Part shown: in pieces, positions 1 to 64,000 of the stretch
Numbering within the stretch: the stretch's first letter is position 1
How the letters are laid out: each line of letters begins with the position of its first letter
Assembly: GCF_000725385.1 (NCBI RefSeq)
Contig: NZ_CP008884.1
Coordinates: forward strand, 4,464,001-4,528,000
DNA: 64,000 nucleotides
Direction: 5' to 3'
Origin: Dyella japonica A8
Lineage (GTDB): Bacteria > Pseudomonadota > Gammaproteobacteria > Xanthomonadales > Rhodanobacteraceae
Position numbers and translations under genes: made by a program
The notes under the pieces: generated by a model
What the model saw: only the letters and a program-made list of their open reading frames with translations
What the model was told of the DNA's origin: nothing
The model's database searches: none

Positions 1-30
1 TAATTCTCATTTGAGTGTCAACCACCTGAT

Positions 31-921
31 TTACGGTGCGGCCTTCTGCCCTGCCCGCTCCTTGGCCAGCTTCGCGTCGAGCATCCGGGTACCTTCGGCG
101 GCATAGGCGCGACAGGCACCGGCGTCGATCAACGGATCAGGCTTGCCTGCCGCGTCCCGGCGCGCGACGCGCTCGAGCAAATCGCTCGCGCCGGGATGCG
201 GCGTCATCAGGATGTCGCAGGGCAAGGCGGCTATCACGGCGATACCATGCCTGTAATTCTCGACCCGCTCCGGATACGCCGGATCGCTGTAGCGATAATC
301 GGAGCCGTCGGCGGTCAAAGCGCTCAGGCTGTCGGCGTAGGCCATGTGCAAGCAGCGGCCGGCTTCGCACGATTGCCAGGTCCAGGTGGTGCTGCCAGGC
401 GTGTGGCCGGGCGTGTAATGCGCCGTCACTTCGACGTTGCCGACACGCGCAACCCCGCCATCCGGAATGGTGTCGACGTGGGCCACGCGCGGGTACTCGC
501 TCGCTTCGCCAAACTGGGGATCCTCCGGATCGTGACCACCCAGCATCATCTCCTTCGCACCTGCTTCGCTGGCCGCGACACGTGCGCCGCTGTCGCGTGC
601 GATCGCGGCGATGGCGCCAGCATGATCGAAATGCGCGTGCGTGTTGAGGATCAGCTTCACGTCGTGCAACTGGAAGCCCAGCGCCTTGATGTTGGCTTCC
701 ACCTGCGCGGCGTTCTGCGGCAGCGTGCCGTCGATCAGCACCAGTCCCTGCGACGAACCGATGAGGATCGCGCTGAGCCCCTGCGTGCCGACGTAATAGG
801 TGTCGCCGTAGATGTGGAAGGGCTTGTGCGATTGCGTCCAGTCCGGGTGGTCGCCGGCGTGGGCCGATGCGGCTGCGACCAGGGCAAGACAGGCGGACAA
901 CACGTGACGTAGGGGCTTCAT
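31..921 (-). CDS. Subclass B3 metallo-beta-lactamase, secreted
   Basis: A 296-residue protein with a Sec signal peptide (about residues 1-21, ending SAHA) followed by a metallo-beta-lactamase fold. The zinc-ligand pattern is that of subclass B3: HAHFDHAG near residue 93 (H-x-H-x-D-H), the second His in PGHTPGS, and the third in TPHPGAS. B3 enzymes hydrolyse beta-lactams, often carbapenems, in the periplasm; activity here is inferred from motif and family. The ATG at 921 was preferred over a start 21 codons upstream because it begins the signal peptide and has AAGGAA about 8 nt before it. The gene stands alone; a REP-type inverted repeat lies behind its start. It could be a B3-like hydrolase with another substrate, but the length, signal and full ligand set favour a lactamase. 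Confidence 0.85.
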   Translation of the reverse strand: MKPLRHVLSACLALVAAASAHAGDHPDWTQSHKPFHIYGDTYYVGTQGLSAILIGSSQGLVLIDGTLPQNAAQVEANIKALGFQLHDVKLILNTHAHFDHAGAIAAIARDSGARVAASEAGAKEMMLGGHDPEDPQFGEASEYPRVAHVDTIPDGGVARVGNVEVTAHYTPGHTPGSTTWTWQSCEAGRCLHMAYADSLSALTADGSDYRYSDPAYPERVENYRHGIAVIAALPCDILMTPHPGASDLLERVARRDAAGKPDPLIDAGACRAYAAEGTRMLDAKLAKERAGQKAAP

Positions 922-1052
922 GCGGCGGCATTCCTTGTGAAGAGTCGCGGCAGCATGCCAGCGCCACTGGGCGACAGCGAGCAATCGTCAGGCAAGACCA
1001 GGGCAAAATCTGGCGAGTTTGGGGCTGTGGAGCCAAACACCATGGCTCCCCT

Positions 1053-1170
1053 TGTAGGAGCGCACTTGTGCGCGACCGCAGAGCCTCGGCGTGCGATTGC
1101 ACTCAGCATCAATGCCAACCACAACATTGTCGCCGCTTCGTTGGCTGTCGCGCACAAGTGCGCTCCTACA
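1053..1170. repeat. REPIN-like inverted repeat (TGTAGGAGCGCACTTG variant)
   Basis: Two perfectly complementary 24-nt arms (1053-1076 and 1147-1170) are separated by 70 nt. The left arm begins TGTAGGAGCGCACTTGTGCG. It is a sequence variant of the 83-bp doublets found elsewhere in the window, with a longer spacer. It lies between the divergent-side ends of the beta-lactamase and aldo/keto reductase genes and codes for nothing credible. Confidence 0.85.
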
Positions 1171-1185
1171 ACGTGGCATCACGCT

Positions 1186-2154
1186 TCAGGCCACCGCCTG
1201 CCCGATACGCTTCAGCACCTCGGCATCGAGCTTCGGCAACAACGCGAGAGCGCCCAGGTTCTGCTCCAGCTGCTCGAGCTTGCTCGCGCCCAGCATCACC
1301 GTCGACACATGCGGATTGACCAGGCACCAGGCGATGGCAAGTTGCGCCATCGACACGCCAAGCTCCGCCGCGATGGGGGCCAGCCGGCGCACCTTGTCCA
1401 GGCGCGAGGCATCGTTCTCCAGCACCGCCTCGCGCAGCCACTCGTAACCCGGCTGGGCCAGCCGCGACTCCGATGGCACGCCCTGGTTGTACTTGCCGCT
1501 CAGCAAGCCGGAGGCCAGCGGCGACCAGATGGTGGTGCCCATGCCGTAGGCGTCATACAGCGGCGCGTACTCCTGCTCCACGCGCTCGCGATGCAGCAGG
1601 TTGTACTGCGGCTGCTCCATCGTCGGCGCGTACATATGATGTTCCTTCGCCACGCGATGGGCTTCCACGATGGCCTCGGCCGGCCATTCACTGGTGCCCC
1701 AGTAGAGCACCTTGCCCTGGCGTACCAGCGTATCCATCGCGGCCACCGTCTCGACGATCGGCGTATCCGGATCAGGGCGATGGCAAAAGTAGAGGTCCAG
1801 GTGTTCCACGCGCAGGCGCTGCAGGGCCTGATGGCAGGCTTCGATCACGTGCTTGCGCGACAGGCCGCGTTGCGTGGGCAGCGGGTTGTCCACGGCGCCG
1901 AAATACACCTTGCTCGACACGCAGTAGCTGTCGCGCGGAAAACGCAGGTCGGCCAGCACGTCGCCCATCAGCGTCTCGGCCACGCCGTTGTTGTAGGTCT
2001 CGGCGTTGTCGAAGAAGTTGATGCCGTGGTCGTGCGCCATGGCCAGCAGGTCGCGCGCCAGCGAACGCCCCACCTGCGTGCCGAACGTGACCCAGGCGCC
2101 GAACGACAGCGCGGACAGTTGCAGGCCGGATTTGCCAAGACGTCGGTATTGCAT
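1186..2154 (-). CDS. Aldo/keto reductase, K+-channel beta-subunit type
   Basis: A 322-residue TIM-barrel oxidoreductase of the AKR family, closest in look to the Kv-beta/YghZ group (MQYRRLGKSG start, GTQVG, FDNAETYNNG). The catalytic tetrad is present: Asp and Tyr in FDNAETY, Lys in SSKVYFG and His in CHRPDPD. It would reduce aldehydes or ketones with NADPH in the cytoplasm; the substrate is unknown. The ATG at 2154 matches the family N-terminus, so the extra 20 codons upstream were dropped. It is divergent from the ahr-like reductase at 2303, with about 150 bp between that could hold promoters for both. Confidence 0.88.
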   Translation of the reverse strand: MQYRRLGKSGLQLSALSFGAWVTFGTQVGRSLARDLLAMAHDHGINFFDNAETYNNGVAETLMGDVLADLRFPRDSYCVSSKVYFGAVDNPLPTQRGLSRKHVIEACHQALQRLRVEHLDLYFCHRPDPDTPIVETVAAMDTLVRQGKVLYWGTSEWPAEAIVEAHRVAKEHHMYAPTMEQPQYNLLHRERVEQEYAPLYDAYGMGTTIWSPLASGLLSGKYNQGVPSESRLAQPGYEWLREAVLENDASRLDKVRRLAPIAAELGVSMAQLAIAWCLVNPHVSTVMLGASKLEQLEQNLGALALLPKLDAEVLKRIGQAVA

Positions 2155-2302
2155 GGGGGCGCTCCGATGGATGGTGACTCGCCAGCATGCCAAGAGCATG
2201 CGTGGTTCGTCCATCGCCGCGGTTTACACGCGGCGCCGACGCTGCCCGCCCTAGACTGGATTTTTTGGCGCATGCCGGTCATTCGCAGCGGAGCAGCACC
2301 CC

Positions 2303-3310
2303 ATGTCGATGATGAAGGGTTGGGCCGTCCAGCAGGCGGGCAAACCGCTGGTGCTTTCGGAATTCGACCTGGGCCCGCTCGGACCGGAGCAGGTGGAGGT
2401 GGCCGTGGATTACTGCGGCATCTGCCACTCCGACCTGTCGATGATCAACAACGAATGGGGCATGTCGCGCTATCCGTTCGTTCCCGGGCACGAGGTGATT
2501 GGACGCGTGAGCGCGCTTGGCCCGCAGGCCAAGGGTCTGAGCATCGGCCAGCGCGTGGGCATCGGCTGGAGTTCGGCCAGCTGCATGCACTGCAGGCAGT
2601 GCCTGTCCGGTCACCAGAACCTGTGCCGCGAACTGGAGGCCACCATCGGCGGCCGCCATGGCGGTTTCGCCGACAAGCTGCGCGCGCACTGGGCCTGGGC
2701 CATTCCCCTGCCCGAGGGCATTGACCTGCCCAGCGCCGGCCCCTTGCTGTGCGGCGGCATCACGGTGCTCAAGCCCTTCCTTGCCTACGGCATCAGCCCC
2801 ACCGCCCGCGTGGGCGTGGTCGGCATCGGTGGCCTGGGCCACATGGCGATCAAGCTCGCGCGAGCCTGGGGCTGTGAGATCACCGCCTTTACCTCCACCG
2901 CCGCCAAGGCAGACGAAGCACGTGCCTTCGGTGCGCACCACGTGGTGTCCAGCCGCGACCCGAAGGCCATCGGCGGCCTCGCGCGTTCGCTCGATTTGCT
3001 GCTGGTGACGGTCAACGTGCCGCTGGACTGGGGCGCGATGATCAACACCCTCGCGCCACGCGGGCGCATGCATGTCGTGGGCGCGGTGGTCGAGCCCATA
3101 CCGGTGCCGATCTTCTCGCTGATGGGGGCTGAGCGCGAGATCTCCAGCTCACCCACCGGCGCTCCCGAAGACATCGCCACGCTACTGGATTTCGCGACGC
3201 GCCACGACATTCGCCCACAGGTGGAGATGTTCCCCATGTCCGACGTGAACGCCGCGCTCAAACACCTGGCCGACGGCAACGCGCGCTACCGCATCGTGCT
3301 CAAGGCATAA
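2303..3310 (+). CDS. ahr: Zinc-dependent alcohol dehydrogenase / aldehyde reductase, Ahr (YjgB) type
   Basis: A 335-residue medium-chain dehydrogenase of the cinnamyl-alcohol-dehydrogenase group. It tracks E. coli Ahr along its whole length as I remember that protein (MSMxK start, VDYCGICHSDLSMI, GHEVIGRV, GPLLCGGITV, ARYRIVLKA end). Catalytic zinc ligands are Cys and His in YCGICHSD and GHE; structural zinc cysteines lie in SCMHCRQCLSGHQNLC; the Rossmann motif is GIGGLG. It should reduce aldehydes using NADPH. The small membrane-protein gene at 3332 follows after 21 bp and is probably co-transcribed. Confidence 0.9.
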   Translation: MSMMKGWAVQQAGKPLVLSEFDLGPLGPEQVEVAVDYCGICHSDLSMINNEWGMSRYPFVPGHEVIGRVSALGPQAKGLSIGQRVGIGWSSASCMHCRQCLSGHQNLCRELEATIGGRHGGFADKLRAHWAWAIPLPEGIDLPSAGPLLCGGITVLKPFLAYGISPTARVGVVGIGGLGHMAIKLARAWGCEITAFTSTAAKADEARAFGAHHVVSSRDPKAIGGLARSLDLLLVTVNVPLDWGAMINTLAPRGRMHVVGAVVEPIPVPIFSLMGAEREISSSPTGAPEDIATLLDFATRHDIRPQVEMFPMSDVNAALKHLADGNARYRIVLKA

Positions 3311-3331
3311 GTCACCGGGAGGAAGCCAGCC

Positions 3332-3577
3332 ATGATGACCATCGCACTCCTGCGCAGCGTGCTCGGCTGGAGCGCTCTGCTCAACCTGCTGCTGGTGGTC
3401 GTGTGGTTCTCGCTCTTCCTGGGCTTCCACGACCGCATGTATGCGTGGCACCGGCGTTGGTTCCGGCTGAGCGGGGAAACCTTCGACGCCATCCACTATG
3501 CCGGCATGGCCTGGTACAAGATCGCCACGTGGCTGCTGTTCATCCTGCCGTACGTGGCGTTGCGCATCAGCGCCTAG
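3332..3577 (+). CDS. Small two-helix membrane protein (DUF6868-like)
   Basis: An 81-residue protein with two hydrophobic segments (about residues 5-32 and 60-78) around a basic, aromatic loop (HDRMYAWHRRWFRL, then FDAIHYAGMAWYK). The pattern resembles the small DUF6868 membrane family; that assignment is from memory. A clear GGGAGGA Shine-Dalgarno sequence precedes the ATG. It is 21 bp behind the ahr-like gene. No function is known. Confidence 0.75.
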   Translation: MMTIALLRSVLGWSALLNLLLVVVWFSLFLGFHDRMYAWHRRWFRLSGETFDAIHYAGMAWYKIATWLLFILPYVALRISA

Positions 3578-3630
3578 CGCCGCCACGACAGCCGCCCGGA
3601 TGGACGGCCGTCGCGCAGGTGCCTGGCGCC

Positions 3631-4206
3631 TTACGGCAGCGTATGGACGTCCGTTCGCTTGTCCAGGCCCTGGTCGGCCTCCGGGCGCCACATGGTGCTC
3701 TTGAGTGCGTCACCGGTGCTCCAGGCCTTCAGTGCGGCAATCAGCGGCGCGTTGTCGCCGTCCTTGCGGACGTAGAAATCGAGGTGGCGGAAGTCATCGC
3801 AGGCCGTGTCGCAGTGGTAGCTGGAAAAACCCAGCGCCTCGATCTGGCCGTATTCATTGACGATGATCGCCGCCGCACTGCCGCCGCACTCACGCGTCGG
3901 GCAGGCCGTGAACAGGTAATGGTTGTCCGCCAGCGCCTGCACCGCCGGCGAGGAGCCGCCCAGCGCCGCCAACGCCTGCTCGCTGACCGAGCGGCTGCCG
4001 CGGAAATAGTTGACCTTGCTGTCGCCGGCGAAATGCCCCAGTGCCGTCACGAATCCGCTCGCGCGCACCAACTGGTTGGCGTCCGCGCAGGTGGATGGAT
4101 CAATCATCCGGCATGGCCCCACCGGTGCGGCCGTGGCGGCGAACACGGAACAGGGCACGATGGCCAACAGCAGTACCAGACAAACGATGCGCATGAGCTT
4201 GCTCAT
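3631..4206 (-). CDS. Secreted cysteine-containing hypothetical protein
   Basis: A 191-residue protein with a signal peptide (about residues 1-23, ending VFAATA). Six cysteines remain in the mature part (GPC, STC, TAC, REC, YHC, TAC), enough for three disulfide bonds, so a periplasmic or extracellular location is likely. I do not recognise the family. GGGAGGG lies 6 nt before the ATG at 4206. The acyltransferase gene at 4246-5400 lies 39 bp upstream on the same strand, so the two may form an operon. Confidence 0.75.
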   Translation of the reverse strand: MSKLMRIVCLVLLLAIVPCSVFAATAAPVGPCRMIDPSTCADANQLVRASGFVTALGHFAGDSKVNYFRGSRSVSEQALAALGGSSPAVQALADNHYLFTACPTRECGGSAAAIIVNEYGQIEALGFSSYHCDTACDDFRHLDFYVRKDGDNAPLIAALKAWSTGDALKSTMWRPEADQGLDKRTDVHTLP

Positions 4207-4245
4207 AACACCCTCCCCTTGGAGTGAGTTCCCCTTAAACCCGCA

Positions 4246-5400
4246 TCAGGCAGCCTCCGTGCCGGCTCCGGCGGTGAGACCGGATGGTTGCGCCGATGCC
4301 GACGCCTGATGCACCACACGTTCCCGCAGCGTGAGGAACGGTCGCTCCACTCCGTAGTGGAGCAACGCCCCCACCGCCAGCACCGCCGACGCATACCCTG
4401 CGAAAGTCAGTACCCCGTGGCCATCCAGCCCCGCCCCCGCGACGGATTCCACGACATGGAACACCGCCTTGTGTGACAGGTACAAGCTGTACGACACCGC
4501 CGCCAGCCACCCCGCGCCGGGCACGCGCCACCGCGCGAGCACACCCGACGTCTGGGCGCCGGCGAACACCACCAGCCCAAGGCCGAAGGACAGCAACGGA
4601 TAGCCCACCACCGTGGGAATGAAGCCGGTCCGATCGCGGAACAGCCAGATCGCACCGCCGACTACCGCCACCCCTGCGAGCAGAAAGCCGTTGGCATGTC
4701 GCCCCCATCGGGACCAGACGACAGGCCGGTAGACCCTGGCAGCAGCCAGCATCACGCCCATCAAAAGGCCGTCCAGACGGGACCACGTGGGATAGTAAAT
4801 GCGCTCAAGGAACGCTTTTCCATAGGAATTTTGGTCAATGCCCGCCGCCGGGGCCAGGTCGTGCAGCCACAGCGCACCGCGCACCAGCATGCCCGCCAGC
4901 ACGATGCCGGTGCATACCACTGCGAACCGGCGCACGGAGGAATGCCGCGCGAGCCACCATGCCAGTAGCGGGAAAACCAGGTAGAAATGCTCCTCCACGC
5001 ACAACGACCAGACGTGCGAGAACGCCAGGTGGTCCCTGGCATCGATGAACAGATTCACCGTGAAGGTCAGGAACTGCCACAGCGGCTGCAGCTCCCCCTG
5101 CTCGCGGATGGATGGCCAAATGAAGTACGCCGCCACCATCACCAGGTACGCCGGCAGGATGCGGAACGCCCGGCGCTGGTAAAACTCCCCGAACGAAAAC
5201 CTCCCGCCCTCCGCCAGCGGCTTGAGCACCTGCGCCCCGATCAGGAAGCCGCTGAGCACGAAGAACAGGTCCACCCCCATCCACCCGTTCTTCTCGATCC
5301 CCCCGAAATGCCCCCAGCCGCCAATAAAGTACGAATGAAAAACCATCACCCACACGATGGCGACGGCACGCAGCACGTCCAGACCCGGCAATCGGCTCAC
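4246..5400 (-). CDS. Acyltransferase 3 (OafA/YrhL-type) membrane protein
   Basis: A 384-residue polytopic membrane protein. The N-terminus LPGLDVLRAVAIVWVMVFH and the segment MGVDLFFVLSGFLIG are typical of acyltransferase 3, including the conserved His in the first helix; about ten hydrophobic segments follow. These enzymes move acyl groups onto surface sugars such as O-antigen, exopolysaccharide or peptidoglycan; the acceptor is unknown. It starts at GTG 5400, with GGGGAG about 6 nt upstream. A second, unrelated-looking member of the family is at 26075-27229. Confidence 0.85.
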   Translation of the reverse strand: MSRLPGLDVLRAVAIVWVMVFHSYFIGGWGHFGGIEKNGWMGVDLFFVLSGFLIGAQVLKPLAEGGRFSFGEFYQRRAFRILPAYLVMVAAYFIWPSIREQGELQPLWQFLTFTVNLFIDARDHLAFSHVWSLCVEEHFYLVFPLLAWWLARHSSVRRFAVVCTGIVLAGMLVRGALWLHDLAPAAGIDQNSYGKAFLERIYYPTWSRLDGLLMGVMLAAARVYRPVVWSRWGRHANGFLLAGVAVVGGAIWLFRDRTGFIPTVVGYPLLSFGLGLVVFAGAQTSGVLARWRVPGAGWLAAVSYSLYLSHKAVFHVVESVAGAGLDGHGVLTFAGYASAVLAVGALLHYGVERPFLTLRERVVHQASASAQPSGLTAGAGTEAA

Positions 5401-5590
5401 GCTTGCTCCCCTTCCTTAGGTTGTTCCCCCGCGGCTTCGATGCGGATGCGTCGAATGATGGCCGCGACGGCGGAATATATCGCGGTGCGCGGGGTGAACT
5501 TCGCCCGATTCATGGCGATATCGGGGCAATGTGTTGTGGGCTTTCGTGGTTGCCCTGGAAAGCCGGTCAGTTGGCAGCGAAGCAAGAGAA

Positions 5591-5915
5591 TGCGGAGCGG
5601 CGTTGCGCTTTAAGTCCTCTTGGCCATGGCGCGTTGCGAGGCGCTTGGAAGTACCCGCTGTGTAGCGGCGGAGGTTGACAAGTAGCAACGACTCTCAGCC
5701 GTTCGGGCTTATTCCGACGACATGCTGCCAGCTCTGGCTCTCAAGGCCATTTTCTTTGGGTTACTTTTCTTTTGGGCCAGCAAAAGAAAGTGACTCGGCC
5801 TTCGGCAGAAGGTCGAAACGCCCGCTGCGTAAGCGGCCAGATCGCGGTAACGCCTGAGGCGACAACCAAACACCGAGGCTCTGGATCCCGGCCTGCGCCG
5901 GGATGACGGTGCTTA
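5591..5915 (+). repeat. Modular intergenic repeat, copy A (short form); fills the 5401-6066 gap
   Basis: The 666-bp gap between the acyltransferase and pgpA has no credible gene. It holds a partial copy of a modular repeat also seen at 17.6-18.4, 35.0-35.7 and 51.6-52.4 kb. Modules visible: TTTAAGTCCTC then GCGTTGCGAGGCGCTTGG; GTACCCGCTGTGTAG; a hairpin of GTTACTTTTCTTTTG and CAAAAGAAAGTGAC around GGCCAG; CGCCCGCTGCGTAAGCGG; and a CTGGATCCCGG/CCGGGATGACGG palindrome at the end. It lacks the REPIN and the second hairpin box of the long copies. Boundaries are approximate. I see nothing clear in 5401-5590 or 5916-6066. Confidence 0.8.
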
Positions 5916-6066
5916 GGAAACGAGGCGGCCAGGTTGTCTCCTCACCCCAACCCTTTCCCTGAGGAGAGAGGAAGAAGACCCCCCGGAATTTCGCGCATAG
6001 CGATCCCCCCACCATGCGCTGCACCTGTGCAAGCCGCGGCTGCGGCCTGAACAAAAGCGCAAAAAA

Positions 6067-6567
6067 TCAGTTCAACGCGTTCAACACCACCGCGAGCACC
6101 ACCGCCGCAAACACCCCCGCCACCACATCGTCCACCATCACCCCCACCCCACCCTTGAGCCGTCGATCCAGCGTGCGAATCGGCCAAGGCTTCCACACAT
6201 CAAACAACCGGAACAACGCAAACCCGATGATCACGGACCACCAATCCGCCGACACCGCCGGAATCAGCGCAATCCACAGCCCGACGAACTCATCCCAGAC
6301 AATGCTGCGGTGATCGTCCACGCCCACCGCGCGCCCGGCCACGCCACACGCCCACACCCCCACCGCAAACGCCACCACGATCGCGAATACATAAAGCTGC
6401 ATCGGCAACAGCCGCAGGAACAGCCACGGCACCACCGCCGCCAGCGAACCGAACGTCCCCTGCGCCACCGGCGCAAGACCGGAACCAAAGCCACAGGCCA
6501 TCCACCCCGCCGGCGTGGCGAGCAGCAGGCGACGTTGCTCAGGGGTGAGTACCTTTTTGTCGCTCAT
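6067..6567 (-). CDS. pgpA: Phosphatidylglycerophosphatase A
   Basis: A 166-residue inner-membrane phosphatase that turns phosphatidylglycerol phosphate into phosphatidylglycerol. Family motifs are present: GFGSGLAPVAQGTFGSL near the N-terminus, IVWDEFVG in the middle and the DDVVAG motif near the C-terminus, with four hydrophobic segments. The ATG at 6567 overlaps the thiL stop by 4 bp (ATGA), so thiL and pgpA are translationally coupled; 13 upstream in-frame codons were excluded. thiL-pgpA is a common proteobacterial pair. Confidence 0.95.
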   Translation of the reverse strand: MSDKKVLTPEQRRLLLATPAGWMACGFGSGLAPVAQGTFGSLAAVVPWLFLRLLPMQLYVFAIVVAFAVGVWACGVAGRAVGVDDHRSIVWDEFVGLWIALIPAVSADWWSVIIGFALFRLFDVWKPWPIRTLDRRLKGGVGVMVDDVVAGVFAAVVLAVVLNALN

Positions 6568-7541
6568 GCGAAATGATCCCAGCCATGCCGTGTGGTTTCG
6601 AGCCATTGCCCCTGCGCGTCGCGCACACGCACGCCCGCGCCTTCAACCATGCGGCCGATGCGCGTCGCGCCGCAGCCCAGGCGGGCGAGATCGGTTTGCA
6701 CATCCACAACCATTGCAGACGGCACCGTGAAACACAGCTCGTAGTCGTCGCCACCCGCCAGCGCGAAATCGCGCACGGCCAGTTCGTCGAAGCTCGCCAT
6801 CAACATGGGGGAGCGCGGCAAGAGTTCCGCGTCGACTTCCGCACCCAGGCCGCTTTCCTCGCAGATGTGACCGAGGTCGGCAAGCAGGCCGTCGGATACG
6901 TCGATGCAGGCGCTGGCGCGCTCGCGCAAGGCCAGGCCGGCGGCAAGGCGCGGCGTGGGACGGTGCAGACGTTCGATCAGGTAGGCCGCGCGCCCGTCAC
7001 CCTCGTCCACGCGTGCGCCCCGCTGCAGCAGCTGCAGGCCACCCGCGGCATCGCCCAGGGTGCCGGTCACCAACACCACATCGCCCGCACGGGCGCCGGC
7101 GCGCGTAAGGGCCTTGCCTGGTGGAACGAAGCCGTGCACCGCCACGCTGATGGTCAACGCGCCGCGCGTGGTATCGCCGCCGATCAGCGCGAGGCGATGC
7201 GGCTGGGCCAGCTGCGCGAAGCCTTCCGCATAGCCGTCGATGAACTGCTTCAGTGATTCGGCGGGCTGCGGCGGCAAGGTCAGCGCCAGCAGCGCCCACG
7301 CGGGGCTCGCCCCCATTGCGGCCAGGTCGGAAAGATTCACCGCCAGCGACTTCCAGCCGATGTCGGCAGCCGCCGTGCCCACGGGAAAGTGGACACCCTC
7401 GACCATAGTGTCCACGGCAATGGCGATCTCCTGCCCCACCGGCGGCGCAACCACGGCAGCGTCATCGCCAATGCCAAGGCGCACGTCTTCGCGGCCCTGG
7501 GCAGTGCGCTCGCGGATACGGTCGATCAGTCGGAATTCCAT
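6564..7541 (-). CDS. thiL: Thiamine-monophosphate kinase
   Basis: A 325-residue member of the PurM/ThiL ATP-binding fold that phosphorylates thiamine monophosphate to thiamine pyrophosphate, the cofactor form. Seen: GIGDDAAVV near residue 23, DTMVEGVHF, SDLAAMGA, LIGGDTTRG, CIDVSDGLLADLGHI and GGDDYELCF, all in family order. The ATG at 7541 with GAGGAAG upstream was chosen; 48 more in-frame codons upstream overlap the GNAT gene and lack homology. It follows the GNAT gene by 29 bp and overlaps pgpA by 4 bp. Confidence 0.95.
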   Translation of the reverse strand: MEFRLIDRIRERTAQGREDVRLGIGDDAAVVAPPVGQEIAIAVDTMVEGVHFPVGTAAADIGWKSLAVNLSDLAAMGASPAWALLALTLPPQPAESLKQFIDGYAEGFAQLAQPHRLALIGGDTTRGALTISVAVHGFVPPGKALTRAGARAGDVVLVTGTLGDAAGGLQLLQRGARVDEGDGRAAYLIERLHRPTPRLAAGLALRERASACIDVSDGLLADLGHICEESGLGAEVDAELLPRSPMLMASFDELAVRDFALAGGDDYELCFTVPSAMVVDVQTDLARLGCGATRIGRMVEGAGVRVRDAQGQWLETTRHGWDHFA

Positions 7542-7570
7542 GGCGAGCTTCCTCGTCGGAATGGCAGGAC

Positions 7571-8110
7571 TTATCGGCTGAAGACGATGGTCGGGCTGCC
7601 GTGATACGTGGTGTCCTGCCAACGCTTGAAGCCGGCCTTCTCGGCCACGCGGATGGAAGGCAGGTTCTCGGGCGAGATGATGCATACGGCGCGCCGGTCG
7701 CCAAAGTGCTGTGCGCCCCAGGCCACGGCGGCTGCCACCGCCTCGCTCGCGTAGCCTTTGCCGTGTGCGTGCGGCGCCAGCACCCAGCCGAACTCCAGCA
7801 TGCCGTGCAGTGACGGCTCCATGTCGCGCCTGAAGTCAGCGAAGCCGATGTCGCCGATGTAGCGACCACTGGATATCTCTTCGACCGCCCAGTAGCCGTA
7901 GCCGAGCACGCTCCACAGGCCCATGTATTGCAAGAAGCGTCGCCACACCTCTTCCCCGCTCAGCGGACGACCGCCGATGAAGCGCGTCACCTCGGGGTCG
8001 GACCAGATGGCGACGCGCTCGGCGTGATCGGCGGCGCGGTGCGCACGCAGGCGCAGGCGCTCCGTTTCGATCACGGGAACCACGGACGAACCTGCCGTGG
8101 CCCCGTCCAT
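7571..8110 (-). CDS. GNAT-family N-acetyltransferase (RimJ/RimL-like)
   Basis: A 179-residue protein with the GNAT pattern: IETERLRLRAHRAADHAE near the N-terminus, SDPEVTRFIGG, IGDIGFADF, then the acetyl-CoA loop in LAPHAHGKGYASEAV and ENLPSIRVAEKAGFKR. The acceptor is unknown; RimJ/L relatives acetylate protein N-termini or small amines. Its ATG at 8110 shares a base with the nusB stop (TGATG), so it is coupled to nusB. It is an insertion into the usual nusB-thiL junction, since most relatives have thiL directly after nusB. Confidence 0.85.
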   Translation of the reverse strand: MDGATAGSSVVPVIETERLRLRAHRAADHAERVAIWSDPEVTRFIGGRPLSGEEVWRRFLQYMGLWSVLGYGYWAVEEISSGRYIGDIGFADFRRDMEPSLHGMLEFGWVLAPHAHGKGYASEAVAAAVAWGAQHFGDRRAVCIISPENLPSIRVAEKAGFKRWQDTTYHGSPTIVFSR

Positions 8111-8547
8111 CAACCGCGCTTTTCCGTGGAACGCAACGCGGCAGCCAGCTTGTCCAGCACGCCGTTGACGTAGCTGTGGCCGTGGTCCGCGCCAAAGCGC
8201 TTGGTGACCTCGATGGCCTCGTTGATGATCACGCGGTAGGGCACGTCCGGCCGGTACTTCAGCTCATAGGTGGCCAGGCGCAGCGCGGCGCGCTCGATCG
8301 GGTCGATCTGGCCGACCTCGCGGTCCACATAGGGCTTCAGGGCCTCATCGATGACCTCGACGTGGCGCTCCACGCCGTGCAGCAGATCCTCGAAGTACTC
8401 GAGGTCGGCCACTTCCATGTCCTGCTCATGACGGAACTGGTCGATCACGGCATTCATGCGGCTGCCGCCGATCTGCCATGCGTAGATAGCCTGCAACGCG
8501 CGGCGACGGGCGCGCGAACGGGCGGCGAGGTCGATGCCCTGGCTCAT
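8110..8547 (-). CDS. nusB: Transcription antitermination factor NusB
   Basis: A 145-residue all-helical RNA-binding protein that, with NusE (S10), binds boxA in rRNA leaders. Family features: RSRARRRALQAIYAWQ near the N-terminus, PIERAALRLATYELKYR, PYRVIINEAIEVTKRFG and YVNGVLDKLAA at the end. Its ATG overlaps the ribH stop (TAATG), the classic ribH-nusB coupling. Confidence 0.96.
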   Translation of the reverse strand: MSQGIDLAARSRARRRALQAIYAWQIGGSRMNAVIDQFRHEQDMEVADLEYFEDLLHGVERHVEVIDEALKPYVDREVGQIDPIERAALRLATYELKYRPDVPYRVIINEAIEVTKRFGADHGHSYVNGVLDKLAAALRSTEKRG

Positions 8548-9008
8548 TACAGCTTCCCGTAGAGGTTGACCATCTCGAGCGCGGCCAGTGCAGCATCCGC
8601 GCCCTTGTTGCCGGCCTTGGTGCCGGAACGCTCGATGGCCTGTTCAATGTTGTCGGTGGTCAGCACGCCGAACGCTACCGGCACGCCGGAGGCATAGGCG
8701 GCCTGGGCCAGGCCCTTGGCGCATTCACCGGCCACGTAGTCGAAATGCGGGGTGGAGCCGCGGATCACCGCGCCCAGCGCGATCACGGCCGCGTACTTGC
8801 CGGAGTTGGCGACCTTGTGGGCGGCCAGCGCGATTTCCCACGCGCCCGGCACGCGGATCAGTTCGATCGAATCGTCCTTCACACCGTGGCGTACCAGGGT
8901 GTCGCGCGCGCCGGCCACCAGGGGCTCGACGACGAAGCCGTTGAAACGGCCGGCAACGATGGCAAAACGGCCTTTGGGCGTGGCGAAATCGCCTTCGATG
9001 GTCTTCAT
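8547..9008 (-). CDS. ribH: 6,7-dimethyl-8-ribityllumazine synthase
   Basis: A 153-residue lumazine synthase that condenses the pyrimidine intermediate with dihydroxybutanone phosphate, the penultimate step to riboflavin. Seen: VAGRFN near residue 20, [29 protein letters not shown] and the active-site strand [11 protein letters not shown]. It lies 43 bp downstream of ldcA and overlaps nusB. Confidence 0.96.
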
Positions 9009-9051
9009 GGATATGCGTTTCCTGGGGTCTGGGCCCGGAGGGCCGTCTATT

Positions 9052-10017
9052 TTACGGAATTTGCGGGAACGTGCCCGGAATGGGCCGGGACACCGCCCCG
9101 GCCAGGGTCGGGTGGCCCCGGAAAGTCAGGCTGGCCTGCCCGTCCGCTACCTGCAGGCGGGCCGGCACGCCGAACGGCAGGGTGAACTTGTCCGCCTCGT
9201 GGCCAAAGGGCAGGCCGTGGACGATGGGTATCCGCGCCACCCGGGCGATCTGCGCGAAGGCCGCTTCGGTGTCATAGCCGTTGTCGTAGCTGTGCGGGCG
9301 GCAGTGGGTGAAATGGCCCAGCACCAGCGCCTTCTGCCGGTCCAGTACACCGGAAAGGTGCAATTGGTACAGCAGGCGCTCGATGCGGAACGGGGGCTCG
9401 CCCACGTCTTCCACGAACAGGATGCCGCCGTCGATGGCCGGGAAATACGGTGTCCCCAGCAGGCTGCACAGCATGGCGAGGTTGCCGCCCCATAGCGGGC
9501 CTTCCAGGTCCAGCCGGGCATCACCGGGCGTGGCCCAGGCCGCGGCGGCTTCCGGCTCGCCCACGGCGTGCCAGAAGTGTTCCCACATCAGGCCGTTCAG
9601 CTCCGGCGCACCGAAGTCGGGGCCGAGCATGGGGCCGCCGAACGTGACCAGCCCGCACTTCACATGGAGCGCCATCTGGATGGCCGTGAAGTCGCTGTGC
9701 CCGACCAGCAGGGTGTTCGTGCCGGCCAGGCGCTCGCGCAGGGCGTCGTACTGGATGTGCTCCAGCAGGCGGGTGGCGCCGTAGCCACCCCTGACCGAGA
9801 GGGCGATATCCGGCAACGTGGTTGCCGTGGCCAGTGCGTTGATGTCCGCGACCCTGGCCTCGTCGCTGCCGGCAAAGCGATGCTCCACGCGATCCAGCAC
9901 CGCCGTGCCGTCCACCGTGCAACCGGCCGCGCGCAGGCGCGCGACGCCGCGCGTCATGGCGTCGTGGTCATGCGGGTAGCCCGAGGGGGCGATGAGGCGG
10001 ATGATGGGAGAGGTCAT
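9052..10017 (-). CDS. ldcA: LD-carboxypeptidase (muramoyltetrapeptide carboxypeptidase, S66 family)
   Basis: A 321-residue cytoplasmic enzyme that removes the terminal D-Ala from tetrapeptide during peptidoglycan recycling. The Ser-Glu-His triad of family S66 is visible: Ser in VGHSDFTAI, Glu in [15 protein letters not shown], His in [16 protein letters not shown]. An open frame continues upstream, but it runs into a REPIN and the true start is the ATG at 10017 ([13 protein letters not shown]). The gene sits between ribBX and ribH, an unusual place; a REPIN separates it from ribBX. Confidence 0.92.
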
Positions 10018-10095
10018 GGCGTAGGTTTTTGGCTCAAAGCCCAGAGTATGTTGCCTGCGATATGGCGAGGGAGTGGCGGGCTGCGGCCAACCCTC

Positions 10096-10178
10096 TGTGG
10101 GAGCGCACCCTGTGCGCGACAAGCCAACGGAGCGGTGCCGACGCGGCTCCGCGGTCGCGCACAGGGTGCGCTCCCACA
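10096..10178. repeat. REPIN-like doublet, 83 bp
   Basis: Two complementary 25-nt arms (10096-10120 and 10154-10178) start TGTGGGAGCGCACCCTGTGC. The 33-nt spacer contains CAACGGAGCGGTG, conserved in other copies and giving the element a direction. It lies in the 178-bp gap between ribBX and ldcA and could shape or protect the rib operon transcript there. Confidence 0.9.
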
Positions 10179-10195
10179 AGGTCGGCGACCCGCGA

Positions 10196-11287
10196 TTACA
10201 CGTACTCGGTCACTTCCAGCCCGAAACCACCCAGGCCCACCATCTTGCGCGGCGTGCCCAGCACGCGCAGCTGGTGAATGCCGAGGTCGGCAAGAATCTG
10301 CGCGCCCAGGCCCAGCTGGCGCCACTCCTGCTGCTGCGCTTCTTCCGGCGCCTGCACCGCGGGCTGACGGTTGAGCCGGCGCAGCAGCGCATCGGCGGTG
10401 TCTTCGCCGGAGAGAACCAGCAGCGCACCACGGCCTTCGTCGGCGATGCGGCGCAGGGCTGAGGTCACCGTGAGGCCGAGATCGTCGCGATGCAGATGCA
10501 GCACATCGGACAAGGTATTGCGCACGTGCACGCGCGTCAGCACCGGCTCGCCGCCGCCCACTTCGCCGCGCGTCAGCGCGAAGTGCAGGCCGTGGCGGAT
10601 GGCATCGCGATACGCCACGAGGCGGAACGGGCCGAATTCGGTATCGACATCGCCTTCGTACACGCGCTGTACCGTCTTCTCCGTTTCCAGGCGGTAGCGG
10701 ATCAGATCGGCAATGGTGCCGATCTTCAGGCCATGCTTCTTCGCGAACACTTCCAGCTCGGGGCGACGCGCCATGGAGCCGTCTTCGTGCAGGATCTCGA
10801 TCAGCACCGCCGAGGGTTCCAGCCCGGCCAGCGCGGCGAGGTCACAGCCCGCTTCCGTGTGGCCGGCGCGCGTGAGCACGCCGCCCGGCTGCGCGGTGAG
10901 CGGGAAGATATGGCCCGGCTGCGACAGGTCCTGCGGCTTCGCATCGGACTTCACCGCCACCTGGATGGTGCGCGCGCGATCGTGCGCGGAGATGCCCGTG
11001 GTGACACCTTCGGCCGCCTCGATGGAAACGGTGAAGTTGGTCTGGTACGGCGAGGTGTTGTCCACCACCATGGGCTTGAGGCCCAGCTGGCGCGTGCGCT
11101 GTTCGGTCAGCGTGAGGCACACCAGGCCGCGCGCCTCGCGCACCATGAAGTTGATGTCCTCCGGGCGCACCATCTGCGCCGCCATGATGAGGTCGCCTTC
11201 GTTCTCGCGGTCCTCGTCGTCGAGGATCACGACCATGCGGCCGGCGCGGATGTCTTCGAGGATTTCGGGGATGGTGTTGAAGCTCAT
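10196..11287 (-). CDS. ribB: 3,4-dihydroxy-2-butanone-4-phosphate synthase fused to a degenerate GTP cyclohydrolase II-like domain (RibBX type)
   Basis: A 363-residue protein. Residues about 1-205 are a full DHBP synthase that makes the four-carbon riboflavin precursor from ribulose 5-phosphate: DDEDRENEGDLI, FMVREARGLVCLTL, TGISAHDRARTI, GHIFPLTAQPGGVLTRAGHTEA, MARRPELEVFAKKH. Residues about 210-363 align with GTP cyclohydrolase II, but the zinc-binding cysteines (usually SEC...RCDCG) are missing; the site reads VRNTLSDVLHLHRDDL. The second domain is therefore probably not catalytic, and a separate ribA should exist outside the window. Such RibBX fusions are known in Proteobacteria. The ATG at 11287 was chosen by homology. 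Confidence 0.93.
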   Translation of the reverse strand: MSFNTIPEILEDIRAGRMVVILDDEDRENEGDLIMAAQMVRPEDINFMVREARGLVCLTLTEQRTRQLGLKPMVVDNTSPYQTNFTVSIEAAEGVTTGISAHDRARTIQVAVKSDAKPQDLSQPGHIFPLTAQPGGVLTRAGHTEAGCDLAALAGLEPSAVLIEILHEDGSMARRPELEVFAKKHGLKIGTIADLIRYRLETEKTVQRVYEGDVDTEFGPFRLVAYRDAIRHGLHFALTRGEVGGGEPVLTRVHVRNTLSDVLHLHRDDLGLTVTSALRRIADEGRGALLVLSGEDTADALLRRLNRQPAVQAPEEAQQQEWRQLGLGAQILADLGIHQLRVLGTPRKMVGLGGFGLEVTEYV

Positions 11288-11336
11288 GGCAAGTTCCAAT
11301 GGAATGCTGGTGTCCCGCACTTGCGGGCCTTTTGCT

Positions 11337-11468
11337 CGTCATTCCGGCGCAGGCCGGAATCCAGTCGCGGTGAGTCCGAGGTCTTACGAAGGCCCATTGC
11401 CTTTGACCGGATTCATCGCGACAACCAGGCCTAGACTCAACTGGATTCCGGCCTGCGCCGGAATGACG
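11337..11468. repeat. Inverted pair of ATTCCGGC/GCCGGAAT palindromes
   Basis: Positions 11337-11364 and 11441-11468 are perfect 28-nt inverted copies of each other, and each half is itself a hairpin (ATTCCGGC...GCCGGAAT). The pair fills the ribE-ribBX gap. Related single palindromes lie at 25027, 38971 and 59917 and at the ends of the modular repeats. Confidence 0.85.
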
Positions 11469-11483
11469 CTTCGTAGGGAGTGG

Positions 11484-12125
11484 TCAGGCAAATCCGTGCT
11501 GCTTGAGGAACGCCTCATCCAGCCTCGGCGCCTCGCCACCGGCGATCAGCCGTTCGATGTAACGCGCCACCACGTCCACCTCGATGTTCACCGCATCGCC
11601 CGCGCGACGCGCATGGAACGCCGTGTGTTCCACCGTGTGGGGAATCAGGTTGACGCCGAAGCGGTGGCCATTCACCTCGTTCACGGTGAGGCTGGTGCCA
11701 TCGATGCAGATGGAGCCCTTGGCCGCGATATAGCGCGACAGCGCGGCAGGCACTTCGAATACCCAGCGCAGCGAACGGCCGTCCGGCGTGATCGACACCA
11801 CCTTGCCCACGCCATCCACATGGCCGGACACCAGATGGCCGCCCAGGCGGTCGGCGAGGCGCAGCGCTTTCTCCAGGTTCACCGGGTCGCCGGCCTTGTG
11901 CTTGCCCAGCGTGGTGAGCGACAAGGTTTCGTTGGAGACATCCGCGCTGAAGCCTCGCGGCTCCAGCGTCACGGCAGTCAGGCACACGCCAGACACGGCG
12001 ATGCTGTCGCCCAGCTGCACGTCGGAAAGATCGAGGTCAGCGGTATCCACGTACAGGCGCACATCGCCGCCACGCGGTTCGAGCCGCGCGATGCGGCCCA
12101 CGCTCTGGATGATGCCGGTGAACAT
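11484..12125 (-). CDS. ribE: Riboflavin synthase, alpha subunit
   Basis: A 213-residue protein with two tandem lumazine-binding barrels; it dismutates two lumazines into riboflavin. Barrel 1: MFTGIIQSVGRI, IAVSGVCLTAV; barrel 2: GHLVSGHVDGVG, ICIDGTSLTVN, VNLIPHTVEHTAF. The start at 12125 is fixed by the invariant MFTGII and a GGGAGG 9 nt upstream. It is the first gene behind the FMN riboswitch. The ATG overlaps the stop of a possible 17-residue leader frame. Confidence 0.96.
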   Translation of the reverse strand: MFTGIIQSVGRIARLEPRGGDVRLYVDTADLDLSDVQLGDSIAVSGVCLTAVTLEPRGFSADVSNETLSLTTLGKHKAGDPVNLEKALRLADRLGGHLVSGHVDGVGKVVSITPDGRSLRWVFEVPAALSRYIAAKGSICIDGTSLTVNEVNGHRFGVNLIPHTVEHTAFHARRAGDAVNIEVDVVARYIERLIAGGEAPRLDEAFLKQHGFA

Positions 12126-12178
12126 CAGCGCACCTCCCGGACGGAGGCGGCGGAAAAACTGGAACGATGCTTGGACAT
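12125..12178 (-). CDS. Possible 17-residue leader peptide coupled to ribE
   Basis: ATG at 12178 opens MSKHRSSFSAASVREVR and its TGA shares a base with the ribE ATG (TGATG). It lies after the riboswitch terminator, so it is only in the read-through transcript. Its own Shine-Dalgarno sequence is weak (CGGGAAACG), while ribE's GGGAGG lies inside it. It could be chance; the exact stop/start overlap is the only support for a translated leader. Confidence 0.3.
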   Translation of the reverse strand: MSKHRSSFSAASVREVR

Positions 12179-12204
12179 GAAACGTTTCCCGCGTTGAAAA
12201 ACAG

Positions 12205-12227
12205 GCGAAAAACGCCCCAAGGCGTCA
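12205..12227 (-). terminator. Intrinsic terminator of the FMN riboswitch
   Basis: Read on the minus strand: ACGCC, loop TTGG, GGCGT followed directly by TTTTT. It lies about 35 nt downstream of the aptamer and about 80 nt before ribE, the position expected for the expression platform: FMN bound, terminate; FMN free, read into ribE. Confidence 0.75.
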
Positions 12228-12261
12228 GGCAGGCGCGCGCCCGCGAAGGCATGCGCCGTAC

Positions 12262-12423
12262 CGTCTTCTCTCATCCGGACTTTCTGGAAGCCATCGCTGG
12301 CTGCCAACCGTCGGCTCCGGCATCGGACCGGATCTGCTGACCTTCCGATGATCTGGAAGCGCTCGCGGGCTCGCCCCGAAGGGCCTACCGCCGGTGGGGA
12401 ATCTCACCCCGCCCTGAAGACGT
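12262..12423 (-). ncRNA. FMN riboswitch (RFN element)
   Basis: Minus-strand sequence matches the RFN consensus in order: P1 strand CGTCTTC, then GGGCGGGGTGAGATTCCCC, ACCGGCGGTAGGCC, GAGCCCGCGAGCG, a variable helix, GCCGACGGTTGGCAG, GTCCGGATGAGAGAAGACG closing P1. It senses flavin mononucleotide and lies 137 nt upstream of ribE, so it should switch the ribE-ribBX operon off when FMN is plentiful. ribD, 4 kb away, has no such element in the window. Confidence 0.96.
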
Positions 12424-12521
12424 CGTTTGTGGTTTGCCGGCGAACCGGCCGGGCGATTCTACACCAACCCTTGTGTGAGCCGCCCTCCCGTTTGTCCACG
12501 GTGGCGAACAACGCGTTGCAT

Positions 12522-13433
12522 TCAATGGGCCGTCATGGCCTGCACCAGGAAGTCGATCAGCAGGCGCACCGCGGGCACGCGGTCGGCGCCGGGGAGCCAT
12601 ACGAGGTGGATGGGCGATTCGCTGAACTGCCATGGCGACAGCACTTCCACCAGTCGTTTCTGCGCCACCAGCGCATCGCCCATGTAGTCGCCCATGACGC
12701 CGATGCCGACCCCGGCCAGCAAGGCATCCCGCACGGCCTGCACGTCGTTGCTGCGCATCACCGGTTCGACGCGCACGGAGCGTCGACGGCGTTGCTGCTG
12801 GAGCTGCCAGAGCGTGCCGGTGCGCAGCCCGCTGAAGGCGACACAGCGGTGGTGCTTGAGGTCGGCGGGGTCGTCGAGGGGCGGCGCTCCCTTCAGATAG
12901 GCCGGTGACGCGCAGAGGTAGCGGCGCATGGTTCCCACCCGCCGGGCCACCACCTGGGCGTCCGCCAGCCGTCCCACGCGAACGGCCAGGTCGACCTGCC
13001 CCGCCACCAGGTCGACGTAGGTGTCGTCGTAAGTCGCGTCGATGCGGATCTGCGGATGGCGCGCCATGAAACGCGCCACCAGCGGCGCGACGCGTTCGCG
13101 GCCGTAGGTTCGCGGCAGATGCAGGCATATCCGCCCCTGCGGTTCGCCGTCGCGCGGGCGCAGGTCGAGGGCAAGGTCGGCCATGACCTGTTCCAGCCGC
13201 TCGCAGTGCGCCAGCAGCTCCTCGCCACGTGCGGTGAGCGTCACGCGGCGCGTGGTGCGCATGAACAACCGGGTGCCGACAGCCTCTTCCAGCGACGCAA
13301 TGCGCCGGCTGAGTACGGAGGGCGTGCACCCGGCTTCGCGGGCGGCGAGGGAGAAGTTCAGCAGGCGCGCGGAAAGGGCGAAGGCCCGCAGCTCGCGCAC
13401 CCGTGTTGGCGTCAGTTCGAATGATTTATTCAT
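12522..13433 (-). CDS. LysR-family transcriptional regulator
   Basis: A 303-residue regulator: winged helix-turn-helix at about residues 8-66 (LRAFALSARLLNFSLAAREAGCTPSVLSRRIASLEEAVG) and a substrate-binding effector domain. The start at 13433 (MNKSFELTPTR) fits the family; 26 upstream codons were excluded. It is divergent from the oxidoreductase at 13523, with an 89-bp shared gap containing a perfect CAAATG/CATTTG inverted repeat, so it most likely controls that gene and itself. The inducer is unknown. Confidence 0.92.
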   Translation of the reverse strand: MNKSFELTPTRVRELRAFALSARLLNFSLAAREAGCTPSVLSRRIASLEEAVGTRLFMRTTRRVTLTARGEELLAHCERLEQVMADLALDLRPRDGEPQGRICLHLPRTYGRERVAPLVARFMARHPQIRIDATYDDTYVDLVAGQVDLAVRVGRLADAQVVARRVGTMRRYLCASPAYLKGAPPLDDPADLKHHRCVAFSGLRTGTLWQLQQQRRRRSVRVEPVMRSNDVQAVRDALLAGVGIGVMGDYMGDALVAQKRLVEVLSPWQFSESPIHLVWLPGADRVPAVRLLIDFLVQAMTAH

Positions 13434-13441
13434 AAACCGAA

Positions 13442-13459
13442 CAAATGATGTGCCATTTG
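13442..13459. promoter_or_regulatory. Candidate LysR operator
   Basis: CAAATG, 6-nt spacer ATGTGC, CATTTG: a perfect inverted repeat in the gap between the LysR gene and the oxidoreductase, 9 bp from the LysR start. Position and symmetry suit a LysR-family autoregulatory site; no experimental support. Confidence 0.45.
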
Positions 13460-13522
13460 CGCAGATTATCATCCACCCCGCATCGCCCGACCATGACGCC
13501 ATTCCCACCAAGGAGTCCCGTC

Positions 13523-14533
13523 ATGCGTGCCTATGAATTGCCTGCCTTCGGCCTGGAACACCTGCGCCGCATCGAACTGCCCACGCCCCAGCCCGGCCCG
13601 GGCGAAGTGCTGGTGAAACTGGAAGCGGCTTCGCTGAACTATCGCGACCTGCTGATGGCGCAGGGCAACCTGTATCGGGCGGTGAAGCTGCCCATCGTCC
13701 CCGTCTCCGATGGCGCGGGCACGGTGGTCGCCGTGGGTGATGGCGTTAGCCGCTTCAAGCCGGGCGACCGCGTCACCACCCTCTACAAATCACGCTGGAT
13801 CGCCGGCGCCATCCGGCCGGAATGGGTGGGTACGGAACCAGGCGGCCCGGACGACGGCGTCATGCGCGACATGGCTTGTTTCGACGCCTACGCGCTGGCC
13901 CCGGCGCCGGCCCACCTGAGCGCACTGCAGGCCGCCACCCTGCCCATTGCCGCGCTGACCGCGTGGCAGGCGCTGGAGCTGGCCAAGGTCACCAGCGGGC
14001 AATCCGTGCTGGTGCTCGGCACCGGCGGGGTGGCGCTGTTCGCCCTGCAGTTCGCCAAGCTGCGCGGCGCACGCGTGATCGTGCTGTCGTCGAGCGACGA
14101 GAAACTGGAGCGGGCGAAGGCGCTGGGCGCGGACGTCGGCATCAACTACGTCAGGCATCCGCAATGGAGTCCGCTCGTGCGGGAAGCCACCGGCGGCCGC
14201 GGCGTCGATGCTGTCATCGAAACCGTGGGCGCGGCGACGCTGCCGCAGTCGATGGAAGCCGTGGCCATGCACGGCTTCATTGGCCTGGTGGGCTTCATGG
14301 GCGGCAACGAAGCGACCATCACGCTCACGCAGGCCCTGCTCAGCCGCATCCGCCTTCAGGGTATTTCGGTGGCTCCGCTGGAACAGCACGAGCGCATGGT
14401 GGCGGCCGTGGGATACAGCCGACTGGAGCCCGTGATCGATCGGGTCTTCGGCTTTGAGGAACTGGGCAAAGCCTTCGACCTGATGGCCTCGGGTAAACAC
14501 TTCGGCAAGATCGCCATCGACTTCACGAAGTGA
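13523..14533 (+). CDS. Zinc-free medium-chain NAD(P)-dependent oxidoreductase
   Basis: A 336-residue quinone-oxidoreductase-like MDR protein: SLNYRDLLMAQG and PIVPVSDGAGTVVAVG at the N-terminus, cofactor motif VLVLGTGGVALFALQFAK in the Rossmann domain, GRGVDAVIETVG later. It lacks the zinc cysteines of classical alcohol dehydrogenases. Likely an NADPH-dependent reductase of enones or quinones; substrate unknown. The ATG at 13523 has AAGGAG 8 nt upstream; 26 longer codons were excluded. It is the probable target of the divergent LysR gene. Confidence 0.9.
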   Translation: MRAYELPAFGLEHLRRIELPTPQPGPGEVLVKLEAASLNYRDLLMAQGNLYRAVKLPIVPVSDGAGTVVAVGDGVSRFKPGDRVTTLYKSRWIAGAIRPEWVGTEPGGPDDGVMRDMACFDAYALAPAPAHLSALQAATLPIAALTAWQALELAKVTSGQSVLVLGTGGVALFALQFAKLRGARVIVLSSSDEKLERAKALGADVGINYVRHPQWSPLVREATGGRGVDAVIETVGAATLPQSMEAVAMHGFIGLVGFMGGNEATITLTQALLSRIRLQGISVAPLEQHERMVAAVGYSRLEPVIDRVFGFEELGKAFDLMASGKHFGKIAIDFTK

Positions 14534-14540
14534 CGATCCG

Positions 14541-14567
14541 CCCGCGCTTCCCGGCGGGAAGCGCGGG
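14541..14567. terminator. Bidirectional hairpin between convergent genes
   Basis: A 12-bp perfect stem (CCCGCGCTTCCC / GGGAAGCGCGGG) with loop GGC in the 40-bp gap between the oxidoreductase and the Gfo/Idh gene. No T-run follows on either side, so it may act as an RNA-end barrier rather than a strict intrinsic terminator. Confidence 0.6.
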
Positions 14568-14573
14568 CCTGCC

Positions 14574-15590
14574 TCATGCGCCAATGGCCTGCGCGGTTCC
14601 GCGCCGGTACTCGCGCAGCACCTGATCCATCACCCAGCTGGTGCGCGCACCGCTGTCTGCCGTCGACGGGCAGGCGCCCTTCTTCCCGGTCAGTTCGGCC
14701 ACGATGGTTTCGATCAACGGCTGCTGGATATGCAAGGGATTGGCCACGCGGTACTCGTGCGAGCCATCGACGTTCTCCACATGGATCGGACCGTCGCCAA
14801 AGGTAGCGAAGGTGATGCGACCCTTGTCGCCGATCACTTCGACCTGATCGTGGTGCTTGAAGCTGTCGAAGTTCCAGATACCGGTGCCGAGCATGCCGTT
14901 GCCGAAGGCGAACGACATCGCCACGCCATCTTCCACGCCATAGGCGCCCAGCTGATTGCTGGCGTTGCCTTCCACGGAAACGATGGGCCCGAACAGCCAG
15001 TCGAGAATGTCGAGCGTGTGGCAACCGATATCCATGAACACACCACCGCCCGAGATCTCCGGCACCACGTGCCACGGCAGGTTCGCCGCGTCGTGGTAGC
15101 GCGGGTGGTGCGGTTCGTACAACACCGTGTTGACCATGCGCGGCTTGCCGATGGCCTGCTGGCCGTAGATCAGCTCGCGCACCTTCTGAAAGCGCGGCAG
15201 GCTGCGGCGGTAGTACGCCACGAACACCGGCACATTCGCCTGCTTGCCGGCATGGATGATCGCCTCGCATTCGGCATGGTCCATCGCCATGGGCTTTTCC
15301 ACGTAGACCGGTTTGCCCGCGGCAATGCTCATCAACGCGTACTGCTTGTGCGTCGATGGCGGCGTGGCGACGTACACGGCGTTGACCTCCGGGTCGGCGA
15401 TCAGCTTGGCTGCATCGTCGTACCAGCGCGGCACGCCATGGCGCTCGGCGTAGTCGCGCGCCTTGGCGCCATCGCGGCGCATCACCGCGACCAGGGCGGA
15501 GTTGGGCGTCTTGCTGAAACCCGGGCCGCTCTTCACCTCGGTCACGTTGCCGCAACCGATGATGCCCCAGCGTATCGCTGCCGTCGTCAT
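14574..15590 (-). CDS. Gfo/Idh/MocA-family oxidoreductase
   Basis: A 338-residue NAD(P)-dependent sugar or polyol dehydrogenase. The N-terminal Rossmann fold reads IRWGIIGCGNVTEVKSGPGF; VATPPSTHKQYAL and the catalytic-type motif EKPMAM (Lys) are at about 80-100; the C-terminal domain has GGGVFMDIGCHTLDILDWLFG, with the conserved Asp and His. Its ATG overlaps the dioxygenase stop by 4 bp, so the two are coupled. Substrate unknown. Confidence 0.9.
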   Translation of the reverse strand: MTTAAIRWGIIGCGNVTEVKSGPGFSKTPNSALVAVMRRDGAKARDYAERHGVPRWYDDAAKLIADPEVNAVYVATPPSTHKQYALMSIAAGKPVYVEKPMAMDHAECEAIIHAGKQANVPVFVAYYRRSLPRFQKVRELIYGQQAIGKPRMVNTVLYEPHHPRYHDAANLPWHVVPEISGGGVFMDIGCHTLDILDWLFGPIVSVEGNASNQLGAYGVEDGVAMSFAFGNGMLGTGIWNFDSFKHHDQVEVIGDKGRITFATFGDGPIHVENVDGSHEYRVANPLHIQQPLIETIVAELTGKKGACPSTADSGARTSWVMDQVLREYRRGTAQAIGA

Positions 15591-16456
15591 GTCGTCTTGA
15601 ACTCCTGCTTGAGGAACTGCTGGTGATAGGCGTGGAACACGTTCACTTCCGGGTGACGCGCACGCTCGACCAGGTGCGCACGCAGGGCATCGCGCACGCA
15701 AGGCTCGAGCGAGGAAAGGTAATCCAGGCTGTATTCGGTATGGTCGAGCACGCCGAAGTGCAGCGTCGGCGCATGCTGCGTTGAGTGAAAGCCCAGGTGG
15801 ATGGTGATGCGGCGATCCTTGAGCACGCCGCCCCAGCCGCGATGCACGGCGTAATTGTTGTAGAACACCGCCTCGCCCGGCTGCACTACAATCTGCTTGC
15901 CCGCCGTCAACTCCGGCGCGTCCACCGGGGCGATCTTCTCGGAGCTGCCGAAGATCGCGCGCTCTTCCTCATCGAGCTGGCGACGATGACTGCCGGGCAC
16001 GATCCACAGGCAGCCGTCCACCGTGAGCGGCATGTTCATCTGCACGTAGTTGTAGTGGTAGTCGTCGCTGAACCAGCGCGTATCGATCTGCTCGTCCGGC
16101 ACCTGCAGCACGTCGCGGTGCCAGCCCTGCCGGTAATCCACGCCCGCGTCGCCATAGAACAGCGACGCGCCATCGATGATGATGCCCTCGCCCAGCAGGT
16201 CGCGGCACACAGCGAGGATGTCTTCGTTGCAGATGATGTCCTGGACGCCGCGGATCGCCTTGCCGGGCTGCAGGAACTGCAGGTTGCTCATGCGCTGCTG
16301 CGTTTCGCCACGCTCACGCCGCGCGTCTTCCACGGCGGCGACATAACGCGCCACGCTCGCGTCATCGAGGATCTTGCGGATCAGGTAACCCTGCTCGCGG
16401 AAGAAGCGGCGTTCTTCTTCGCTCAGGGCATGGCGTGGCGGGGTGGTGTTCGTCAT
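15587..16456 (-). CDS. Phytanoyl-CoA dioxygenase (PhyH)-family Fe(II)/2-oxoglutarate oxygenase
   Basis: A 289-residue oxygenase. The iron triad is visible as His and Asp in GWHRDVLQ (about residue 120) and the distal His in VHRGWGG; the 2-oxoglutarate-binding Arg is probably RRIT shortly after. Such enzymes hydroxylate or epimerise small molecules and halogenated or lipid substrates. It lies 32 bp after ribD and overlaps the Gfo/Idh gene, forming an apparent ribD-oxygenase-dehydrogenase operon. The pairing suggests oxidation of one small substrate in two steps; that is inference. Confidence 0.88.
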   Translation of the reverse strand: MTNTTPPRHALSEEERRFFREQGYLIRKILDDASVARYVAAVEDARRERGETQQRMSNLQFLQPGKAIRGVQDIICNEDILAVCRDLLGEGIIIDGASLFYGDAGVDYRQGWHRDVLQVPDEQIDTRWFSDDYHYNYVQMNMPLTVDGCLWIVPGSHRRQLDEEERAIFGSSEKIAPVDAPELTAGKQIVVQPGEAVFYNNYAVHRGWGGVLKDRRITIHLGFHSTQHAPTLHFGVLDHTEYSLDYLSSLEPCVRDALRAHLVERARHPEVNVFHAYHQQFLKQEFKTT

Positions 16457-16488
16457 GGTCGAGTGGGCTATCGGGTTCGAGGACGCGC

Positions 16489-17589
16489 TCACGGGATCGG
16501 CCGCAGTTGCAGCCGAAGGTCTTCGCCCAGTATGCGCCGATCGATGGTGCGTAGCTTCCAGCGCGACGCCATGTCGGCCAGAACCGGCAGGCCAAGCAAA
16601 GGCCGTGCACTGTCGCCCAGCAGCACCGGCGCCACGTACAGCAGCAGTTCGTCGACCAGCCCGGCCGCGAACAACGCGCCGCACAAACTGGGGCCGGCCT
16701 CCACGTGGACCTCGCTGATCTGGCGCCGCGCGAGCTCGTCCATGACGGCACGGATATCCATGGCGCCGCCCTCCTCCGCCACGACGGCCAGCTCCACCGC
16801 CTGGAAGCGTGGATCGACCGGCGCGTACTGCTCGTTGTGCAAGACCAGCGTCGGCATGGTGCCGTCGAGCACGTGGCTGTCCGATGGTGTACGCAGCCGG
16901 TTGTCGAGCACGACGCGCCACGGCGGCGTGAATGCTTCGTCTCCGGGCAGCCGCACGGTGAGTCGCGGGTTGTCCGCCAGCACCGTGCCGGATCCGGTGA
17001 GGATCGCGGAACTGCGCGCGCGCCAGCGCTGCACGTCGGCACGCGCGGTTTCGCCGGTAATCCATTTCGACTCACCATTGGCGAGCGCGGTGCGTCCGTC
17101 CAGGCTCATCGCCAGCTTCACGCGCACCCAGGGGCGGCCGCGCTCGATGCGGCTGAAGAAACCGATGTTCAGTTCGCGCGCAGCCTCGCGCATCAGGCCG
17201 GTTTCCACAGTGATGCCGGCGTCGCGCAATTTGCCGATGCCACGGCCAGCCACCTGCGGGAACGGATCTTCCGACGCGATCACCACTCGCGACACACCCG
17301 CGGCGATCAGCGCATCGGCGCACGGAGGCGTGCGGCCGTGGTGGGCGCAGGGTTCAAGGGTGACGTAGGCCGTCGCACCTCTTGCCTTGTCGCCGGCCTC
17401 CCGCAGCGCGTAGACCTCGGCGTGAGGCTCACCGGCGCGCTGGTGGTAGCCGGTGCCAACGATGTCTTCGCCATGGGCGATCACGCAGCCGACGCGAGGA
17501 TTGGGGTGCGTGGTGTAGAGGCCGCGTTCCGCCAGGCGCAGGGCGTGGGCCATGTGGGCGTGGTCGGTGGCGGTGAATGTTGGGGACAT
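16489..17589 (-). CDS. ribD: Bifunctional riboflavin deaminase/reductase
   Basis: A 366-residue protein. The N-terminal cytidine-deaminase-like zinc domain has HAEVYAL and PCAHHGRTPPC; the C-terminal reductase has RPWVRVKLAMSLDGRTA, GSGTVLADNPRLTVR and HVEAGPSLCGALF. It performs the second and third steps from GTP to riboflavin. In relatives it sits directly before ribE; here it is 4.4 kb away and is followed by a dioxygenase and a dehydrogenase. A 0.8-kb modular repeat separates it from nrdR. Confidence 0.95.
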   Translation of the reverse strand: MSPTFTATDHAHMAHALRLAERGLYTTHPNPRVGCVIAHGEDIVGTGYHQRAGEPHAEVYALREAGDKARGATAYVTLEPCAHHGRTPPCADALIAAGVSRVVIASEDPFPQVAGRGIGKLRDAGITVETGLMREAARELNIGFFSRIERGRPWVRVKLAMSLDGRTALANGESKWITGETARADVQRWRARSSAILTGSGTVLADNPRLTVRLPGDEAFTPPWRVVLDNRLRTPSDSHVLDGTMPTLVLHNEQYAPVDPRFQAVELAVVAEEGGAMDIRAVMDELARRQISEVHVEAGPSLCGALFAAGLVDELLLYVAPVLLGDSARPLLGLPVLADMASRWKLRTIDRRILGEDLRLQLRPIP

Positions 17590-17644
17590 GGCTTGGCGCT
17601 TTAGGGGGCGATGAATGGGGTCAGTTTAGCCTCCCGGCCTCATA

Positions 17645-18400
17645 AGAGCCGTCATCCCGGCGTAGGCCGGGATCCAGTTTCGGCCACGTTTGGTTGTCGC
17701 CTCGTGCGTTCCCGCGACCGGGCCGCTTACGCAGCGGGCGTTTCGATCGTCTGCCGACGCTCGAGTCACTTTTCTTTTGCTGGCCCAAAAGAAAAGTAAC
17801 CCAAAGAAAATGGCTTGAAGAGCCAGAGCTGGCAGCATTTCGATGGGATAAGCCCGAGCGCGTGAGGCAGGTCGTTGCTTAGCTACCTTCGCCTCTACAC
17901 AGCGGGTACCTCCAAGCGCTTCGCAACGCGCCATGGCGATGAGGACTTAAAGCAGCCCCTCTCTTCGCTTCGGCCCTGATGGACCCACACGCCCGCCCGC
18001 TTTTCTCTTTTCTGTGGGAGCGCACCCTGTGCGCGACAACCTAACGGAGCGGTGACCACGAGACGCCGCTGTCGCGCACAGGGTGCGCTCCCACAGGGGA
18101 CTCGCCTCTTTGGGTGCCCCGCCGAGGGCTCGGCTTTTGGCTTTGGCTTTTGGCTTTTGATCTCCCAGGTCCCCGTATGACGCGGCGGGCGGGTGGAGAT
18201 CAGGCCCCGCAGGGGTGCCTGGGAGGGATCCCTGGCACTTTTCGTCGGGGCAGGATGCCCCGTCGAAAAGCCCGGAACCCGACCGCGAACCTTCCGGGCA
18301 ACGCCCGGAAGGCGCGTCATCCGGGGGGCCCTTTCTTTGGGTTACTTTCGACGCGAAGCTAGTCCCTGTGGGGCGCCGGGATGACGGCTAAAGTAACGAG
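17645..18400 (-). repeat. Modular intergenic repeat, copy B; fills the 17590-18485 gap
   Basis: A long copy, inverted relative to copies A and C. In plus coordinates: CCGTCATCCCGGC palindrome, CGCTTACGCAGCGG, hairpin box GTCACTTTTCTTTTG/CAAAAGAAAAGTAAC (about 17763-17802), CGCCTCTACACAGCGGGTAC, a REPIN at 18013-18095, GGCTTTT heptads (about 18131-18160), an imperfect palindrome CTTTTCG...CGAAAAG (18238-18270), and a damaged second hairpin box carrying GACGCGAAGCTAGTCCC. No reading frame here has credible coding character. Boundaries are approximate. Confidence 0.85.
18013..18095. repeat. REPIN-like doublet inside modular repeat B, 83 bp
   Basis: Arms 18013-18037 and 18071-18095 are exact inverted 25-mers; the spacer carries CTAACGGAGCGGTGA. 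It is nearly identical to the REPIN in copy D (51938-52020), including the spacer. Confidence 0.92.
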
Positions 18401-18485
18401 GCGATAAGGCGAGCCCGCCCATCAACGCCGCAGCCATTCATGGCTGCCCCTGCACCCCATCGGAGAGAAGGAGCAAAGCGCGCGC

Positions 18486-19004
18486 TCAGGACTTCTTGCG
18501 CCGCGCCACACTCTCGCCCAACAACGACAACTGCAGCGCCTCAAGCTCCGGCAGGTCGCGCTCCAACTTCTCGATCTCCTCGCGAAACGCCTGCACATCC
18601 TCGAACTTCCGGTACACGGAAGCGAAGCGCACATACGCCACCTGGTCGAGCTTCTTCAGCTCGCGCATCACCAGTTCGCCGATCTGGCGGGAGGGCACTT
18701 CGCGCTCACCGCAGCGACGCAGGTCGTTGACGATCTCGCGCACGGCGGTGTCCACCGAATCGGTGGGCACCGGGCGCTTCTGCAGCGCGCGCTCGAAGCT
18801 GACGCGCAGTTTGTGCTCGTCGAACGGCTCGCGGCGTTCGCCGCTCTTCACGATGGAAGGCAGCTTGAGCTCGGCTGTTTCGAACGTGTTGAAGCGTTCG
18901 CCGCACTTCGGACACTCGCGACGACGACGCACGGTGGCGCCGTCTTCGGCAAGGCGTGAATCGATCACGCGAGTGTCTTCGTGCTGGCAGAAAGGACAAT
19001 GCAT
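18486..19004 (-). CDS. nrdR: Transcriptional repressor NrdR
   Basis: A 172-residue regulator of ribonucleotide reductase genes. The N-terminal zinc ribbon has CPFC near residue 3 and CPKCGERF near residue 34; an ATP-cone domain (about residues 49-139) follows with [15 protein letters not shown] and [12 protein letters not shown]. It senses dATP/ATP and binds NrdR boxes. glyA-nrdR-ribD order is typical of the order. Family length is about 150-170. Confidence 0.96.
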
Positions 19005-19015
19005 CAGTGCGTCGG

Positions 19016-19107
19016 AAATGGAGAATGGGAAATAGGGAATAGCAAAAGCACCACACGCTTCGAGAATCGGGTTTTCACTATTCCCGACTCCCTATTCCCG
19101 ATTCCCG
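19016..19107. repeat. GGGAATA-type inverted repeat between glyA and nrdR
   Basis: AATGGAGAATGGGAAATAGGG on one side and CTATTCCCGACTCCCTATTC on the other, about 35 nt apart, form an imperfect stem in the 108-bp gap. Runs of GGGAATxGGGA are a common intergenic motif in this order. It may end or stabilise the glyA transcript. Confidence 0.6.
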
Positions 19108-19112
19108 GCTGC

Positions 19113-20366
19113 TCAGCCATACACCGGGAACTTGTGGCACTGCGCCGTGACCTTTTCGCGCACCTTGGCGATGACGGCGTCATCCTTCGGCGCGTCGAGC
19201 ACGTCGCAGATCCAGCCGGTCAGCTCGACCACGTCCGCTTCCTGGTAGCCGCGGGTGGTGACGGCCGGCGTGCCCACGCGCAGGCCCGAGGTGACGAAGG
19301 GCTTGCGGGGGTCGTTCGGCACGGCGTTCTTGTTGACGGTGATGTGGGCCTTGCCCAGCGCTTCTTCCGCGTCCTTGCCGGTGACGTCGCGGCCGATCAG
19401 GTCGACCAGCATCAGGTGGTTTTCGGTGTCGCCGGAGACGATCTTGTAGCCGCGCTCGATGAAGGTCTTGGCCATGGCCTTGGCGTTCTTGACCACCTGT
19501 TCCTGGTAGGTCTTGAACGCCGGCTCCAGCGCTTCCTTGAAGGCCACCGCCTTGGCGGCGATGACGTGCATCAGCGGGCCGCCCTGGATGCCGGGGAACA
19601 CGATGGACTGCAGCTTCTTCTCGATCTCTTCGCCGGCGTCCTTGGCCACGATGATGCCGCCGCGCGGGCCGCGCAGGGTCTTGTGCGTGGTGGAGGTGAC
19701 GACGTGCGCGTGCGGCAGCGGGCTCGGGTACACGCCGGCGGCGATCAGGCCGGCGACGTGGGCCATGTCCACGAACAGGTAGGCGCCGACCTTGTCGGCG
19801 ATGGCGCGGAAGCGCGCCCAGTCCATCACCTGCGAGTAGGCGCTGAAACCGGCCACGATCATCTTCGGCTTGTGCTCGAGGGCGAGGCGCTCGACTTCGT
19901 CGTAGTCCACCAGGCCCTGCTCGTTCACGCCGTACTGCACGGCGTTGAACAGCTTGCCCGAGACGTTGACCTTGGCGCCGTGCGTGAGGTGGCCGCCGTG
20001 GGCCAGGCTCATACCGAGGATGGTGTCGCCGGGATTCAGCAGCGCCAGGTACACGGCCTGGTTGGCCTGCGAACCCGAATGCGGCTGCACGTTGGCGTAG
20101 TTGGCGCCGAACAGCTGCTTCAGACGATCGATGGCCAGTTGCTCGGCGATGTCCACGTATTCGCAGCCGCCGTAGTAACGCTTGCCCGGATAGCCTTCGG
20201 CGTACTTGTTGGTGAGTACGCTGCCCTGGGCTTCCATCACGCGGGGGCTGGCGTAGTTCTCCGAAGCGATCAGCTCGACGTGGTCTTCCTGACGGCGGGC
20301 TTCGTCGGCCATGGCCTGGGCCAGTTCATTGTCGTAACCGGCGATCGTGTCGTGCTTCGGGAACAT
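19113..20366 (-). CDS. glyA: Serine hydroxymethyltransferase
   Basis: A 417-residue PLP enzyme that interconverts serine and glycine, loading tetrahydrofolate with one-carbon units. Seen: [53 protein letters not shown], the PLP lysine in [14 protein letters not shown]. Full family length. A minus-strand TACAAT at 20411-20406, about 40 nt upstream, is a possible -10 element. Confidence 0.97.
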
Positions 20367-20461
20367 CCTGACCTCGTTGGGGTGGCTGCAGGGTTAGAAC
20401 GGGAAATTGTAGCTGTGATGTGCTAAAGCGGCCACCTCGGGGGCGCTCCTCAGGATATTTC

Positions 20462-20481
20462 GTACACTGTACCGTACACTG
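20462..20481. promoter_or_regulatory. Candidate TetR operator
   Basis: GTACACTGTAC (palindromic around ACT) at 20462-20472 is followed at once by CGTACACTG, so the 9-mer CGTACACTG is present twice in tandem. It lies 30 bp before the hydrolase-TetR pair. The symmetry and place suit autoregulation by the TetR protein at 21613. Confidence 0.5.
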
Positions 20482-20510
20482 CACGCAACCCAGGCCACGG
20501 AAATTCCGCC

Positions 20511-21611
20511 ATGCCGACCATGCCGCTGCGCGCCAAGGCGCGCCCGCTGTCCCTGTCCCTGCTCTGCCGGTTTGCCCTGCTCCTCGTGCTGATCTTGCCG
20601 CTGGCCGCCCACGCGTCCGGCACCACGGGCGTAGGCATCGCTGCCATCCGGATCACCGACCCGGTCAGCGGCACGTCGACTCAGGGCTATGTGTTCTACC
20701 CCTCCCCCCTGCCGGTACACGGCACCACGGCCATGGGGCCCTACCACGTCGCGGCGACCCCGGACGCACCCGCCATCCCCGGCGCCAAGCCGCTGGTGGT
20801 GATTTCCCATGGCAACGGGGGCAGCAATCTGGGCCACCACGATCTGGCCGCGTACCTGGCCAGCCACGGGTTTGTCGTGGCCACGCTCAACCAGCTCGGC
20901 GACTATTTCGGCGACACCAGCAAGGTCGGCAAGATCGAGGTGCTGGCCGGGCGCCCGGTACAAGTGAAGGCGGCCATTACCACCGTGCTGAACGACCCGC
21001 ACTGGAAGGACCTGGTCGACCCCGCCCGCATCGGCGTCGCGGGCTTCTCTGCCGGGGGCTATACCGCCCTGATGCTCGCCGGTGCCAGGCCGCGCTTCGT
21101 CCGCTTCGTCGATTTCTGCGATCACTACCCGCAGGACAAGGATGTGTGCGGCCACCGCGCCGAAGCCGAAGCCGATGCCGCCAGGCAGGGCGAAACCATC
21201 GCGCAGGCCCTCGCCGCGATGCAGGGCCAGCTGGGCCGCTACGGCGATACCGCCGACCCGCGCGTGAAGGCCGCCTTCGCCATGGCGCCGCTCAGCCTGC
21301 TGTTCGACGAAAACAGCTTCGACAACGTGCGCATCCCGGTCTTCCTCTACTACGGCCAGAACGACCACGTGCTGCCGCCGGAGGCCAATGCGAAGCACAT
21401 CGCGCCCCTGCTCAAGACGCTGTACGCGGTGAAGGACATTCCCCATGCCGACCACTGGGTGTTCCTGCCGCCCTGCTCGGATGAGCTCAGGAAGGACATC
21501 GCGCCGCTGTGCGCCGACCCTGCCGGGGTCGACCGCGCCAAGGCGCACGAGCAGATCAATGCCGATGCGTTGGCTTTTTTCCGCAAGACGCTGGACGTAA
21601 AGGACCGCTGA
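20511..21611 (+). CDS. Secreted alpha/beta hydrolase (predicted dienelactone hydrolase/PAF-AH-like)
   Basis: A 366-residue protein with an N-terminal hydrophobic signal (LLLVLILPLAAHASG, ending about residue 36). The hydrolase fold shows ISHGNGGSNLGHHDLA (oxyanion region), the nucleophile elbow GFSAGGYTAL near residue 185, a late Asp in YYGQNDHVLPP and His in HADHWVF. The substrate is unknown; relatives cleave esters. The TetR gene follows after 1 bp, so it is probably repressed by its neighbour. Start ATG 20511 or 20520 are both possible. Confidence 0.85.
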   Translation: MPTMPLRAKARPLSLSLLCRFALLLVLILPLAAHASGTTGVGIAAIRITDPVSGTSTQGYVFYPSPLPVHGTTAMGPYHVAATPDAPAIPGAKPLVVISHGNGGSNLGHHDLAAYLASHGFVVATLNQLGDYFGDTSKVGKIEVLAGRPVQVKAAITTVLNDPHWKDLVDPARIGVAGFSAGGYTALMLAGARPRFVRFVDFCDHYPQDKDVCGHRAEAEADAARQGETIAQALAAMQGQLGRYGDTADPRVKAAFAMAPLSLLFDENSFDNVRIPVFLYYGQNDHVLPPEANAKHIAPLLKTLYAVKDIPHADHWVFLPPCSDELRKDIAPLCADPAGVDRAKAHEQINADALAFFRKTLDVKDR

Positions 21612-21612
21612 C

Positions 21613-22224
21613 GTGCCACGCGCGCTGAGCGAACAGGAAACCGAAGCCTTCCGCGAGCGCCTGTGCGAAGCGGCAGCCCGGCTGTACGTGGAGGAAGGCC
21701 CCGGCGCCGTCACCATGCGACGCCTGGCCGGCGAGTTGGGCGTGGGCACCATGACGCCCTACCGCTACTTCGACAACAAGGAAGAGATCGTCACCGCCGT
21801 GCGCACCCGCGGCCTGAACCGCTTTTCCGAGGCGCTGGAAAACGCGCTGGAAACGGCCGGCGACGGGCGCACCCGCAGCCGCGCCGTGCGCGACGCCTAT
21901 ATCGCCTTTGCCCGCCAGAACACCGCCACCTACCGGCTGATGTTCGAATACCCGGAGACGCGGCGGGACGACCCGGCCTATCGGCAAGCCCACGAACGTA
22001 TGTGGCGCACCGTCGCCGCGCATGTCGAGGTGATGAACGCCGAGGGCACGGTGGAGGCGGATGCGCCCATTCTCGGTCACCAGATCTGGGCCTCCCTGCA
22101 CGGGGCCGTCATGCTGGAAATCGCCGGGATGCTGCCCGAGGGCTTCGATGCGGCCTCGCTGCACACCCGCACGGTGAGTGCCCTGTTCGATGCGGCCAGG
22201 CCAAGGCCACTCCTCCCCTTGTAG
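21613..22224 (+). CDS. TetR/AcrR-family transcriptional regulator
   Basis: A 203-residue regulator starting at GTG, one base after the hydrolase stop. The N-terminal helix-turn-helix is clear: RLYVEEGPGAVTMRRLAGELGVGTMTPYRYFDNKEEIV (about residues 16-53). The C-terminal ligand domain is of TetR_C type. Its TAG stop lies inside the left arm of the REPIN at 22220, so the last codons were reshaped by the repeat. It probably represses the hydrolase operon via the GTACACTGTAC site. Confidence 0.9.
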   Translation: MPRALSEQETEAFRERLCEAAARLYVEEGPGAVTMRRLAGELGVGTMTPYRYFDNKEEIVTAVRTRGLNRFSEALENALETAGDGRTRSRAVRDAYIAFARQNTATYRLMFEYPETRRDDPAYRQAHERMWRTVAAHVEVMNAEGTVEADAPILGHQIWASLHGAVMLEIAGMLPEGFDAASLHTRTVSALFDAARPRPLLPL

Positions 22225-22302
22225 GAGCGCACCCTGTGCGCGACCGCAGCGTTCCGTGGTCACCGCTCCGCCGGTTTGTCGCGCACAGGGTGCGCTCCCA
22301 CA
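22220..22302. repeat. REPIN-like doublet, 83 bp, overlapping the tetR stop
   Basis: Arms 22220-22244 and 22278-22302 are complementary apart from one position (TGTAGGAG on the left, CTCCCACA on the right). The spacer carries the reverse of the conserved core (CACCGCTCCG). The tetR TAG lies at 22222-22224. Confidence 0.9.
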
Positions 22303-22354
22303 GGTGCGGCCACCGCATGGGGGGCACCGTCACCGGAGCGCCCCCTAAACCCGC

Positions 22355-22360
22355 TATAAT
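22355..22360 (+). promoter_or_regulatory. Consensus -10 hexamer upstream of ettA
   Basis: A perfect TATAAT lies 74 bp before the ettA ATG. The matching -35 region (about 22332-22337, ACCGGA) is poor, so this is either a weak sigma-70 promoter or one needing an activator. Confidence 0.45.
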
Positions 22361-22433
22361 GAGTGGTTTACACCCACTCTGAATCGCACCGCCTGCCCTT
22401 CCGGCCAGCGCCGTGCACCTCGCCGGAGGCTCC

Positions 22434-24095
22434 ATGCAGTACATCTACACCATGAACGGGGTCAGCAAGATCGTTCCCCCGAAGCGCCACATCATCAAGG
22501 ACATCTCGCTGAGCTTCTTCCCCGGCGCCAAGATCGGCCTGCTGGGTGTGAACGGTGCGGGCAAGTCCACGGTGCTGCGCATCATGGCCGGCGTGGACAA
22601 GGACTTCCAGGGTGAAGCCCGTCCGCAGCCGGGCATCAAGGTCGGTTACCTGGCGCAGGAACCGCAGCTGGATCCGGAAAAGACCGTGCGCGAGTCGGTC
22701 GAAGAAGGCGTGTCGGTCATTCTGGACGCCCAGAAGCGTCTGGAAGAGGTCTACGCCGCCTACGCCGAAGAAGGCGCCGATTTCGACAAGCTGGCCGCCG
22801 AGCAGCAGGAACTGGAAAACGTGCTGGCGGTGAACGACGCCCACGCGCTGGAGCGTCAGCTGGAAGTGGCCGCCGACGCGCTGCGCCTGCCGCCGTGGGA
22901 CGCCAAGATCGGCCCGCTGTCCGGTGGTGAGAAGCGCCGCGTGGCGCTGTGCCGCCTGCTGCTGTCCAAGCCGGACATGCTGCTGCTGGACGAGCCCACC
23001 AACCATCTGGACGCAGAATCCGTGGATTGGCTGGAGCAGTTCCTGCAGAACTACCCGGGCACCGTGGTGGCCGTCACCCATGACCGCTACTTCCTCGACA
23101 ACGCCGCCGAGTGGATCCTCGAACTCGACCGCGGCCGCGGTATTCCCTGGAAGGGCAACTACACCGAGTGGCTGGAGCAGAAGGACGCCCGCCTCAAGCA
23201 GGAAGCCTCGCAGGAAAAGTCGCGCCAGAAGGCCATCGAAAAGGAACTGGAGTGGGTGCGCTCGGCCGCCAAGGGCCGTCAGTCCAAGGGCAAGGCGCGC
23301 TTGAACCGCTTCGAAGAGCTGAACTCGGTCGAGTACCAGCGCCGCAACGAAACCAATGAAATCTTCATTCCGCCGGGCGAGCGCCTGGGCCAGGAAGTGA
23401 TCGAGTTCAAGAACGTCAACAAGGCGTTCGGCGACCGCGTGCTGATCGAAGACCTGTCGTTCAAGATTCCGCCGGGCGCCATCGTCGGCGTGATCGGCCC
23501 GAACGGCGCCGGCAAATCCACGTTCATGAAGATGATCATGGGCAAGGAACAGCCGGACTCCGGCGAGGTGAAGCTGGGCCACACGGTCAAGCTCGCCTAC
23601 GTGGACCAGTCGCGCGACGCGCTCGATCCGAAGAACAACGTGTGGCAGGAAGTGTCCGGCGGTTCGGACATCCTCACCATCGGCAACTTCGAGATCCAGT
23701 CGCGCGCCTACATCGGCCGCTTCAACTTCAAGGGCACCGACCAGCAGAAGATCGTCGGCCAGCTGTCCGGCGGTGAACGCGGCCGCCTGCACATGGCCAA
23801 GACCCTGCTGCAGGGCGGCAACGTGCTGCTGCTCGACGAACCGTCGAACGACCTGGACGTGGAAACCCTGCGTGCATTGGAAGATGCACTGCTCGAATTC
23901 CCGGGCTGCGCTGTGGTCATCTCGCATGACCGCTGGTTCCTGGACCGCATCGCCACGCACATCATCGCGTTCGAAGGCGACTCGCACGTGGAGTTCTTCC
24001 CGGGCAACTACAACGAGTACGAGGCGGACAAGAAGCGTCGTCTCGGCGACGAAGCGGCCAAGCCGCATCGCGTGAAGTACAAGAAGCTGGCGTAA
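22434..24095 (+). CDS. ettA: Energy-dependent translational throttle protein EttA
   Basis: A 553-residue ABC-F ATPase (E. coli EttA has 555). Two ATP sites: Walker A GVNGAGKST and GPNGAGKST, signatures LSGGEKRRV and LSGGERGRL, Walker B LLLDEPTNHLD and LLLDEPSNDLD. The linker between them holds the basic arm (SAAKGRQSKGKARLNRFEEL). EttA binds the ribosomal E site and slows initiation when ATP is low. The ATG at 22434 (MQYIYTM) with GGAGG upstream is the family start; a GTG 7 codons earlier was rejected. Confidence 0.96.
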   Translation: MQYIYTMNGVSKIVPPKRHIIKDISLSFFPGAKIGLLGVNGAGKSTVLRIMAGVDKDFQGEARPQPGIKVGYLAQEPQLDPEKTVRESVEEGVSVILDAQKRLEEVYAAYAEEGADFDKLAAEQQELENVLAVNDAHALERQLEVAADALRLPPWDAKIGPLSGGEKRRVALCRLLLSKPDMLLLDEPTNHLDAESVDWLEQFLQNYPGTVVAVTHDRYFLDNAAEWILELDRGRGIPWKGNYTEWLEQKDARLKQEASQEKSRQKAIEKELEWVRSAAKGRQSKGKARLNRFEELNSVEYQRRNETNEIFIPPGERLGQEVIEFKNVNKAFGDRVLIEDLSFKIPPGAIVGVIGPNGAGKSTFMKMIMGKEQPDSGEVKLGHTVKLAYVDQSRDALDPKNNVWQEVSGGSDILTIGNFEIQSRAYIGRFNFKGTDQQKIVGQLSGGERGRLHMAKTLLQGGNVLLLDEPSNDLDVETLRALEDALLEFPGCAVVISHDRWFLDRIATHIIAFEGDSHVEFFPGNYNEYEADKKRRLGDEAAKPHRVKYKKLA

Positions 24096-24103
24096 GTTAA
24101 GAG

Positions 24104-24186
24104 CGAGAAATGAGTAAAGAGGAGTGAGGAACGAGAGTGCGGCAACGGCTCTCTCCCACTCCTCGGCTTCTCTCCACTCACTCCTC
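24104..24186. repeat. Purine-rich imperfect inverted repeat after ettA
   Basis: AAAGAGGAGTGAGGAACGAG on one side and CACTCCTC...CTCCACTCACTCCTC on the other form an imperfect stem in the ettA-pyrF gap. The right arm ends just before the pyrF Shine-Dalgarno sequence. It could be an ettA transcript end or only a mobile repeat. Confidence 0.5.
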
Positions 24187-24200
24187 TGTAGGTGAACCCG

Positions 24201-25013
24201 ATGCACTTCATGCAATCCCTGCAACAGGCATGGGCTGACCATGACTCCCTCGTCTGCGTCGGCCTCGACCCCGAACCCGCGAAATTCCCCGCGCACCTCA
24301 AGGGGCGCCCGGACGCGGTGTTCGAATTCTGCCGAGACATCGTCGACGCCACGGCCGACGTCGTGTGTGCCTACAAGCCGCAGATCGCGCACTTCGCCGC
24401 GCTGCGCGCGGAAGATGCACTCGAACGGCTGATTGCGCACATCCACGAGAAGCATCCGGCGGTGCCGGTGATCCTCGACGCCAAGCGCGGCGACATCGGC
24501 AGCACGGCGCAGCATTACGTCAGCGAAGCGTTCGACCGCTTCAAGGCCGATGCGGTGACGCTGAACCCGTACATGGGCCGCGACTCCGCCCAACCGTTTC
24601 TGGATCGCGCGGACAAGGGCGTGATCCTGCTGTGCCGTACGTCCAACCCGGGCGGCGCGGATTTCCAGGCGCTTGATTGCGGCGGCCAGCCGCTGTACCT
24701 GCGCGTAGCCGAAACCATTGCACGCGACTGGAACGCCAACGGCAATTGCGCGCTCGTCACCGGCGCCACCTGGCCGGAGGAACTGGGCAAGGTGCGCGCC
24801 GTGGTGGGCGACATGCCGCTGCTGGTGCCCGGCATCGGCGCCCAGGGCGGTGACGTGGAAGCGGTGTTGCGGCATGGCCGCTCCGCCAACGGCACTGGCC
24901 TGATGATCAGCTCCTCGCGCGCCATCCTCTACGCCGGCAACGGCGAAGATTTCGCCCAGGCCGCGCGCAAGGCCGCCATCGAACTGCGCGACACCATCAA
25001 CGCCTGTCGTTGA
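24201..25013 (+). CDS. pyrF: Orotidine 5'-phosphate decarboxylase (type 2)
   Basis: A 270-residue TIM-barrel enzyme that makes UMP, the last step of de novo pyrimidine synthesis. The catalytic block is [16 protein letters not shown] (Lys-Asp array); other features are [12 protein letters not shown] near residue 20, [18 protein letters not shown] and [11 protein letters not shown]. This is the longer type 2 (mycobacterial-like) form, not the E. coli form of about 245 residues. The start at 24201 was taken with AGGTG upstream; a GTG three codons earlier is also possible. Confidence 0.95.
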
Positions 25014-25026
25014 TTTTCACGTGGCC

Positions 25027-25046
25027 GTCCCGGCGCGCGCCGGGAC
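25027..25046. repeat. Perfect 20-nt palindrome after pyrF
   Basis: GTCCCGGCGCGCGCCGGGAC is fully self-complementary, 13 bp after the pyrF stop. No T-run follows, so it is better called a palindromic element or transcript-end hairpin than a proved terminator. Confidence 0.6.
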
Positions 25047-25104
25047 GATGGGTTAATCCCGCGCATCAGGCTTGCCATACTGGCGGCTCCTCATGGAGAG
25101 CCAT

Positions 25105-26067
25105 ATGGCCATGCCGCTGCCTCCCGCGCCTCATGTCACACGTCGCCGCCTGCTGCAGGCCGCCGGGCTTGCCATCGCGGCGGGTGCGCTTTCGCCATGG
25201 CGCGTTCGTGCCGACACGTCGCGCCGCTCCCGCCTGATCCTGCTGGGCACGGCCGGTGGCCCCACGCCCAAGGCGGATCGTGCCGCCCCTGCCAACGCCA
25301 TCGTGGTGGACGGCGTGACCTATGTGATCGATTGCGGCAACGGCGTGGCGCGTCAGATGGTGCAGGCCGGGCTGGATCTTGGTTCGATCCGCCACGTCTT
25401 CATCACCCATCAGCACTCCGACCACAACGCGGACTACGGCAATCTGCTGTGGCTGGCATGGTCCGGACCACTGCACTCGCCGGTGAATACCTGGGGGCCA
25501 CCGCCGCTGGCCGAGATGACGCGGCTGTTCCTCGCGATGAACGACTATGACATCCGTACCCGCATCGCCGACGAAGGCCGCCCGCCACTGGCGCCGCTGA
25601 TCCGGCCGCACGAACTCACCGGCCCCGGGCTGGTCACGCAGGATGCACGCGTAAAGGTCACTGCCGCGCTGGTGCAGCATCCGCCGGTGGCGCCAGCCTT
25701 CGCCTATCGCTTCGACTGCCCGGACCGCAGCATCGTGTTCTCGGGCGACACCCGTCCATCGGATAACCTTGTCGCCCTCGCCCGCGGTGCGGACGTGCTG
25801 GTCCATGAGGTGATGTACCTCCCCGCACTCGACAAGCTGATCGCCACCGAACCGAATGCCACGCGCCTGCGCGAACATCTGCTGGCGAGTCACACCACCA
25901 CGGAACAGGTCGCTCGCATCGCCACCGACGCCGGCGTGAAGACGCTGGTGCTCAACCATTTCGTGCCGGGAGGCAATCCACCGGTGCCGGAGGAAACGTG
26001 GCGCGATGCCGTCGCGCCGCACTTCAAGGGCCGCCTGATCGTCGGCCGCGACCTGATGGAGATCTAA
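25105..26067 (+). CDS. Exported metallo-beta-lactamase-fold hydrolase (RNase Z/arylsulfatase-like), Tat signal
   Basis: A 320-residue protein. Residues about 10-35 form a twin-arginine signal (TRRRLLQAAGLAIAAGA). The metal site is HQHSDHNADY near residue 103, with later ligands in VQHPPV, SGDTRPS and LNHFVP. The overall layout (cofactor-free barrel, GTAGGPTPKADRAAPAN start) resembles periplasmic RNase Z-like phosphodiesterases or arylsulfatases; substrate unknown. GGAGAG about 7 nt upstream decides ATG 25105 over 25093. It ends 7 bp from the convergent acyltransferase. Confidence 0.87.
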   Translation: MAMPLPPAPHVTRRRLLQAAGLAIAAGALSPWRVRADTSRRSRLILLGTAGGPTPKADRAAPANAIVVDGVTYVIDCGNGVARQMVQAGLDLGSIRHVFITHQHSDHNADYGNLLWLAWSGPLHSPVNTWGPPPLAEMTRLFLAMNDYDIRTRIADEGRPPLAPLIRPHELTGPGLVTQDARVKVTAALVQHPPVAPAFAYRFDCPDRSIVFSGDTRPSDNLVALARGADVLVHEVMYLPALDKLIATEPNATRLREHLLASHTTTEQVARIATDAGVKTLVLNHFVPGGNPPVPEETWRDAVAPHFKGRLIVGRDLMEI

Positions 26068-26074
26068 TCATCCA

Positions 26075-27229
26075 TCAGGCCGGCACCGCGGAGACGGCAG
26101 GCACGGGCAGCATGCGTGCACGCAGACGCTGCTCCGCCGGCAGCGAGATACAACGCTCCACCGCACGACCCAGCATCCAGCACAGCGGTAGTGCCGGCAG
26201 ATACCACAGATAGCCGTGCGCGATGTCGCTTCCCATGGCTCGATACACACGCACGATGCCAAACACCACGAACATGTGGGTCAGGTAGATCTCGTAACTC
26301 AGGCGCCCCCATGAGCGCAGCCAGTCCAGCCCACGCCACGGCGTGCGCCCCACGGGCGCCCACGCACTGGCCAGTACTAGGCACAACGCCGAGCCGGTGA
26401 GCAGCAGCATGTAGCCGTTGTGCATCATCTGCCACAGCAACTTGCCTTCGAACATCACCAGATAGAGTCCGACGGCTCCCGCCACGCCCAGCGCGGATGC
26501 CACATGCGGCAGCACCGTTCGCCAGCGCTGTGCCAACAGCGCGCCGAGCACACCCGTGGCAATCGCCGCCATGCCGGGCAGATAGGCCTTCTCCTGCCAG
26601 ATCTCATTGTCTGCCAGCGCGGCACGCGTCCATGGCAAGGACACTGCCAGCACGAGCAGCATCGGCGCCAGCACCCAGGTGCGGCGCGTCAGCAGGCAGA
26701 CGATGGGGAAACCCAGGTAAAACACTTCCTCGATCGACAGCGACCACAGCACGTCCCAACCGCCCGGCAGGTAGCCGGTCATGCCTTCATACCAGTTCAA
26801 GTGGAAACCCAGCGCCGCGACAATGGCGCGCGGCAACGACTGTCCTTCGCGCTGGACGACGTAATCCTGTACGCCGAGCAGGTGAAGCACGCTGAGCACC
26901 AACACCAGCAGCACGAGACAAGGTGCGATGCGCGAGAACCGTCGCGCGTAGAACGTGCGCAGATCGATGTTCGCCAACGACCCGCTGCGCCGCAGCGCGT
27001 TGCTGGTAATCAGGAAACCGGAGATGACGAAGAAAATGAACACCGCCTCGTAACCGTTGAAGTTCAGCGCATTCAGCAGCTTTTCCGGAAACAGGCTCAC
27101 CAGCTCTGTCTTGCGCAGCTTGATGCGCAAACCGATGTGGTGCAGCACCACGAGCAGGATGGAAAGACCGCGCAGCAGGTCGATGCCCGCATTGCGGCGC
27201 AAGCCCACGTCGTTCGGCATGGCGCCCAT
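26075..27229 (-). CDS. Acyltransferase 3 family membrane protein
   Basis: A 384-residue polytopic protein: NAGIDLLRGLSILLVVLHHIG with the conserved His, VFIFFVISGFLITS, then LRTFYARRFSRIAP and WSLSIEEVFYLGFP, all standard for acyltransferase 3. About ten membrane segments. Its ATG at 27229 shares a base with the LysR stop (TGATG), so the two are coupled; ATG 27220 is an alternative. Acceptor unknown. It is not a close copy of the acyltransferase at 4246. Confidence 0.87.
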   Translation of the reverse strand: MGAMPNDVGLRRNAGIDLLRGLSILLVVLHHIGLRIKLRKTELVSLFPEKLLNALNFNGYEAVFIFFVISGFLITSNALRRSGSLANIDLRTFYARRFSRIAPCLVLLVLVLSVLHLLGVQDYVVQREGQSLPRAIVAALGFHLNWYEGMTGYLPGGWDVLWSLSIEEVFYLGFPIVCLLTRRTWVLAPMLLVLAVSLPWTRAALADNEIWQEKAYLPGMAAIATGVLGALLAQRWRTVLPHVASALGVAGAVGLYLVMFEGKLLWQMMHNGYMLLLTGSALCLVLASAWAPVGRTPWRGLDWLRSWGRLSYEIYLTHMFVVFGIVRVYRAMGSDIAHGYLWYLPALPLCWMLGRAVERCISLPAEQRLRARMLPVPAVSAVPA

Positions 27230-28110
27230 CAGCCCAGCCTCTGCAGCGCGAAGTCAACGAAGGTACGCAATTTCGCCGTTGGCCGTGTCTCGCGCCGACG
27301 CACGACATGCACATGCCGCGCGGGTAACTCCCAGTCCGGCAACAGGCGGACCAGCAGGCCCGCCTCGATCGATGGCGACAGCAGCACATCCGCCTGCGCC
27401 ACCACGCCAACGCCGCACAGCGCCGCACTCAACAGGGCCTGTCCGTTGTTGCATACCAGCGGGCCCTGCACGGGGATCTCCACCCGACGCTCTCCCTTGG
27501 TGAAACGCCAGTGGTGATGGCGCCCCCAGGCCATGAAGCCGAGACAGGCGTGACCCGCCAGGTCATCCGGCTCCTCCGGTACGCCATGGGCCTGCAGGTA
27601 GGCAGGGCTGGCGACAACGAACATGTGTGCCGGGGCCAGCGGGCGCGCCACCAGTGCATCGTCCAGTAGCGGCCCCGAACGGAACGCCACGTCAAAGCCC
27701 TCTTCATGCAGATCGACCACGCGGTCGTTGAGGCTCAACTCCACCTGCACGCTGGGGTACTTCGCCATGTAGGCGCCCACCACCGGCATCAGGCGATGCG
27801 CGCCCCAGGTCACCGGCGCGGTGACGCGCAACGTGCCTTGCGGCTCCGCGCGCAGGGCCTCAGCCACCCGGTCCGCCGCCTGCACGCTGTTGAGCACGTC
27901 GCGACAGCGCTCCAGATAGGCCACGCCGATCTCGGTGATGTGATGGCGTCGCGTGGTGCGCTCGAGCAATTGCGCGCCGAGCTGCTGCTCCAGTGCGCGC
28001 ACATGGTTGGCGACCATGGTGGTCGACAGGCCGGACGCCTCGGCGGCCGCGGCAAAACTGCCCTTCTCCACCACGCGGACGAACACTTCCATGCTGGTCA
28101 GTCGATCCAT
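27229..28110 (-). CDS. LysR-family transcriptional regulator
   Basis: A 293-residue regulator: helix-turn-helix at residues about 1-60 (MDRLTSMEVFVRVVEKGSFAAAAE) and an effector domain of the CrgA-like group (TLRVTAPVTWGAHRLMP). The ATG at 28110 fits the family; 75 upstream in-frame codons overlap the divergent gene's promoter and were dropped. It is divergent from the secreted propeller gene at 28208 and coupled to the acyltransferase downstream. TTTATAAA at 28150-28157 could serve as -10 on either strand. Confidence 0.92.
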   Translation of the reverse strand: MDRLTSMEVFVRVVEKGSFAAAAEASGLSTTMVANHVRALEQQLGAQLLERTTRRHHITEIGVAYLERCRDVLNSVQAADRVAEALRAEPQGTLRVTAPVTWGAHRLMPVVGAYMAKYPSVQVELSLNDRVVDLHEEGFDVAFRSGPLLDDALVARPLAPAHMFVVASPAYLQAHGVPEEPDDLAGHACLGFMAWGRHHHWRFTKGERRVEIPVQGPLVCNNGQALLSAALCGVGVVAQADVLLSPSIEAGLLVRLLPDWELPARHVHVVRRRETRPTAKLRTFVDFALQRLG

Positions 28111-28207
28111 TCGAAAGCCCTGCTGCAGAGTGAAGGAACCGGATGCGCATTTATAAACCAGAAGCCGCCGCCAACAATCCCTGCCCATCGACACAGGGAG
28201 AACCACC

Positions 28208-29203
28208 ATGAACATGCCACCGCTGCTGCGCCATCTGGCCCTGGCGTGCGCCTGCGCTTTCGCCGCCGCAAGCCACGCGGGCGATGCACCGTTGTCCACG
28301 CGCCCGTTGCCGGCGGACTGGTACCCGGAAAGCATCGCCGTGGGCCCGGACGGCTCGTTCTACGTCGGCAGCTGGCGGCAAGGCGCGGTGGCCCGGATCA
28401 GGCCCGGTGCCGACCAGCCGGACGTGCTGGTAACGCCCGGCGCCAACGGCCTTTCCAACGGACAGGGCGTGCTGGTGGATGCCCGCCGTGGCCTGCTGTG
28501 GATCTGCTCCGGCACCTTCGGCTTCACCACCGTGCCCACGCAACCCAGCGCACTCAAGAGCTACGATCTGGCGACCGGCGCGCCGCGCGCCAGCTACGCG
28601 CTGCCCGACAAGGGTTACTGCAACGACCTCGCGCAGGACGAGCAAGGCAACCTCTACGTCACCGACTCGTTCCAGCCGCGCGTGTTCCGCTGGCGCGACG
28701 GCGATGCGGCGCTGGAAATCTGGAAGCAGGATCCGGCCTTCGCAGCCGGCCCCGAGGGCTTCAAGCTCAACGGCATCGCCATCGACGGCAAGCATGTATA
28801 CGTGAGCACGGTGACCGCTGCGTCCTACCTGTTGCGCATCGACATGAAGTCCGACGGCAGCGCCGGTGACGTCGCCCGTATCGACATGCCGCGCACGCTG
28901 AAGAATGCGGACGCCATCCGTTCGGCGGGACCGGACCGGCTGGTGATCTTCGAAAGCAACGCATTCGGCCACAACGGCCCCTACGGCGGGGAGATCTCGC
29001 TGGCCACGCTGGCCGGCCACCGCGCCACCTCGCTGGTCACGCTGGTGGCGGGGCTCAACGATCCGTCATCCGGGGTGATCGCGAATGGCCGCGTGTACTA
29101 CATCGAATCGAAGTACAGCCTGCTGTTTGCACACAAGGGGGACGACGCCGGCATACCGCGCCACGTGCCGTTCGACGTGCAGTCGGTGCCGCTGCCGCCA
29201 TGA
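28208..29203 (+). CDS. Secreted SMP-30/gluconolactonase-like beta-propeller protein
   Basis: A 331-residue protein with a signal peptide (to about residue 24, AAASHAG). The rest reads as a six-bladed propeller: ESIAVGPDGSFYVGSW, GVLVDARRGLLWIC, DLAQDEQGNLYVTDS and GIAIDGKHVYVS are blade strands like those in SMP-30/NHL families. Related proteins hydrolyse sugar lactones, but I cannot confirm the metal ligands. AGGGAG precedes the ATG. The divergent LysR gene is the likely regulator. Confidence 0.82.
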   Translation: MNMPPLLRHLALACACAFAAASHAGDAPLSTRPLPADWYPESIAVGPDGSFYVGSWRQGAVARIRPGADQPDVLVTPGANGLSNGQGVLVDARRGLLWICSGTFGFTTVPTQPSALKSYDLATGAPRASYALPDKGYCNDLAQDEQGNLYVTDSFQPRVFRWRDGDAALEIWKQDPAFAAGPEGFKLNGIAIDGKHVYVSTVTAASYLLRIDMKSDGSAGDVARIDMPRTLKNADAIRSAGPDRLVIFESNAFGHNGPYGGEISLATLAGHRATSLVTLVAGLNDPSSGVIANGRVYYIESKYSLLFAHKGDDAGIPRHVPFDVQSVPLPP

Positions 29204-29274
29204 ACTGCCAGCAGGGCAAGGACACGCATCGCGCCTGCCCTTGCCGGGGGCCGGCCCCGCACCGGGTATTCCGA

Positions 29275-30063
29275 TTAAGGTGTGGCGGCAGGCAGGTCGT
29301 GGATCATCTGCTGCGCCAGCCCTTCGTAGTTGTAGTCGAAGTGATGGTCGCCGGTCTTTTCATAGACCTTGATCCACGGCGGCAGCTTGGGATCGGCGCA
29401 GATGGTGTCGTCCTTGTCCTGCACGCCGTAGTAGCAGACCACCGGTGGATGGTTGTCCAGCGCGACCAGCGGCGGCATCGCATCGTAGTGCCTGACCGGG
29501 TTGACCCACTGGAAGAAATCCTGCGTCCAGGTTTTCCACTTGCCCTCGCGCGCGGAGATATAGCCTTCCATTTCGATCTCGAAATTCGCGTCCTTGCTCG
29601 GCGAGAGCAGGACGATCTGCGCGACGCGCGCGCGCCCTTCGGGGCTGAGCTTGCCCACAATGGTGGGGATCACGTCCGCGCCGAACGAGAAGCCGATCAG
29701 CCAGACGCGCTTCTTGCCGTTCTGGGCCAGGGTGCGCGTGATCAGCGCATCCAGGTCGGCGGCCGAATCGTCCGGGCCCTTCTCGCGCCAGTAGTACTGC
29801 AGCAGGCTGATGCCTTCCACGGGAATACCGTGCGAGGCGATGATCTTGCCCAGGGACTGGTCCAGGTCGCGCCAGCCGCCGTCGCCGGAATAGAAGATGG
29901 CGACCACGTCCCCGCGCCCTTCCAGCGGCGTGACACCGGGTTGCGCCGGCACCTGCACCAGCGATTCATCCATGCTGGCGTGATGCCACGGATGCCAGGC
30001 CAGCAGGCCCACGCATGCAGCAAACACCAGTACCAGGCCCACCACCTTCCAGAATCGTTTCAA
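29275..30063 (-). CDS. virJ: VirJ/AcvB-like lipase-fold protein coupled to mprF
   Basis: A 262-residue protein with an N-terminal membrane anchor or signal (FWKVVGLVLVFAACVGLLAW) and the VirJ domain: VVAIFYSGDGGWRDLD, GISLLQYYWREKGPD, nucleophile elbow LIGFSFGADVIPTIV, late DHHFDYNYEGL. The frame stays open upstream inside mprF, but TTG at 30063 gives KRFWKVV and overlaps the mprF TGA by 4 bp (TTGA), so I take it as the start. In Agrobacterium AcvB hydrolyses the lysyl-phosphatidylglycerol made by its MprF-like partner LpiA (published work); the same role here is inference. Confidence 0.87.
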   Translation of the reverse strand: MKRFWKVVGLVLVFAACVGLLAWHPWHHASMDESLVQVPAQPGVTPLEGRGDVVAIFYSGDGGWRDLDQSLGKIIASHGIPVEGISLLQYYWREKGPDDSAADLDALITRTLAQNGKKRVWLIGFSFGADVIPTIVGKLSPEGRARVAQIVLLSPSKDANFEIEMEGYISAREGKWKTWTQDFFQWVNPVRHYDAMPPLVALDNHPPVVCYYGVQDKDDTICADPKLPPWIKVYEKTGDHHFDYNYEGLAQQMIHDLPAATP

Positions 30064-32666
30064 CGGCGCACCATGCCTGACAGACCACCCGAGATGAGGC
30101 TCGCCACATTGGCGAACACCAGCGGAAGCGCGATGCCGTTGGGCACCGCGAGGTAACGAGGTTCCCATACGGGATCGAATTTGTCTTTGTACTTGCGCAA
30201 CCCGCGGAAGTTGTAGAAGCGCTCGCCACGACCGAACAACATGGCGCCCAGGCGACTCCACAGCGGCGCACTGCGCCGGTTCTGCAGGCCGGAGAACGGT
30301 GCCATGCCCAGATTGAACCAGCGGTAGCCCTCCTGCTTGGACCACTGCATTAGGCTGATGAAGAGGAAGTCCATGACGCCCGCGGTACCGTCGGGCAGGT
30401 GCCGCATCAGGTCCAGCGAAGCCTCTTCCTTATTGCCGCAGAGGAACAGGTTGGCGAAGGCCACTAGGTCCTCGCCCTGCCACACCAGCGCCATCGGCGT
30501 GCGTTCCAGGTAACGCGGGTCGAAGGTGCCCAGCGAGAAGCCCTTCTCGCGCACGCCCTTGTCGCGCATCCACGCGTCGGAAATCTTCTTCAGCTGCGGC
30601 ATCAACGCGGTCACCGCCTCGGCCGGCACGATCTCCATGCGCATGCCGTCGCGGGTGAGCTTGTTGATGGTGTTGCGCAGCACCTTCTTGGACTTGCCGT
30701 CGAGGTTGAAGCCGGTGAGGTCCACGCGGGCCTCCTCGCCGATCTTCAGGAAGTTCATGCCCACTTCCAGGTACAGGTCCAGGTCTTCCGGGCGGACCTG
30801 GTAGAACAGTGGCCAGCCGCCGGCTCGCTCGCACTGGTCGCGGAAAGTCCACACCAGTTCGCGGCGCGCATCTTCGTCCTCGCCCACCGGGTCGCCCATC
30901 GCCACCCAGCTGCGGCCTTCCACGTCGTACATGATGAAGGCGCGATTGTCGGCATCGAACAGCAGCGTCTTGTCGCCCGTCAGGGCAAGGTGTCCCTGCG
31001 CGGAGGTATAGCCCTTGATCAGGGGCAGCGCGCGCTGCAGGTCGTCCTCGTTCGGAAGGTGCAGGTCCGGGCGGGCCGGGCGGATCAGGTTGGCCAGCGC
31101 GAACAACAGGCCCACGGCCGCCGCACCCACCAGTGCGCGCAGCGCGCGCGGCGCACCGCCGTGGTAGAAGCTGAACTCCCACCACAGGTTGTTGCTGTAT
31201 TCGACGTGCTTGTAGCTGAAGCCGACCAGCCAGCCGGCACAGACCAGCACGGCGACGATGGCGATGATCCAACCCCACGAGAAGCTCGCGGTGAACATCG
31301 ACGCACGCCGGTAGAACAACTTGTGCGCCGGCGCCAGCGCGAGGGCGAGCAGTGACAGCAGCGTGGCTTCTTCGTAATCGATGCCCTTGAGCAGCGACAG
31401 CACCGCACCCAGCACCAGCAGCACCAGCGTGAGCACATAGGCCGCGTCGAGGCGTCGCTGCAGGCCACGCGCCAGGATCAGCAGCATCATGCCGACCACG
31501 CTGGACAGGAAGTGGGACACTTCCAGCACGGCCAGCGGCAGCACGTCGCGCAGGATGGCCATGCGCGCGGGCAGCGCCGAGGTAGCGCCCGAGAACAGCA
31601 GCACCGCGCCCGACACCATCGTCAGGCCGGCAAAGAACGGCGGCAGCAAGCCGGTGAACCACGGCGCCAGCAAGGCCTTCTGGCGCAGGCCGCGTGCCTC
31701 GCGCCACAGCACCACGACCGTCGCGGCAAACAGCGGCAGGAAGTAGTAGATCAGGCGGTAAGCCGCCAGCGCGCCGAGGATGGGCGCTTCCAGGCCCTGA
31801 TTTCCTTCCGCGCCGAAGCCCGCCAGCATCACCGCCTCGAACACGCCCAGGCCACCGGGCACATGGCTGATCAGGCCGGCGATCTGCGCCAGCACGAAAA
31901 TGGCGAGAAAGTGGCCGAAGCCCGTGTCCACCTGGTTGGGCATCAACAGGTACAGCACGTAGGCCGCCAGGCCCCAGTCCACTGCGCCCACCAGCACCTG
32001 ACGCGTGGCGACCAGGGTGCCCGGCAGGCTCAGGCGCCAGCGCCAGATGCGCAAGGGGCGGCCAAGCAGGCGACTGCCGGCGATCCACAGCAACGGGATC
32101 AGCGTGAGCACGATGGCGACAGGAAGCCGCAGGCTCGCCAGCGGCAACGACGGCGGCACGGGCACCAGCAGCAAGGTAAAGCCGGTGAGCGCGCTCAGGC
32201 CCAGCCAGAAGCTGAGCGTGGTGTAGACCACCACCTTCGCCACTTCCGCCGTGGACAGGCCGGCCTGGATATAGAAGCGATAGCGGATGGAGCCGGAGAT
32301 CAGTAGCGCCATGCCCAGCGCATTGCTGAAGGCGTAGCTGATAAAGGAAATCAGGCTGACCTGCGCACCCGGCAGGTGCTTGCCGATGTATTTCAGCCCG
32401 AACCAGTCGTACAGGATCATCACGCCGTAGCTGCCGGCCGTGAGCAGCACGGCCAGCGCGAGGCGGTAGTTCTCCAGCCCGTGGACGTAACGGGCCACCT
32501 CGCGGTAGCTCACTTCGCTGGCAAGATGGCGCAGCGCCCACAGCGCCAGGCACAGCATGGCCACCGAAAGCAGCGGACCGGCAAGCCTGCGCAACCGGGC
32601 CATCAGGCCAGGGCGGGCAAGCATCTCACCGGAAATCGGGGCCTCCGCCCCTGTCTGCTCCACCAC
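30060..32666 (-). CDS. mprF: Bifunctional aminoacyl-phosphatidylglycerol flippase/synthase
   Basis: An 868-residue protein. Residues about 20-520 are a polytopic flippase part with some twelve to fourteen helices (SNALGMALLISGSIRYRFY, AQIAGLISHVPGGLGVFEAV). Residues about 540-868 are the cytosolic synthase (DUF2156): LLFDADNRAFIMYDVEGRSWVAMGDPVG, GKSKKVLRNTINKLTRDG, EASLDLMRHLPDGTAGVMDFLF, FYNFRGLRKYKDKFDPVWEPRYLA. It moves Lys or Ala from tRNA to phosphatidylglycerol and flips it outward, lowering negative surface charge and sensitivity to cationic peptides. It starts at GTG 32666 with GGAGG upstream and is coupled to virJ. Confidence 0.95.
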   Translation of the reverse strand: MVEQTGAEAPISGEMLARPGLMARLRRLAGPLLSVAMLCLALWALRHLASEVSYREVARYVHGLENYRLALAVLLTAGSYGVMILYDWFGLKYIGKHLPGAQVSLISFISYAFSNALGMALLISGSIRYRFYIQAGLSTAEVAKVVVYTTLSFWLGLSALTGFTLLLVPVPPSLPLASLRLPVAIVLTLIPLLWIAGSRLLGRPLRIWRWRLSLPGTLVATRQVLVGAVDWGLAAYVLYLLMPNQVDTGFGHFLAIFVLAQIAGLISHVPGGLGVFEAVMLAGFGAEGNQGLEAPILGALAAYRLIYYFLPLFAATVVVLWREARGLRQKALLAPWFTGLLPPFFAGLTMVSGAVLLFSGATSALPARMAILRDVLPLAVLEVSHFLSSVVGMMLLILARGLQRRLDAAYVLTLVLLVLGAVLSLLKGIDYEEATLLSLLALALAPAHKLFYRRASMFTASFSWGWIIAIVAVLVCAGWLVGFSYKHVEYSNNLWWEFSFYHGGAPRALRALVGAAAVGLLFALANLIRPARPDLHLPNEDDLQRALPLIKGYTSAQGHLALTGDKTLLFDADNRAFIMYDVEGRSWVAMGDPVGEDEDARRELVWTFRDQCERAGGWPLFYQVRPEDLDLYLEVGMNFLKIGEEARVDLTGFNLDGKSKKVLRNTINKLTRDGMRMEIVPAEAVTALMPQLKKISDAWMRDKGVREKGFSLGTFDPRYLERTPMALVWQGEDLVAFANLFLCGNKEEASLDLMRHLPDGTAGVMDFLFISLMQWSKQEGYRWFNLGMAPFSGLQNRRSAPLWSRLGAMLFGRGERFYNFRGLRKYKDKFDPVWEPRYLAVPNGIALPLVFANVASLISGGLSGMVRR

Positions 32667-32774
32667 GCGTTTACCGCCTCCACATGACCGTCGCGCAACG
32701 CTGTCGCTGCGACCGCCTAGGATAGCCGGTCAACGTGCCCTCCTGTTCGATCGTCGCATGCGGGCATGACATTT

Positions 32775-32804
32775 GGTCGCGCCCCCTTCAGGTAGGGCGC
32801 GACC
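32775..32804. terminator. Hairpin downstream of the OPT transporter gene
   Basis: GGTCGCGCCC and GGGCGCGACC form a 10-bp stem 9 bp past the transporter stop. No T-run follows on the minus strand (CCAAATG), so it is probably a 3'-end hairpin separating this gene from mprF. Confidence 0.45.
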
Positions 32805-32812
32805 GGGGTGCC

Positions 32813-34810
32813 TCAGGGCTTGTTGCCCAGGCCGTTGGCCATCCGCGCCACCCAGCGGTACATGATGAATACGATGGCCGCGAAGGCGATGCCGCCGATC
32901 CACTGGGCGTAATCGCCGAAACTCTCGCCGACCAGCGCCAACGGCGCGGCCTTGCCGGAGAAACCGACGATGAAGGCAATGACCACGCCGATCACGCTCT
33001 CGCCGACGATCAGGCCGGAAGCCAGCAGCACGCCGAGCTGCTTGGTGGATTCCGGCTTGGCCGAGCGATCCGCGCGACGGTCGAAGTACCAGCCGACCAC
33101 CGAACCCACCACCACCATCAGCGTGCTGACCGTCGGCAGGTAGATGCCCAGGCCCACCGCGAGCGGCGGCACGCGCATGCGCTTGGTGGTGCGCGCGAGG
33201 ATCTCGTCGACCACGATGATGCCCACGGCGATCCAGATGCCCGTGATGATCAGGCTCCAGTCGATGTTGTTGGTGATCACGCCCTGCGCCAGCGCGGAAA
33301 TCAGGCCCGCCTGAGGCGCGGGCAGCGCATGCGCACCCGCGCCGGCCACGCCCACGAAACCATAGGCCTTGTTGAGCAGGTCCAGCACCGGCGGAATCAC
33401 CGCCGCGCCGGCGACCACGCCGATCACCAGCGCCACCTGCTGGCGCCACGGCGTGGCGTCCACAAGCTGACCGGTCTTCAGATCCTGCAGGTTGTTGTTG
33501 GCGATGGCCGCCACGGTGAACACCACCGAGGTGATGAACAGCGCGAACGCCACCAGCGCCTTGCCTTCCTCCGGCCCCACGTGCGGCTTCACGAACGCCA
33601 CCAGCAGCAGCGCGGCCGCAATGACCACCAGGATGCCCACGCCCGACAGCGGGCTGTTGGACGAACCGATCAGGCCCGCCATGTAGCCGCACACGGTGGA
33701 CACGAAGAAGCCCATCAGCACCACGAAAGCCACGCCACCGATGGCAAGCACGGCCACGTGGTCGCCCAGGCCGCTGATCGAACCGAAATAGCCCAGCAGC
33801 CAGCCGATCGGCAGGAAGCAGGCCAGCGTGATCAGGCCCACGATGCCGATCGGGATATCACGCTCGGTACGCGGCAGCGAGTCGGCCTTGCCGGCCTTGC
33901 GCACGCGCGAGGCCGCCATGGCGGAAGTGAGGCCGCTGACCACCGGCTTCACCAGCTTGGCCAGCGTCCAGATGGCCGAGACACCGATGGCGCCGGCACC
34001 GACGAAGCGCACCTTGTGGCTCCAGGTGGCATTGGCCAGGGCATCCACCGAGGCGGACATGTCGCCCAGCACCGAGTAATGCGGCACGCCCCAGCCCCAG
34101 CCGATGACCGCGCCGATGAGCATGGCGATGCCCACCGACAGGCCGACCAGGTGGCCGATGGCGAACAGGGCGAACGAGAGGTTGAAGTCGAAACCGCTGA
34201 CCGCGCCCTTGTCGTTCACGCGGAAGTTGCGCACGAAGTCCGACGCGAACACCTGCGTGGCGACCACCACGGCGAACACCGCCGAAACGATGGAACCCCA
34301 CAGCACGGCGAGCAGGCCGGCGCGACCCTCTTCCACGCTGTCGGCGTCCGCATCGTCACCACTGCCGACCTTCAGCACCTCGGCACAGGCCAGGCCTTCC
34401 GGGTACGGCAGGTCGGTATCCGTCACCAACGCGCGGCGCAGCGGGATGGAATACATCACGCCCAGGGTGCCGCCCAGCGCGCAGATCGCGAAGGACGTCC
34501 AGAACGGGAAGTTCGCCCACCAGCCGATCATGATCATGCCGGGCAGCACGAAGATGATCGAGGACAAGGTGCCCGCCGCCGACGCGATGGTCTGGACGAT
34601 GTTGTTTTCCTGAATGGTGGAGTTCTTGAACCCGCGCAGCAGGGCCATGGAAATCACCGCCGCCGGAATCGAGGTGGCGAAGGTGAGGCCGGCCTTGAGG
34701 CCGAAGAACACATTGGCAGCGGTGAACACCACCGTGATGATGACGCCGAGGATAAGACCGCGGACGGTCAGCTCTTTGCGCGATTCGGTTTGGGAAAGAT
34801 TGCCGCTCAC
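32813..34810 (-). CDS. OPT-family oligopeptide transporter
   Basis: A 665-residue inner-membrane carrier with about fifteen hydrophobic segments. Typical OPT sequence: ELTVRGLILGVIITVVFTAANVFFGLKAGLTFATSIPAAVIS at the N-terminus, NIVQTIASAAGT, LPYPEGLACAEVLKVG, then NSPLSGVGIL and ANNNLQDLKTG in the C half. Bacterial members take up short peptides or metal chelates; substrate unknown. Stands alone upstream of mprF on the same strand. Confidence 0.93.
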   Translation of the reverse strand: MSGNLSQTESRKELTVRGLILGVIITVVFTAANVFFGLKAGLTFATSIPAAVISMALLRGFKNSTIQENNIVQTIASAAGTLSSIIFVLPGMIMIGWWANFPFWTSFAICALGGTLGVMYSIPLRRALVTDTDLPYPEGLACAEVLKVGSGDDADADSVEEGRAGLLAVLWGSIVSAVFAVVVATQVFASDFVRNFRVNDKGAVSGFDFNLSFALFAIGHLVGLSVGIAMLIGAVIGWGWGVPHYSVLGDMSASVDALANATWSHKVRFVGAGAIGVSAIWTLAKLVKPVVSGLTSAMAASRVRKAGKADSLPRTERDIPIGIVGLITLACFLPIGWLLGYFGSISGLGDHVAVLAIGGVAFVVLMGFFVSTVCGYMAGLIGSSNSPLSGVGILVVIAAALLLVAFVKPHVGPEEGKALVAFALFITSVVFTVAAIANNNLQDLKTGQLVDATPWRQQVALVIGVVAGAAVIPPVLDLLNKAYGFVGVAGAGAHALPAPQAGLISALAQGVITNNIDWSLIITGIWIAVGIIVVDEILARTTKRMRVPPLAVGLGIYLPTVSTLMVVVGSVVGWYFDRRADRSAKPESTKQLGVLLASGLIVGESVIGVVIAFIVGFSGKAAPLALVGESFGDYAQWIGGIAFAAIVFIMYRWVARMANGLGNKP

Positions 34811-35049
34811 GAGAGTTGTCCCGTCATGTGATTGCTCCCCTGTGGCCGCCGGGGCGGCACGGATAGATCGGGCCCGCCGGGCGGCGGGCCAGCGCGTAGG
34901 GTTGCCGGATTCGTGAGGAATGGCAACGGGTTGACGTTTTCCTTCGGCGCTTTCTCGCCTGGGGGTACTTATGTTTGCTCCCTCGTCGCTCAGGGAAGGG
35001 GCTGGGCTGATGGGCAGAGTTTCGGTATTTGGTTACACGTTATGGCGAT

Positions 35050-35732
35050 CTGGCTCGCCTGCCGCGATCCGGGTCACTTTCTCTTGCTTGCCCAAGTCCC
35101 ACAGGGATTAGCTTCGCGTCAGAAAGTAACCAAAGAGAAGGCCCCCCGGGTGACGCGCCTTCTGGGCTGACGCCCTCCGGGTACGCGGGCGGGTTCCGGA
35201 AGATCAAGAGCCAAAACCAAGACCAGAGCCAAAAGCCAAAAGCCGAAGCAAGAACCCGAGCCGTTGGCGGAGCATCCAAAGAGGCGAGTCCCCTGTGGGA
35301 GCGCACCCTGTGCGCGACTGGGGCGTCTCGTAGTCACCGCTCCGTTAGGTTGTCGCGCACAGGGTGCGCTCCCACAGAAAAGCGGGCGACCGTGAGGGTT
35401 CCGACCACGCCAAAGCGCAGCGAGGCGCTGCTTTAAGTCCTCATCGCTCCGGCGCGTTGCGAAGCGCTTGGAAGTACCCGCTGTGTAGAGGCGAAGGTTG
35501 CCAAGCAACAAACCGCCTCAAGCGTTCGAGCTTTTCCCTGCGAAATGCCGCCAGCTCCTAAGGCCATTTTCTTTGGGTTACTTTTCTTTTGGGCCAGCAA
35601 AAGAAAAGTGACTCGAGCGTCGGCAGACGATCGAAACGCCCGCTGCGTAAGCGGCCAGGTCGTGGGAACGCACGAGACCGAAGGGCAAGAGCAAAGTCAC
35701 TGGATCCCAGCCTACGCTGGGATGACGGCTAA
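35050..35732 (+). repeat. Modular intergenic repeat, copy C; fills the 34811-35798 gap
   Basis: Same orientation as copy A. From left: a modified reverse hairpin box (GTCACTTTCTCTTGC...GAAAGTAACC, split by CCCACAGGGATTAGCTTCGC, about 35075-35135), GCCAAAAG heptads (35209-35250), a REPIN (35294-35376), AAGTCCTCATCGC, GTACCCGCTGTGTAGAGGCG, forward hairpin box GTTACTTTTCTTTTG/CAAAAGAAAAGTGAC (about 35576-35613), CGCTGCGTAAGCGG and a CTGGATCCCAG/CTGGGATGACGG palindrome. 34811-35049 shows nothing recognisable. No credible gene in the gap. Confidence 0.85.
35294..35376. repeat. REPIN-like doublet inside modular repeat C, 83 bp
   Basis: Arms 35294-35318 and 35352-35376; the spacer reads TCACCGCTCCGTTAG, the reverse complement of the core in copies B and D, so the REPIN is inverted together with its host module. 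Confidence 0.92.
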
Positions 35733-35798
35733 AGAAGGCAGCGGTGAGGCGAGCTTTTACCCCTCACCCATCCCTCAAGGGGACAGGGAAAAAACCCA

Positions 35799-36338
35799 TC
35801 ACTCATCCGCCCCCGGATCCATCCCCGGAAACAACACCTCGGTATACCCAAACTTGCTGAAGTCAGTGATCCGCGACGGGTACAACCGCCCGATCAGGTG
35901 ATCGCACTCATGCTGCACCACCCGCGCATGAAACCCCTCCGCCGTGCGGTCAATCTGTGCACCCTTTGGGTCCACACCCTGATAGCGGATCAGCGTGTAC
36001 CGGTTCACCGCCCCCCGCAGGCCCGGCACCGACAAGCACCCCTCCCAGCCCTCCTCCATGTCCTGCGACAGCGGCGTGATCACCGGATTGAGCAGGATGG
36101 TGCGCGGCACGGCTGGCGCGTCCGGGTAACGCTCGGATTGATCGAAGCCAAAGATCACCAGCTGAAGGTCCACGCCAATCTGCGGCGCAGCCAGGCCGAC
36201 GCCACCGGCGTCATGCATGGTGTCGAACATATCGGCGATCAGCGTATCGAGCTCGGCGCTGCCGATCATCGCATCGGGTACCGGCGGCGCCACGCGCAGC
36301 AGGCGCGGATCGCCCATCTTCAGGATTTCGCGGATCAT
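35799..36338 (-). CDS. def: Peptide deformylase
   Basis: A 179-residue metalloenzyme that removes formyl groups from new polypeptides. All three family motifs are present: [18 protein letters not shown] (metal Cys) and HECDHLIG (metal His residues and catalytic Glu). The frame is open for 104 codons upstream, but homology sets ATG 36338 ([14 protein letters not shown]). No fmt is beside it, so this is probably an additional or stand-alone def. Divergent from cstA. Confidence 0.96.
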
Positions 36339-36655
36339 GCAAACCTCGTCGGAAGCAGGCGCCGGCCCCGGGGCTGGGGTCGCCCGCAAGCGGGCCCGGC
36401 GGATGACGCGACTTATACCAGCAACGCCGGCACGCCAGCGGTTAAGCGACGTGATGATTCCATCAGCGGCCGCGGGGTGGCCCTCGGCCACCTGGATCCG
36501 ACGGACGCCACGCGCCTGGACCCACGCTGCACTGCGGCACGAACGCCAGGCAACGCACATTCGACCAATGGCTAATGCGCGCGGCCGCATAATGGCGTTG
36601 ACCCCCGGCGCCACGGGGACGACCCTTGCGACTGACCTTCCAGGAGCCAACGCGA
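36339..36655. other. Gap between def and cstA
   Basis: 317 bp with no credible gene. CATAAT at 36588-36593 could be a plus-strand -10 about 63 bp before cstA, but no convincing -35 is seen. GTCGCCCGCAAGCGGGCCC near 36382 is a small palindrome. The plus-strand Shine-Dalgarno sequence CAGGAG for cstA is at about 36641. Confidence 0.5.
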
Positions 36656-38731
36656 ATGTCTACGGTCGTCGTCAAACCAAGTCCCGCGGGAAAGATCCTG
36701 TGGGCCGCCATCGCCATCGTGGGCGCCTGGTGTCTGGGCGTGGTCGCGCTGCGCCGTGGTGAACCTATCAACGCCATCTGGCTGGTCGCCGCCGCCATCT
36801 CGGTGTTCGTGATCGGCTATCGCTTCTACGGCAAGTTCGTCAACGACAAGGTGCTGCGCATGGACCCGAGCCGGGCCACGCCAGCGGTATTGCGCAACGA
36901 CGGCCTGGACTACGTGCCCACCGACAAGTGGGTGGTGTTCGGCCACCACTTTGCCGCCATCGCCGGTGCCGGCCCGCTGGTCGGCCCTGTGCTCGCGGCA
37001 CAGATGGGCTACCTGCCCGGCACCTTGTGGATCCTGTTCGGTGTGGTGTTCGCCGGCGCGGTGCAAGACTTCATGATCCTCGGCCTGTCGGTGCGCCGCG
37101 ACGGCCGCTCGCTCGGCAACATGCTGCGCGATGAGCTGGGCCCGGTGGCCGGCGTGGTCGCCATGGTCGGCGTGCTGGTGCTGATGATGATCGTGCTGGC
37201 CGTGCTGGCGCTGGTGGTGGTCAAGGCGCTCACGCACAGCCCCTGGGGTACGTTCACGGTGGCCGCCACCATCCCGATCGCGCTGCTGATGGGCATCTAC
37301 CTGCGCTGGCTGCGGCCGGGCAAGATCCTCGAGGTGTCGATCATCGGCGTGGCCCTGCTGCTGGCATCGATCTGGTTCGGCTCGTATATCGCCGCCTCGC
37401 CGACTTGGTCCACGGTGTTCGATTTCGATGCGAAGTCGCTGGCATGGCTGCTGATCGCCTATGGCTTCTGCGCCTCGGTGCTGCCGGTGTGGCTGCTGCT
37501 GGCACCGCGCGATTACCTCAGCACCTTCCTGAAGATCGGCACCATCCTGCTGCTCGCGCTGGCGATTTTCCTGGCCGCGCCGACGCTGCAGATGGCGGCG
37601 GTGACCAAGTTCATCGACGGCACCGGTCCGGTGTTCCAGGGCAACCTGTTCCCGTTCCTGTTCATCACCATCGCCTGCGGCGCCGTGTCCGGCTGGCATT
37701 CGATCATCGCCTCGGGCACCACGCCCAAGCTGATCGCCAGTGAGGGCGAGGCACGCATGATCGGCTACGGCGGCATGTTGATGGAGGCCTTCGTCGCCAT
37801 CATGGCGCTGGTCGCCGCGGCGTCGCTGCACCCGGGCGTGTACTTCGCGATGAACTCGCCGGGCGCACTGATCGGCACCACCGCGCAGCAGGCGGCCACG
37901 ACCATCAGCGAATGGGGCTTCGTGGTGACGCCGGATGAACTGCTCAACACCGCCAGGGACATCGGCGAGAAGAGCATCCTCAGCCGTGCCGGCGGTGCGC
38001 CGACGCTGGCGGTCGGCATGGCCCAGCTGCTTCACCGCATCATCCCCGGCGAGGGCATGATGGCGTTCTGGTATCACTACGCCATCCTGTTCGAAGCCTT
38101 GTTCATCCTGACCACAGTGGATGCGGGTACGCGCGTGGGCCGCTTCATGATCCAGGAGATCGCGGGCCTCATCTACAAACCGCTGCAACACACCGAATCC
38201 TGGACGGGTAACCTGCTGGCCACCGCGATCTGCGTGGGCCTGTGGGGTTACTTCCTGTACCAGGGCGCGGTCGATCCGCTGGGCGGCATCAACACCCTGT
38301 GGCCCTTGTTCGGCATCGCCAACCAGATGTTGGCGGCCGTGGCGCTGATGCTGGCGACGGTGGTGACGGTGAAGCTCAAGCGCGAGCGCTACGTGCTGGT
38401 GCCGGGCATCCCGGCGATCTGGCTGTGCGTATGCACGCTTACCGCAGGCTGGGAGAAGCTCAGCGGCCCGATCAGCTTCACCGCCGCCGCGCAGAAGTAC
38501 GCCCAGGCCGCCGCGGACGGCAAGCTGCTGGCACCGGCCAAGACGGTGGAAGAGATGCAGCGCATCGTCACCAACAACTACGTCGATGCGGCGCTGACCG
38601 GCATCTTCATGCTGCTGGTGCTGAGCATGGCGGGCTTTGCCATCGCCGCCATCATGAAAGCCTGGAAGATCAACCACCCCACCGCACACGAAGAACCGTA
38701 CGTGGCGCTGGGCACGGCACCCACCCGTTGA
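36656..38731 (+). CDS. cstA: Carbon starvation protein CstA (pyruvate/peptide transporter family)
   Basis: A 691-residue carrier with about sixteen to eighteen membrane segments. Family sequence: [113 protein letters not shown]. CstA/BtsT proteins take up pyruvate, and peptide uptake has also been reported. The ATG at 36656 with CAGGAG 12 nt upstream was chosen over one 10 codons earlier. ybdD follows after 10 bp, the usual pairing. Confidence 0.95.
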
Positions 38732-38741
38732 GGCCACGACC

Positions 38742-38936
38742 ATGAAAGCCAGGCTGCAGGCGATCAGGAAATGGGCGGTGCAGACCGCCCGCCTCTGCTG
38801 CGGCGTCCCTGATTACGACGTGTACGTGAAGCACCTGCGCGAGCACCACCCGGAGCGCCCGGTGCCCAGCTACAAGGAGTTCTTCAGGGAGCGGCAGATC
38901 GCCCGCTACAAGGGCACCGGCGGGCGCTGCTGCTGA
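38742..38936 (+). CDS. YbdD/YjiX family small protein
   Basis: A 64-residue protein with the family core CGVPDYDVYVKHLREHHPERPVPSYKEFFRERQIARY and a Cys-rich tail (GRCC). Genes of this family nearly always follow cstA or btsT and are needed with the carrier; the mechanism is not settled. 10 bp behind cstA. Confidence 0.93.
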   Translation: MKARLQAIRKWAVQTARLCCGVPDYDVYVKHLREHHPERPVPSYKEFFRERQIARYKGTGGRCC

Positions 38937-38970
38937 GGGTCGCAGGCAAGGTCTCACGGCGTCAGCATCC

Positions 38971-39068
38971 CTCACCGTCATCCCCGCGAAAGCGGGGATC
39001 CAGTGACTTCCGGTTTCCCCCACGACTTAAAGGCACTGGATCCCCGCTTTCGCGGGGATGACGGTGAG
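38971..39068. repeat. Perfect 35-bp inverted repeat of TCCCCGC/GCGGGGA palindromes
   Basis: Positions 38971-39005 and 39034-39068 are exact inverted copies (CTCACCGTCATCCCCGCGAA ... ), each half also a hairpin (TCCCCGC GAAA GCGGGGA). It lies after ybdD. GTCAT-hairpin-ATCCAG is a widespread proteobacterial intergenic element. It takes up part of the 38937-39272 gap; a terminator at 39147 takes up more. Confidence 0.88.
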
Positions 39069-39146
39069 GGGGCCCGGGATGCTGAGGCGAATTCACGCGT
39101 GTGGGCCGTGTCGGCGACTCAAAACAGTCCCGAATGGAAACCGCAG

Positions 39147-39185
39147 AGGGCCACGTCCGGGGCGGACATGGCCCTTGTTGTTTCT
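39147..39185 (+). terminator. Intrinsic-type terminator downstream of cstA-ybdD
   Basis: AGGGCCACGTCC and GGACATGGCCCT pair as a strong stem with one internal mismatch, and TTGTTGTTTCT follows. It is about 210 bp past ybdD and 90 bp before the DUF2127 gene, so it would end the cstA operon. Confidence 0.6.
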
Positions 39186-39272
39186 GAACCAGGCCGCATG
39201 CCTTAGGCTTTAGGTTCCCCAGGCTTCATCTTCCCGCGGCGATCATGGCCGCTCGTCACCCCACGACTCCCG

Positions 39273-39785
39273 ATGACCGAACACCACCACCCGCACCTGC
39301 AGCCCTCTTCGGAAATCGAAGCCCAGCACAGCCTGGGCCTGCGCATCATTGCCATCTACAAGGCGGTGAAGACGGTGTGCCTGATCCTGGTGGCGGCGTT
39401 CGCCTTCCATCTGGATCGCCAGCAGAACTTCGAAAAGCTGGTGCATTGGCTGGAGCACCTGTCGCTGACCGACAGCAACGGCCTGCGCTGGCGGCTGGTG
39501 GAACTGCTGCAGTCGCTGGGGCCGAGCAAGTTCGTCGCCATCGGCCTGGTGGCGCTGGCCTACGCGGCCATCTTCGCCACCGAAGGTACCGGCCTGTGGC
39601 TGCGCAAGCACTGGGCGGAATGGTTCACGGTGATCGCCACGGGTTCGCTGATCCCGCTGGAGCTGTACGAGACCGTGCACAAGTTCGCCTGGCTCAAGCT
39701 CGGCGCGCTGGTGGCCAACATCGCCATCGTGGTGTATCTGGTGCGCCTTGCGATGCAACCGCATCCGCACAAGCCCAAGAGTTGA
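39273..39785 (+). CDS. DUF2127 membrane protein
   Basis: A 170-residue protein with four hydrophobic segments and the DUF2127 pattern: LGLRIIAIYKAVKTVCLIL, LGPSKFVAIGLVALAYAAIFATEGTGLW, KHWAEWFTVIATGSLIPLELYE. Function unknown. His-rich tails at both ends (HHHPH, HPHKPK). Followed at 10 bp by a REPIN. Confidence 0.8.
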   Translation: MTEHHHPHLQPSSEIEAQHSLGLRIIAIYKAVKTVCLILVAAFAFHLDRQQNFEKLVHWLEHLSLTDSNGLRWRLVELLQSLGPSKFVAIGLVALAYAAIFATEGTGLWLRKHWAEWFTVIATGSLIPLELYETVHKFAWLKLGALVANIAIVVYLVRLAMQPHPHKPKS

Positions 39786-39794
39786 TCCATCTTC

Positions 39795-39877
39795 TGTGGG
39801 AGCGCACCCTGTGCGCGACCGCGGAGATTCGTCGTTTCCTCGTCGTAGGCTTGTCGCGCACAGGGTGCGCTCCCACA
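39795..39877. repeat. REPIN-like doublet, 83 bp, diverged spacer
   Basis: Arms 39795-39819 and 39853-39877 are exact inverted 25-mers, but the 33-nt spacer has lost most of the conserved GGAGCGGTGA core. It lies between the convergent DUF2127 and EamA genes. Confidence 0.92.
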
Positions 39878-39894
39878 GGACACATCGCGTCGCT

Positions 39895-40794
39895 CTACAC
39901 CTCGTGGTGCAAGCCTTCCGCCTGCACCGCGCCACTGCGGGGCGCCAGCTCCACAAGGTACATCGCCGCCATCACCAGCGCACCGCCTGCCAACATGCGC
40001 CAGGTCAACTCGTCATGACCGAAGGTGACCGCGAAACCTGCCGCGAATACCGGTTCCAGCGTCATCACGATGGCGGCTCGCGTGGGCGACAGATGGGCCT
40101 GCGCCCAGGTCTGCACCAGCATCGCGCCGGCACCGGCCACCAGCGCCATGTAGACGACGGCGGCCCAGGCACCCAGGTCGGGCGGCAGCGACGGGCCGGT
40201 CGGCAAGGTCGCCAGCAGGCAGATCACCGCGATCACCATCATCTGCACGGTCGAGAGCGCAAACGCGCTGCCGGGACGCGACCACGACCCCAGCCCCACG
40301 ATATGCAGGCCATACAGTGCCGCCGACGCCAGCGTAAGCCACACGCCATAGCCGATGCTGAAGCCGTGCAGCGCCAGCAGGCCAAGGCCGCCCACCGCCA
40401 GCAGCACGGCAATCCATGTCACCGGCGGCAAACGCTGGCGCAACAGCACCGTGCCGAGCAATGGGGTGACCACCACGTACATGCCGGTGACGAAGCCGCT
40501 GATGCTCGCCGAGGTGTGCTCAAGCCCGGACGTCTGCAGCAACTGCGCCACGCCGTAGATGGCGCCCAGAGCGGTGCCCTGCCACCACTCGCGACGGCTC
40601 AGGCGCAATAGCGGGCGATGGAACAGCACGGCCATCGCCAGCGCGGCGATGAGGAAGCGCACCGCGAGGAAATCGGCCACCGCCATGCGCCCCACCAGAT
40701 CCTTGATCAGGAAGAAGGTGGAGCCCCAGACGGCAGTGACAGCGACAAGGCCCAAGGTGGCCAGCGACGATGCGCGCGACGCCGGCTTGCTCAT
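39895..40794 (-). CDS. EamA/DMT-family exporter
   Basis: A 299-residue protein with ten predicted helices in two EamA halves: VTAVWGSTFFLIKDLVG opens the first; TRAAIVMTLEPVFAAGFAVTFG in the second is the typical inverted repeat. Exports an unknown metabolite. The ATG at 40794 overlaps the glycosyltransferase stop by 4 bp (ATGA). Confidence 0.9.
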   Translation of the reverse strand: MSKPASRASSLATLGLVAVTAVWGSTFFLIKDLVGRMAVADFLAVRFLIAALAMAVLFHRPLLRLSRREWWQGTALGAIYGVAQLLQTSGLEHTSASISGFVTGMYVVVTPLLGTVLLRQRLPPVTWIAVLLAVGGLGLLALHGFSIGYGVWLTLASAALYGLHIVGLGSWSRPGSAFALSTVQMMVIAVICLLATLPTGPSLPPDLGAWAAVVYMALVAGAGAMLVQTWAQAHLSPTRAAIVMTLEPVFAAGFAVTFGHDELTWRMLAGGALVMAAMYLVELAPRSGAVQAEGLHHEV

Positions 40795-41702
40795 GCAGCG
40801 TCCTTCGGGCGCTTGCGCGCCATCAGCCGCCAGAGCTGGCCGGGGATCTGCAGCAGGAAATGCGACCAGATGCCCAGCCACACCGCCACGGCAATCCAGG
40901 GCTTGCGCGCATCGGGATCGAACTTGCGGAACCAACGCCACATGCCGCGATGCTTGTGCCGGCTGACGAACACCGGGCGATGCCGGCTCGAGGAACCCTT
41001 GCCGTGCAGCACGTGCACGTCGCCCGCCAGCATGACCCGATAACCCGCGTCGCGCACGCGGCGGCACAGGTCCAGGTCTTCGCAATGCAGGAAGTACTCT
41101 TCGTCGAAACCAGCAAGGTAATCGAACACGCGACGCGGCATCAGCATCAGGGCGCCGGATACGGCCTCCGCCTCGACCAGTTGGTCCGGCATGGGCCCTT
41201 CGATGTTGATGCCTTCGCCAGGGCGCTTGAACAGCGTATTCAACGCGCGGCGCATCAGCGGATCGCGGCGATACGACGCCGGATCGGGCGTGCCGTCCTC
41301 GTCGCACACCACCGCGCCGATCACGCCGGCACGCGGGTTGGCTGCGAGCAGGCCCAACAGGCGCTGCAGCGTGGCGTTATCGATCAGGCAATCGGGATTG
41401 AGGATCAGCAGCGACTTGCCACGCGACTTCGCCGCGCCGCGATTCATCGCCGGCCCGAACCCGAGGTTGGCGTGGTTGTAGATCACATGCAGGCGTGCGT
41501 CGCTTTCGTGCGCGCGTGCGATGGCCTGCGGAATACCGTCGGACGAGGCGTTATCGACCAGGATCATTTCCAGCGGCACATCGCACGCCAGCACCCGGCG
41601 CACGCAGTCGCGCAGGCTCGGGCCACTGTCGGCCGCCACCACGATCACGCTGAGCGGCAACACGGAGGACAAGGAAGAAGTTGCGTCGGTATTCACAGCC
41701 AC
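40791..41702 (-). CDS. Family 2 glycosyltransferase (rhamnosyltransferase-like)
   Basis: A 303-residue GT-A enzyme: LSVIVVAADSGPSLRDCV, LEMILVDNASSDGIPQ, NLGFGPAMNRGA, LLILNPDCLIDN (metal-binding region), AVSGALMLMPRRVFDYLAGFDEEYFLHCEDLDLCRR. WbbL-like enzymes add rhamnose in cell-envelope glycans; the sugar here is unknown. A hydrophobic, membrane-associating stretch closes the protein. Coupled to the EamA gene downstream. Confidence 0.9.
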   Translation of the reverse strand: MAVNTDATSSLSSVLPLSVIVVAADSGPSLRDCVRRVLACDVPLEMILVDNASSDGIPQAIARAHESDARLHVIYNHANLGFGPAMNRGAAKSRGKSLLILNPDCLIDNATLQRLLGLLAANPRAGVIGAVVCDEDGTPDPASYRRDPLMRRALNTLFKRPGEGINIEGPMPDQLVEAEAVSGALMLMPRRVFDYLAGFDEEYFLHCEDLDLCRRVRDAGYRVMLAGDVHVLHGKGSSSRHRPVFVSRHKHRGMWRWFRKFDPDARKPWIAVAVWLGIWSHFLLQIPGQLWRLMARKRPKDAA

Positions 41703-41744
41703 AAGTATGCGTTGTCCAGAACGTCCCGAGGATGGTGATGTTAC

Positions 41745-42037
41745 CTAGGGAAGCTCTGATCTATTCCCCGTACCCGTCACCGCACGGTAGGCACGCAACG
41801 CGCCGTCCCGGCGGTGAAGGCAGACTGGCCGTCTGTCGAAACGGCGGGACGGCGCGTTGCGCGCCTACCGTGCGGCCCCAACCCTTTGAATTTAAATGCT
41901 GGGGTGACGTCCAGAAGGCCCGCAGGGTGTGCCGCGCGGCTTGAACAGACGGCCAGTCTGCCCTGCGCCACGCGGCACACCCTGTGGGCCTTCTGGACGT
42001 CATGCCGGGTACGGGGAATAGATCAGAGCTTCCCTAG
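41745..42037. mobile_element. 293-bp nested-palindrome element (MITE-like) with 32-bp perfect terminal inverted repeats
   Basis: Terminal repeats 41745-41776 and 42006-42037 are exact inverted copies starting CTAGGGAAGCTCTGATC. Inside lie two hairpins: 41781-41810 with 41845-41874 (30 bp, one mismatch) and 41905-41936 with 41971-42002 (32 bp, one mismatch). Hairpin 1's loop contains CAGACTGGCCGTCTG and hairpin 2's loop its reverse complement CAGACGGCCAGTCTG, so the two loops could pair. No transposase gene. The CTAG at the outer tips could be a target duplication of the IS5 kind, but that is inference. It fills the 41703-42033 gap. Confidence 0.75.
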
Positions 42038-42777
42038 CGTCGCCCCTGCCCCAGCGCTTCGTGCAAGGGCACCGGCACGCCGTCACTGCACCGCGCCAGC
42101 CATGGCTGCTCGCCTTCCCAGCCGCTGAGCTGCCATCCCATCATGCGATGGGTACGGCCGCTTTGTCTGTCCCACAGTATTTCACCGCGACCGCCGGGCA
42201 GATTCGCGACGAACCATCGCCCCTGCGGGCTGGCGCAATAGCGCGAGCTGGTTTTCTCGATCACGGGCCCGCACGCGAACACGTAACGTCCACGCCCTTC
42301 ACCGGTCGGCTCGAATCGCGCGGGACCGGCCGCACTTTCGAATGCAGCGGTGGCCTCGTGCCACTCCGCCCGCGCCAGTTCGATGATATGCGCGGGTGGC
42401 CCGATGGGAGCCATCGCCAGCTCGCGCCATTCCGGTGTTGCCGCTGCCGCCGGGCTACGCCGGACGCGATGATCGAGCAGCGACTCCATCAGCACCACCA
42501 GCGAAAAACCGGCCAATGCACCGAGCAAGGCAGCGCCCCAGGCCATCAGGTCGCCTCCCAGTGCGCGCTGCACCGCGAACAACAGGCCCGGCAGCCCCCA
42601 GCGCAAGGCACGCCGGCACAACTCCGCATAGTGGACGATGCGCCGGTCGAACCGCACCGCGCCGACCACCGACAGCAACACCAACGGCAAACCCACCCAC
42701 CAGGGCAGCAGCGCAACCACGCAGGTCCACGCCGCCGCCGGCACCATCCGCGCAAGCCAATGCGCGAAGGCAGCCAC
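42034..42777 (-). CDS. Membrane-anchored hypothetical protein
   Basis: A 247-residue protein: two to three hydrophobic segments (residues about 10-37, 60-75 and 79-97), then a soluble C-terminal domain (PEWRELAMAPIG..., CGPVIEKTSSRYCASPQG, WDRQSGRTHRMMGWQLSGWEG). I do not recognise the family. The start is probably GTG 42777, without a good Shine-Dalgarno sequence; ATG 42747 is an alternative. The TAG stop (42036-42034) lies inside the terminal repeat of the element next door, so the element set the C-terminus. 33 bp separate it from purL upstream. Confidence 0.65.
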   Translation of the reverse strand: MAAFAHWLARMVPAAAWTCVVALLPWWVGLPLVLLSVVGAVRFDRRIVHYAELCRRALRWGLPGLLFAVQRALGGDLMAWGAALLGALAGFSLVVLMESLLDHRVRRSPAAAATPEWRELAMAPIGPPAHIIELARAEWHEATAAFESAAGPARFEPTGEGRGRYVFACGPVIEKTSSRYCASPQGRWFVANLPGGRGEILWDRQSGRTHRMMGWQLSGWEGEQPWLARCSDGVPVPLHEALGQGRR

Positions 42778-42810
42778 GCTAGACGCTCGCGCCCGCGTGG
42801 CCAGGCCGCA

Positions 42811-45800
42811 TCAGCCGCACCACATCCGTGCGTTGCGGAACATGCGCATCCACGGCGAATCCTCGCCCCACTTTTCCGGATGCCAGCTCATCTGCACGCT
42901 GCGGAACACGCGTTCCGGGTGCGGCATCATGATCGTCACGCGGCCATCGGCGGCGGTGAAGCCGGTGAGGCCGCCCGGCGAGCCGTTGGGGTTCAGCGGG
43001 TAGTCCTCGGTGGGCTTGCCGCGGTTGTCCGCGTAGCGCAGCGCGGCACCCGCCTTCGACGGGCTGCAGCTGTACGGGAAGCTCACGCGGCCTTCGCCGT
43101 GGGCCACGGCCACCGGAATGCGCGAACCGGCCATGCCCTTGAAGAAGAGGCTGGGCGAATCGAGCACTTCCAGCGTGGCCACGCGCGCTTCGTACTGCTC
43201 CGAGGCGTTGCGCAGGAACTTCGGCCAGTGCGACGCGCCAGGAATGATGTCCTTGAGCTGGCTCATCATCTGGCAGCCGTTGCACACGCCAAGTGCGAAG
43301 CGCAGCGGGTCGGCGAAGAACGTGCTGAATTCCGCGCGCAGGTAGTCGTTGTAGAGGATGGACGTGGCCCAGCCACGACCCGCGCCAAGCACGTCACCGT
43401 AGGAGAAGCCACCGCACGCCGCGAAGCCGCGGAAGTCGGCCAGCTTGATACGGCCACTGGCGAGGTCGGACATATGGACGTCCACGGCCTCGAAGCCGGC
43501 GCGAGTGAACGCCGCCGCCATTTCCACCTGCCCGTTGACGCCCTGCTCGCGCAGCACCGCCACGCGAGGCTTCGCGCCCTTGGCGATATACGGTGCGGCC
43601 AGGTCTTCGTGCGGGTCGAAGGTGAGCTTGGGGCTGATGCCCGGATCGGCATCGTCCAGGCGCCACTCGTTCTCCGCGTCGGCGGTGGTCGGGTTGTCGC
43701 GCAGGCGCTGCATGGCGTGGCTGGTTTCGTTCCATGCCTCGAACAGCGTGCGCCAGTTCCACTTGAACAACGTATCGCCGTTCTGGAACAGCTTGATGCC
43801 CAGCTTTTCCTTGGGACGACCGATGCGGTACGCCATGCTGGTCAGGCCATGCTTCACCAGCAGCGCCTCGAAGGCTTCGCGGTTGGCCGCGGCCACCTGC
43901 ACGATGGCGCCGAGCTCTTCGTTGAACAGCGCGCGCAGCGTTGCTTCCGCCCAGCCATCCAGATGGATTTCCAGGCCGCAATGGCCGGCGAAGGCCATTT
44001 CCAGCAGCGTCACGATGGCGCCGCCGTCGGAACGGTCGTGATAGGCCAGCAGCAGGCCGCCGGCATTGGCTTCCTGCACGAGGTCGAAAAACGACTTCAG
44101 GCGCTTGGCGTCGTCGAGATCCGGCGGCACGCCGCCACCGCGGTTGAACACCTGGGTCAGCGCGGAACCGCCAAGGCGGTCGCGGCAGGCGCCAAGGTCG
44201 AGCAGCCACAGTTCGGAATCACCGCGATCGAGGCGCAGCTGCGGCGTGAGCGTGCGGCGCACGTCGGTGACGCGGGCGAAGCCGGTGATGACCAGCGACA
44301 CCGGCGAGACGGTGCGCTGCGTGGTGTCGCCATCCTTCCACACGGTCTGCATGGACAGCGAGTCCTTGCCCACCGGGATGGAGATGCCCAGCTCCGGGCA
44401 CAGTTCCATGCCCACGGCCTTCACGGCATCGAACAGCGCGGCGTCCTCACCCGGAAAATTCACCGCGGCCTGCCAGTTCGCGGACAGGCGCACTTCGCCC
44501 AGCGAAGCGATCGGCGCGGCGGCCAGGTTGGTGATGGCTTCGCCCACGGCCAGGCGCGCGGCATCCGGGCTGCTGAGCAGCGCGACCGGCGAGCGTTCGG
44601 CCATGGCCATGGCTTCGCCGGTGTAGCTGTCGAAGTCGGTGATGGTGACGGCGCAATCGGCCACCGGCACCTGCCACGGGCCGACCATGGGGTCGCGCGC
44701 GTTCAGGCCGCCGACGGTGCGGTCACCGATGGTGATGAGGAAGCTCTTGCTGCCCACGGTGGGCAGGCGCAGCACGCGCATCAGCGCTTCGTCCATGCTG
44801 ATGCCGGTAAGGTCGGGCACCAGGTCAACGCGCGGCTTCAGGCGCTTGGCGTCGCGATGCATGCGCGGCGGCTTGCCGAACAGCACGTCCATGGGCAGAT
44901 CGATCACCAGCGTATCGGTGACCGGGTCGTGCACCACCAGACGGCGCTCGGCGGTGGCATCGCCGACCACGGCGTACGGGCAACGCTCGCGCTTGCAGTA
45001 TTCCTCGAACTCGGCGAGATCCTCGGCGCCGATCGCGAGCACGTAGCGCTCCTGCGATTCGTTGCTCCAGATCTGCATCGGCGACAGCGAGGGGTCATCG
45101 CACGGCACGCGGGAAAGGTCGATGCGACCGCCCACGCCAGCGTCGTTGAGCAGCTCGGGAATGGCGTTGGACAGACCGCCCGCACCCACGTCGTGCACGC
45201 TGACGATCGGGTTCTTGTCGCCACGCGCCCAGCAGCTGTCGATGACCTGCTGCGCACGGCGCTCCATCTCGGCGTTGTCACGCTGCACGGAGGCGAAATC
45301 CAGCTCCTTGCTGGACGTGCCCGAGGCCACCGACGAGGCGGCGCCGCCGCCCAGGCCGATCAGCATGGACGGGCCGCCCAGCACGATCACCTTGTTGCCC
45401 GGCTGCACGTCGCGCTTCTGCACGTGGTCCGCGCGGATATTGGCGAGACCGCCGGCGATCATGATGGGCTTGTCGTAACCGCGGCGCACGCCGGCTTCAC
45501 CGGTTTCGTGCTCGTAGGTGCGGAAATAGCCACCCAGCGCCGGACGGCCGAATTCGTTGTTGAACGCCGCGGCACCCAGCGGGCCGTCGCGCATGATCTC
45601 GAACGCGGTGGCCATGTGCGGCGGCAGCGGGCGATCCACTTCCCACGGGCGCGGCAGGCCCGGGATGCGCAGGTCGGACACCGAGAAACCAGTGAGGCCA
45701 GCCTTGGGCTTGGCGCCACGGCCGGTCGCGCCTTCATCGCGGATCTCGCCGCCGGCGCCGGTCGCGGCACCCGGCCACGGGGCGATGGCGGTCGGGTGGT

Positions 45801-46671
45801 TGTGCGTTTCCACCTTGATCGCATATTCGATGCGCTCCGGGTGGGCGCGCCACACGCCGTCGCGATCGGGGAAGAAGCGCTTGCCTTCGTAACCCTCGAT
45901 CACCGCCGCATTGTCCTTATAGGCGGACAGCGTGTAGGCCGGCGAGTGCTGGTGGGTGTTCTTGATCATGCCGAACAGGCTCTTGTCCTGAGCCTCGCCG
46001 TCCAGCGTCCAGCTGGCGTTGAACACCTTGTGGCGGCAGTGCTCGGAGTTGGCCTGCGCGAACATGAAGAGTTCGGCGTCGGTCGGGGCGCGGCCCAGCT
46101 CGGCATAGCGGGCGACGAGGTATTCGATCTCGTCGTCGGCCAGGGCGAGGCCCAGTTCCTTGTTGGCCTTGTCCAGTGCGCCCTTGGCGTCATGGCCCAG
46201 GGCGATATGCACCAGCGGGCCGGCCTGCCCACCCAGGAACAGGCCCTTGGCCTGGTCCAGGCTGGTGAGTACCGACTGCGTCATCGCGTCATGCAGCACC
46301 GCCAGCACGGCGTCGTACTGCTCGCTGCCCGCGGCGGGCAACCCGGCGACCTGCCAGGCGACGCCGCGCTCCACGCGGCGCACGTCGAAGCCGGCGCCAT
46401 GCAGGATGTCGGTGGCCTTGCTGGACCAGGGCGAGATGGTGCCCAGGCGCGGGACCACCCACAGCGAGGCGGCCTCCGGCGTACCGTCCTTGGCTTCCAG
46501 CACTTCCAGCAGGCGACGATGCTGCTCGCCCTCCGGCGTGCGGTCGGCATCGATGAAGTAGACGAACCACGACGCCTGCACCCGGGTGCCACGATGAATG
46601 GCCTCCAGGCGTGCGTTCAGACGTTCGAGACGAAAAGGCGAGAGGGCGCTCTGCCCGTCGAGTGCGATCAT
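42811..46671 (-). CDS. purL: Phosphoribosylformylglycinamidine synthase
   Basis: A 1286-residue single-chain PurL of the large proteobacterial type (E. coli 1295): ATP-grasp-like FGAM synthase with [23 protein letters not shown] loop (about residues 300-325), [18 protein letters not shown], and a C-terminal glutaminase with nucleophile in [10 protein letters not shown] and His-Glu in [10 protein letters not shown]. It converts FGAR to FGAM in purine synthesis. ATG 46671 was chosen by homology (MIALDG), dropping 14 codons. Confidence 0.97.
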
Positions 46672-46820
46672 GCGGGGAACGGGAGGTAGGCGAAAACGCC
46701 TATTGTACCCCAAGGCGGATCAAGACTGCCGCGACGCAGCATCATGTCGCGTCAGGCGACGACGGCTTGCACGAGGCCGTCAAAATCCATCAATATCTTG
46801 TTTTCATTGACAATGAATGC

Positions 46821-46846
46821 GTGGAGGCGCCTCCTGGCGCCTCCAC
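46821..46846. terminator. Hairpin after dsbC, before purL
   Basis: GTGGAGGCGCC, loop TCCT, GGCGCCTCCAC: an 11-bp stem 9 bp past the dsbC stop. No strong T-run follows on the minus strand. TTCATTG-A-CAATGAA next to it (46803-46817) is a further perfect inverted repeat that could be an operator in the purL leader. Confidence 0.55.
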
Positions 46847-46855
46847 GACACGACA

Positions 46856-47605
46856 TCAGCCGCCAGTCTTGAGTGCGCGCAGCAGCTCGTCAGGGGTGAC
46901 GTAGCCGCCCAGCATGCTGCCGTCTTCGCCGATGATGGTCGGCGTGCCGGTCACGCCCAGCTTCACGCCGAGGTCGAACTCGTCCTTGACCGGGTTCGGG
47001 CAGTTCGTGGACTTGGGTGTCTTGCCCTGCTTGGCGGCGGTGAAAGCGGCCTTGCGGTCGCTGGCGCACCATACGGCCACCATCTCGTTGTAGGTCGGCG
47101 TGGTCTTGCCGGCTTCGTTGGTCACGCCTTCGCGCGGCCAGGCGACGTACTCCACGGCGATGCCAGCCTTGTTGAAGTCATCGATATGGGAGTGCAGCTG
47201 GCGGCAGTAGGCGCAATTGACGTCCGTGAACACGGTGACGCGGTAGCGCGGGTTGGCCGGGGCGAACACGATGCGGTCGGCCGCCGGCACCTTGGCCAGC
47301 TCGGCCTTGCGGTAGTCCGACCAGCCGTCGTCGGTGATGTTCTTCTTCTTGGCGAGGTCGATCAGGTCGCCATTGAGCATGTACTTGCCATCCGTGGAGA
47401 CGTAGACCAGATGGCCCGAGGCGATGACCTGGTAGAAACCCTGCATCGGCGCCGGCCGGATCGAATTGATCTCCGCATTGGGCACCAGCGAAAGCAGCGC
47501 CTTGCGCACCGTGGCCTCCGGCCCGGCGGCAGCGCCATCGGGCGCGGCGCAGGCGTTGAGGGTCAACCCGCCGACGCACAGCGCCAGCAACCATTTCTTG
47601 AACAT
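46856..47605 (-). CDS. dsbC: Thiol:disulfide interchange protein DsbC
   Basis: A 249-residue periplasmic disulfide isomerase. A signal sequence (WLLALCVGGLTLNACA) is followed by a dimerisation domain (about 35-90) and a thioredoxin domain with active site FTDVNCAYCRQLH and the cis-proline TGTPTII. LNAC hints at a possible lipoprotein site but fits the consensus poorly. ATG 47605 has TGAGG about 8 nt upstream. It follows xerD by 160 bp on the same strand, a common arrangement in this order. Confidence 0.93.
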   Translation of the reverse strand: MFKKWLLALCVGGLTLNACAAPDGAAAGPEATVRKALLSLVPNAEINSIRPAPMQGFYQVIASGHLVYVSTDGKYMLNGDLIDLAKKKNITDDGWSDYRKAELAKVPAADRIVFAPANPRYRVTVFTDVNCAYCRQLHSHIDDFNKAGIAVEYVAWPREGVTNEAGKTTPTYNEMVAVWCASDRKAAFTAAKQGKTPKSTNCPNPVKDEFDLGVKLGVTGTPTIIGEDGSMLGGYVTPDELLRALKTGG

Positions 47606-47764
47606 CGCAAACCTCATCGACATGCCACGCCACCGAGGGCGCGGGGGAAAAGCCATTCTCGCACAAGCACATGAACGCGTATGCGGGCCGTTTGGCACAC
47701 CATGGGGCCTGTTCCCGGTGTTCTGATGGCGCTGGCCGGCAGACGACGGGAGCCAGGTTCCCGG

Positions 47765-48676
47765 TCACCCCCGGGGATGGTGCTGGGCGTGCAGCCGCTT
47801 GAGTCCTTCCTTCGCCACCAGGGTGTAGATCTGCGTGGTGCTGAGCGCGCTGTGGCCCAGCAGCATCTGCAAGGCGCGCAGGTCGGCGCCATGGTTGAGC
47901 AGATGGGTGGCGAAGGAATGCCGCAGCACGTGCGGCGATATGCGCTTGGACACAATGCCCACGCCCATCGCGTAGCGCTTCACCAGGGTCCAGAACATCT
48001 GCCGCGTCATGCCCTCGCCACGCTTGCTCAGGAACAGTGCCGCCGGCTGGCGGCCGCGCGTCAGCACGGGACGCGCGGCGGCCAGATAAGCCTCGATGCG
48101 CTCGGCCGCCACTTCGCCGATGGGCACGAGCCGGTCCTTGCCGCCCTTGCCGGTGACGCGCACCACGCCCTGGCGCAGGTTGAGCGAGGCCAACGGCAAC
48201 TCGACCAGTTCGGATACGCGCAGGCCCGAGGCATACATCAGCTCCAGCATCGCGCGGTCGCGCAGGCCCAGCGTGGTGTCGACGTCCGGGGCGTCCAGCA
48301 GGCGCTCGATCTCCCGCTCGGCCAGGGCCTTGGGCAGGCTGCGCGGCGTCTTGGGGCGCTCGATCAGCAGGGTGGGATCTTCGAAGCCCGCTTCCGTGCG
48401 CGCGACATGCGCGTAGTAGCGGCGGAACGCTGACTGCCGGCGCGCCAGCGAACGTACCGCCACCGGCTGGCTGCCGTGATAGGCGGACAAATGCTGCCGC
48501 TGCGCGCTGCGCAGGCTCTGCCCCTGCGTGCCCAGCCAGCGGGCGAGACCTTCGAGATCCCGCCGGTAGGCGTCGAGCGTGCGATCGGACAGGCCATCTT
48601 CGGACCACACGCGCTCGATGAAGGCATCGATGCTGCGGCGGTCGGCTTCGGCGATACTGGGTTCTTCCTGCTGCAT
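47765..48676 (-). CDS. xerD: Tyrosine recombinase XerD
   Basis: A 303-residue site-specific recombinase that, with XerC, resolves chromosome dimers at dif. Core N-terminal domain about 10-95; catalytic residues visible: Arg in YASGLRVSEL, Lys in GKGGKDRLVP, His-x-x-Arg in HVLRHSFATH, His in LLGHSALSTTQIYT and the nucleophile Tyr in the same motif. ATG 48676 is the family start. Divergent from the RDD gene. Confidence 0.96.
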   Translation of the reverse strand: MQQEEPSIAEADRRSIDAFIERVWSEDGLSDRTLDAYRRDLEGLARWLGTQGQSLRSAQRQHLSAYHGSQPVAVRSLARRQSAFRRYYAHVARTEAGFEDPTLLIERPKTPRSLPKALAEREIERLLDAPDVDTTLGLRDRAMLELMYASGLRVSELVELPLASLNLRQGVVRVTGKGGKDRLVPIGEVAAERIEAYLAAARPVLTRGRQPAALFLSKRGEGMTRQMFWTLVKRYAMGVGIVSKRISPHVLRHSFATHLLNHGADLRALQMLLGHSALSTTQIYTLVAKEGLKRLHAQHHPRG

Positions 48677-48742
48677 GGACGCGATGCTCGCCGCCCGCCT
48701 CGCCTCGTGCAAGCGCTCCCTGTTTCCGAGGCTGCCTGGTCG

Positions 48743-49243
48743 ATGAGCTCTACTGCCGCTACCGATGTGTATTGCCCGCTGTGGCGCCGCCTGGCCGCCC
48801 TGGTCTACGACCTGCTCGCGGTGGTGGCCATCGTGATGGTGGTGGGCTATGTCTGCCAGCGCGTCACTGGCGGTACGGTGGTCACCACCGACGGCCACGC
48901 GCACATCGCGTGGTGGTACCAGCCGCTGCAGGCAGTAGTGGTGTCGGCCTATTTCCTCGCCTCGTGGCTGCGCGGAGGGCAAACGCTGGGCATGCGTCCC
49001 TGGCGGATCCGCGTGACGAATGCCGACGGCCAGCGCATCACGCCCCTGCAGGCGGTCATCCGTCTTGCGGTGGCGGCCGCCCCGATGCTGCTGCTCGGCC
49101 TGGCGACATGGATGGGCCCGCGCGGCGCGGCGTGGGCAATGCTCATCGCGTGGATCGCATGGTTTGGCGTCGCCGCGGCGGATTCGCGAAAACGTGCGTT
49201 GCACGACCTCGTTGCAGGCACTGAACTACGAAGAATGGCGTAA
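48743..49243 (+). CDS. RDD-family membrane protein
   Basis: A 166-residue protein with three hydrophobic segments: WRRLAALVYDLLAVVAIVMVVGY (with R and D of the RDD signature), YFLASWLRGGQTLGMRPWRIRV, and ADSRKRALHDLVAGT at the end. Transport-related role unproved. 66 bp from divergent xerD. Confidence 0.9.
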   Translation: MSSTAATDVYCPLWRRLAALVYDLLAVVAIVMVVGYVCQRVTGGTVVTTDGHAHIAWWYQPLQAVVVSAYFLASWLRGGQTLGMRPWRIRVTNADGQRITPLQAVIRLAVAAAPMLLLGLATWMGPRGAAWAMLIAWIAWFGVAAADSRKRALHDLVAGTELRRMA

Positions 49244-49256
49244 TTTTCACTTTCAG

Positions 49257-49283
49257 GTCAGGTGTTTTCTGACAACACTTGAC
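49257..49283. other. Inverted repeat directly before the methyltransferase start
   Basis: GTCAGGTGTT (49257-49266) and AACACTTGAC (49274-49283), one mismatch, lie 2 bp before the ATG at 49286. No Shine-Dalgarno sequence is visible between them, so it may be an operator or an mRNA hairpin covering the start. Confidence 0.45.
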
Positions 49284-49285
49284 GC

Positions 49286-50029
49286 ATGCCGACCCTTGCC
49301 ATCCCCCGCCCTTCCGAGGCAGAGCTGAAGCGCACCAATCAGTCGTTCTACGACGGCCTGTGGTCGGGCGCGCGACTGGTGGATCCCGCCCGCTTCAACA
49401 CCTGGCCGATGGTGCGCGACCTGGCCATGGCCTTGCCGCGCCGGCTGGAGATCGCCCCGGGCCTGCGCCCACGGCTGCCGCTGGATGGCACGTATTTCAT
49501 CGATATCAGCCAGGCCGCGCTGCAGGCCCTGCGCGGACATGGCGCCAGCGCCATGCGCGCCAGCATCAGCGCCCTGCCCTGTCCCGACGCCAGCTTCGAC
49601 CTGGTCTGTGCGCTGGACATCCTCGAACACGTGCGCGACGACGAAGGCGCGTTGCAGGAGCTGACGCGCGTGGCGGCACCGCAAGCCCGCCTGATGTTGT
49701 CCGTACCGCTCCACGAATCGGCCTGGACGGCCTTCGACGAGTTCGTCGGCCACTACCGCCGCTACGAACCGGCGCACATCGTGGAATGGCTGGCCGCCCA
49801 CGGGTGGACCGTCGAGCAAAGCGCCGTCTACGGCATGCAGCCCACCTCCACCACGCTGCTCAACCTGGGCCAGTGGTATCTGTCGCACCAGCGAGAACGG
49901 GCGATGTGGTGGTACAACCGGGTGATCATGCCGCTGGGCCTGCGCCTGCAGAAGCCGCTGCGCTGGCAGCCTGGCCTGCCCGACAACCCGGGCGTCGATG
50001 AAGTGCTGCTGCTTTGTCGTCGCACGTAA
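49286..50029 (+). CDS. Class I SAM-dependent methyltransferase
   Basis: A 247-residue protein with a methyltransferase_11-type fold: motif I region EIAPGLRPRLPLDGTYFIDIS (not the usual GxGxG), then SFDLVCALDILEHVRDDEGAL (motif II-III) and LMLSVPLHESAW. Methyl acceptor unknown. It starts two bases after an inverted repeat. Likely co-oriented with the RDD gene but with its own leader. Confidence 0.82.
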   Translation: MPTLAIPRPSEAELKRTNQSFYDGLWSGARLVDPARFNTWPMVRDLAMALPRRLEIAPGLRPRLPLDGTYFIDISQAALQALRGHGASAMRASISALPCPDASFDLVCALDILEHVRDDEGALQELTRVAAPQARLMLSVPLHESAWTAFDEFVGHYRRYEPAHIVEWLAAHGWTVEQSAVYGMQPTSTTLLNLGQWYLSHQRERAMWWYNRVIMPLGLRLQKPLRWQPGLPDNPGVDEVLLLCRRT

Positions 50030-50125
50030 GCGACTGATTCACCAAGCATGAGACGATGCGGCACTGCAGCACGAGGCCGCCAAACCGGGTAAGATGCAAC
50101 TCTCTGACCCGCCCGGTTCGCCCTC

Positions 50126-51379
50126 ATGCTCTATCAGATCCACGAATGGCAGCGCGCCTTCCTCGGCCCCATGAGCCACTACGCCGAAGCCAGCGCCAAG
50201 ATGCTGAGCGACGTCACCAGCCCCATGTCCCACCTGCCCGGCGCCCAGCGCCTGGCCGCCGGCTATGAGCTGCTGCACCGTCTGGGCAAGGAATACGAGA
50301 AGCCCGCCTTCGGCCTGACCCAGGTCACCTCGCACGGGCAGGACATCGCCGTGATCGAGCGCGTGGTGCTGGACAAGCCGTTCTGCCAGCTCAAGCGCTT
50401 CAAGCGTTTCAGCGACGATCCGGACACCATCGAGCGCCTGAAGAGCGAGCCGACCGTGCTGGTCGTGGCACCGCTGTCCGGCCATCACGCCACGCTGCTG
50501 CGCGACACCGTGCGCACCCTGCTGCAGGACCATAAGGTGTACATCACCGACTGGGTCGACGCGCGCATGGTGCCGGCCAGTGAAGGTGCGTTCCATCTCG
50601 ATGACTACGTGGCCTATATCGAGGAATTCATCGGCCACATCGGCGCCGAGAAGCTGCACGTGATTTCCGTGTGCCAGCCCACCGTGCCGGTGCTGGCCGC
50701 CGTCTCGCTGATGGCCGCGCGCGGCGAGAAAACCCCGCTCAGCATGACCATGATGGGTGGCCCGATCGAACCGCGCAGCAACCCCACCGGCGTGAACAAC
50801 CTCGCCACCAACCGCCCGCTCAGCTGGTTCCGCGGCAACGTGATCCACACCGTGCCGCCGAACTACCCGGGCAGTGGCCGCGAGGTGTACCCGGGCTTCC
50901 TGCAGCACGCCGGCTTCATCGCGATGAACCCGGGCCGCCACCTCAACTCGCACTGGGATTTCTACGAAAACCTGCTGCGCGGCGACCAGGACGACGCCGA
51001 AGCACACCGCAAGTTCTACGACGAATACAACGCCGTGCTCGACATGCCAGCCGAGTACTACCTCGACACCATCTCCACCGTCTTCCAGCAGTTCCTGCTG
51101 CCGCGCGGCCTATGGGACGTGTCCGGCGAACGCGTGAAGCCCTCGGCCATCAAGACCACGGCTCTGTTTACCGTCGAAGGCGAACTGGACGATATCTCTG
51201 GCATCGGCCAGACCGAAGCGGCGCATGACCTGTGCAGCGGCATCGCCACCGACCGTCGCGCGCATTTGGTGGTGGAAGGCGCGGGTCACTACGGCATCTT
51301 CAGCGGCCGCCGCTGGCGGCAGACGGTTTACCCGCAGGTGCGGGAGTTCATTCGCAAGTTCGAAGCGCCGGTGGCGTGA
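50126..51379 (+). CDS. phaZ: Intracellular polyhydroxyalkanoate depolymerase
   Basis: A 417-residue alpha/beta hydrolase of the intracellular PhaZ family: MLYQIHEWQRAFLGPMSHYAEA, VAPLSGHHATLLRDTV, nucleophile region HVISVCQPTVPVLAA with Cys in place of Ser (as in Ralstonia PhaZ), MGGPIEPRSNPTGVNNLA, DDISGIGQTEAAHDLC and VEGAGHYGIFSGRRWR. It breaks down stored polyhydroxybutyrate granules. No PHA synthase or phasin is in the window. Confidence 0.94.
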   Translation: MLYQIHEWQRAFLGPMSHYAEASAKMLSDVTSPMSHLPGAQRLAAGYELLHRLGKEYEKPAFGLTQVTSHGQDIAVIERVVLDKPFCQLKRFKRFSDDPDTIERLKSEPTVLVVAPLSGHHATLLRDTVRTLLQDHKVYITDWVDARMVPASEGAFHLDDYVAYIEEFIGHIGAEKLHVISVCQPTVPVLAAVSLMAARGEKTPLSMTMMGGPIEPRSNPTGVNNLATNRPLSWFRGNVIHTVPPNYPGSGREVYPGFLQHAGFIAMNPGRHLNSHWDFYENLLRGDQDDAEAHRKFYDEYNAVLDMPAEYYLDTISTVFQQFLLPRGLWDVSGERVKPSAIKTTALFTVEGELDDISGIGQTEAAHDLCSGIATDRRAHLVVEGAGHYGIFSGRRWRQTVYPQVREFIRKFEAPVA

Positions 51380-51584
51380 GCGGCGGGGGCCTGTTGGCTG
51401 CTGCCTTGGTTGCGTTAGGCGCGGTTGATTGGGCTCGCGCCAACGGGTGAGTTTGCGCCCTTTCTCCCTGCGGGGCATGCGGGGAGCAGTCATGGATGGC
51501 TGCGGCTCTGAGGAGCAACGAGAGGGTTGGAGTGAGCCCCAAACGGGGAAAAGTTCGCGGGCTCGCCTCACCACTTCATTCTTT

Positions 51585-52390
51585 AGCCGTCATCCCTGCG
51601 AAGGCAGGGATCCAGTGACTTTGCTCTCGGCCTCCAGTTGCCGTGACCCCACGACCTGGCCGCTTACGCAGCGGGCGTTTCGACCTTCTGCCGAAGGCCG
51701 AGTCACTTTTCTTTTGCTGGCCCAAAAGAAAAGTAACCCAAAGAAAATGGCCTGAAGAGCTGGCAGCATTTTGTGGGGAAAAGCCCGAACGCGTGAGGCA
51801 AGTCGCTGCTTGGCAACCTTCGCCTCTACACAGCGGGTACATCCAAGCGCTTCGCAACGCGCCCTGGCGATAAGGACTTAAAGCGGAGCCTCGCTTCGTT
51901 TCGGCGCAGACGGGACACACACGGCCGCCCGCTTTTCTGTGGGAGCGCACCCTGTGCGCGACAACCTAACGGAGCGGTGACTACGAGACGCCGCTGTCGC
52001 GCACAGGGTGCGCTCCCACAGGGGACTCGCCTCTTTGAATGCTCCGCCAACGGCTCGGGTTCTTGCTTCGGCTTTTAGCTTTTAGCTTGGGCTTTTGGCT
52101 TTTGACCTACCGGGTCCCCGTATGAGGCGGCGGGCGGGTGGAGATCAGGCCCCGCAGGGGTGCCTGGCAGGACGCCAGGCACTTTTCGTCGGGGCAGGAT
52201 GCCCCGTCGAAAAGCCCGGAATCCGACCGCGTACCTGGAGGGCCGCAGGCCCGGAAGGCGCCTCATCCGGGGTGCCTTTTCTTTTGGTTACTTTTCTTTG
52301 GGCAAGCAAAGAAAAGTGACCCGGCCTCCGGCAGGAGGTCGGAACGCCCGCCGCGTAGGCGGCCAGGTCGCCGTATCGCTAACACCGTAG
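51585..52390 (-). repeat. Modular intergenic repeat, copy D; fills the 51380-52570 gap
   Basis: The most complete copy, same orientation as copy B. From left: CCGTCATCCCTGC palindrome, CGCTTACGCAGCGG, hairpin box GTCACTTTTCTTTTG/CAAAAGAAAAGTAAC (51702-51738), CGCCTCTACACAGCGGGTAC, REPIN (51938-52020), GGCTTTT heptads (52072-52105), CTTTTCG...CGAAAAG palindrome (52182-52214), and a second, inverted hairpin box GTTACTTTTCTTTGG/CAAAGAAAAGTGAC (52286-52320) followed by CGCCGCGTAGGCGG. 51380-51584 and 52391-52570 show no gene. Confidence 0.88.
51938..52020. repeat. REPIN-like doublet inside modular repeat D, 83 bp
   Basis: Arms 51938-51962 and 51996-52020. The spacer AACCTAACGGAGCGGTGA... matches copy B at all but one base. 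Confidence 0.92.
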
Positions 52391-52570
52391 GCCCAGAGCA
52401 AAGTCACTGGATGACCAGCCCTCCGGCAGTTGAAAAGCGCCTCCCGCTTCCGCGGGAATGCCGGTTCTTACCAAACGGCGAGGCCAGGTTGCCCCCTCAC
52501 CCCAACCCACTCCCCAAAGGGGCAAGGGAGAAGATCTGCGGCGCAACAGCCACCTCAAACAACGCCAAAC

Positions 52571-53587
52571 TCACCCCACAAAAAACCGCCGAAACGCCGC
52601 CACCGTCCGCGCCACGCCCTCATCATCCACATCCAAATGCGTCACCAACCGCAACGTCGGCAAATACCCGATGCTGATGCGAATACCCGCTTCCCGCAGA
52701 TGGACGTCCAATTCCCGCAGGCGATCCGCCGGCACGTCAATGAACACCATATTCGTGTGCTGGCCGAGCAACGTCACGCCGGGAACATCAGCCAGCCCCG
52801 CGGCCAGTGTCGCCGCACGGGCATGATCCTCCGCCAGGCGATCGACATGGTGGTCCAGCGCATGCTGCGCCGCTGCCGCGAGCATGCCGGCCTGCCGCCA
52901 GCCGCCACCGGCGACCTTCTTCCAGCGACGCGCCTTTTCGATCAGCGCCGACGAGCCCACCAGTACCGAACCCACTGGCGCACCGAGCCCCTTGGACAGG
53001 CACACCGACACGCTGTCGAAGTGCTTGGTGATCTCACGCGCAGGCACGCCGCAGGCGACAGCGGCGTTGAACAGGCGCGCGCCGTCCAGGTGCAGCCCCA
53101 GTCCGCGTTCGCGCGCGAAATCCTGCGCGGCCTTCAGGTAATCCATCGGCAGTACGCGGCCGTGCCAGGTGTTTTCCAGCGCCAGCAGGCGTGTGCGGGC
53201 GAAGTGCGGGTCCACCGGCTTGATCGCCGCAGCCACCTTGTCCAGTGGCAGGCTGCCATCCGCATCATGAGGGATCGGTTGCGGCTGGATGGAGCCGAGC
53301 ACGGCGGCGCCGCCACCCTCGAACTTGTAGGTGTGCGCATCCGCGCCGACCAGGTATTCGTCGCCGCGTTCGCAATGCGACATCAGCGCCACCAGGTTTG
53401 ATTGCGTGCCCGTCGGCACGAACAGCCCCGCCTCGAAGCCGAGGTCGGCAGCAAGACGCGCCTGCAATGCATTGACGGTGGGATCTTCGCCGTAGACATC
53501 GTCGCCTACCGCGGCGTCGAACATGGCCGCTCGCATGGCCGGCGTGGGACGGGTGACGGTATCGCTGCGCAGGTCGATCAGTTCCAC
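52571..53587 (-). CDS. ltaE: Low-specificity L-threonine aldolase
   Basis: A 338-residue PLP enzyme that splits threonine and allo-threonine into glycine and acetaldehyde. Seen: [61 protein letters not shown], the PLP lysine in [15 protein letters not shown]. Divergent from the ABC exporter gene, 148 bp away. Confidence 0.95.
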
Positions 53588-53735
53588 GACGGTATTCCGA
53601 TAAGAGCAACAGGCCGGAAGCTTGATCGCTCATGACCCGACGGGCAAGGCCCGCTGACGCCGCCCGTGGCGATGGGCTAGCCTTGCCGCGTAGTCCCTGC
53701 ATGAGGCGGGGACGCGCGCCGATCGGGGCTACGTC

Positions 53736-55508
53736 ATGTCGTTCCTGCGTCTCTACCTCCGCGTCATCGGATTGCTGGCGCCGGAGCGGAAGCTGGCCAT
53801 CACACTGGCACTGGCCAACCTGGCGCTGGCCGGCGTGTTCTTCCTCGAACCGGTGCTGTTCGGCCGCGTGGTGGATGCCCTGGGCAGCACGCACGCGGGC
53901 GATGCGCCACGCCTGATCGGCTTGTGGGCCGGCGTGGGTTTCGCGGGGGTGCTGGCGAACGTCTGGGTGTCGCTACATGCAGATCGTCTGGCGCACCGGC
54001 GACGCCTAGCCGCCATTGCGCTGTTCTTTGAGCACGCCGCATCGATGCCCATGTCATTCCATGGCGAATATCACACGGGCCGGCTGTCGCGCATCATGAA
54101 CGTGGGCGTGAGCAACCTGTTCAACCTGTGGCTGAGCTTTTTCCGCGAACACCTGGCCACACTGCTGTCGATCTTCGTGATGGTGCCGGTGGCGTTGTGG
54201 CTCAACTGGAAGCTGGCGCTGCTGATGATCGCGCTGCTGCTGTGCTTTTCCATCTTCAATGCCATCGCCGTGCAACGCACGCACAAGGCGCAGGGCGAGG
54301 TGGAGGAGCTGCATCACGAGATCGCCACGCGCGCCGGCGACGTGTTCGGCAATGTCACGGTGGTGCAGAGCTTCACGCGCCTGGCGGCCGAGTCGCGCGC
54401 GCTGCATGAACTGATGACGCGCACGCTGAACGCGCAGTATCCCGTGCTGCGCGGCTGGGCGATTCTCTCGGTGCTCAACCGGGCGGCGAGCACGCTCACC
54501 ATTGTGGCGATCTTCGCGGTAGGCGCCGCACTGCATTCGCGCGGCGAAATCAGCGTGGGCGGCATTGTGAGCTTTGTCGGCTTTTCCATGCTGCTGATCG
54601 GACGGCTGGAGCAATTCGCCACTTTCTTGTCGAACCTGTTCTTCCAGTCGCAGTCGCTGCGCGATTTCTTTACCGTGCTCGACCGCCAATCGGAAATCGA
54701 CGACCGCCCCGGCGCCATCGCTCTGCCCCGCGTGCGCGGCGAGGTGGTATTCGAGCAGGTGAGTTTCGGCTACGACCCGGTGCAACCGGCGCTTCACGAC
54801 CTGAGCTTCCGCGCGCCGCCAGGCAGCACTATCGCCCTGGTCGGCCCCACGGGCGCGGGCAAGAGCACGGCGCTCAGCCTGCTGTACCGCGCTTATGACC
54901 CCAGCGCGGGGCGCGTCACGGTGGACGGCCACGACGTGCGCGACGTCACGCTGGAATCGCTGCGCAGAAACATCGGCGTGGTATTCCAGGATGCGGGCAT
55001 GTTCTATCGCTCCATCCTGGACAACCTGCGCGTGGGCAACCCCGATGCGGATCCCGGGCAGATCGATGCCGCGGTGGCGGCGGCCGAGGCGGCGACGTTC
55101 ATCGCACGCAAGCCCGAGGGACTGGAAACGCTGGTAGCCGAACGCGGCCGTTCGTTGTCAGGTGGCGAACGCCAGCGCCTGGCGATTGCCCGCGCCATGC
55201 TGAAAGACGCGCCCATCCTGATCCTGGACGAAGCCACCAGCGCATTGGACAACGCCACCGAGGCGCGCATCCAGCGTGCACTGGACCGGCTCACCGTCGG
55301 CCGCACCACGTTCGTCATTGCGCATCGGCTGTCCACGGTCCGCAACGCCGACCTGATCCTGGTGCTTGATCAGGGCCGGCTGGTGGAACAGGGTCGTTAC
55401 GGCGAACTGATCGAACAGGACGGCCTGTTCGCGCGATTGGCCCAGGAAGGCCAGTTCGCGGCGGATGCATCGGCGCAGGACGCGCCGTCAGAAAGTGGCC
55501 AGGGATGA
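53736..55508 (+). CDS. ABC exporter, NdvA/ChvA-like (cyclic glucan exporter type)
   Basis: A 590-residue half transporter: six membrane segments (to about residue 310) and an ATPase domain. EPVLFGRVVDAL near residue 38 and QYPVLRGWAILSVLNRAAST match the NdvA group. Walker A GPTGAGKST, Q-loop VFQDAGMFYRSI, signature LSGGERQRLAIARA, Walker B ILILDEATSALD, H-loop IAHRLSTVRNAD. In rhizobia NdvA exports cyclic beta-1,2-glucan; no glucan synthase is nearby, so the substrate is open. Its last 21 bp overlap the convergent small gene. Confidence 0.88.
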   Translation: MSFLRLYLRVIGLLAPERKLAITLALANLALAGVFFLEPVLFGRVVDALGSTHAGDAPRLIGLWAGVGFAGVLANVWVSLHADRLAHRRRLAAIALFFEHAASMPMSFHGEYHTGRLSRIMNVGVSNLFNLWLSFFREHLATLLSIFVMVPVALWLNWKLALLMIALLLCFSIFNAIAVQRTHKAQGEVEELHHEIATRAGDVFGNVTVVQSFTRLAAESRALHELMTRTLNAQYPVLRGWAILSVLNRAASTLTIVAIFAVGAALHSRGEISVGGIVSFVGFSMLLIGRLEQFATFLSNLFFQSQSLRDFFTVLDRQSEIDDRPGAIALPRVRGEVVFEQVSFGYDPVQPALHDLSFRAPPGSTIALVGPTGAGKSTALSLLYRAYDPSAGRVTVDGHDVRDVTLESLRRNIGVVFQDAGMFYRSILDNLRVGNPDADPGQIDAAVAAAEAATFIARKPEGLETLVAERGRSLSGGERQRLAIARAMLKDAPILILDEATSALDNATEARIQRALDRLTVGRTTFVIAHRLSTVRNADLILVLDQGRLVEQGRYGELIEQDGLFARLAQEGQFAADASAQDAPSESGQG

Positions 55509-55730
55509 CACGGAGGGCCCGCCGCCCTGCCGTACGCGCTCCTTCCTGGTGTTGACCGCCCGGGCCAACTGCGCCGCTTCATCGCGCGAATGAATCTCCC
55601 GGCCATCGGTCAGGCGGACGTGCGCGCGTATGCCATTGCCGCCCGCGGTTTCCGCGACTTCGCGGATATCGCTGATGATCGCAATCGAGACGAAATGCTT
55701 GCGGCCCGTGTGATCCGTAATCTTTATCAT
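55488..55730 (-). CDS. Small conserved-looking protein, FlbD-like N-terminus
   Basis: An 80-residue soluble protein: MIKITDHTGRKHFVSIAIISDIREV and VRLTDGREIHSRDEAAQLARAV suggest a small beta-alpha domain like that of FlbD-type flagellar proteins, although no flagellar genes are near. The ATG at 55730 was taken over a start 51 codons upstream that lacks protein-like sequence. Its end overlaps the ABC gene by 21 bp on the other strand. Function unknown. Confidence 0.65.
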   Translation of the reverse strand: MIKITDHTGRKHFVSIAIISDIREVAETAGGNGIRAHVRLTDGREIHSRDEAAQLARAVNTRKERVRQGGGPSVSSLATF

Positions 55731-55992
55731 CCTGTTCCCCGAAGGCTGTGCATGCGCATCGCGCATGTTGCCGCGATATGGGCCAACTCCATTGATCCAG
55801 GCCCGGCAGGAAACCACCGCCACCACGCGGGACGGTCGTTGACCGATGCGCGCTCCAACCCGGCACGTAGCGGCACCTGCCATAAGGCAGGGCGAATCTA
55901 ACTACACACGATGGTCGCCATACCACGGCAATTGTCTTACTTCGCTTGCCGGGCAACACGCCATTCGCCGCCGCATGCAACGCGGCGGCGAC

Positions 55993-57093
55993 TTATCCGT
56001 GCTTGCGGAAGTACACCCACGCGATCACGGCCAGGATCACCGCAGGCAGCAGGTTGGCCACCAGCGGCGGCACACCGTAGACGGTGCCGAAGTTCACCAT
56101 CGCCTTCTGCAGGAAGTACCAGCCGATGGCCAGCAGCATGCCGATGAACATGCGCTTGCCCAGGCCGCCCGAACGCAGCGTGCCGAACGAGAACGGCATG
56201 GCCAGCAGCACCAGCACCAGCACGTTCACCGGATACAGCGCGCGCGTCCAGAACGCGGAGGCATAGACGCCCGGGTTCTGCCCGTTCTGCTCCAGGTAGT
56301 TGATGTTGCGGCGCAGGTCGCGCATGGGCAGGTACTGCGGCTGGATCACCGACTGTTCCAGCACCTGCGGATTGAGCCTGGAATCCCACGTCTGGCTCGC
56401 CACCGTGGTGGAATGCGTGCCGCCCTCGTCGAGGGTGGTGCTGCGCACCTTGCTCATGACCCACTGGCGGCCGTCGTGCTCGGCGGTTTGCGCCCAGTCG
56501 AAGCGCGTCACCTGGCCATCCGGCGTCAGCGTGAACACGCGCACGTCGAGCAGCTGCACGGTGCTGTGCGTGGCGGTGCGCTTGGCCACCCAGCCCTTGG
56601 CGTTGATGACGCGATCGCCATCACGCGCCCACAGGCCGGACGCACCGCCGAGGCCCACGTTGTTGGACTTCAGGCGCAACTGCATGGCCTGCGCCTGCTG
56701 GTCGCCCCAGGGGGCCGCGGTTTCGCCGAGGATCACCACGGCAACCACCAGGATCGCCACCACGCCCACCGCCGACGCGGCAATGCGCAGCTTGGACAGG
56801 CCGCAGGCACGCAACGCGGTGAGCTCGTTGGTGGCAGCCAGACCGCCCAGGCCCAGCAAGCCGCCGATCAACGCCGCGTTGCCGAACATTTCGTACAGGC
56901 GGCGCGGGAACGTGACCAGCACATAGACCACGGCGCTGGTCACGGTGTAGCCGTTCTTGCCCACGTTGCCGAGCTGGCGCAGGAACTGGAACACCGCATC
57001 GAGGCCGGTGATGACCAGCCATACGGTGAGCAGCGAGCCCAGCACCGTGGTGCCGACCAACCAGTCGACGCGGCGAATGCGCAACGAGGCCAT
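55993..57093 (-). CDS. lptG: LPS export ABC transporter permease LptG
   Basis: A 366-residue inner-membrane subunit of the LptBFG complex that drives lipopolysaccharide to the outer membrane. Membrane segments at both ends flank a beta-jellyroll; typical: IRRVDWLVGTTVLGS, GGLAATNELTALRACGLS, LLAMPFSFGTLRSGGLGKRMFIGML. ATG 57093 shares a base with the lptF stop (TGATG). Confidence 0.95.
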   Translation of the reverse strand: MASLRIRRVDWLVGTTVLGSLLTVWLVITGLDAVFQFLRQLGNVGKNGYTVTSAVVYVLVTFPRRLYEMFGNAALIGGLLGLGGLAATNELTALRACGLSKLRIAASAVGVVAILVVAVVILGETAAPWGDQQAQAMQLRLKSNNVGLGGASGLWARDGDRVINAKGWVAKRTATHSTVQLLDVRVFTLTPDGQVTRFDWAQTAEHDGRQWVMSKVRSTTLDEGGTHSTTVASQTWDSRLNPQVLEQSVIQPQYLPMRDLRRNINYLEQNGQNPGVYASAFWTRALYPVNVLVLVLLAMPFSFGTLRSGGLGKRMFIGMLLAIGWYFLQKAMVNFGTVYGVPPLVANLLPAVILAVIAWVYFRKHG

Positions 57094-58196
57094 CACGCAC
57101 CCGCCTTGCGCACTTTGCGCGGCCCGTACTGGTTCTGGAACATGCGCGCAGCAACGCCGAACACGATCACGGTCACGGCCCACATCGGGAACGAGTGGTG
57201 CCAGTGGCCCTTGATGATCTGGCCACGGCAGATCGCCAGCAGCAGGTAGTAGAAGTAGAACGTGAGGATGGCCAGGAACAGTCGGCCGAAGCGCGGCTCT
57301 CGCGGGCTCTGGCGGGACAGCGGCAAGGCAAGCGCCAGCAACACCAGCGTCATCGCCGGCGCAATGGTGCGCCAGGCGAACTCGGCGCGCGTGTCCGGGT
57401 TGTCGGTACGCAGCAGTTGGCCAAGCGTCATCGAATGCGCGGGATCTTCTTCGTCCGTGTCCGACTGGATGTTGTCCAGCGAGGCGTCATTGCGTTCGTA
57501 CTTCATCTTGCGCCAGTTGTCCGCGCCCAGCGGGATGTCGTACTGGTAGCCGTCGTGCAATGCCAGGAAGCGGCCGCTGCCATCGGTTTCCTGATAGAGC
57601 TGGCCATGCTTGCCCGTCACCAGCTTGATGTGCGGAACATTGTCGCGGCCGGTGCGCTCGGTGGCGATGAAGGTGTTGCCCAGCATGCTGCCGTCGCGGC
57701 TCAGCTCGTCCACGAAGATGATGCCGCCCTTGCCCGGCAGCGGCGTGAAACGGCCTGCATCCAGGCCCGCCGCGATCACCGAACGGTTGGCCGCGGCCAC
57801 CAGCTGGTCGGACGTACGCGCCGCCCAGGGGCCCAGCCACAGTGACACCGCGCCCACCAGCAGCGCCACGACCGCCGCCAGGATGCTCATCGGGCGCAGC
57901 AGGCCCTTCGCGCCCATGCCGGACGAGGCGAGCACGTGCATTTCGCTTTCGCGGTACATGCGGCCCAGGCCCTGGAGCACGCCCAGGAAGGCCGACAGCG
58001 GCAGCAGCGTGGTCAGGCCATCGAGCATGTTCAGGCCCAGCACCTGGAACATCACGCTGGCCGGGAAACTGCCGTTGGCCACCTGCTGCAGCACGCGCGC
58101 GAACGAGGTGCCGGCCATGATGGCCAGCAGCACGATGGCGGTCGCGGCGATGGTTTGCGCCAGCTCACGCAGGAAATAACGATCGAGGATGCTCAG
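57093..58196 (-). CDS. lptF: LPS export ABC transporter permease LptF, apparent CTG start
   Basis: A 367-residue partner of LptG. A start at GTG 58133 would remove the invariant N-terminal region; reading upstream in frame gives LSILDRYFLRELAQTIAATAI and then a stop at 58208-58206. Only CTG at 58196 fits, with TGAGG 7 nt before it. Later features: NGSFPASVMFQVLGLNMLDGLTTLLPLSAFLGVLQGLGRMYRESEM and ALPLSRQSPREPRFGRLFLAI. Divergent from pepA, as in most gammaproteobacteria. Confidence 0.93.
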   Translation of the reverse strand: MSILDRYFLRELAQTIAATAIVLLAIMAGTSFARVLQQVANGSFPASVMFQVLGLNMLDGLTTLLPLSAFLGVLQGLGRMYRESEMHVLASSGMGAKGLLRPMSILAAVVALLVGAVSLWLGPWAARTSDQLVAAANRSVIAAGLDAGRFTPLPGKGGIIFVDELSRDGSMLGNTFIATERTGRDNVPHIKLVTGKHGQLYQETDGSGRFLALHDGYQYDIPLGADNWRKMKYERNDASLDNIQSDTDEEDPAHSMTLGQLLRTDNPDTRAEFAWRTIAPAMTLVLLALALPLSRQSPREPRFGRLFLAILTFYFYYLLLAICRGQIIKGHWHHSFPMWAVTVIVFGVAARMFQNQYGPRKVRKAGA

Positions 58197-58279
58197 AACC
58201 GGTCCTCACGCACGGAACTACCCGCGCGGGGGCGCGGGAGGGGAAACAGCAGTGAAGTGTACGGGCTGGCGGCCCGTTC

Positions 58280-58308
58280 TTGGGGACTGTTTCTCGACAT
58301 GCGATAAG
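58280..58308 (+). promoter_or_regulatory. Weak promoter candidate for pepA
   Basis: TTGGGG (58280-58285), 17 nt, GATAAG (58303-58308), about 90 bp before the pepA ATG. Both hexamers are poor matches, so this is only a suggestion. Confidence 0.3.
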
Positions 58309-58400
58309 ATGAAGGGCTTGGCGCCGCCCCAACCCTGGGTGCGGCAAACCCCAAGTCTAGCCTGTCCGGGCCTTTCCGGACCTTTCTGCAGGACATCTCC

Positions 58401-59888
58401 ATGACTCTCCAGTTCAGCCTTGGCTCCGCCGCTCCCGAATCCGTCGAAACCCCTTGCGTGGTCGTCGGCGTCTACGAGAACGGCCTGCTCACCAGTGCCG
58501 CCGCCCGCGTGGACACCGCCGCGCACGGCGCCATCAAGCGCCAGGTGGAGAGCGGGGACATCAACGGCAAGGCCGGCACCACGGCCATGCTGTTCGCGCC
58601 CGAGGGCGTGGCGGCCAAGCGCGTGCTGGTGGTGGGCCTGGGAACGCAGAAGACGTTCGACGGTGCACGCTACCAGAAGGTGAACATCGAAGCCGCGCGC
58701 GCCCTGGGTCGCCTGCCGATCGACGGCGCCGTGTCCTACCTGACCGAGGTGGACGTGCCGGGCCACGACGCCGCCTGGCGCGTGCGCACCGCCGCCCTGG
58801 CCGCCGACTACGCCGCCTACCGTTACACCGCCACCTTCAAGCCGCGCGAGAAGTCCGCGCAGCCGGAGCTGACGGCGCTTGCCTTCGCCGGCGGCGACGA
58901 CGCGCAGGCAGGCCTGGCGCAAGCCATCGCCATTGCCGAAGGCGTGCGGGTCGCACGCGAACTGGCCAATCTGCCGCCGAACATCTGCAACCCCGCCTAC
59001 ATCGCCTCGCAGGCCGAGCAGTTCGCCGCGCAGCACGACAAGGTGAGCTGCACCGTGCTCGACCACGAGAAGATGGGCGAACTGGGCTTCGGCTCGCTGC
59101 TCGCCGTGGGTCGCGGCTCGGCCAACAAGCCCAAGCTCGTGGTGCTCGAATACAAGGGCGGCGCGGAAGGCGACAAGCCGTATGCCTTCGTCGGCAAGGG
59201 CATCACCTTCGACACCGGCGGCATCAGCCTCAAGCCCGGCCCGGGCATGGAAGAAATGAAGTTCGACATGGGCGGCGCCGCCGGCGTGATCGGCAGCTTC
59301 GTGGCCGCCGTGAAGCTGGGCCTGCCGGTGAACCTGGTGTGCGTGGTGCCGGCTGTGGAAAACATGCCCGATGGTGACAGCTACCGCCCCAGCGACGTGC
59401 TTACCAGCCTGTCGGGCCTGACCATCGAAGTGCTCAACACCGACGCCGAAGGCCGCCTGATCCTGTGCGACGCGCTCACCTACACCGCGCAGACGTTCCA
59501 GCCGAAGGTGCTGATCGACGCCGCCACGCTCACCGGCGCCTGCGTGATCGCGCTGGGCAAGCATGCCAGCGGCCTGATGAGCAAACACGACGACCTTGCC
59601 GCCGAGCTGATCGCTGCCGGTGAGAACACACTGGATCGCGCATGGCGCCTGCCGCTGTGGGACGACTACCAGGTGCAGCTGGAATCGGGCTTCGCCGACG
59701 TCGCCAACATCGGCGGCAAGAACGCGGGCGCCATCACTGCCGGCTGCTTCCTGGCGCGCTTCACCGAAGGCCAGCGCTGGGCGCACCTGGACATCGCGGG
59801 TACGGCCTGGGACGAGGGCCGCAAGGGCCTCGCCACCGGTCGCCCGGTGTCGCTGTTGGTGCAGTGGCTGATGGATCGCGCTGCGTAA
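58401..59888 (+). CDS. pepA: Leucyl aminopeptidase
   Basis: A 495-residue M17 peptidase; hexameric two-metal enzyme that also binds DNA at cer in E. coli. Catalytic core: [43 protein letters not shown]-terminal domain about 1-170. Divergent from lptF, followed by holC after 75 bp. Confidence 0.96.
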
Positions 59889-59916
59889 TCCACCACGCAT
59901 CGCGTCACGCTCACAC

Positions 59917-59944
59917 CGTCATTCCGGCCTGCGCCGGAATGACG
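59917..59944. repeat. CGTCATTCCGGC palindrome between pepA and holC
   Basis: CGTCATTCCGGC, loop CTGC, GCCGGAATGACG: a 12-bp perfect stem. Same family as the palindromes at 11337 and 38971. It may reduce read-through from pepA into holC. Confidence 0.75.
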
Positions 59945-59963
59945 AACTAGGGAAGCTTCCGCC

Positions 59964-60386
59964 ATGCCTCGCGCCGACTTCTATCTGATCGACAAGCCGC
60001 GCTTCCGCGAGCAGCCGCTGCTGCTGGTGTGCGAGCTGGCCAAGCGCGCGTTCGCCGCGCAGCAGCCCACGCTGGTACTGGCACGCGATTTCGCGCAGGC
60101 CGAGGCCATCGACGAACTGCTGTGGGATTTCGATGAGGACGGCTTCATCACGCACCAGCTTGCCGGTGACGACGATGACCATGTGACCGCCGTGCTGATC
60201 GTCCCGCCCGGCGTTGAAACGCCCGATCGCCCGATGCTGATCAACCTGCGCGAGGAGTGCGCCCCCGGCCGCTACGACCGCGTGCTGGAAGTGGTTGCCG
60301 CCGACCCCGCGGAACGCGAGGGTTCGCGCACGCGCTGGACTGAGTACAAGCGTCGCGGCTTCGACGTGACCAAGCACGACATGTAA
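59964..60386 (+). CDS. holC: DNA polymerase III chi subunit
   Basis: A 140-residue clamp-loader accessory protein that binds single-strand binding protein: ADFYLIDKPRFREQPLLLVCELAKRAF, VLARDFAQAEAIDELLWDFDEDGFITHQL, RPMLINLREECAPGRYDRVLEVV, WTEYKRRGFDVTKHDM. pepA-holC is conserved; valS, which usually follows, is absent here. Confidence 0.95.
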   Translation: MPRADFYLIDKPRFREQPLLLVCELAKRAFAAQQPTLVLARDFAQAEAIDELLWDFDEDGFITHQLAGDDDDHVTAVLIVPPGVETPDRPMLINLREECAPGRYDRVLEVVAADPAEREGSRTRWTEYKRRGFDVTKHDM

Positions 60387-60418
60387 TCCCCAACCTGCTT
60401 CCGGGTGGGAGCAGGGCC

Positions 60419-63400
60419 TCAGCCGTCGACCGGCTCCCGCGCCGCCACCACCTGTGCATGGATCGCCTCCCGCAGTTGCTCGCCGGTCAGCGGCTTGCGC
60501 AGGAAACCGTCCATGCCTGCTTCACGCGCGCGCAACTCTTCATCGCCACCGGAGCGTGCCGTGAGCGCCACGATGGGAATGCGCTTGCCGGGTTCTTCGC
60601 GCTGACGGATCAGCCGTGCGATCTGGAAGCCGTCGATGCCCGGCAGGTCCAGGTCGAGCAGGATCACATCACACGCCGACTGGGCCAGCTCGGCGAGCGC
60701 GGAGAGGCCGTTGCCGACGTAGCACACGTCGTGGCCCGCGCGCTCCAGCAAGCCACGGATAACAGCGGCGACGATGGTGTCGTCCTCCACCAGCAGTACG
60801 CGCAGCGGCGGCACGTCCACCGCTTCATTGCCCGACACCGCGGTGGTGACCGGCTCCTGCGCCACCGGCAGCGGCAGGCGTACATGGAACGTACTGCCGA
60901 AGGCCACCTTCGATTCCAGCTCGATGCTGCCGCCCATCATCGCCACCAGTTCGCGGCAGATGGCCAGGCCCAGCCCGCTGCCCGCGCGACGCTGCGGTCC
61001 CGTGACCTGCTCGAAGCGCTGGAACAGGCGGGTCTGGCTCGCTTCGGGAATGCCCGGGCCGGTGTCGATGATGCTGAAGCGCAGGCCCTCGTCGACGCGG
61101 CGCACGCGCAGGGTCACGCCACCGCGTTCGGTGAACTTCAAGGCATTGTTGGCAAGATTGAGCAACACCTGCCTGATGCGCAACGCGTCGCCGATCATGC
61201 GCGGTGGCAGGTCGCGCGGCAGATCCAGCTCGAAACGCAGACCCTTGGCGCGCGCCTGCCCCTGCTCCAGGTGCACGATGTCGTCGATCAACGCGCGCGG
61301 ATCGAACGGCGCGACCTCAAGATCAAGCTTGCCCGCCTCGATGCGGGCAAGGTCCAGGGCGTCGTTGACGAGCTTGAGCAGCATGCCGCCCGAGCGCTGC
61401 ATGGCCTCGGCGTAATCGCGCTGCGTGCGGCTGAGCGGCGTGCTCAGCAGCAATTCGGCCATGCCCATGACGCCGGTCATCGGCGTGCGGATTTCGTGGC
61501 TGAGCGTCGCGAGGAACTGCGTCTTGGCCGCACTCGCCTGCTCGGCGAGGTCGCTGCGCTGTTCGGCCAGCAGAATCTGCTGGCGCGCGGCGAGGCGACG
61601 GCGCCAGGCCTGCAACGCGAGCCAGGCCAGCAGGACCACCATCACCACGTACACGCACCACGCCCACCATTGCGTCCACGGCGGTGCCTCCACGTGGATA
61701 TGCAGCGGGCGCGGCAGCTGCGCCCACGCGCCGTCCGCCCCTGTCGCCATGACGTCCAGCGTGTAATCACCGTGCGGCAGGCCGGTAAGGTCGCGCTCGC
61801 CGTGGTTGCCCGCGTCGACCCAGGCGTTGTCCAGGCCGGCAAGGCGGAAGCGATAGCGATTGGCGGCGGGATCCACGTACGAGAACACGCGCGAATCCAC
61901 GATCAGGCCCGAGTCGTTCCAGTCGATGGACAGCGCGCCGCTGGAGGGCACCGGAAGATCGCGCACGACGACACCACGGCGCACGCGGATGCGCGTGATT
62001 GCCACGCGCGGCGGCTCCGCCCGCGCCGAGGCCCGGTTGGGGTTGAAGCCCAGCACGCCGCCCAGGGTCGGCGAATAGATCATGCCGTCCGGCATGCGTG
62101 CGAAACCGCGCAGGAACTCGCCGTTGCTCACGCCATCTTGCAGGCCCATTTCGCGAAATTGCCCGGTAGCGGCATCGAAGCGCCACAGGCCATCGCGACC
62201 GAAGATCCACACGCGCTGGTGCTGGTCGACGGCAAGATCCACCACGTTGATGGACGGCCAGCCCTGGCCGGCATTGATCTTTCGGTCCAGCGCCAGCCCG
62301 GTGTCCGTGTAGCGGTAATGCTCCAGCCCGTCGGGGCGTGCGATCCACATGCCGTCGCCGGTGAAATCAAACGCATCCACGGGCTGGCTATCGTCCACGC
62401 CCGGCACGGGTTCGAAGTGGTCGTTGCTGCGATCCAGGCGCAGCAGGCCGCCGTCGCTGGCGTACCAGAACGTGCCGTTCATGAGGGTGAGCTGGCTGCC
62501 CCAGCGCGCCCTCTCCTGCGCCGGTTGCACCGACACCGGGGACACCGTGAGCGTGTCCTGGTCCACCCGGTACAGGCCTTCGCCGAAGGTACGCGCGTAG
62601 AGCTTGCCGTCCGGCCCCAGCTCCACCTCGAGCGGATGCTTCATGCCGTACTGGGCGCCGTTGACGGCGTCCAGCTTGCCGTTCGCATAGCGGTAGAGTT
62701 CGCCGCGCACGGTGATCCACAGGCGTCCGGGCACGTCTTCGGTCAGCGCGAGTACGTCGCCGCGCAGGCCAGAGATCATGTGATCCACCTTGCCGGTGCC
62801 TGGCCAGAGCCGGTCGACGCGACCGTCACGCTCGCCCACCCAGATGGCGCCATTGCGGCCGCGCGCCACGGCGTAGGCCACCGAATCGCGCAGGCTGTTG
62901 TCATCGTCGGGGATATGCGTGAAGCGGCTGACGCTGTCCCAACCCGGCGCCAGGTAGCCCACGCCGCCGTCGAACAGCGCAATCCACAGGCCGCCTTCGC
63001 TGTCCAGCTGGACCTGCCAGACCCAAGTACCGGGCAGGTTGCCGTTGAGCACGGGCTGGTCGGTAATGGCCTGGATGGCGGCGTCGTGACTGTCCTTCAG
63101 GAACAGGCCGCGCTGCGTGCCGATCCACATGCGGCCCGTCCGGTCGCGCACGCTGCTGAAAATGTTGGTCGTGGGCAGCTCGTCAATACCTACCTGCCGC
63201 GCCCGGTCGTCGCTGCCGACGATGAACAGGCCATGCGGGGACGACACGCGGATTTCGTCGCCGTCGCCCTCGATGCGCCAGGCATCGAACGGCTTGTCCG
63301 TGGACCGGATCAGGATGGGATGAAACGTTCCGTCCGCCGCGCGCCGGAACACGCCGTTGTCGGCGCCGACCCAGAGCTGGCCACGGGCATCCACGAACAG

Positions 63401-64000
63401 CGCGCCTACCGGCCCCAGGGCATCGGGCGTGTGGCCGGTCACCAGCACATGGTCGAAACCACGCCCGTCGGGATGCATGCGGTCCAGGCCATCGGCGGTG
63501 CCGACCCAGAGGGTACCGTCGCCGGTCTGGGCGATGGACCAGACCTTGTCGCTGCTCAGGCTCGCCGGGTCGGCCGGGTCGTGGCTCCAGTGGCGGAATG
63601 CGCCCGTGGCCGGGTCGTAGCGGTTGAGGCTCGCCTCCAGCCCCCCGGCCCACAGATGACCATCGTGATCGAACATCAGCACCGAGATGCCGTTGTTGAA
63701 CAGCGAGTTCGGATCGCCCGCCACATGACGGAAGGCATGGAAGCCAACGCCGTCGTACTGCGCGATGCCGCTCTTGGTGCCGAACCACATGGTGCCGTCG
63801 GGCGCCTGGACCACGGTATAGACACTGCTGCTCGGCAGGCCCTCGCCCGTGCCGTAGCGACGGAACTGCGGGGTGGCCAGTGCTTCGTTGTCCGACGCGT
63901 GCTTTGGGGAAGCCACCGGCGCCTGCTGCACGGCCGCCGGTATGGATGCGGCCGCCGACGCGGGCGCACCCAGGGACAGGACAAGGCTGAACAGCAAGGA
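60419..64000 (-). CDS. Hybrid two-component sensor kinase with propeller sensor (5' end outside the window)
   Basis: 1193 residues visible, and the frame runs past the window edge. Order: signal sequence remnant (SLVLSLGAPASAAA), about fourteen propeller repeats (Reg_prop, e.g. GTMWFGTKSGIAQY, GTLWVGTADGLDRM, GRMWIGTQRGLFLK; about 45-690), a Y_Y_Y domain (RYRFRLAGLDNAWVD), a membrane segment (WWAWCVYVVMVVLLAWLAL, about 790-810), HisKA with FLATLSHEIRTPM (His about 833), HATPase (NLANNALKF, DTGPGIP, GSGLGLAI) and a C-terminal receiver with Asp in VILLDLDLPG (about 1116). No DNA-binding domain follows, so a separate output protein is likely. The true start is beyond 64000. Confidence 0.92.
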   Translation of the reverse strand, partial: SLLFSLVLSLGAPASAAASIPAAVQQAPVASPKHASDNEALATPQFRRYGTGEGLPSSSVYTVVQAPDGTMWFGTKSGIAQYDGVGFHAFRHVAGDPNSLFNNGISVLMFDHDGHLWAGGLEASLNRYDPATGAFRHWSHDPADPASLSSDKVWSIAQTGDGTLWVGTADGLDRMHPDGRGFDHVLVTGHTPDALGPVGALFVDARGQLWVGADNGVFRRAADGTFHPILIRSTDKPFDAWRIEGDGDEIRVSSPHGLFIVGSDDRARQVGIDELPTTNIFSSVRDRTGRMWIGTQRGLFLKDSHDAAIQAITDQPVLNGNLPGTWVWQVQLDSEGGLWIALFDGGVGYLAPGWDSVSRFTHIPDDDNSLRDSVAYAVARGRNGAIWVGERDGRVDRLWPGTGKVDHMISGLRGDVLALTEDVPGRLWITVRGELYRYANGKLDAVNGAQYGMKHPLEVELGPDGKLYARTFGEGLYRVDQDTLTVSPVSVQPAQERARWGSQLTLMNGTFWYASDGGLLRLDRSNDHFEPVPGVDDSQPVDAFDFTGDGMWIARPDGLEHYRYTDTGLALDRKINAGQGWPSINVVDLAVDQHQRVWIFGRDGLWRFDAATGQFREMGLQDGVSNGEFLRGFARMPDGMIYSPTLGGVLGFNPNRASARAEPPRVAITRIRVRRGVVVRDLPVPSSGALSIDWNDSGLIVDSRVFSYVDPAANRYRFRLAGLDNAWVDAGNHGERDLTGLPHGDYTLDVMATGADGAWAQLPRPLHIHVEAPPWTQWWAWCVYVVMVVLLAWLALQAWRRRLAARQQILLAEQRSDLAEQASAAKTQFLATLSHEIRTPMTGVMGMAELLLSTPLSRTQRDYAEAMQRSGGMLLKLVNDALDLARIEAGKLDLEVAPFDPRALIDDIVHLEQGQARAKGLRFELDLPRDLPPRMIGDALRIRQVLLNLANNALKFTERGGVTLRVRRVDEGLRFSIIDTGPGIPEASQTRLFQRFEQVTGPQRRAGSGLGLAICRELVAMMGGSIELESKVAFGSTFHVRLPLPVAQEPVTTAVSGNEAVDVPPLRVLLVEDDTIVAAVIRGLLERAGHDVCYVGNGLSALAELAQSACDVILLDLDLPGIDGFQIARLIRQREEPGKRIPIVALTARSGGDEELRAREAGMDGFLRKPLTGEQLREAIHAQVVAAREPVDG

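Follow-up and report, generated by a model that had tools for sequence, protein, structure and literature searches.

A miniature transposable element with IS5-type ends and nested, covarying hairpins of opposite mispair polarity in Dyella japonica A8

The 293-nt element at positions 41745-42037 of the 64,000-nt stretch of Dyella japonica A8 DNA analyzed here (the window) is a miniature transposable element (MITE) with IS5-type ends. Its features are probably best explained together by a MITE that is mobilized by an IS5-family transposase and in which one hairpin apex is present as two inverted copies, each acting single-stranded and read inward from its own end of the element. A folded RNA, in the form of two separately read hairpins, is the likeliest role, and recognition of single-stranded DNA is its chief rival. 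The ends are what usually defines a bacterial MITE; in this case, a large natural set of variants shows an interior that is constrained beyond what would be expected of a passenger. Because the variants are so many, the significance of MITE folds and RNAs to the element or its host becomes directly testable.

The coordinates of the features are collected in Table 1. Perfect 32-bp termini, two long imperfect hairpins, and loops that are reverse complements had all been claimed in a preliminary description of this DNA, and each is borne out. The terminal inverted repeats pair over 32 bp with zero mismatch, and over 35 nt at 97% when a wider pairing is considered. Hairpin 1 (P2) has arms of 34 nt and hairpin 2 (P3) has arms of 36 nt; both sets of arms are 94% complementary. 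The 15-mer CAGACTGGCCGTCTG at the apex of hairpin 1 is the exact reverse complement of CAGACGGCCAGTCTG at the apex of hairpin 2. Each of these 15-mers is near-palindromic, affording a 5-bp stem and a 5-base loop that reads TGGCC in hairpin 1 and GGCCA in hairpin 2 on the top strand. Because the 15-mers pair with themselves as small stems, only TGGCC and GGCCA are free for loop-loop pairing. Taken on its own strand, each hairpin shows a CAGAC-TGGNN-GTCTG-like apex. Outside the 13-base apex core, the likeness of the two hairpins is not significant, with 84 of 1000 shuffles scoring as well. Folded as single-stranded DNA, the element reaches -150.4 kcal/mol versus a shuffle mean of -60.3 (z = -22.7), a value equaled by none of 200 shuffles. 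Its coding capacity is small: apart from the neighboring ORF that reaches the right CTAG, the listed ORFs that overlap it encode at most 104 aa. The terminal repeat of AAV likewise has an outer stem that encloses two inner palindromes; the two are unrelated, the likeness is one of analogy only, and the element here is not known to act in replication.

Table 1. Features of the element, with positions in the window, strand, and supporting evidence
Feature	Positions	Strand	Evidence
Left CTAG, putative copy of a 4-bp target duplication	41745..41748	.	Uninterrupted GACTAGCGTCGCC at the orthologous L210 site
Left terminal inverted repeat, 32 bp, perfect; CTAG followed by GGAAGCTCTGATC, IS5-like end	41745..41776	+	Like motif flanks transposase genes in relatives
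Hairpin 1 (P2), 5' arm	41780..41813	+	Arm pairing, fold, covariation
Hairpin 1 apex, CAGAC-TGGCC-GTCTG	41821..41835	+	Sequence, loop comparison
Hairpin 1 (P2), 3' arm	41842..41875	+	Arm pairing, fold, covariation
Central spacer with small hairpin; few bases left in one subfamily	41876..41904	+	
Hairpin 2 (P3), first arm	41905..41940	-	Strand from mispair polarity
Hairpin 2 apex, CAGAC-TGGCC-GTCTG on the minus strand	41946..41960	-	Sequence, loop comparison
Hairpin 2 (P3), second arm	41967..42002	-	Strand from mispair polarity
Right terminal inverted repeat, 32 bp, perfect	42006..42037	-	
Right CTAG, whose TAG on the minus strand ends ORF 42034-42777 as its stop codon	42034..42037	.	

Comparison with related genomes reveals the locus without its insertion. 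Both flanks lie 3-99 bases apart (extrapolated) in 19 of 19 other same-genus genomes, compared with 293 here, and none of these loci gives an element match. The gap is 3-7 bases in five of the 19, and the widest gaps, 85 bases in L207 and 99 in L208, hold other sequence. The L207/L208 spacer, beside the orthologue of ORF 42034-42777, contains a GTGTATGTCGA motif that resembles the sister-class hairpin described below. At the orthologous junction of genome G010 (L210), CTAG is uninterrupted, and the element carries CTAG at both ends. Flanks are YTAR-like across the set; among the 95 of 98 elements that could be typed at both ends, exact 4-base agreement occurs in 24 (TTAA/TTAA in 15 and CTAG/CTAG in 8). 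In 90 of these 95, the bases adjacent to the two ends complement each other, so that a duplication of 2 bp (TA) would explain the flanks almost equally well. Insertion would target sites resembling CTAG or TTAA, frequently those at stop codons; at 11 of 83 gene ends that face an element, the stop codon ends four bases inside it. End type is identical at both ends in all 96 typed elements, with the remaining 2 of 98 untyped. Swaps between end types A and B require at least three changes on the core tree, and so low a minimum suggests that swapping is rare.

The element belongs to a widespread family. A single occurrence had been named in the preliminary description as the outcome that would speak against its proposal; a covariance model built from 42 elements finds relatives in 118 of 233 family genomes, own genome included, and in 20 of 26 genera (E<=1e-5, up to nine candidates scored per genome), yet 41745-42037 is the sole full-length close match in its own genome (one contig, 4.83 Mb). 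Seven further places in that genome are detected by the covariance model as more distant relatives, of which the one at 1346884 is doubtful. With a DNA query, matches are obtained in 15 of 20 genus genomes, again counting the own genome. Among genomes drawn from the order, 111 of 398 match the covariance model at E<=1e-7, with up to five candidates scored per genome, and matches are weaker outside the family. Near-identical copies reside at separate loci within one genome (L113/L165, 98.3% identical; L104/L146, 97.8%; L143/L144, 97.4%). An exact-pattern scan of the named genomes returned seven stretches, none recognized by eye as belonging to the family of 41745-42037.

Several variants of the layout were observed along the way. 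Two loci from an Ectothiorhodospiraceae MAG, L031 and L037, have the same end as 41745-42037 (TAGGGAAGCTCTGATCTATTC) and a like layout, with nested hairpins of other sequence; the two apices of L037 are near reverse complements of each other. Three class I elements, L005, L021, and L056, contain an extra small hairpin around CATGGATG, followed by GAGGAGCGAGG, inserted in hairpin 1. A short GTCCCACGGGACTAGCTTCGCGTCG-like insert is found inside the left terminal stem of L062, L193, L021, and L056; L062 has two of these in tandem. An isolated half end (GGGATGCTCTGATCT.TTC...) lies ahead of what is apparently the same gene in four genomes (L078, L079, L081, and L082) and may be an ancient fragment retained at its site.

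The preliminary description had also pointed to a search for a transposase with the same ends, and one was found. At 7 of 33 loci, a GG.ATGCTCTGA end is present on both sides of a gene matching PF01609 (DDE_Tnp_1). These loci correspond to six insertion sequence (IS) copies in three related genomes (G207, G079, and G190), L238 and L250 being one IS copy and L099 having been left out of the end check; L226, L232, and L246 have the end on one side only. The 347-aa protein of L222, the one copy tested, scores 350 bits against the NCBIfam model transpos_IS5_4 (cut-off 140) and is an IS5-family transposase, whereas the other copies were assigned by their PF01609 match alone and some contain stops. 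Copies L222, L233, and L234 are bordered by identical, non-palindromic 4-bp flanks, CTAA or TTAG. The IS elements L222, L233, L234, and L238 thus resemble 41745-42037 in end motif and in 4-bp YTAR-type flanks; unlike it, they contain a gene for a transposase and have no pair of hairpins beside the ends. Since the IS copies inspected share ends with the element and have no hairpins, the hairpins are not IS leftovers. These data suggest that the MITE is mobilized in trans, with an IS5-family transposase that would recognize the ends of the non-autonomous element.

The distribution of this transposase is patchy. Within the genus, 2 of 10 genomes match PF01609; the copies with shared ends emerged only after the search was extended to another 20 genomes of the family, 11 of which match. 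The own genome has no match to PF01609 or PF13358, and G007 and G010 have no PF01609 match, though G010 has many element copies; the transposase must therefore come and go. A scan of 10 genomes for the type A end gave matches in 9, and the nine stretches inspected among those with a single type A end contained ends or fragments of the element, or a solitary motif next to a gene, with no IS among them. A different end set, GAGCCTGTTCACGATCT, is common to the sister-class element L016 and to the PF01609 locus L224, which contains a stop.

A key question is whether the interior is maintained as structure. The RNAalifold structure of 42 elements comprises 69 pairs, and the covariation check of the stems that the preliminary description had called for is positive: two-sided changes are seen at 49 pairs (454 cells), and none of 500 shuffles reaches the observed level on any of five measures. 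Paired cells amount to 97.0% of the total, versus 81.5% after shuffling of the 3' letters and 33-40% in structures with slid partners. A structural role had been proposed on the basis of the complementarity between the loops. The constraint on the interior stands, with its controls passed; the joining of the hairpins through their loops is not supported.

The strand on which each hairpin is maintained can be read from its mispairs. A G-T mispair on the plus strand is an A-C mispair on the minus strand. In 98 elements, setting aside pairs for which over 50 of the 98 show G-T, P2 has 73 G-T versus 19 A-C cells and P3 has 19 G-T versus 109 A-C. For 67 elements of less than 90% identity, the raw G-T:A-C counts are 160:17 in P2 and 81:70 in P3, and they become 95:17 and 14:70 once one nearly invariant G-T pair per hairpin is removed. 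An aligner that does not favor G-T gives 98:38 and 18:94 for 53 elements. Counted by column, the polarity is 18:3 in P2 and 6:13 in P3 (Fisher p = 0.0009), where columns, like cells, share descent. Mispairs in the terminal repeat (P1) are unbiased at 48:48 (100 rows, two of them duplicated). Those found in a single element are likewise unbiased (7:7 in P2 and 10:8 in P3), so the bias resides in shared mispairs. Hairpin 1 seems to be kept as a single strand of the top strand and hairpin 2 as one of the bottom strand, selection being what the mispair polarity suggests. We read the terminal repeats as behaving like double-stranded DNA, and the strand signature thereby distinguishes the ends, as double-stranded DNA, from the hairpins, which would be kept as a single strand. 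Single-stranded DNA also tolerates G-T, so the polarity is no proof of RNA; of the two, RNA is the likelier form of the hairpins.

These observations allow a mechanism to be proposed. In the interior, one apex would be present twice in inverted orientation, each time as a conserved TGGNN loop borne by stems that vary and covary. Hairpin 1 would work on the top strand and hairpin 2 on the bottom strand, the element being read inward from each end. The likeliest working form would be RNA, produced by transcription entering from either flank. An inward transcript would meet the well-paired hairpin first, and that hairpin may bind protein or, by analogy with the cutting of Correia transcripts by RNase III, be processed.

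The genomic contexts bear on this proposal. Both neighbors of 41745-42037 lie on the minus strand: a family 2 glycosyltransferase (40791-41702) and ORF 42034-42777, which has no Pfam match. Across 100 context rows, two of them duplicated, elements lie between 59 codirectional, 29 divergent, and 12 convergent gene pairs and are therefore not confined to gene ends. Transcripts in codirectional settings would enter from the P3 side in 38 cases versus 21 from the other (p = 0.036). No transcript of a neighboring gene enters in the 29 divergent contexts, which counts against inward transcription. The spread of contexts also led us to reject a REP-like role at 3' ends. An intrinsic terminator was rejected as well, as no T-run was seen by eye after hairpin 1 or hairpin 2.

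The main rival to RNA is recognition as single-stranded DNA, whereby an HUH/Y1-type enzyme or a host factor would bind the exposed TGG hairpin, one per strand, and aid movement. In REPINs, too, strand-specific hairpins are arranged as an inverted pair, and the long conservation of a hairpin within a mobile element suggests a part in its own spread. We nevertheless consider this reading unlikely. Y1 genes (PF01797) are present in 6 of 10 genomes and were not found in G002, G010, G011, and G012, despite 5 to 40 DNA matches to the element in these four. Of nine Y1 loci, seven have other inverted repeats, and none has an element match better than E = 0.02. Moreover, the ends and flanks of the element indicate a DDE enzyme. 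Mobilization by RAYT or TIRYT proteins was rejected on this search of 10 genomes and the flanks of the nine loci.

The complementary loops might instead pair with each other. Were both hairpins formed on one strand, TGGCC and GGCCA could kiss and join them into one folded RNA or DNA, as the preliminary description had envisaged. Two 5-base loops are present in 95 of 98 class I elements, and loop pairs 1-5 are complementary in 92, 93, 94, 86, and 77 of them, respectively. The two variable positions contribute 190 combinations, of which 163 pair, more than in any of 5000 shuffles (mean 149.2), and loop mispairs favor T-G over C-A (25 versus 12). On the tree, co-change at loop position 5 leans in the expected direction (1.2 same versus 0.1 opposite per draw). 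Across independent tree pairs, however, co-change between the loops is not significant, with only 4-5 supported pairs, and the mispair polarity assigns the two hairpins to opposite strands rather than to one.

Sister elements of class II also argue against kissing. Sixteen were picked by eye: two from other same-genus genomes, five from the own genome, and nine from other families (L132, L140, L253, L258, L262, L263, and L271 were excluded because they were truncated, doubtful, or members of a different class). Thirteen of the 16 retain the TGG loop, although the partner apex, located by script in 14 of the 16, is a GTGTAT-GTCG-ATACAC-like hairpin unrelated to it; the loop thus persists where no complementary partner is present. 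The own-genome members, at 118016, 1226565, 1403032, 2516560, and 4249246 (L133-L137), have the same outer layout, each combining a TGG-type hairpin (TGACC in L133) with an unrelated hairpin of that kind. We therefore consider a kissing interaction improbable. The loops most plausibly match because the element holds one apex twice, in inverted orientation, their complementarity being a by-product of that arrangement. Counting G-T versus A-C mispairs arm by arm is a cheap way to discriminate loops capable of kissing from inverted hairpin copies.

Least probable is a functionless interior, an ordinary IS5 MITE whose arms are kept complementary by template switching or cruciform repair: palindrome correction could yield two-sided changes without selection, but it predicts neither TGG loops conserved across genera nor an orientation-tied mispair polarity that is absent from P1.

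Two inverted, inward-read hairpins on a MITE of IS5 type, the reading we prefer, find only partial counterparts among known systems. No Rfam family scores above its gathering threshold at 41745-42037 or in eight loci that include sister classes; the 16 sub-threshold matches (14 microRNA models, snoTBR2, and Ms1) are all far below cut-off. No title or abstract opening turned up by searches of an open-access library describes this element, and a search there with six element motifs gave unrelated papers only. The nearest known behavior, by analogy, is the cutting of Correia-element transcripts by RNase III and the mobilization of MITEs in trans by IS elements, both reported in PMC10969869. Correia/NEMIS and ERIC elements, as portrayed in PMC10969869 and PMC2649163, are likewise short and non-coding, with terminal inverted repeats and stable predicted RNA folds; the present element adds two nested, covarying, strand-polarized hairpins inside the terminal repeats. 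The inverted hairpin pairs of REP/REPIN sequences and of tyrosine-transposase TIR repeats, as described in PMC3733652, are also similar, and a GGGGTGAC stretch in the element fits the GGGGWSAS motif given there. The hairpins here are ~100 nt rather than 20-40, and no Y1 gene was found flanked by them. Membership in the REP/REPIN (RAYT) system was rejected on hairpin length and on the nine Y1 loci, which are without the element.

More tentatively, the family may be part of a mobile superfamily spanning the order, whose payload would be an inverted, strand-specific pair of TGGNN hairpins, acting as RNA or single-stranded DNA. Such a core could have acquired different sets of IS5-type ends and be kept because the inward-read hairpin recruits a factor for spread or for tolerance by the host.

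Elsewhere in the window, an FMN riboswitch (Rfam RF00050, 95.6 bits) is present at 12259-12425 on the minus strand.
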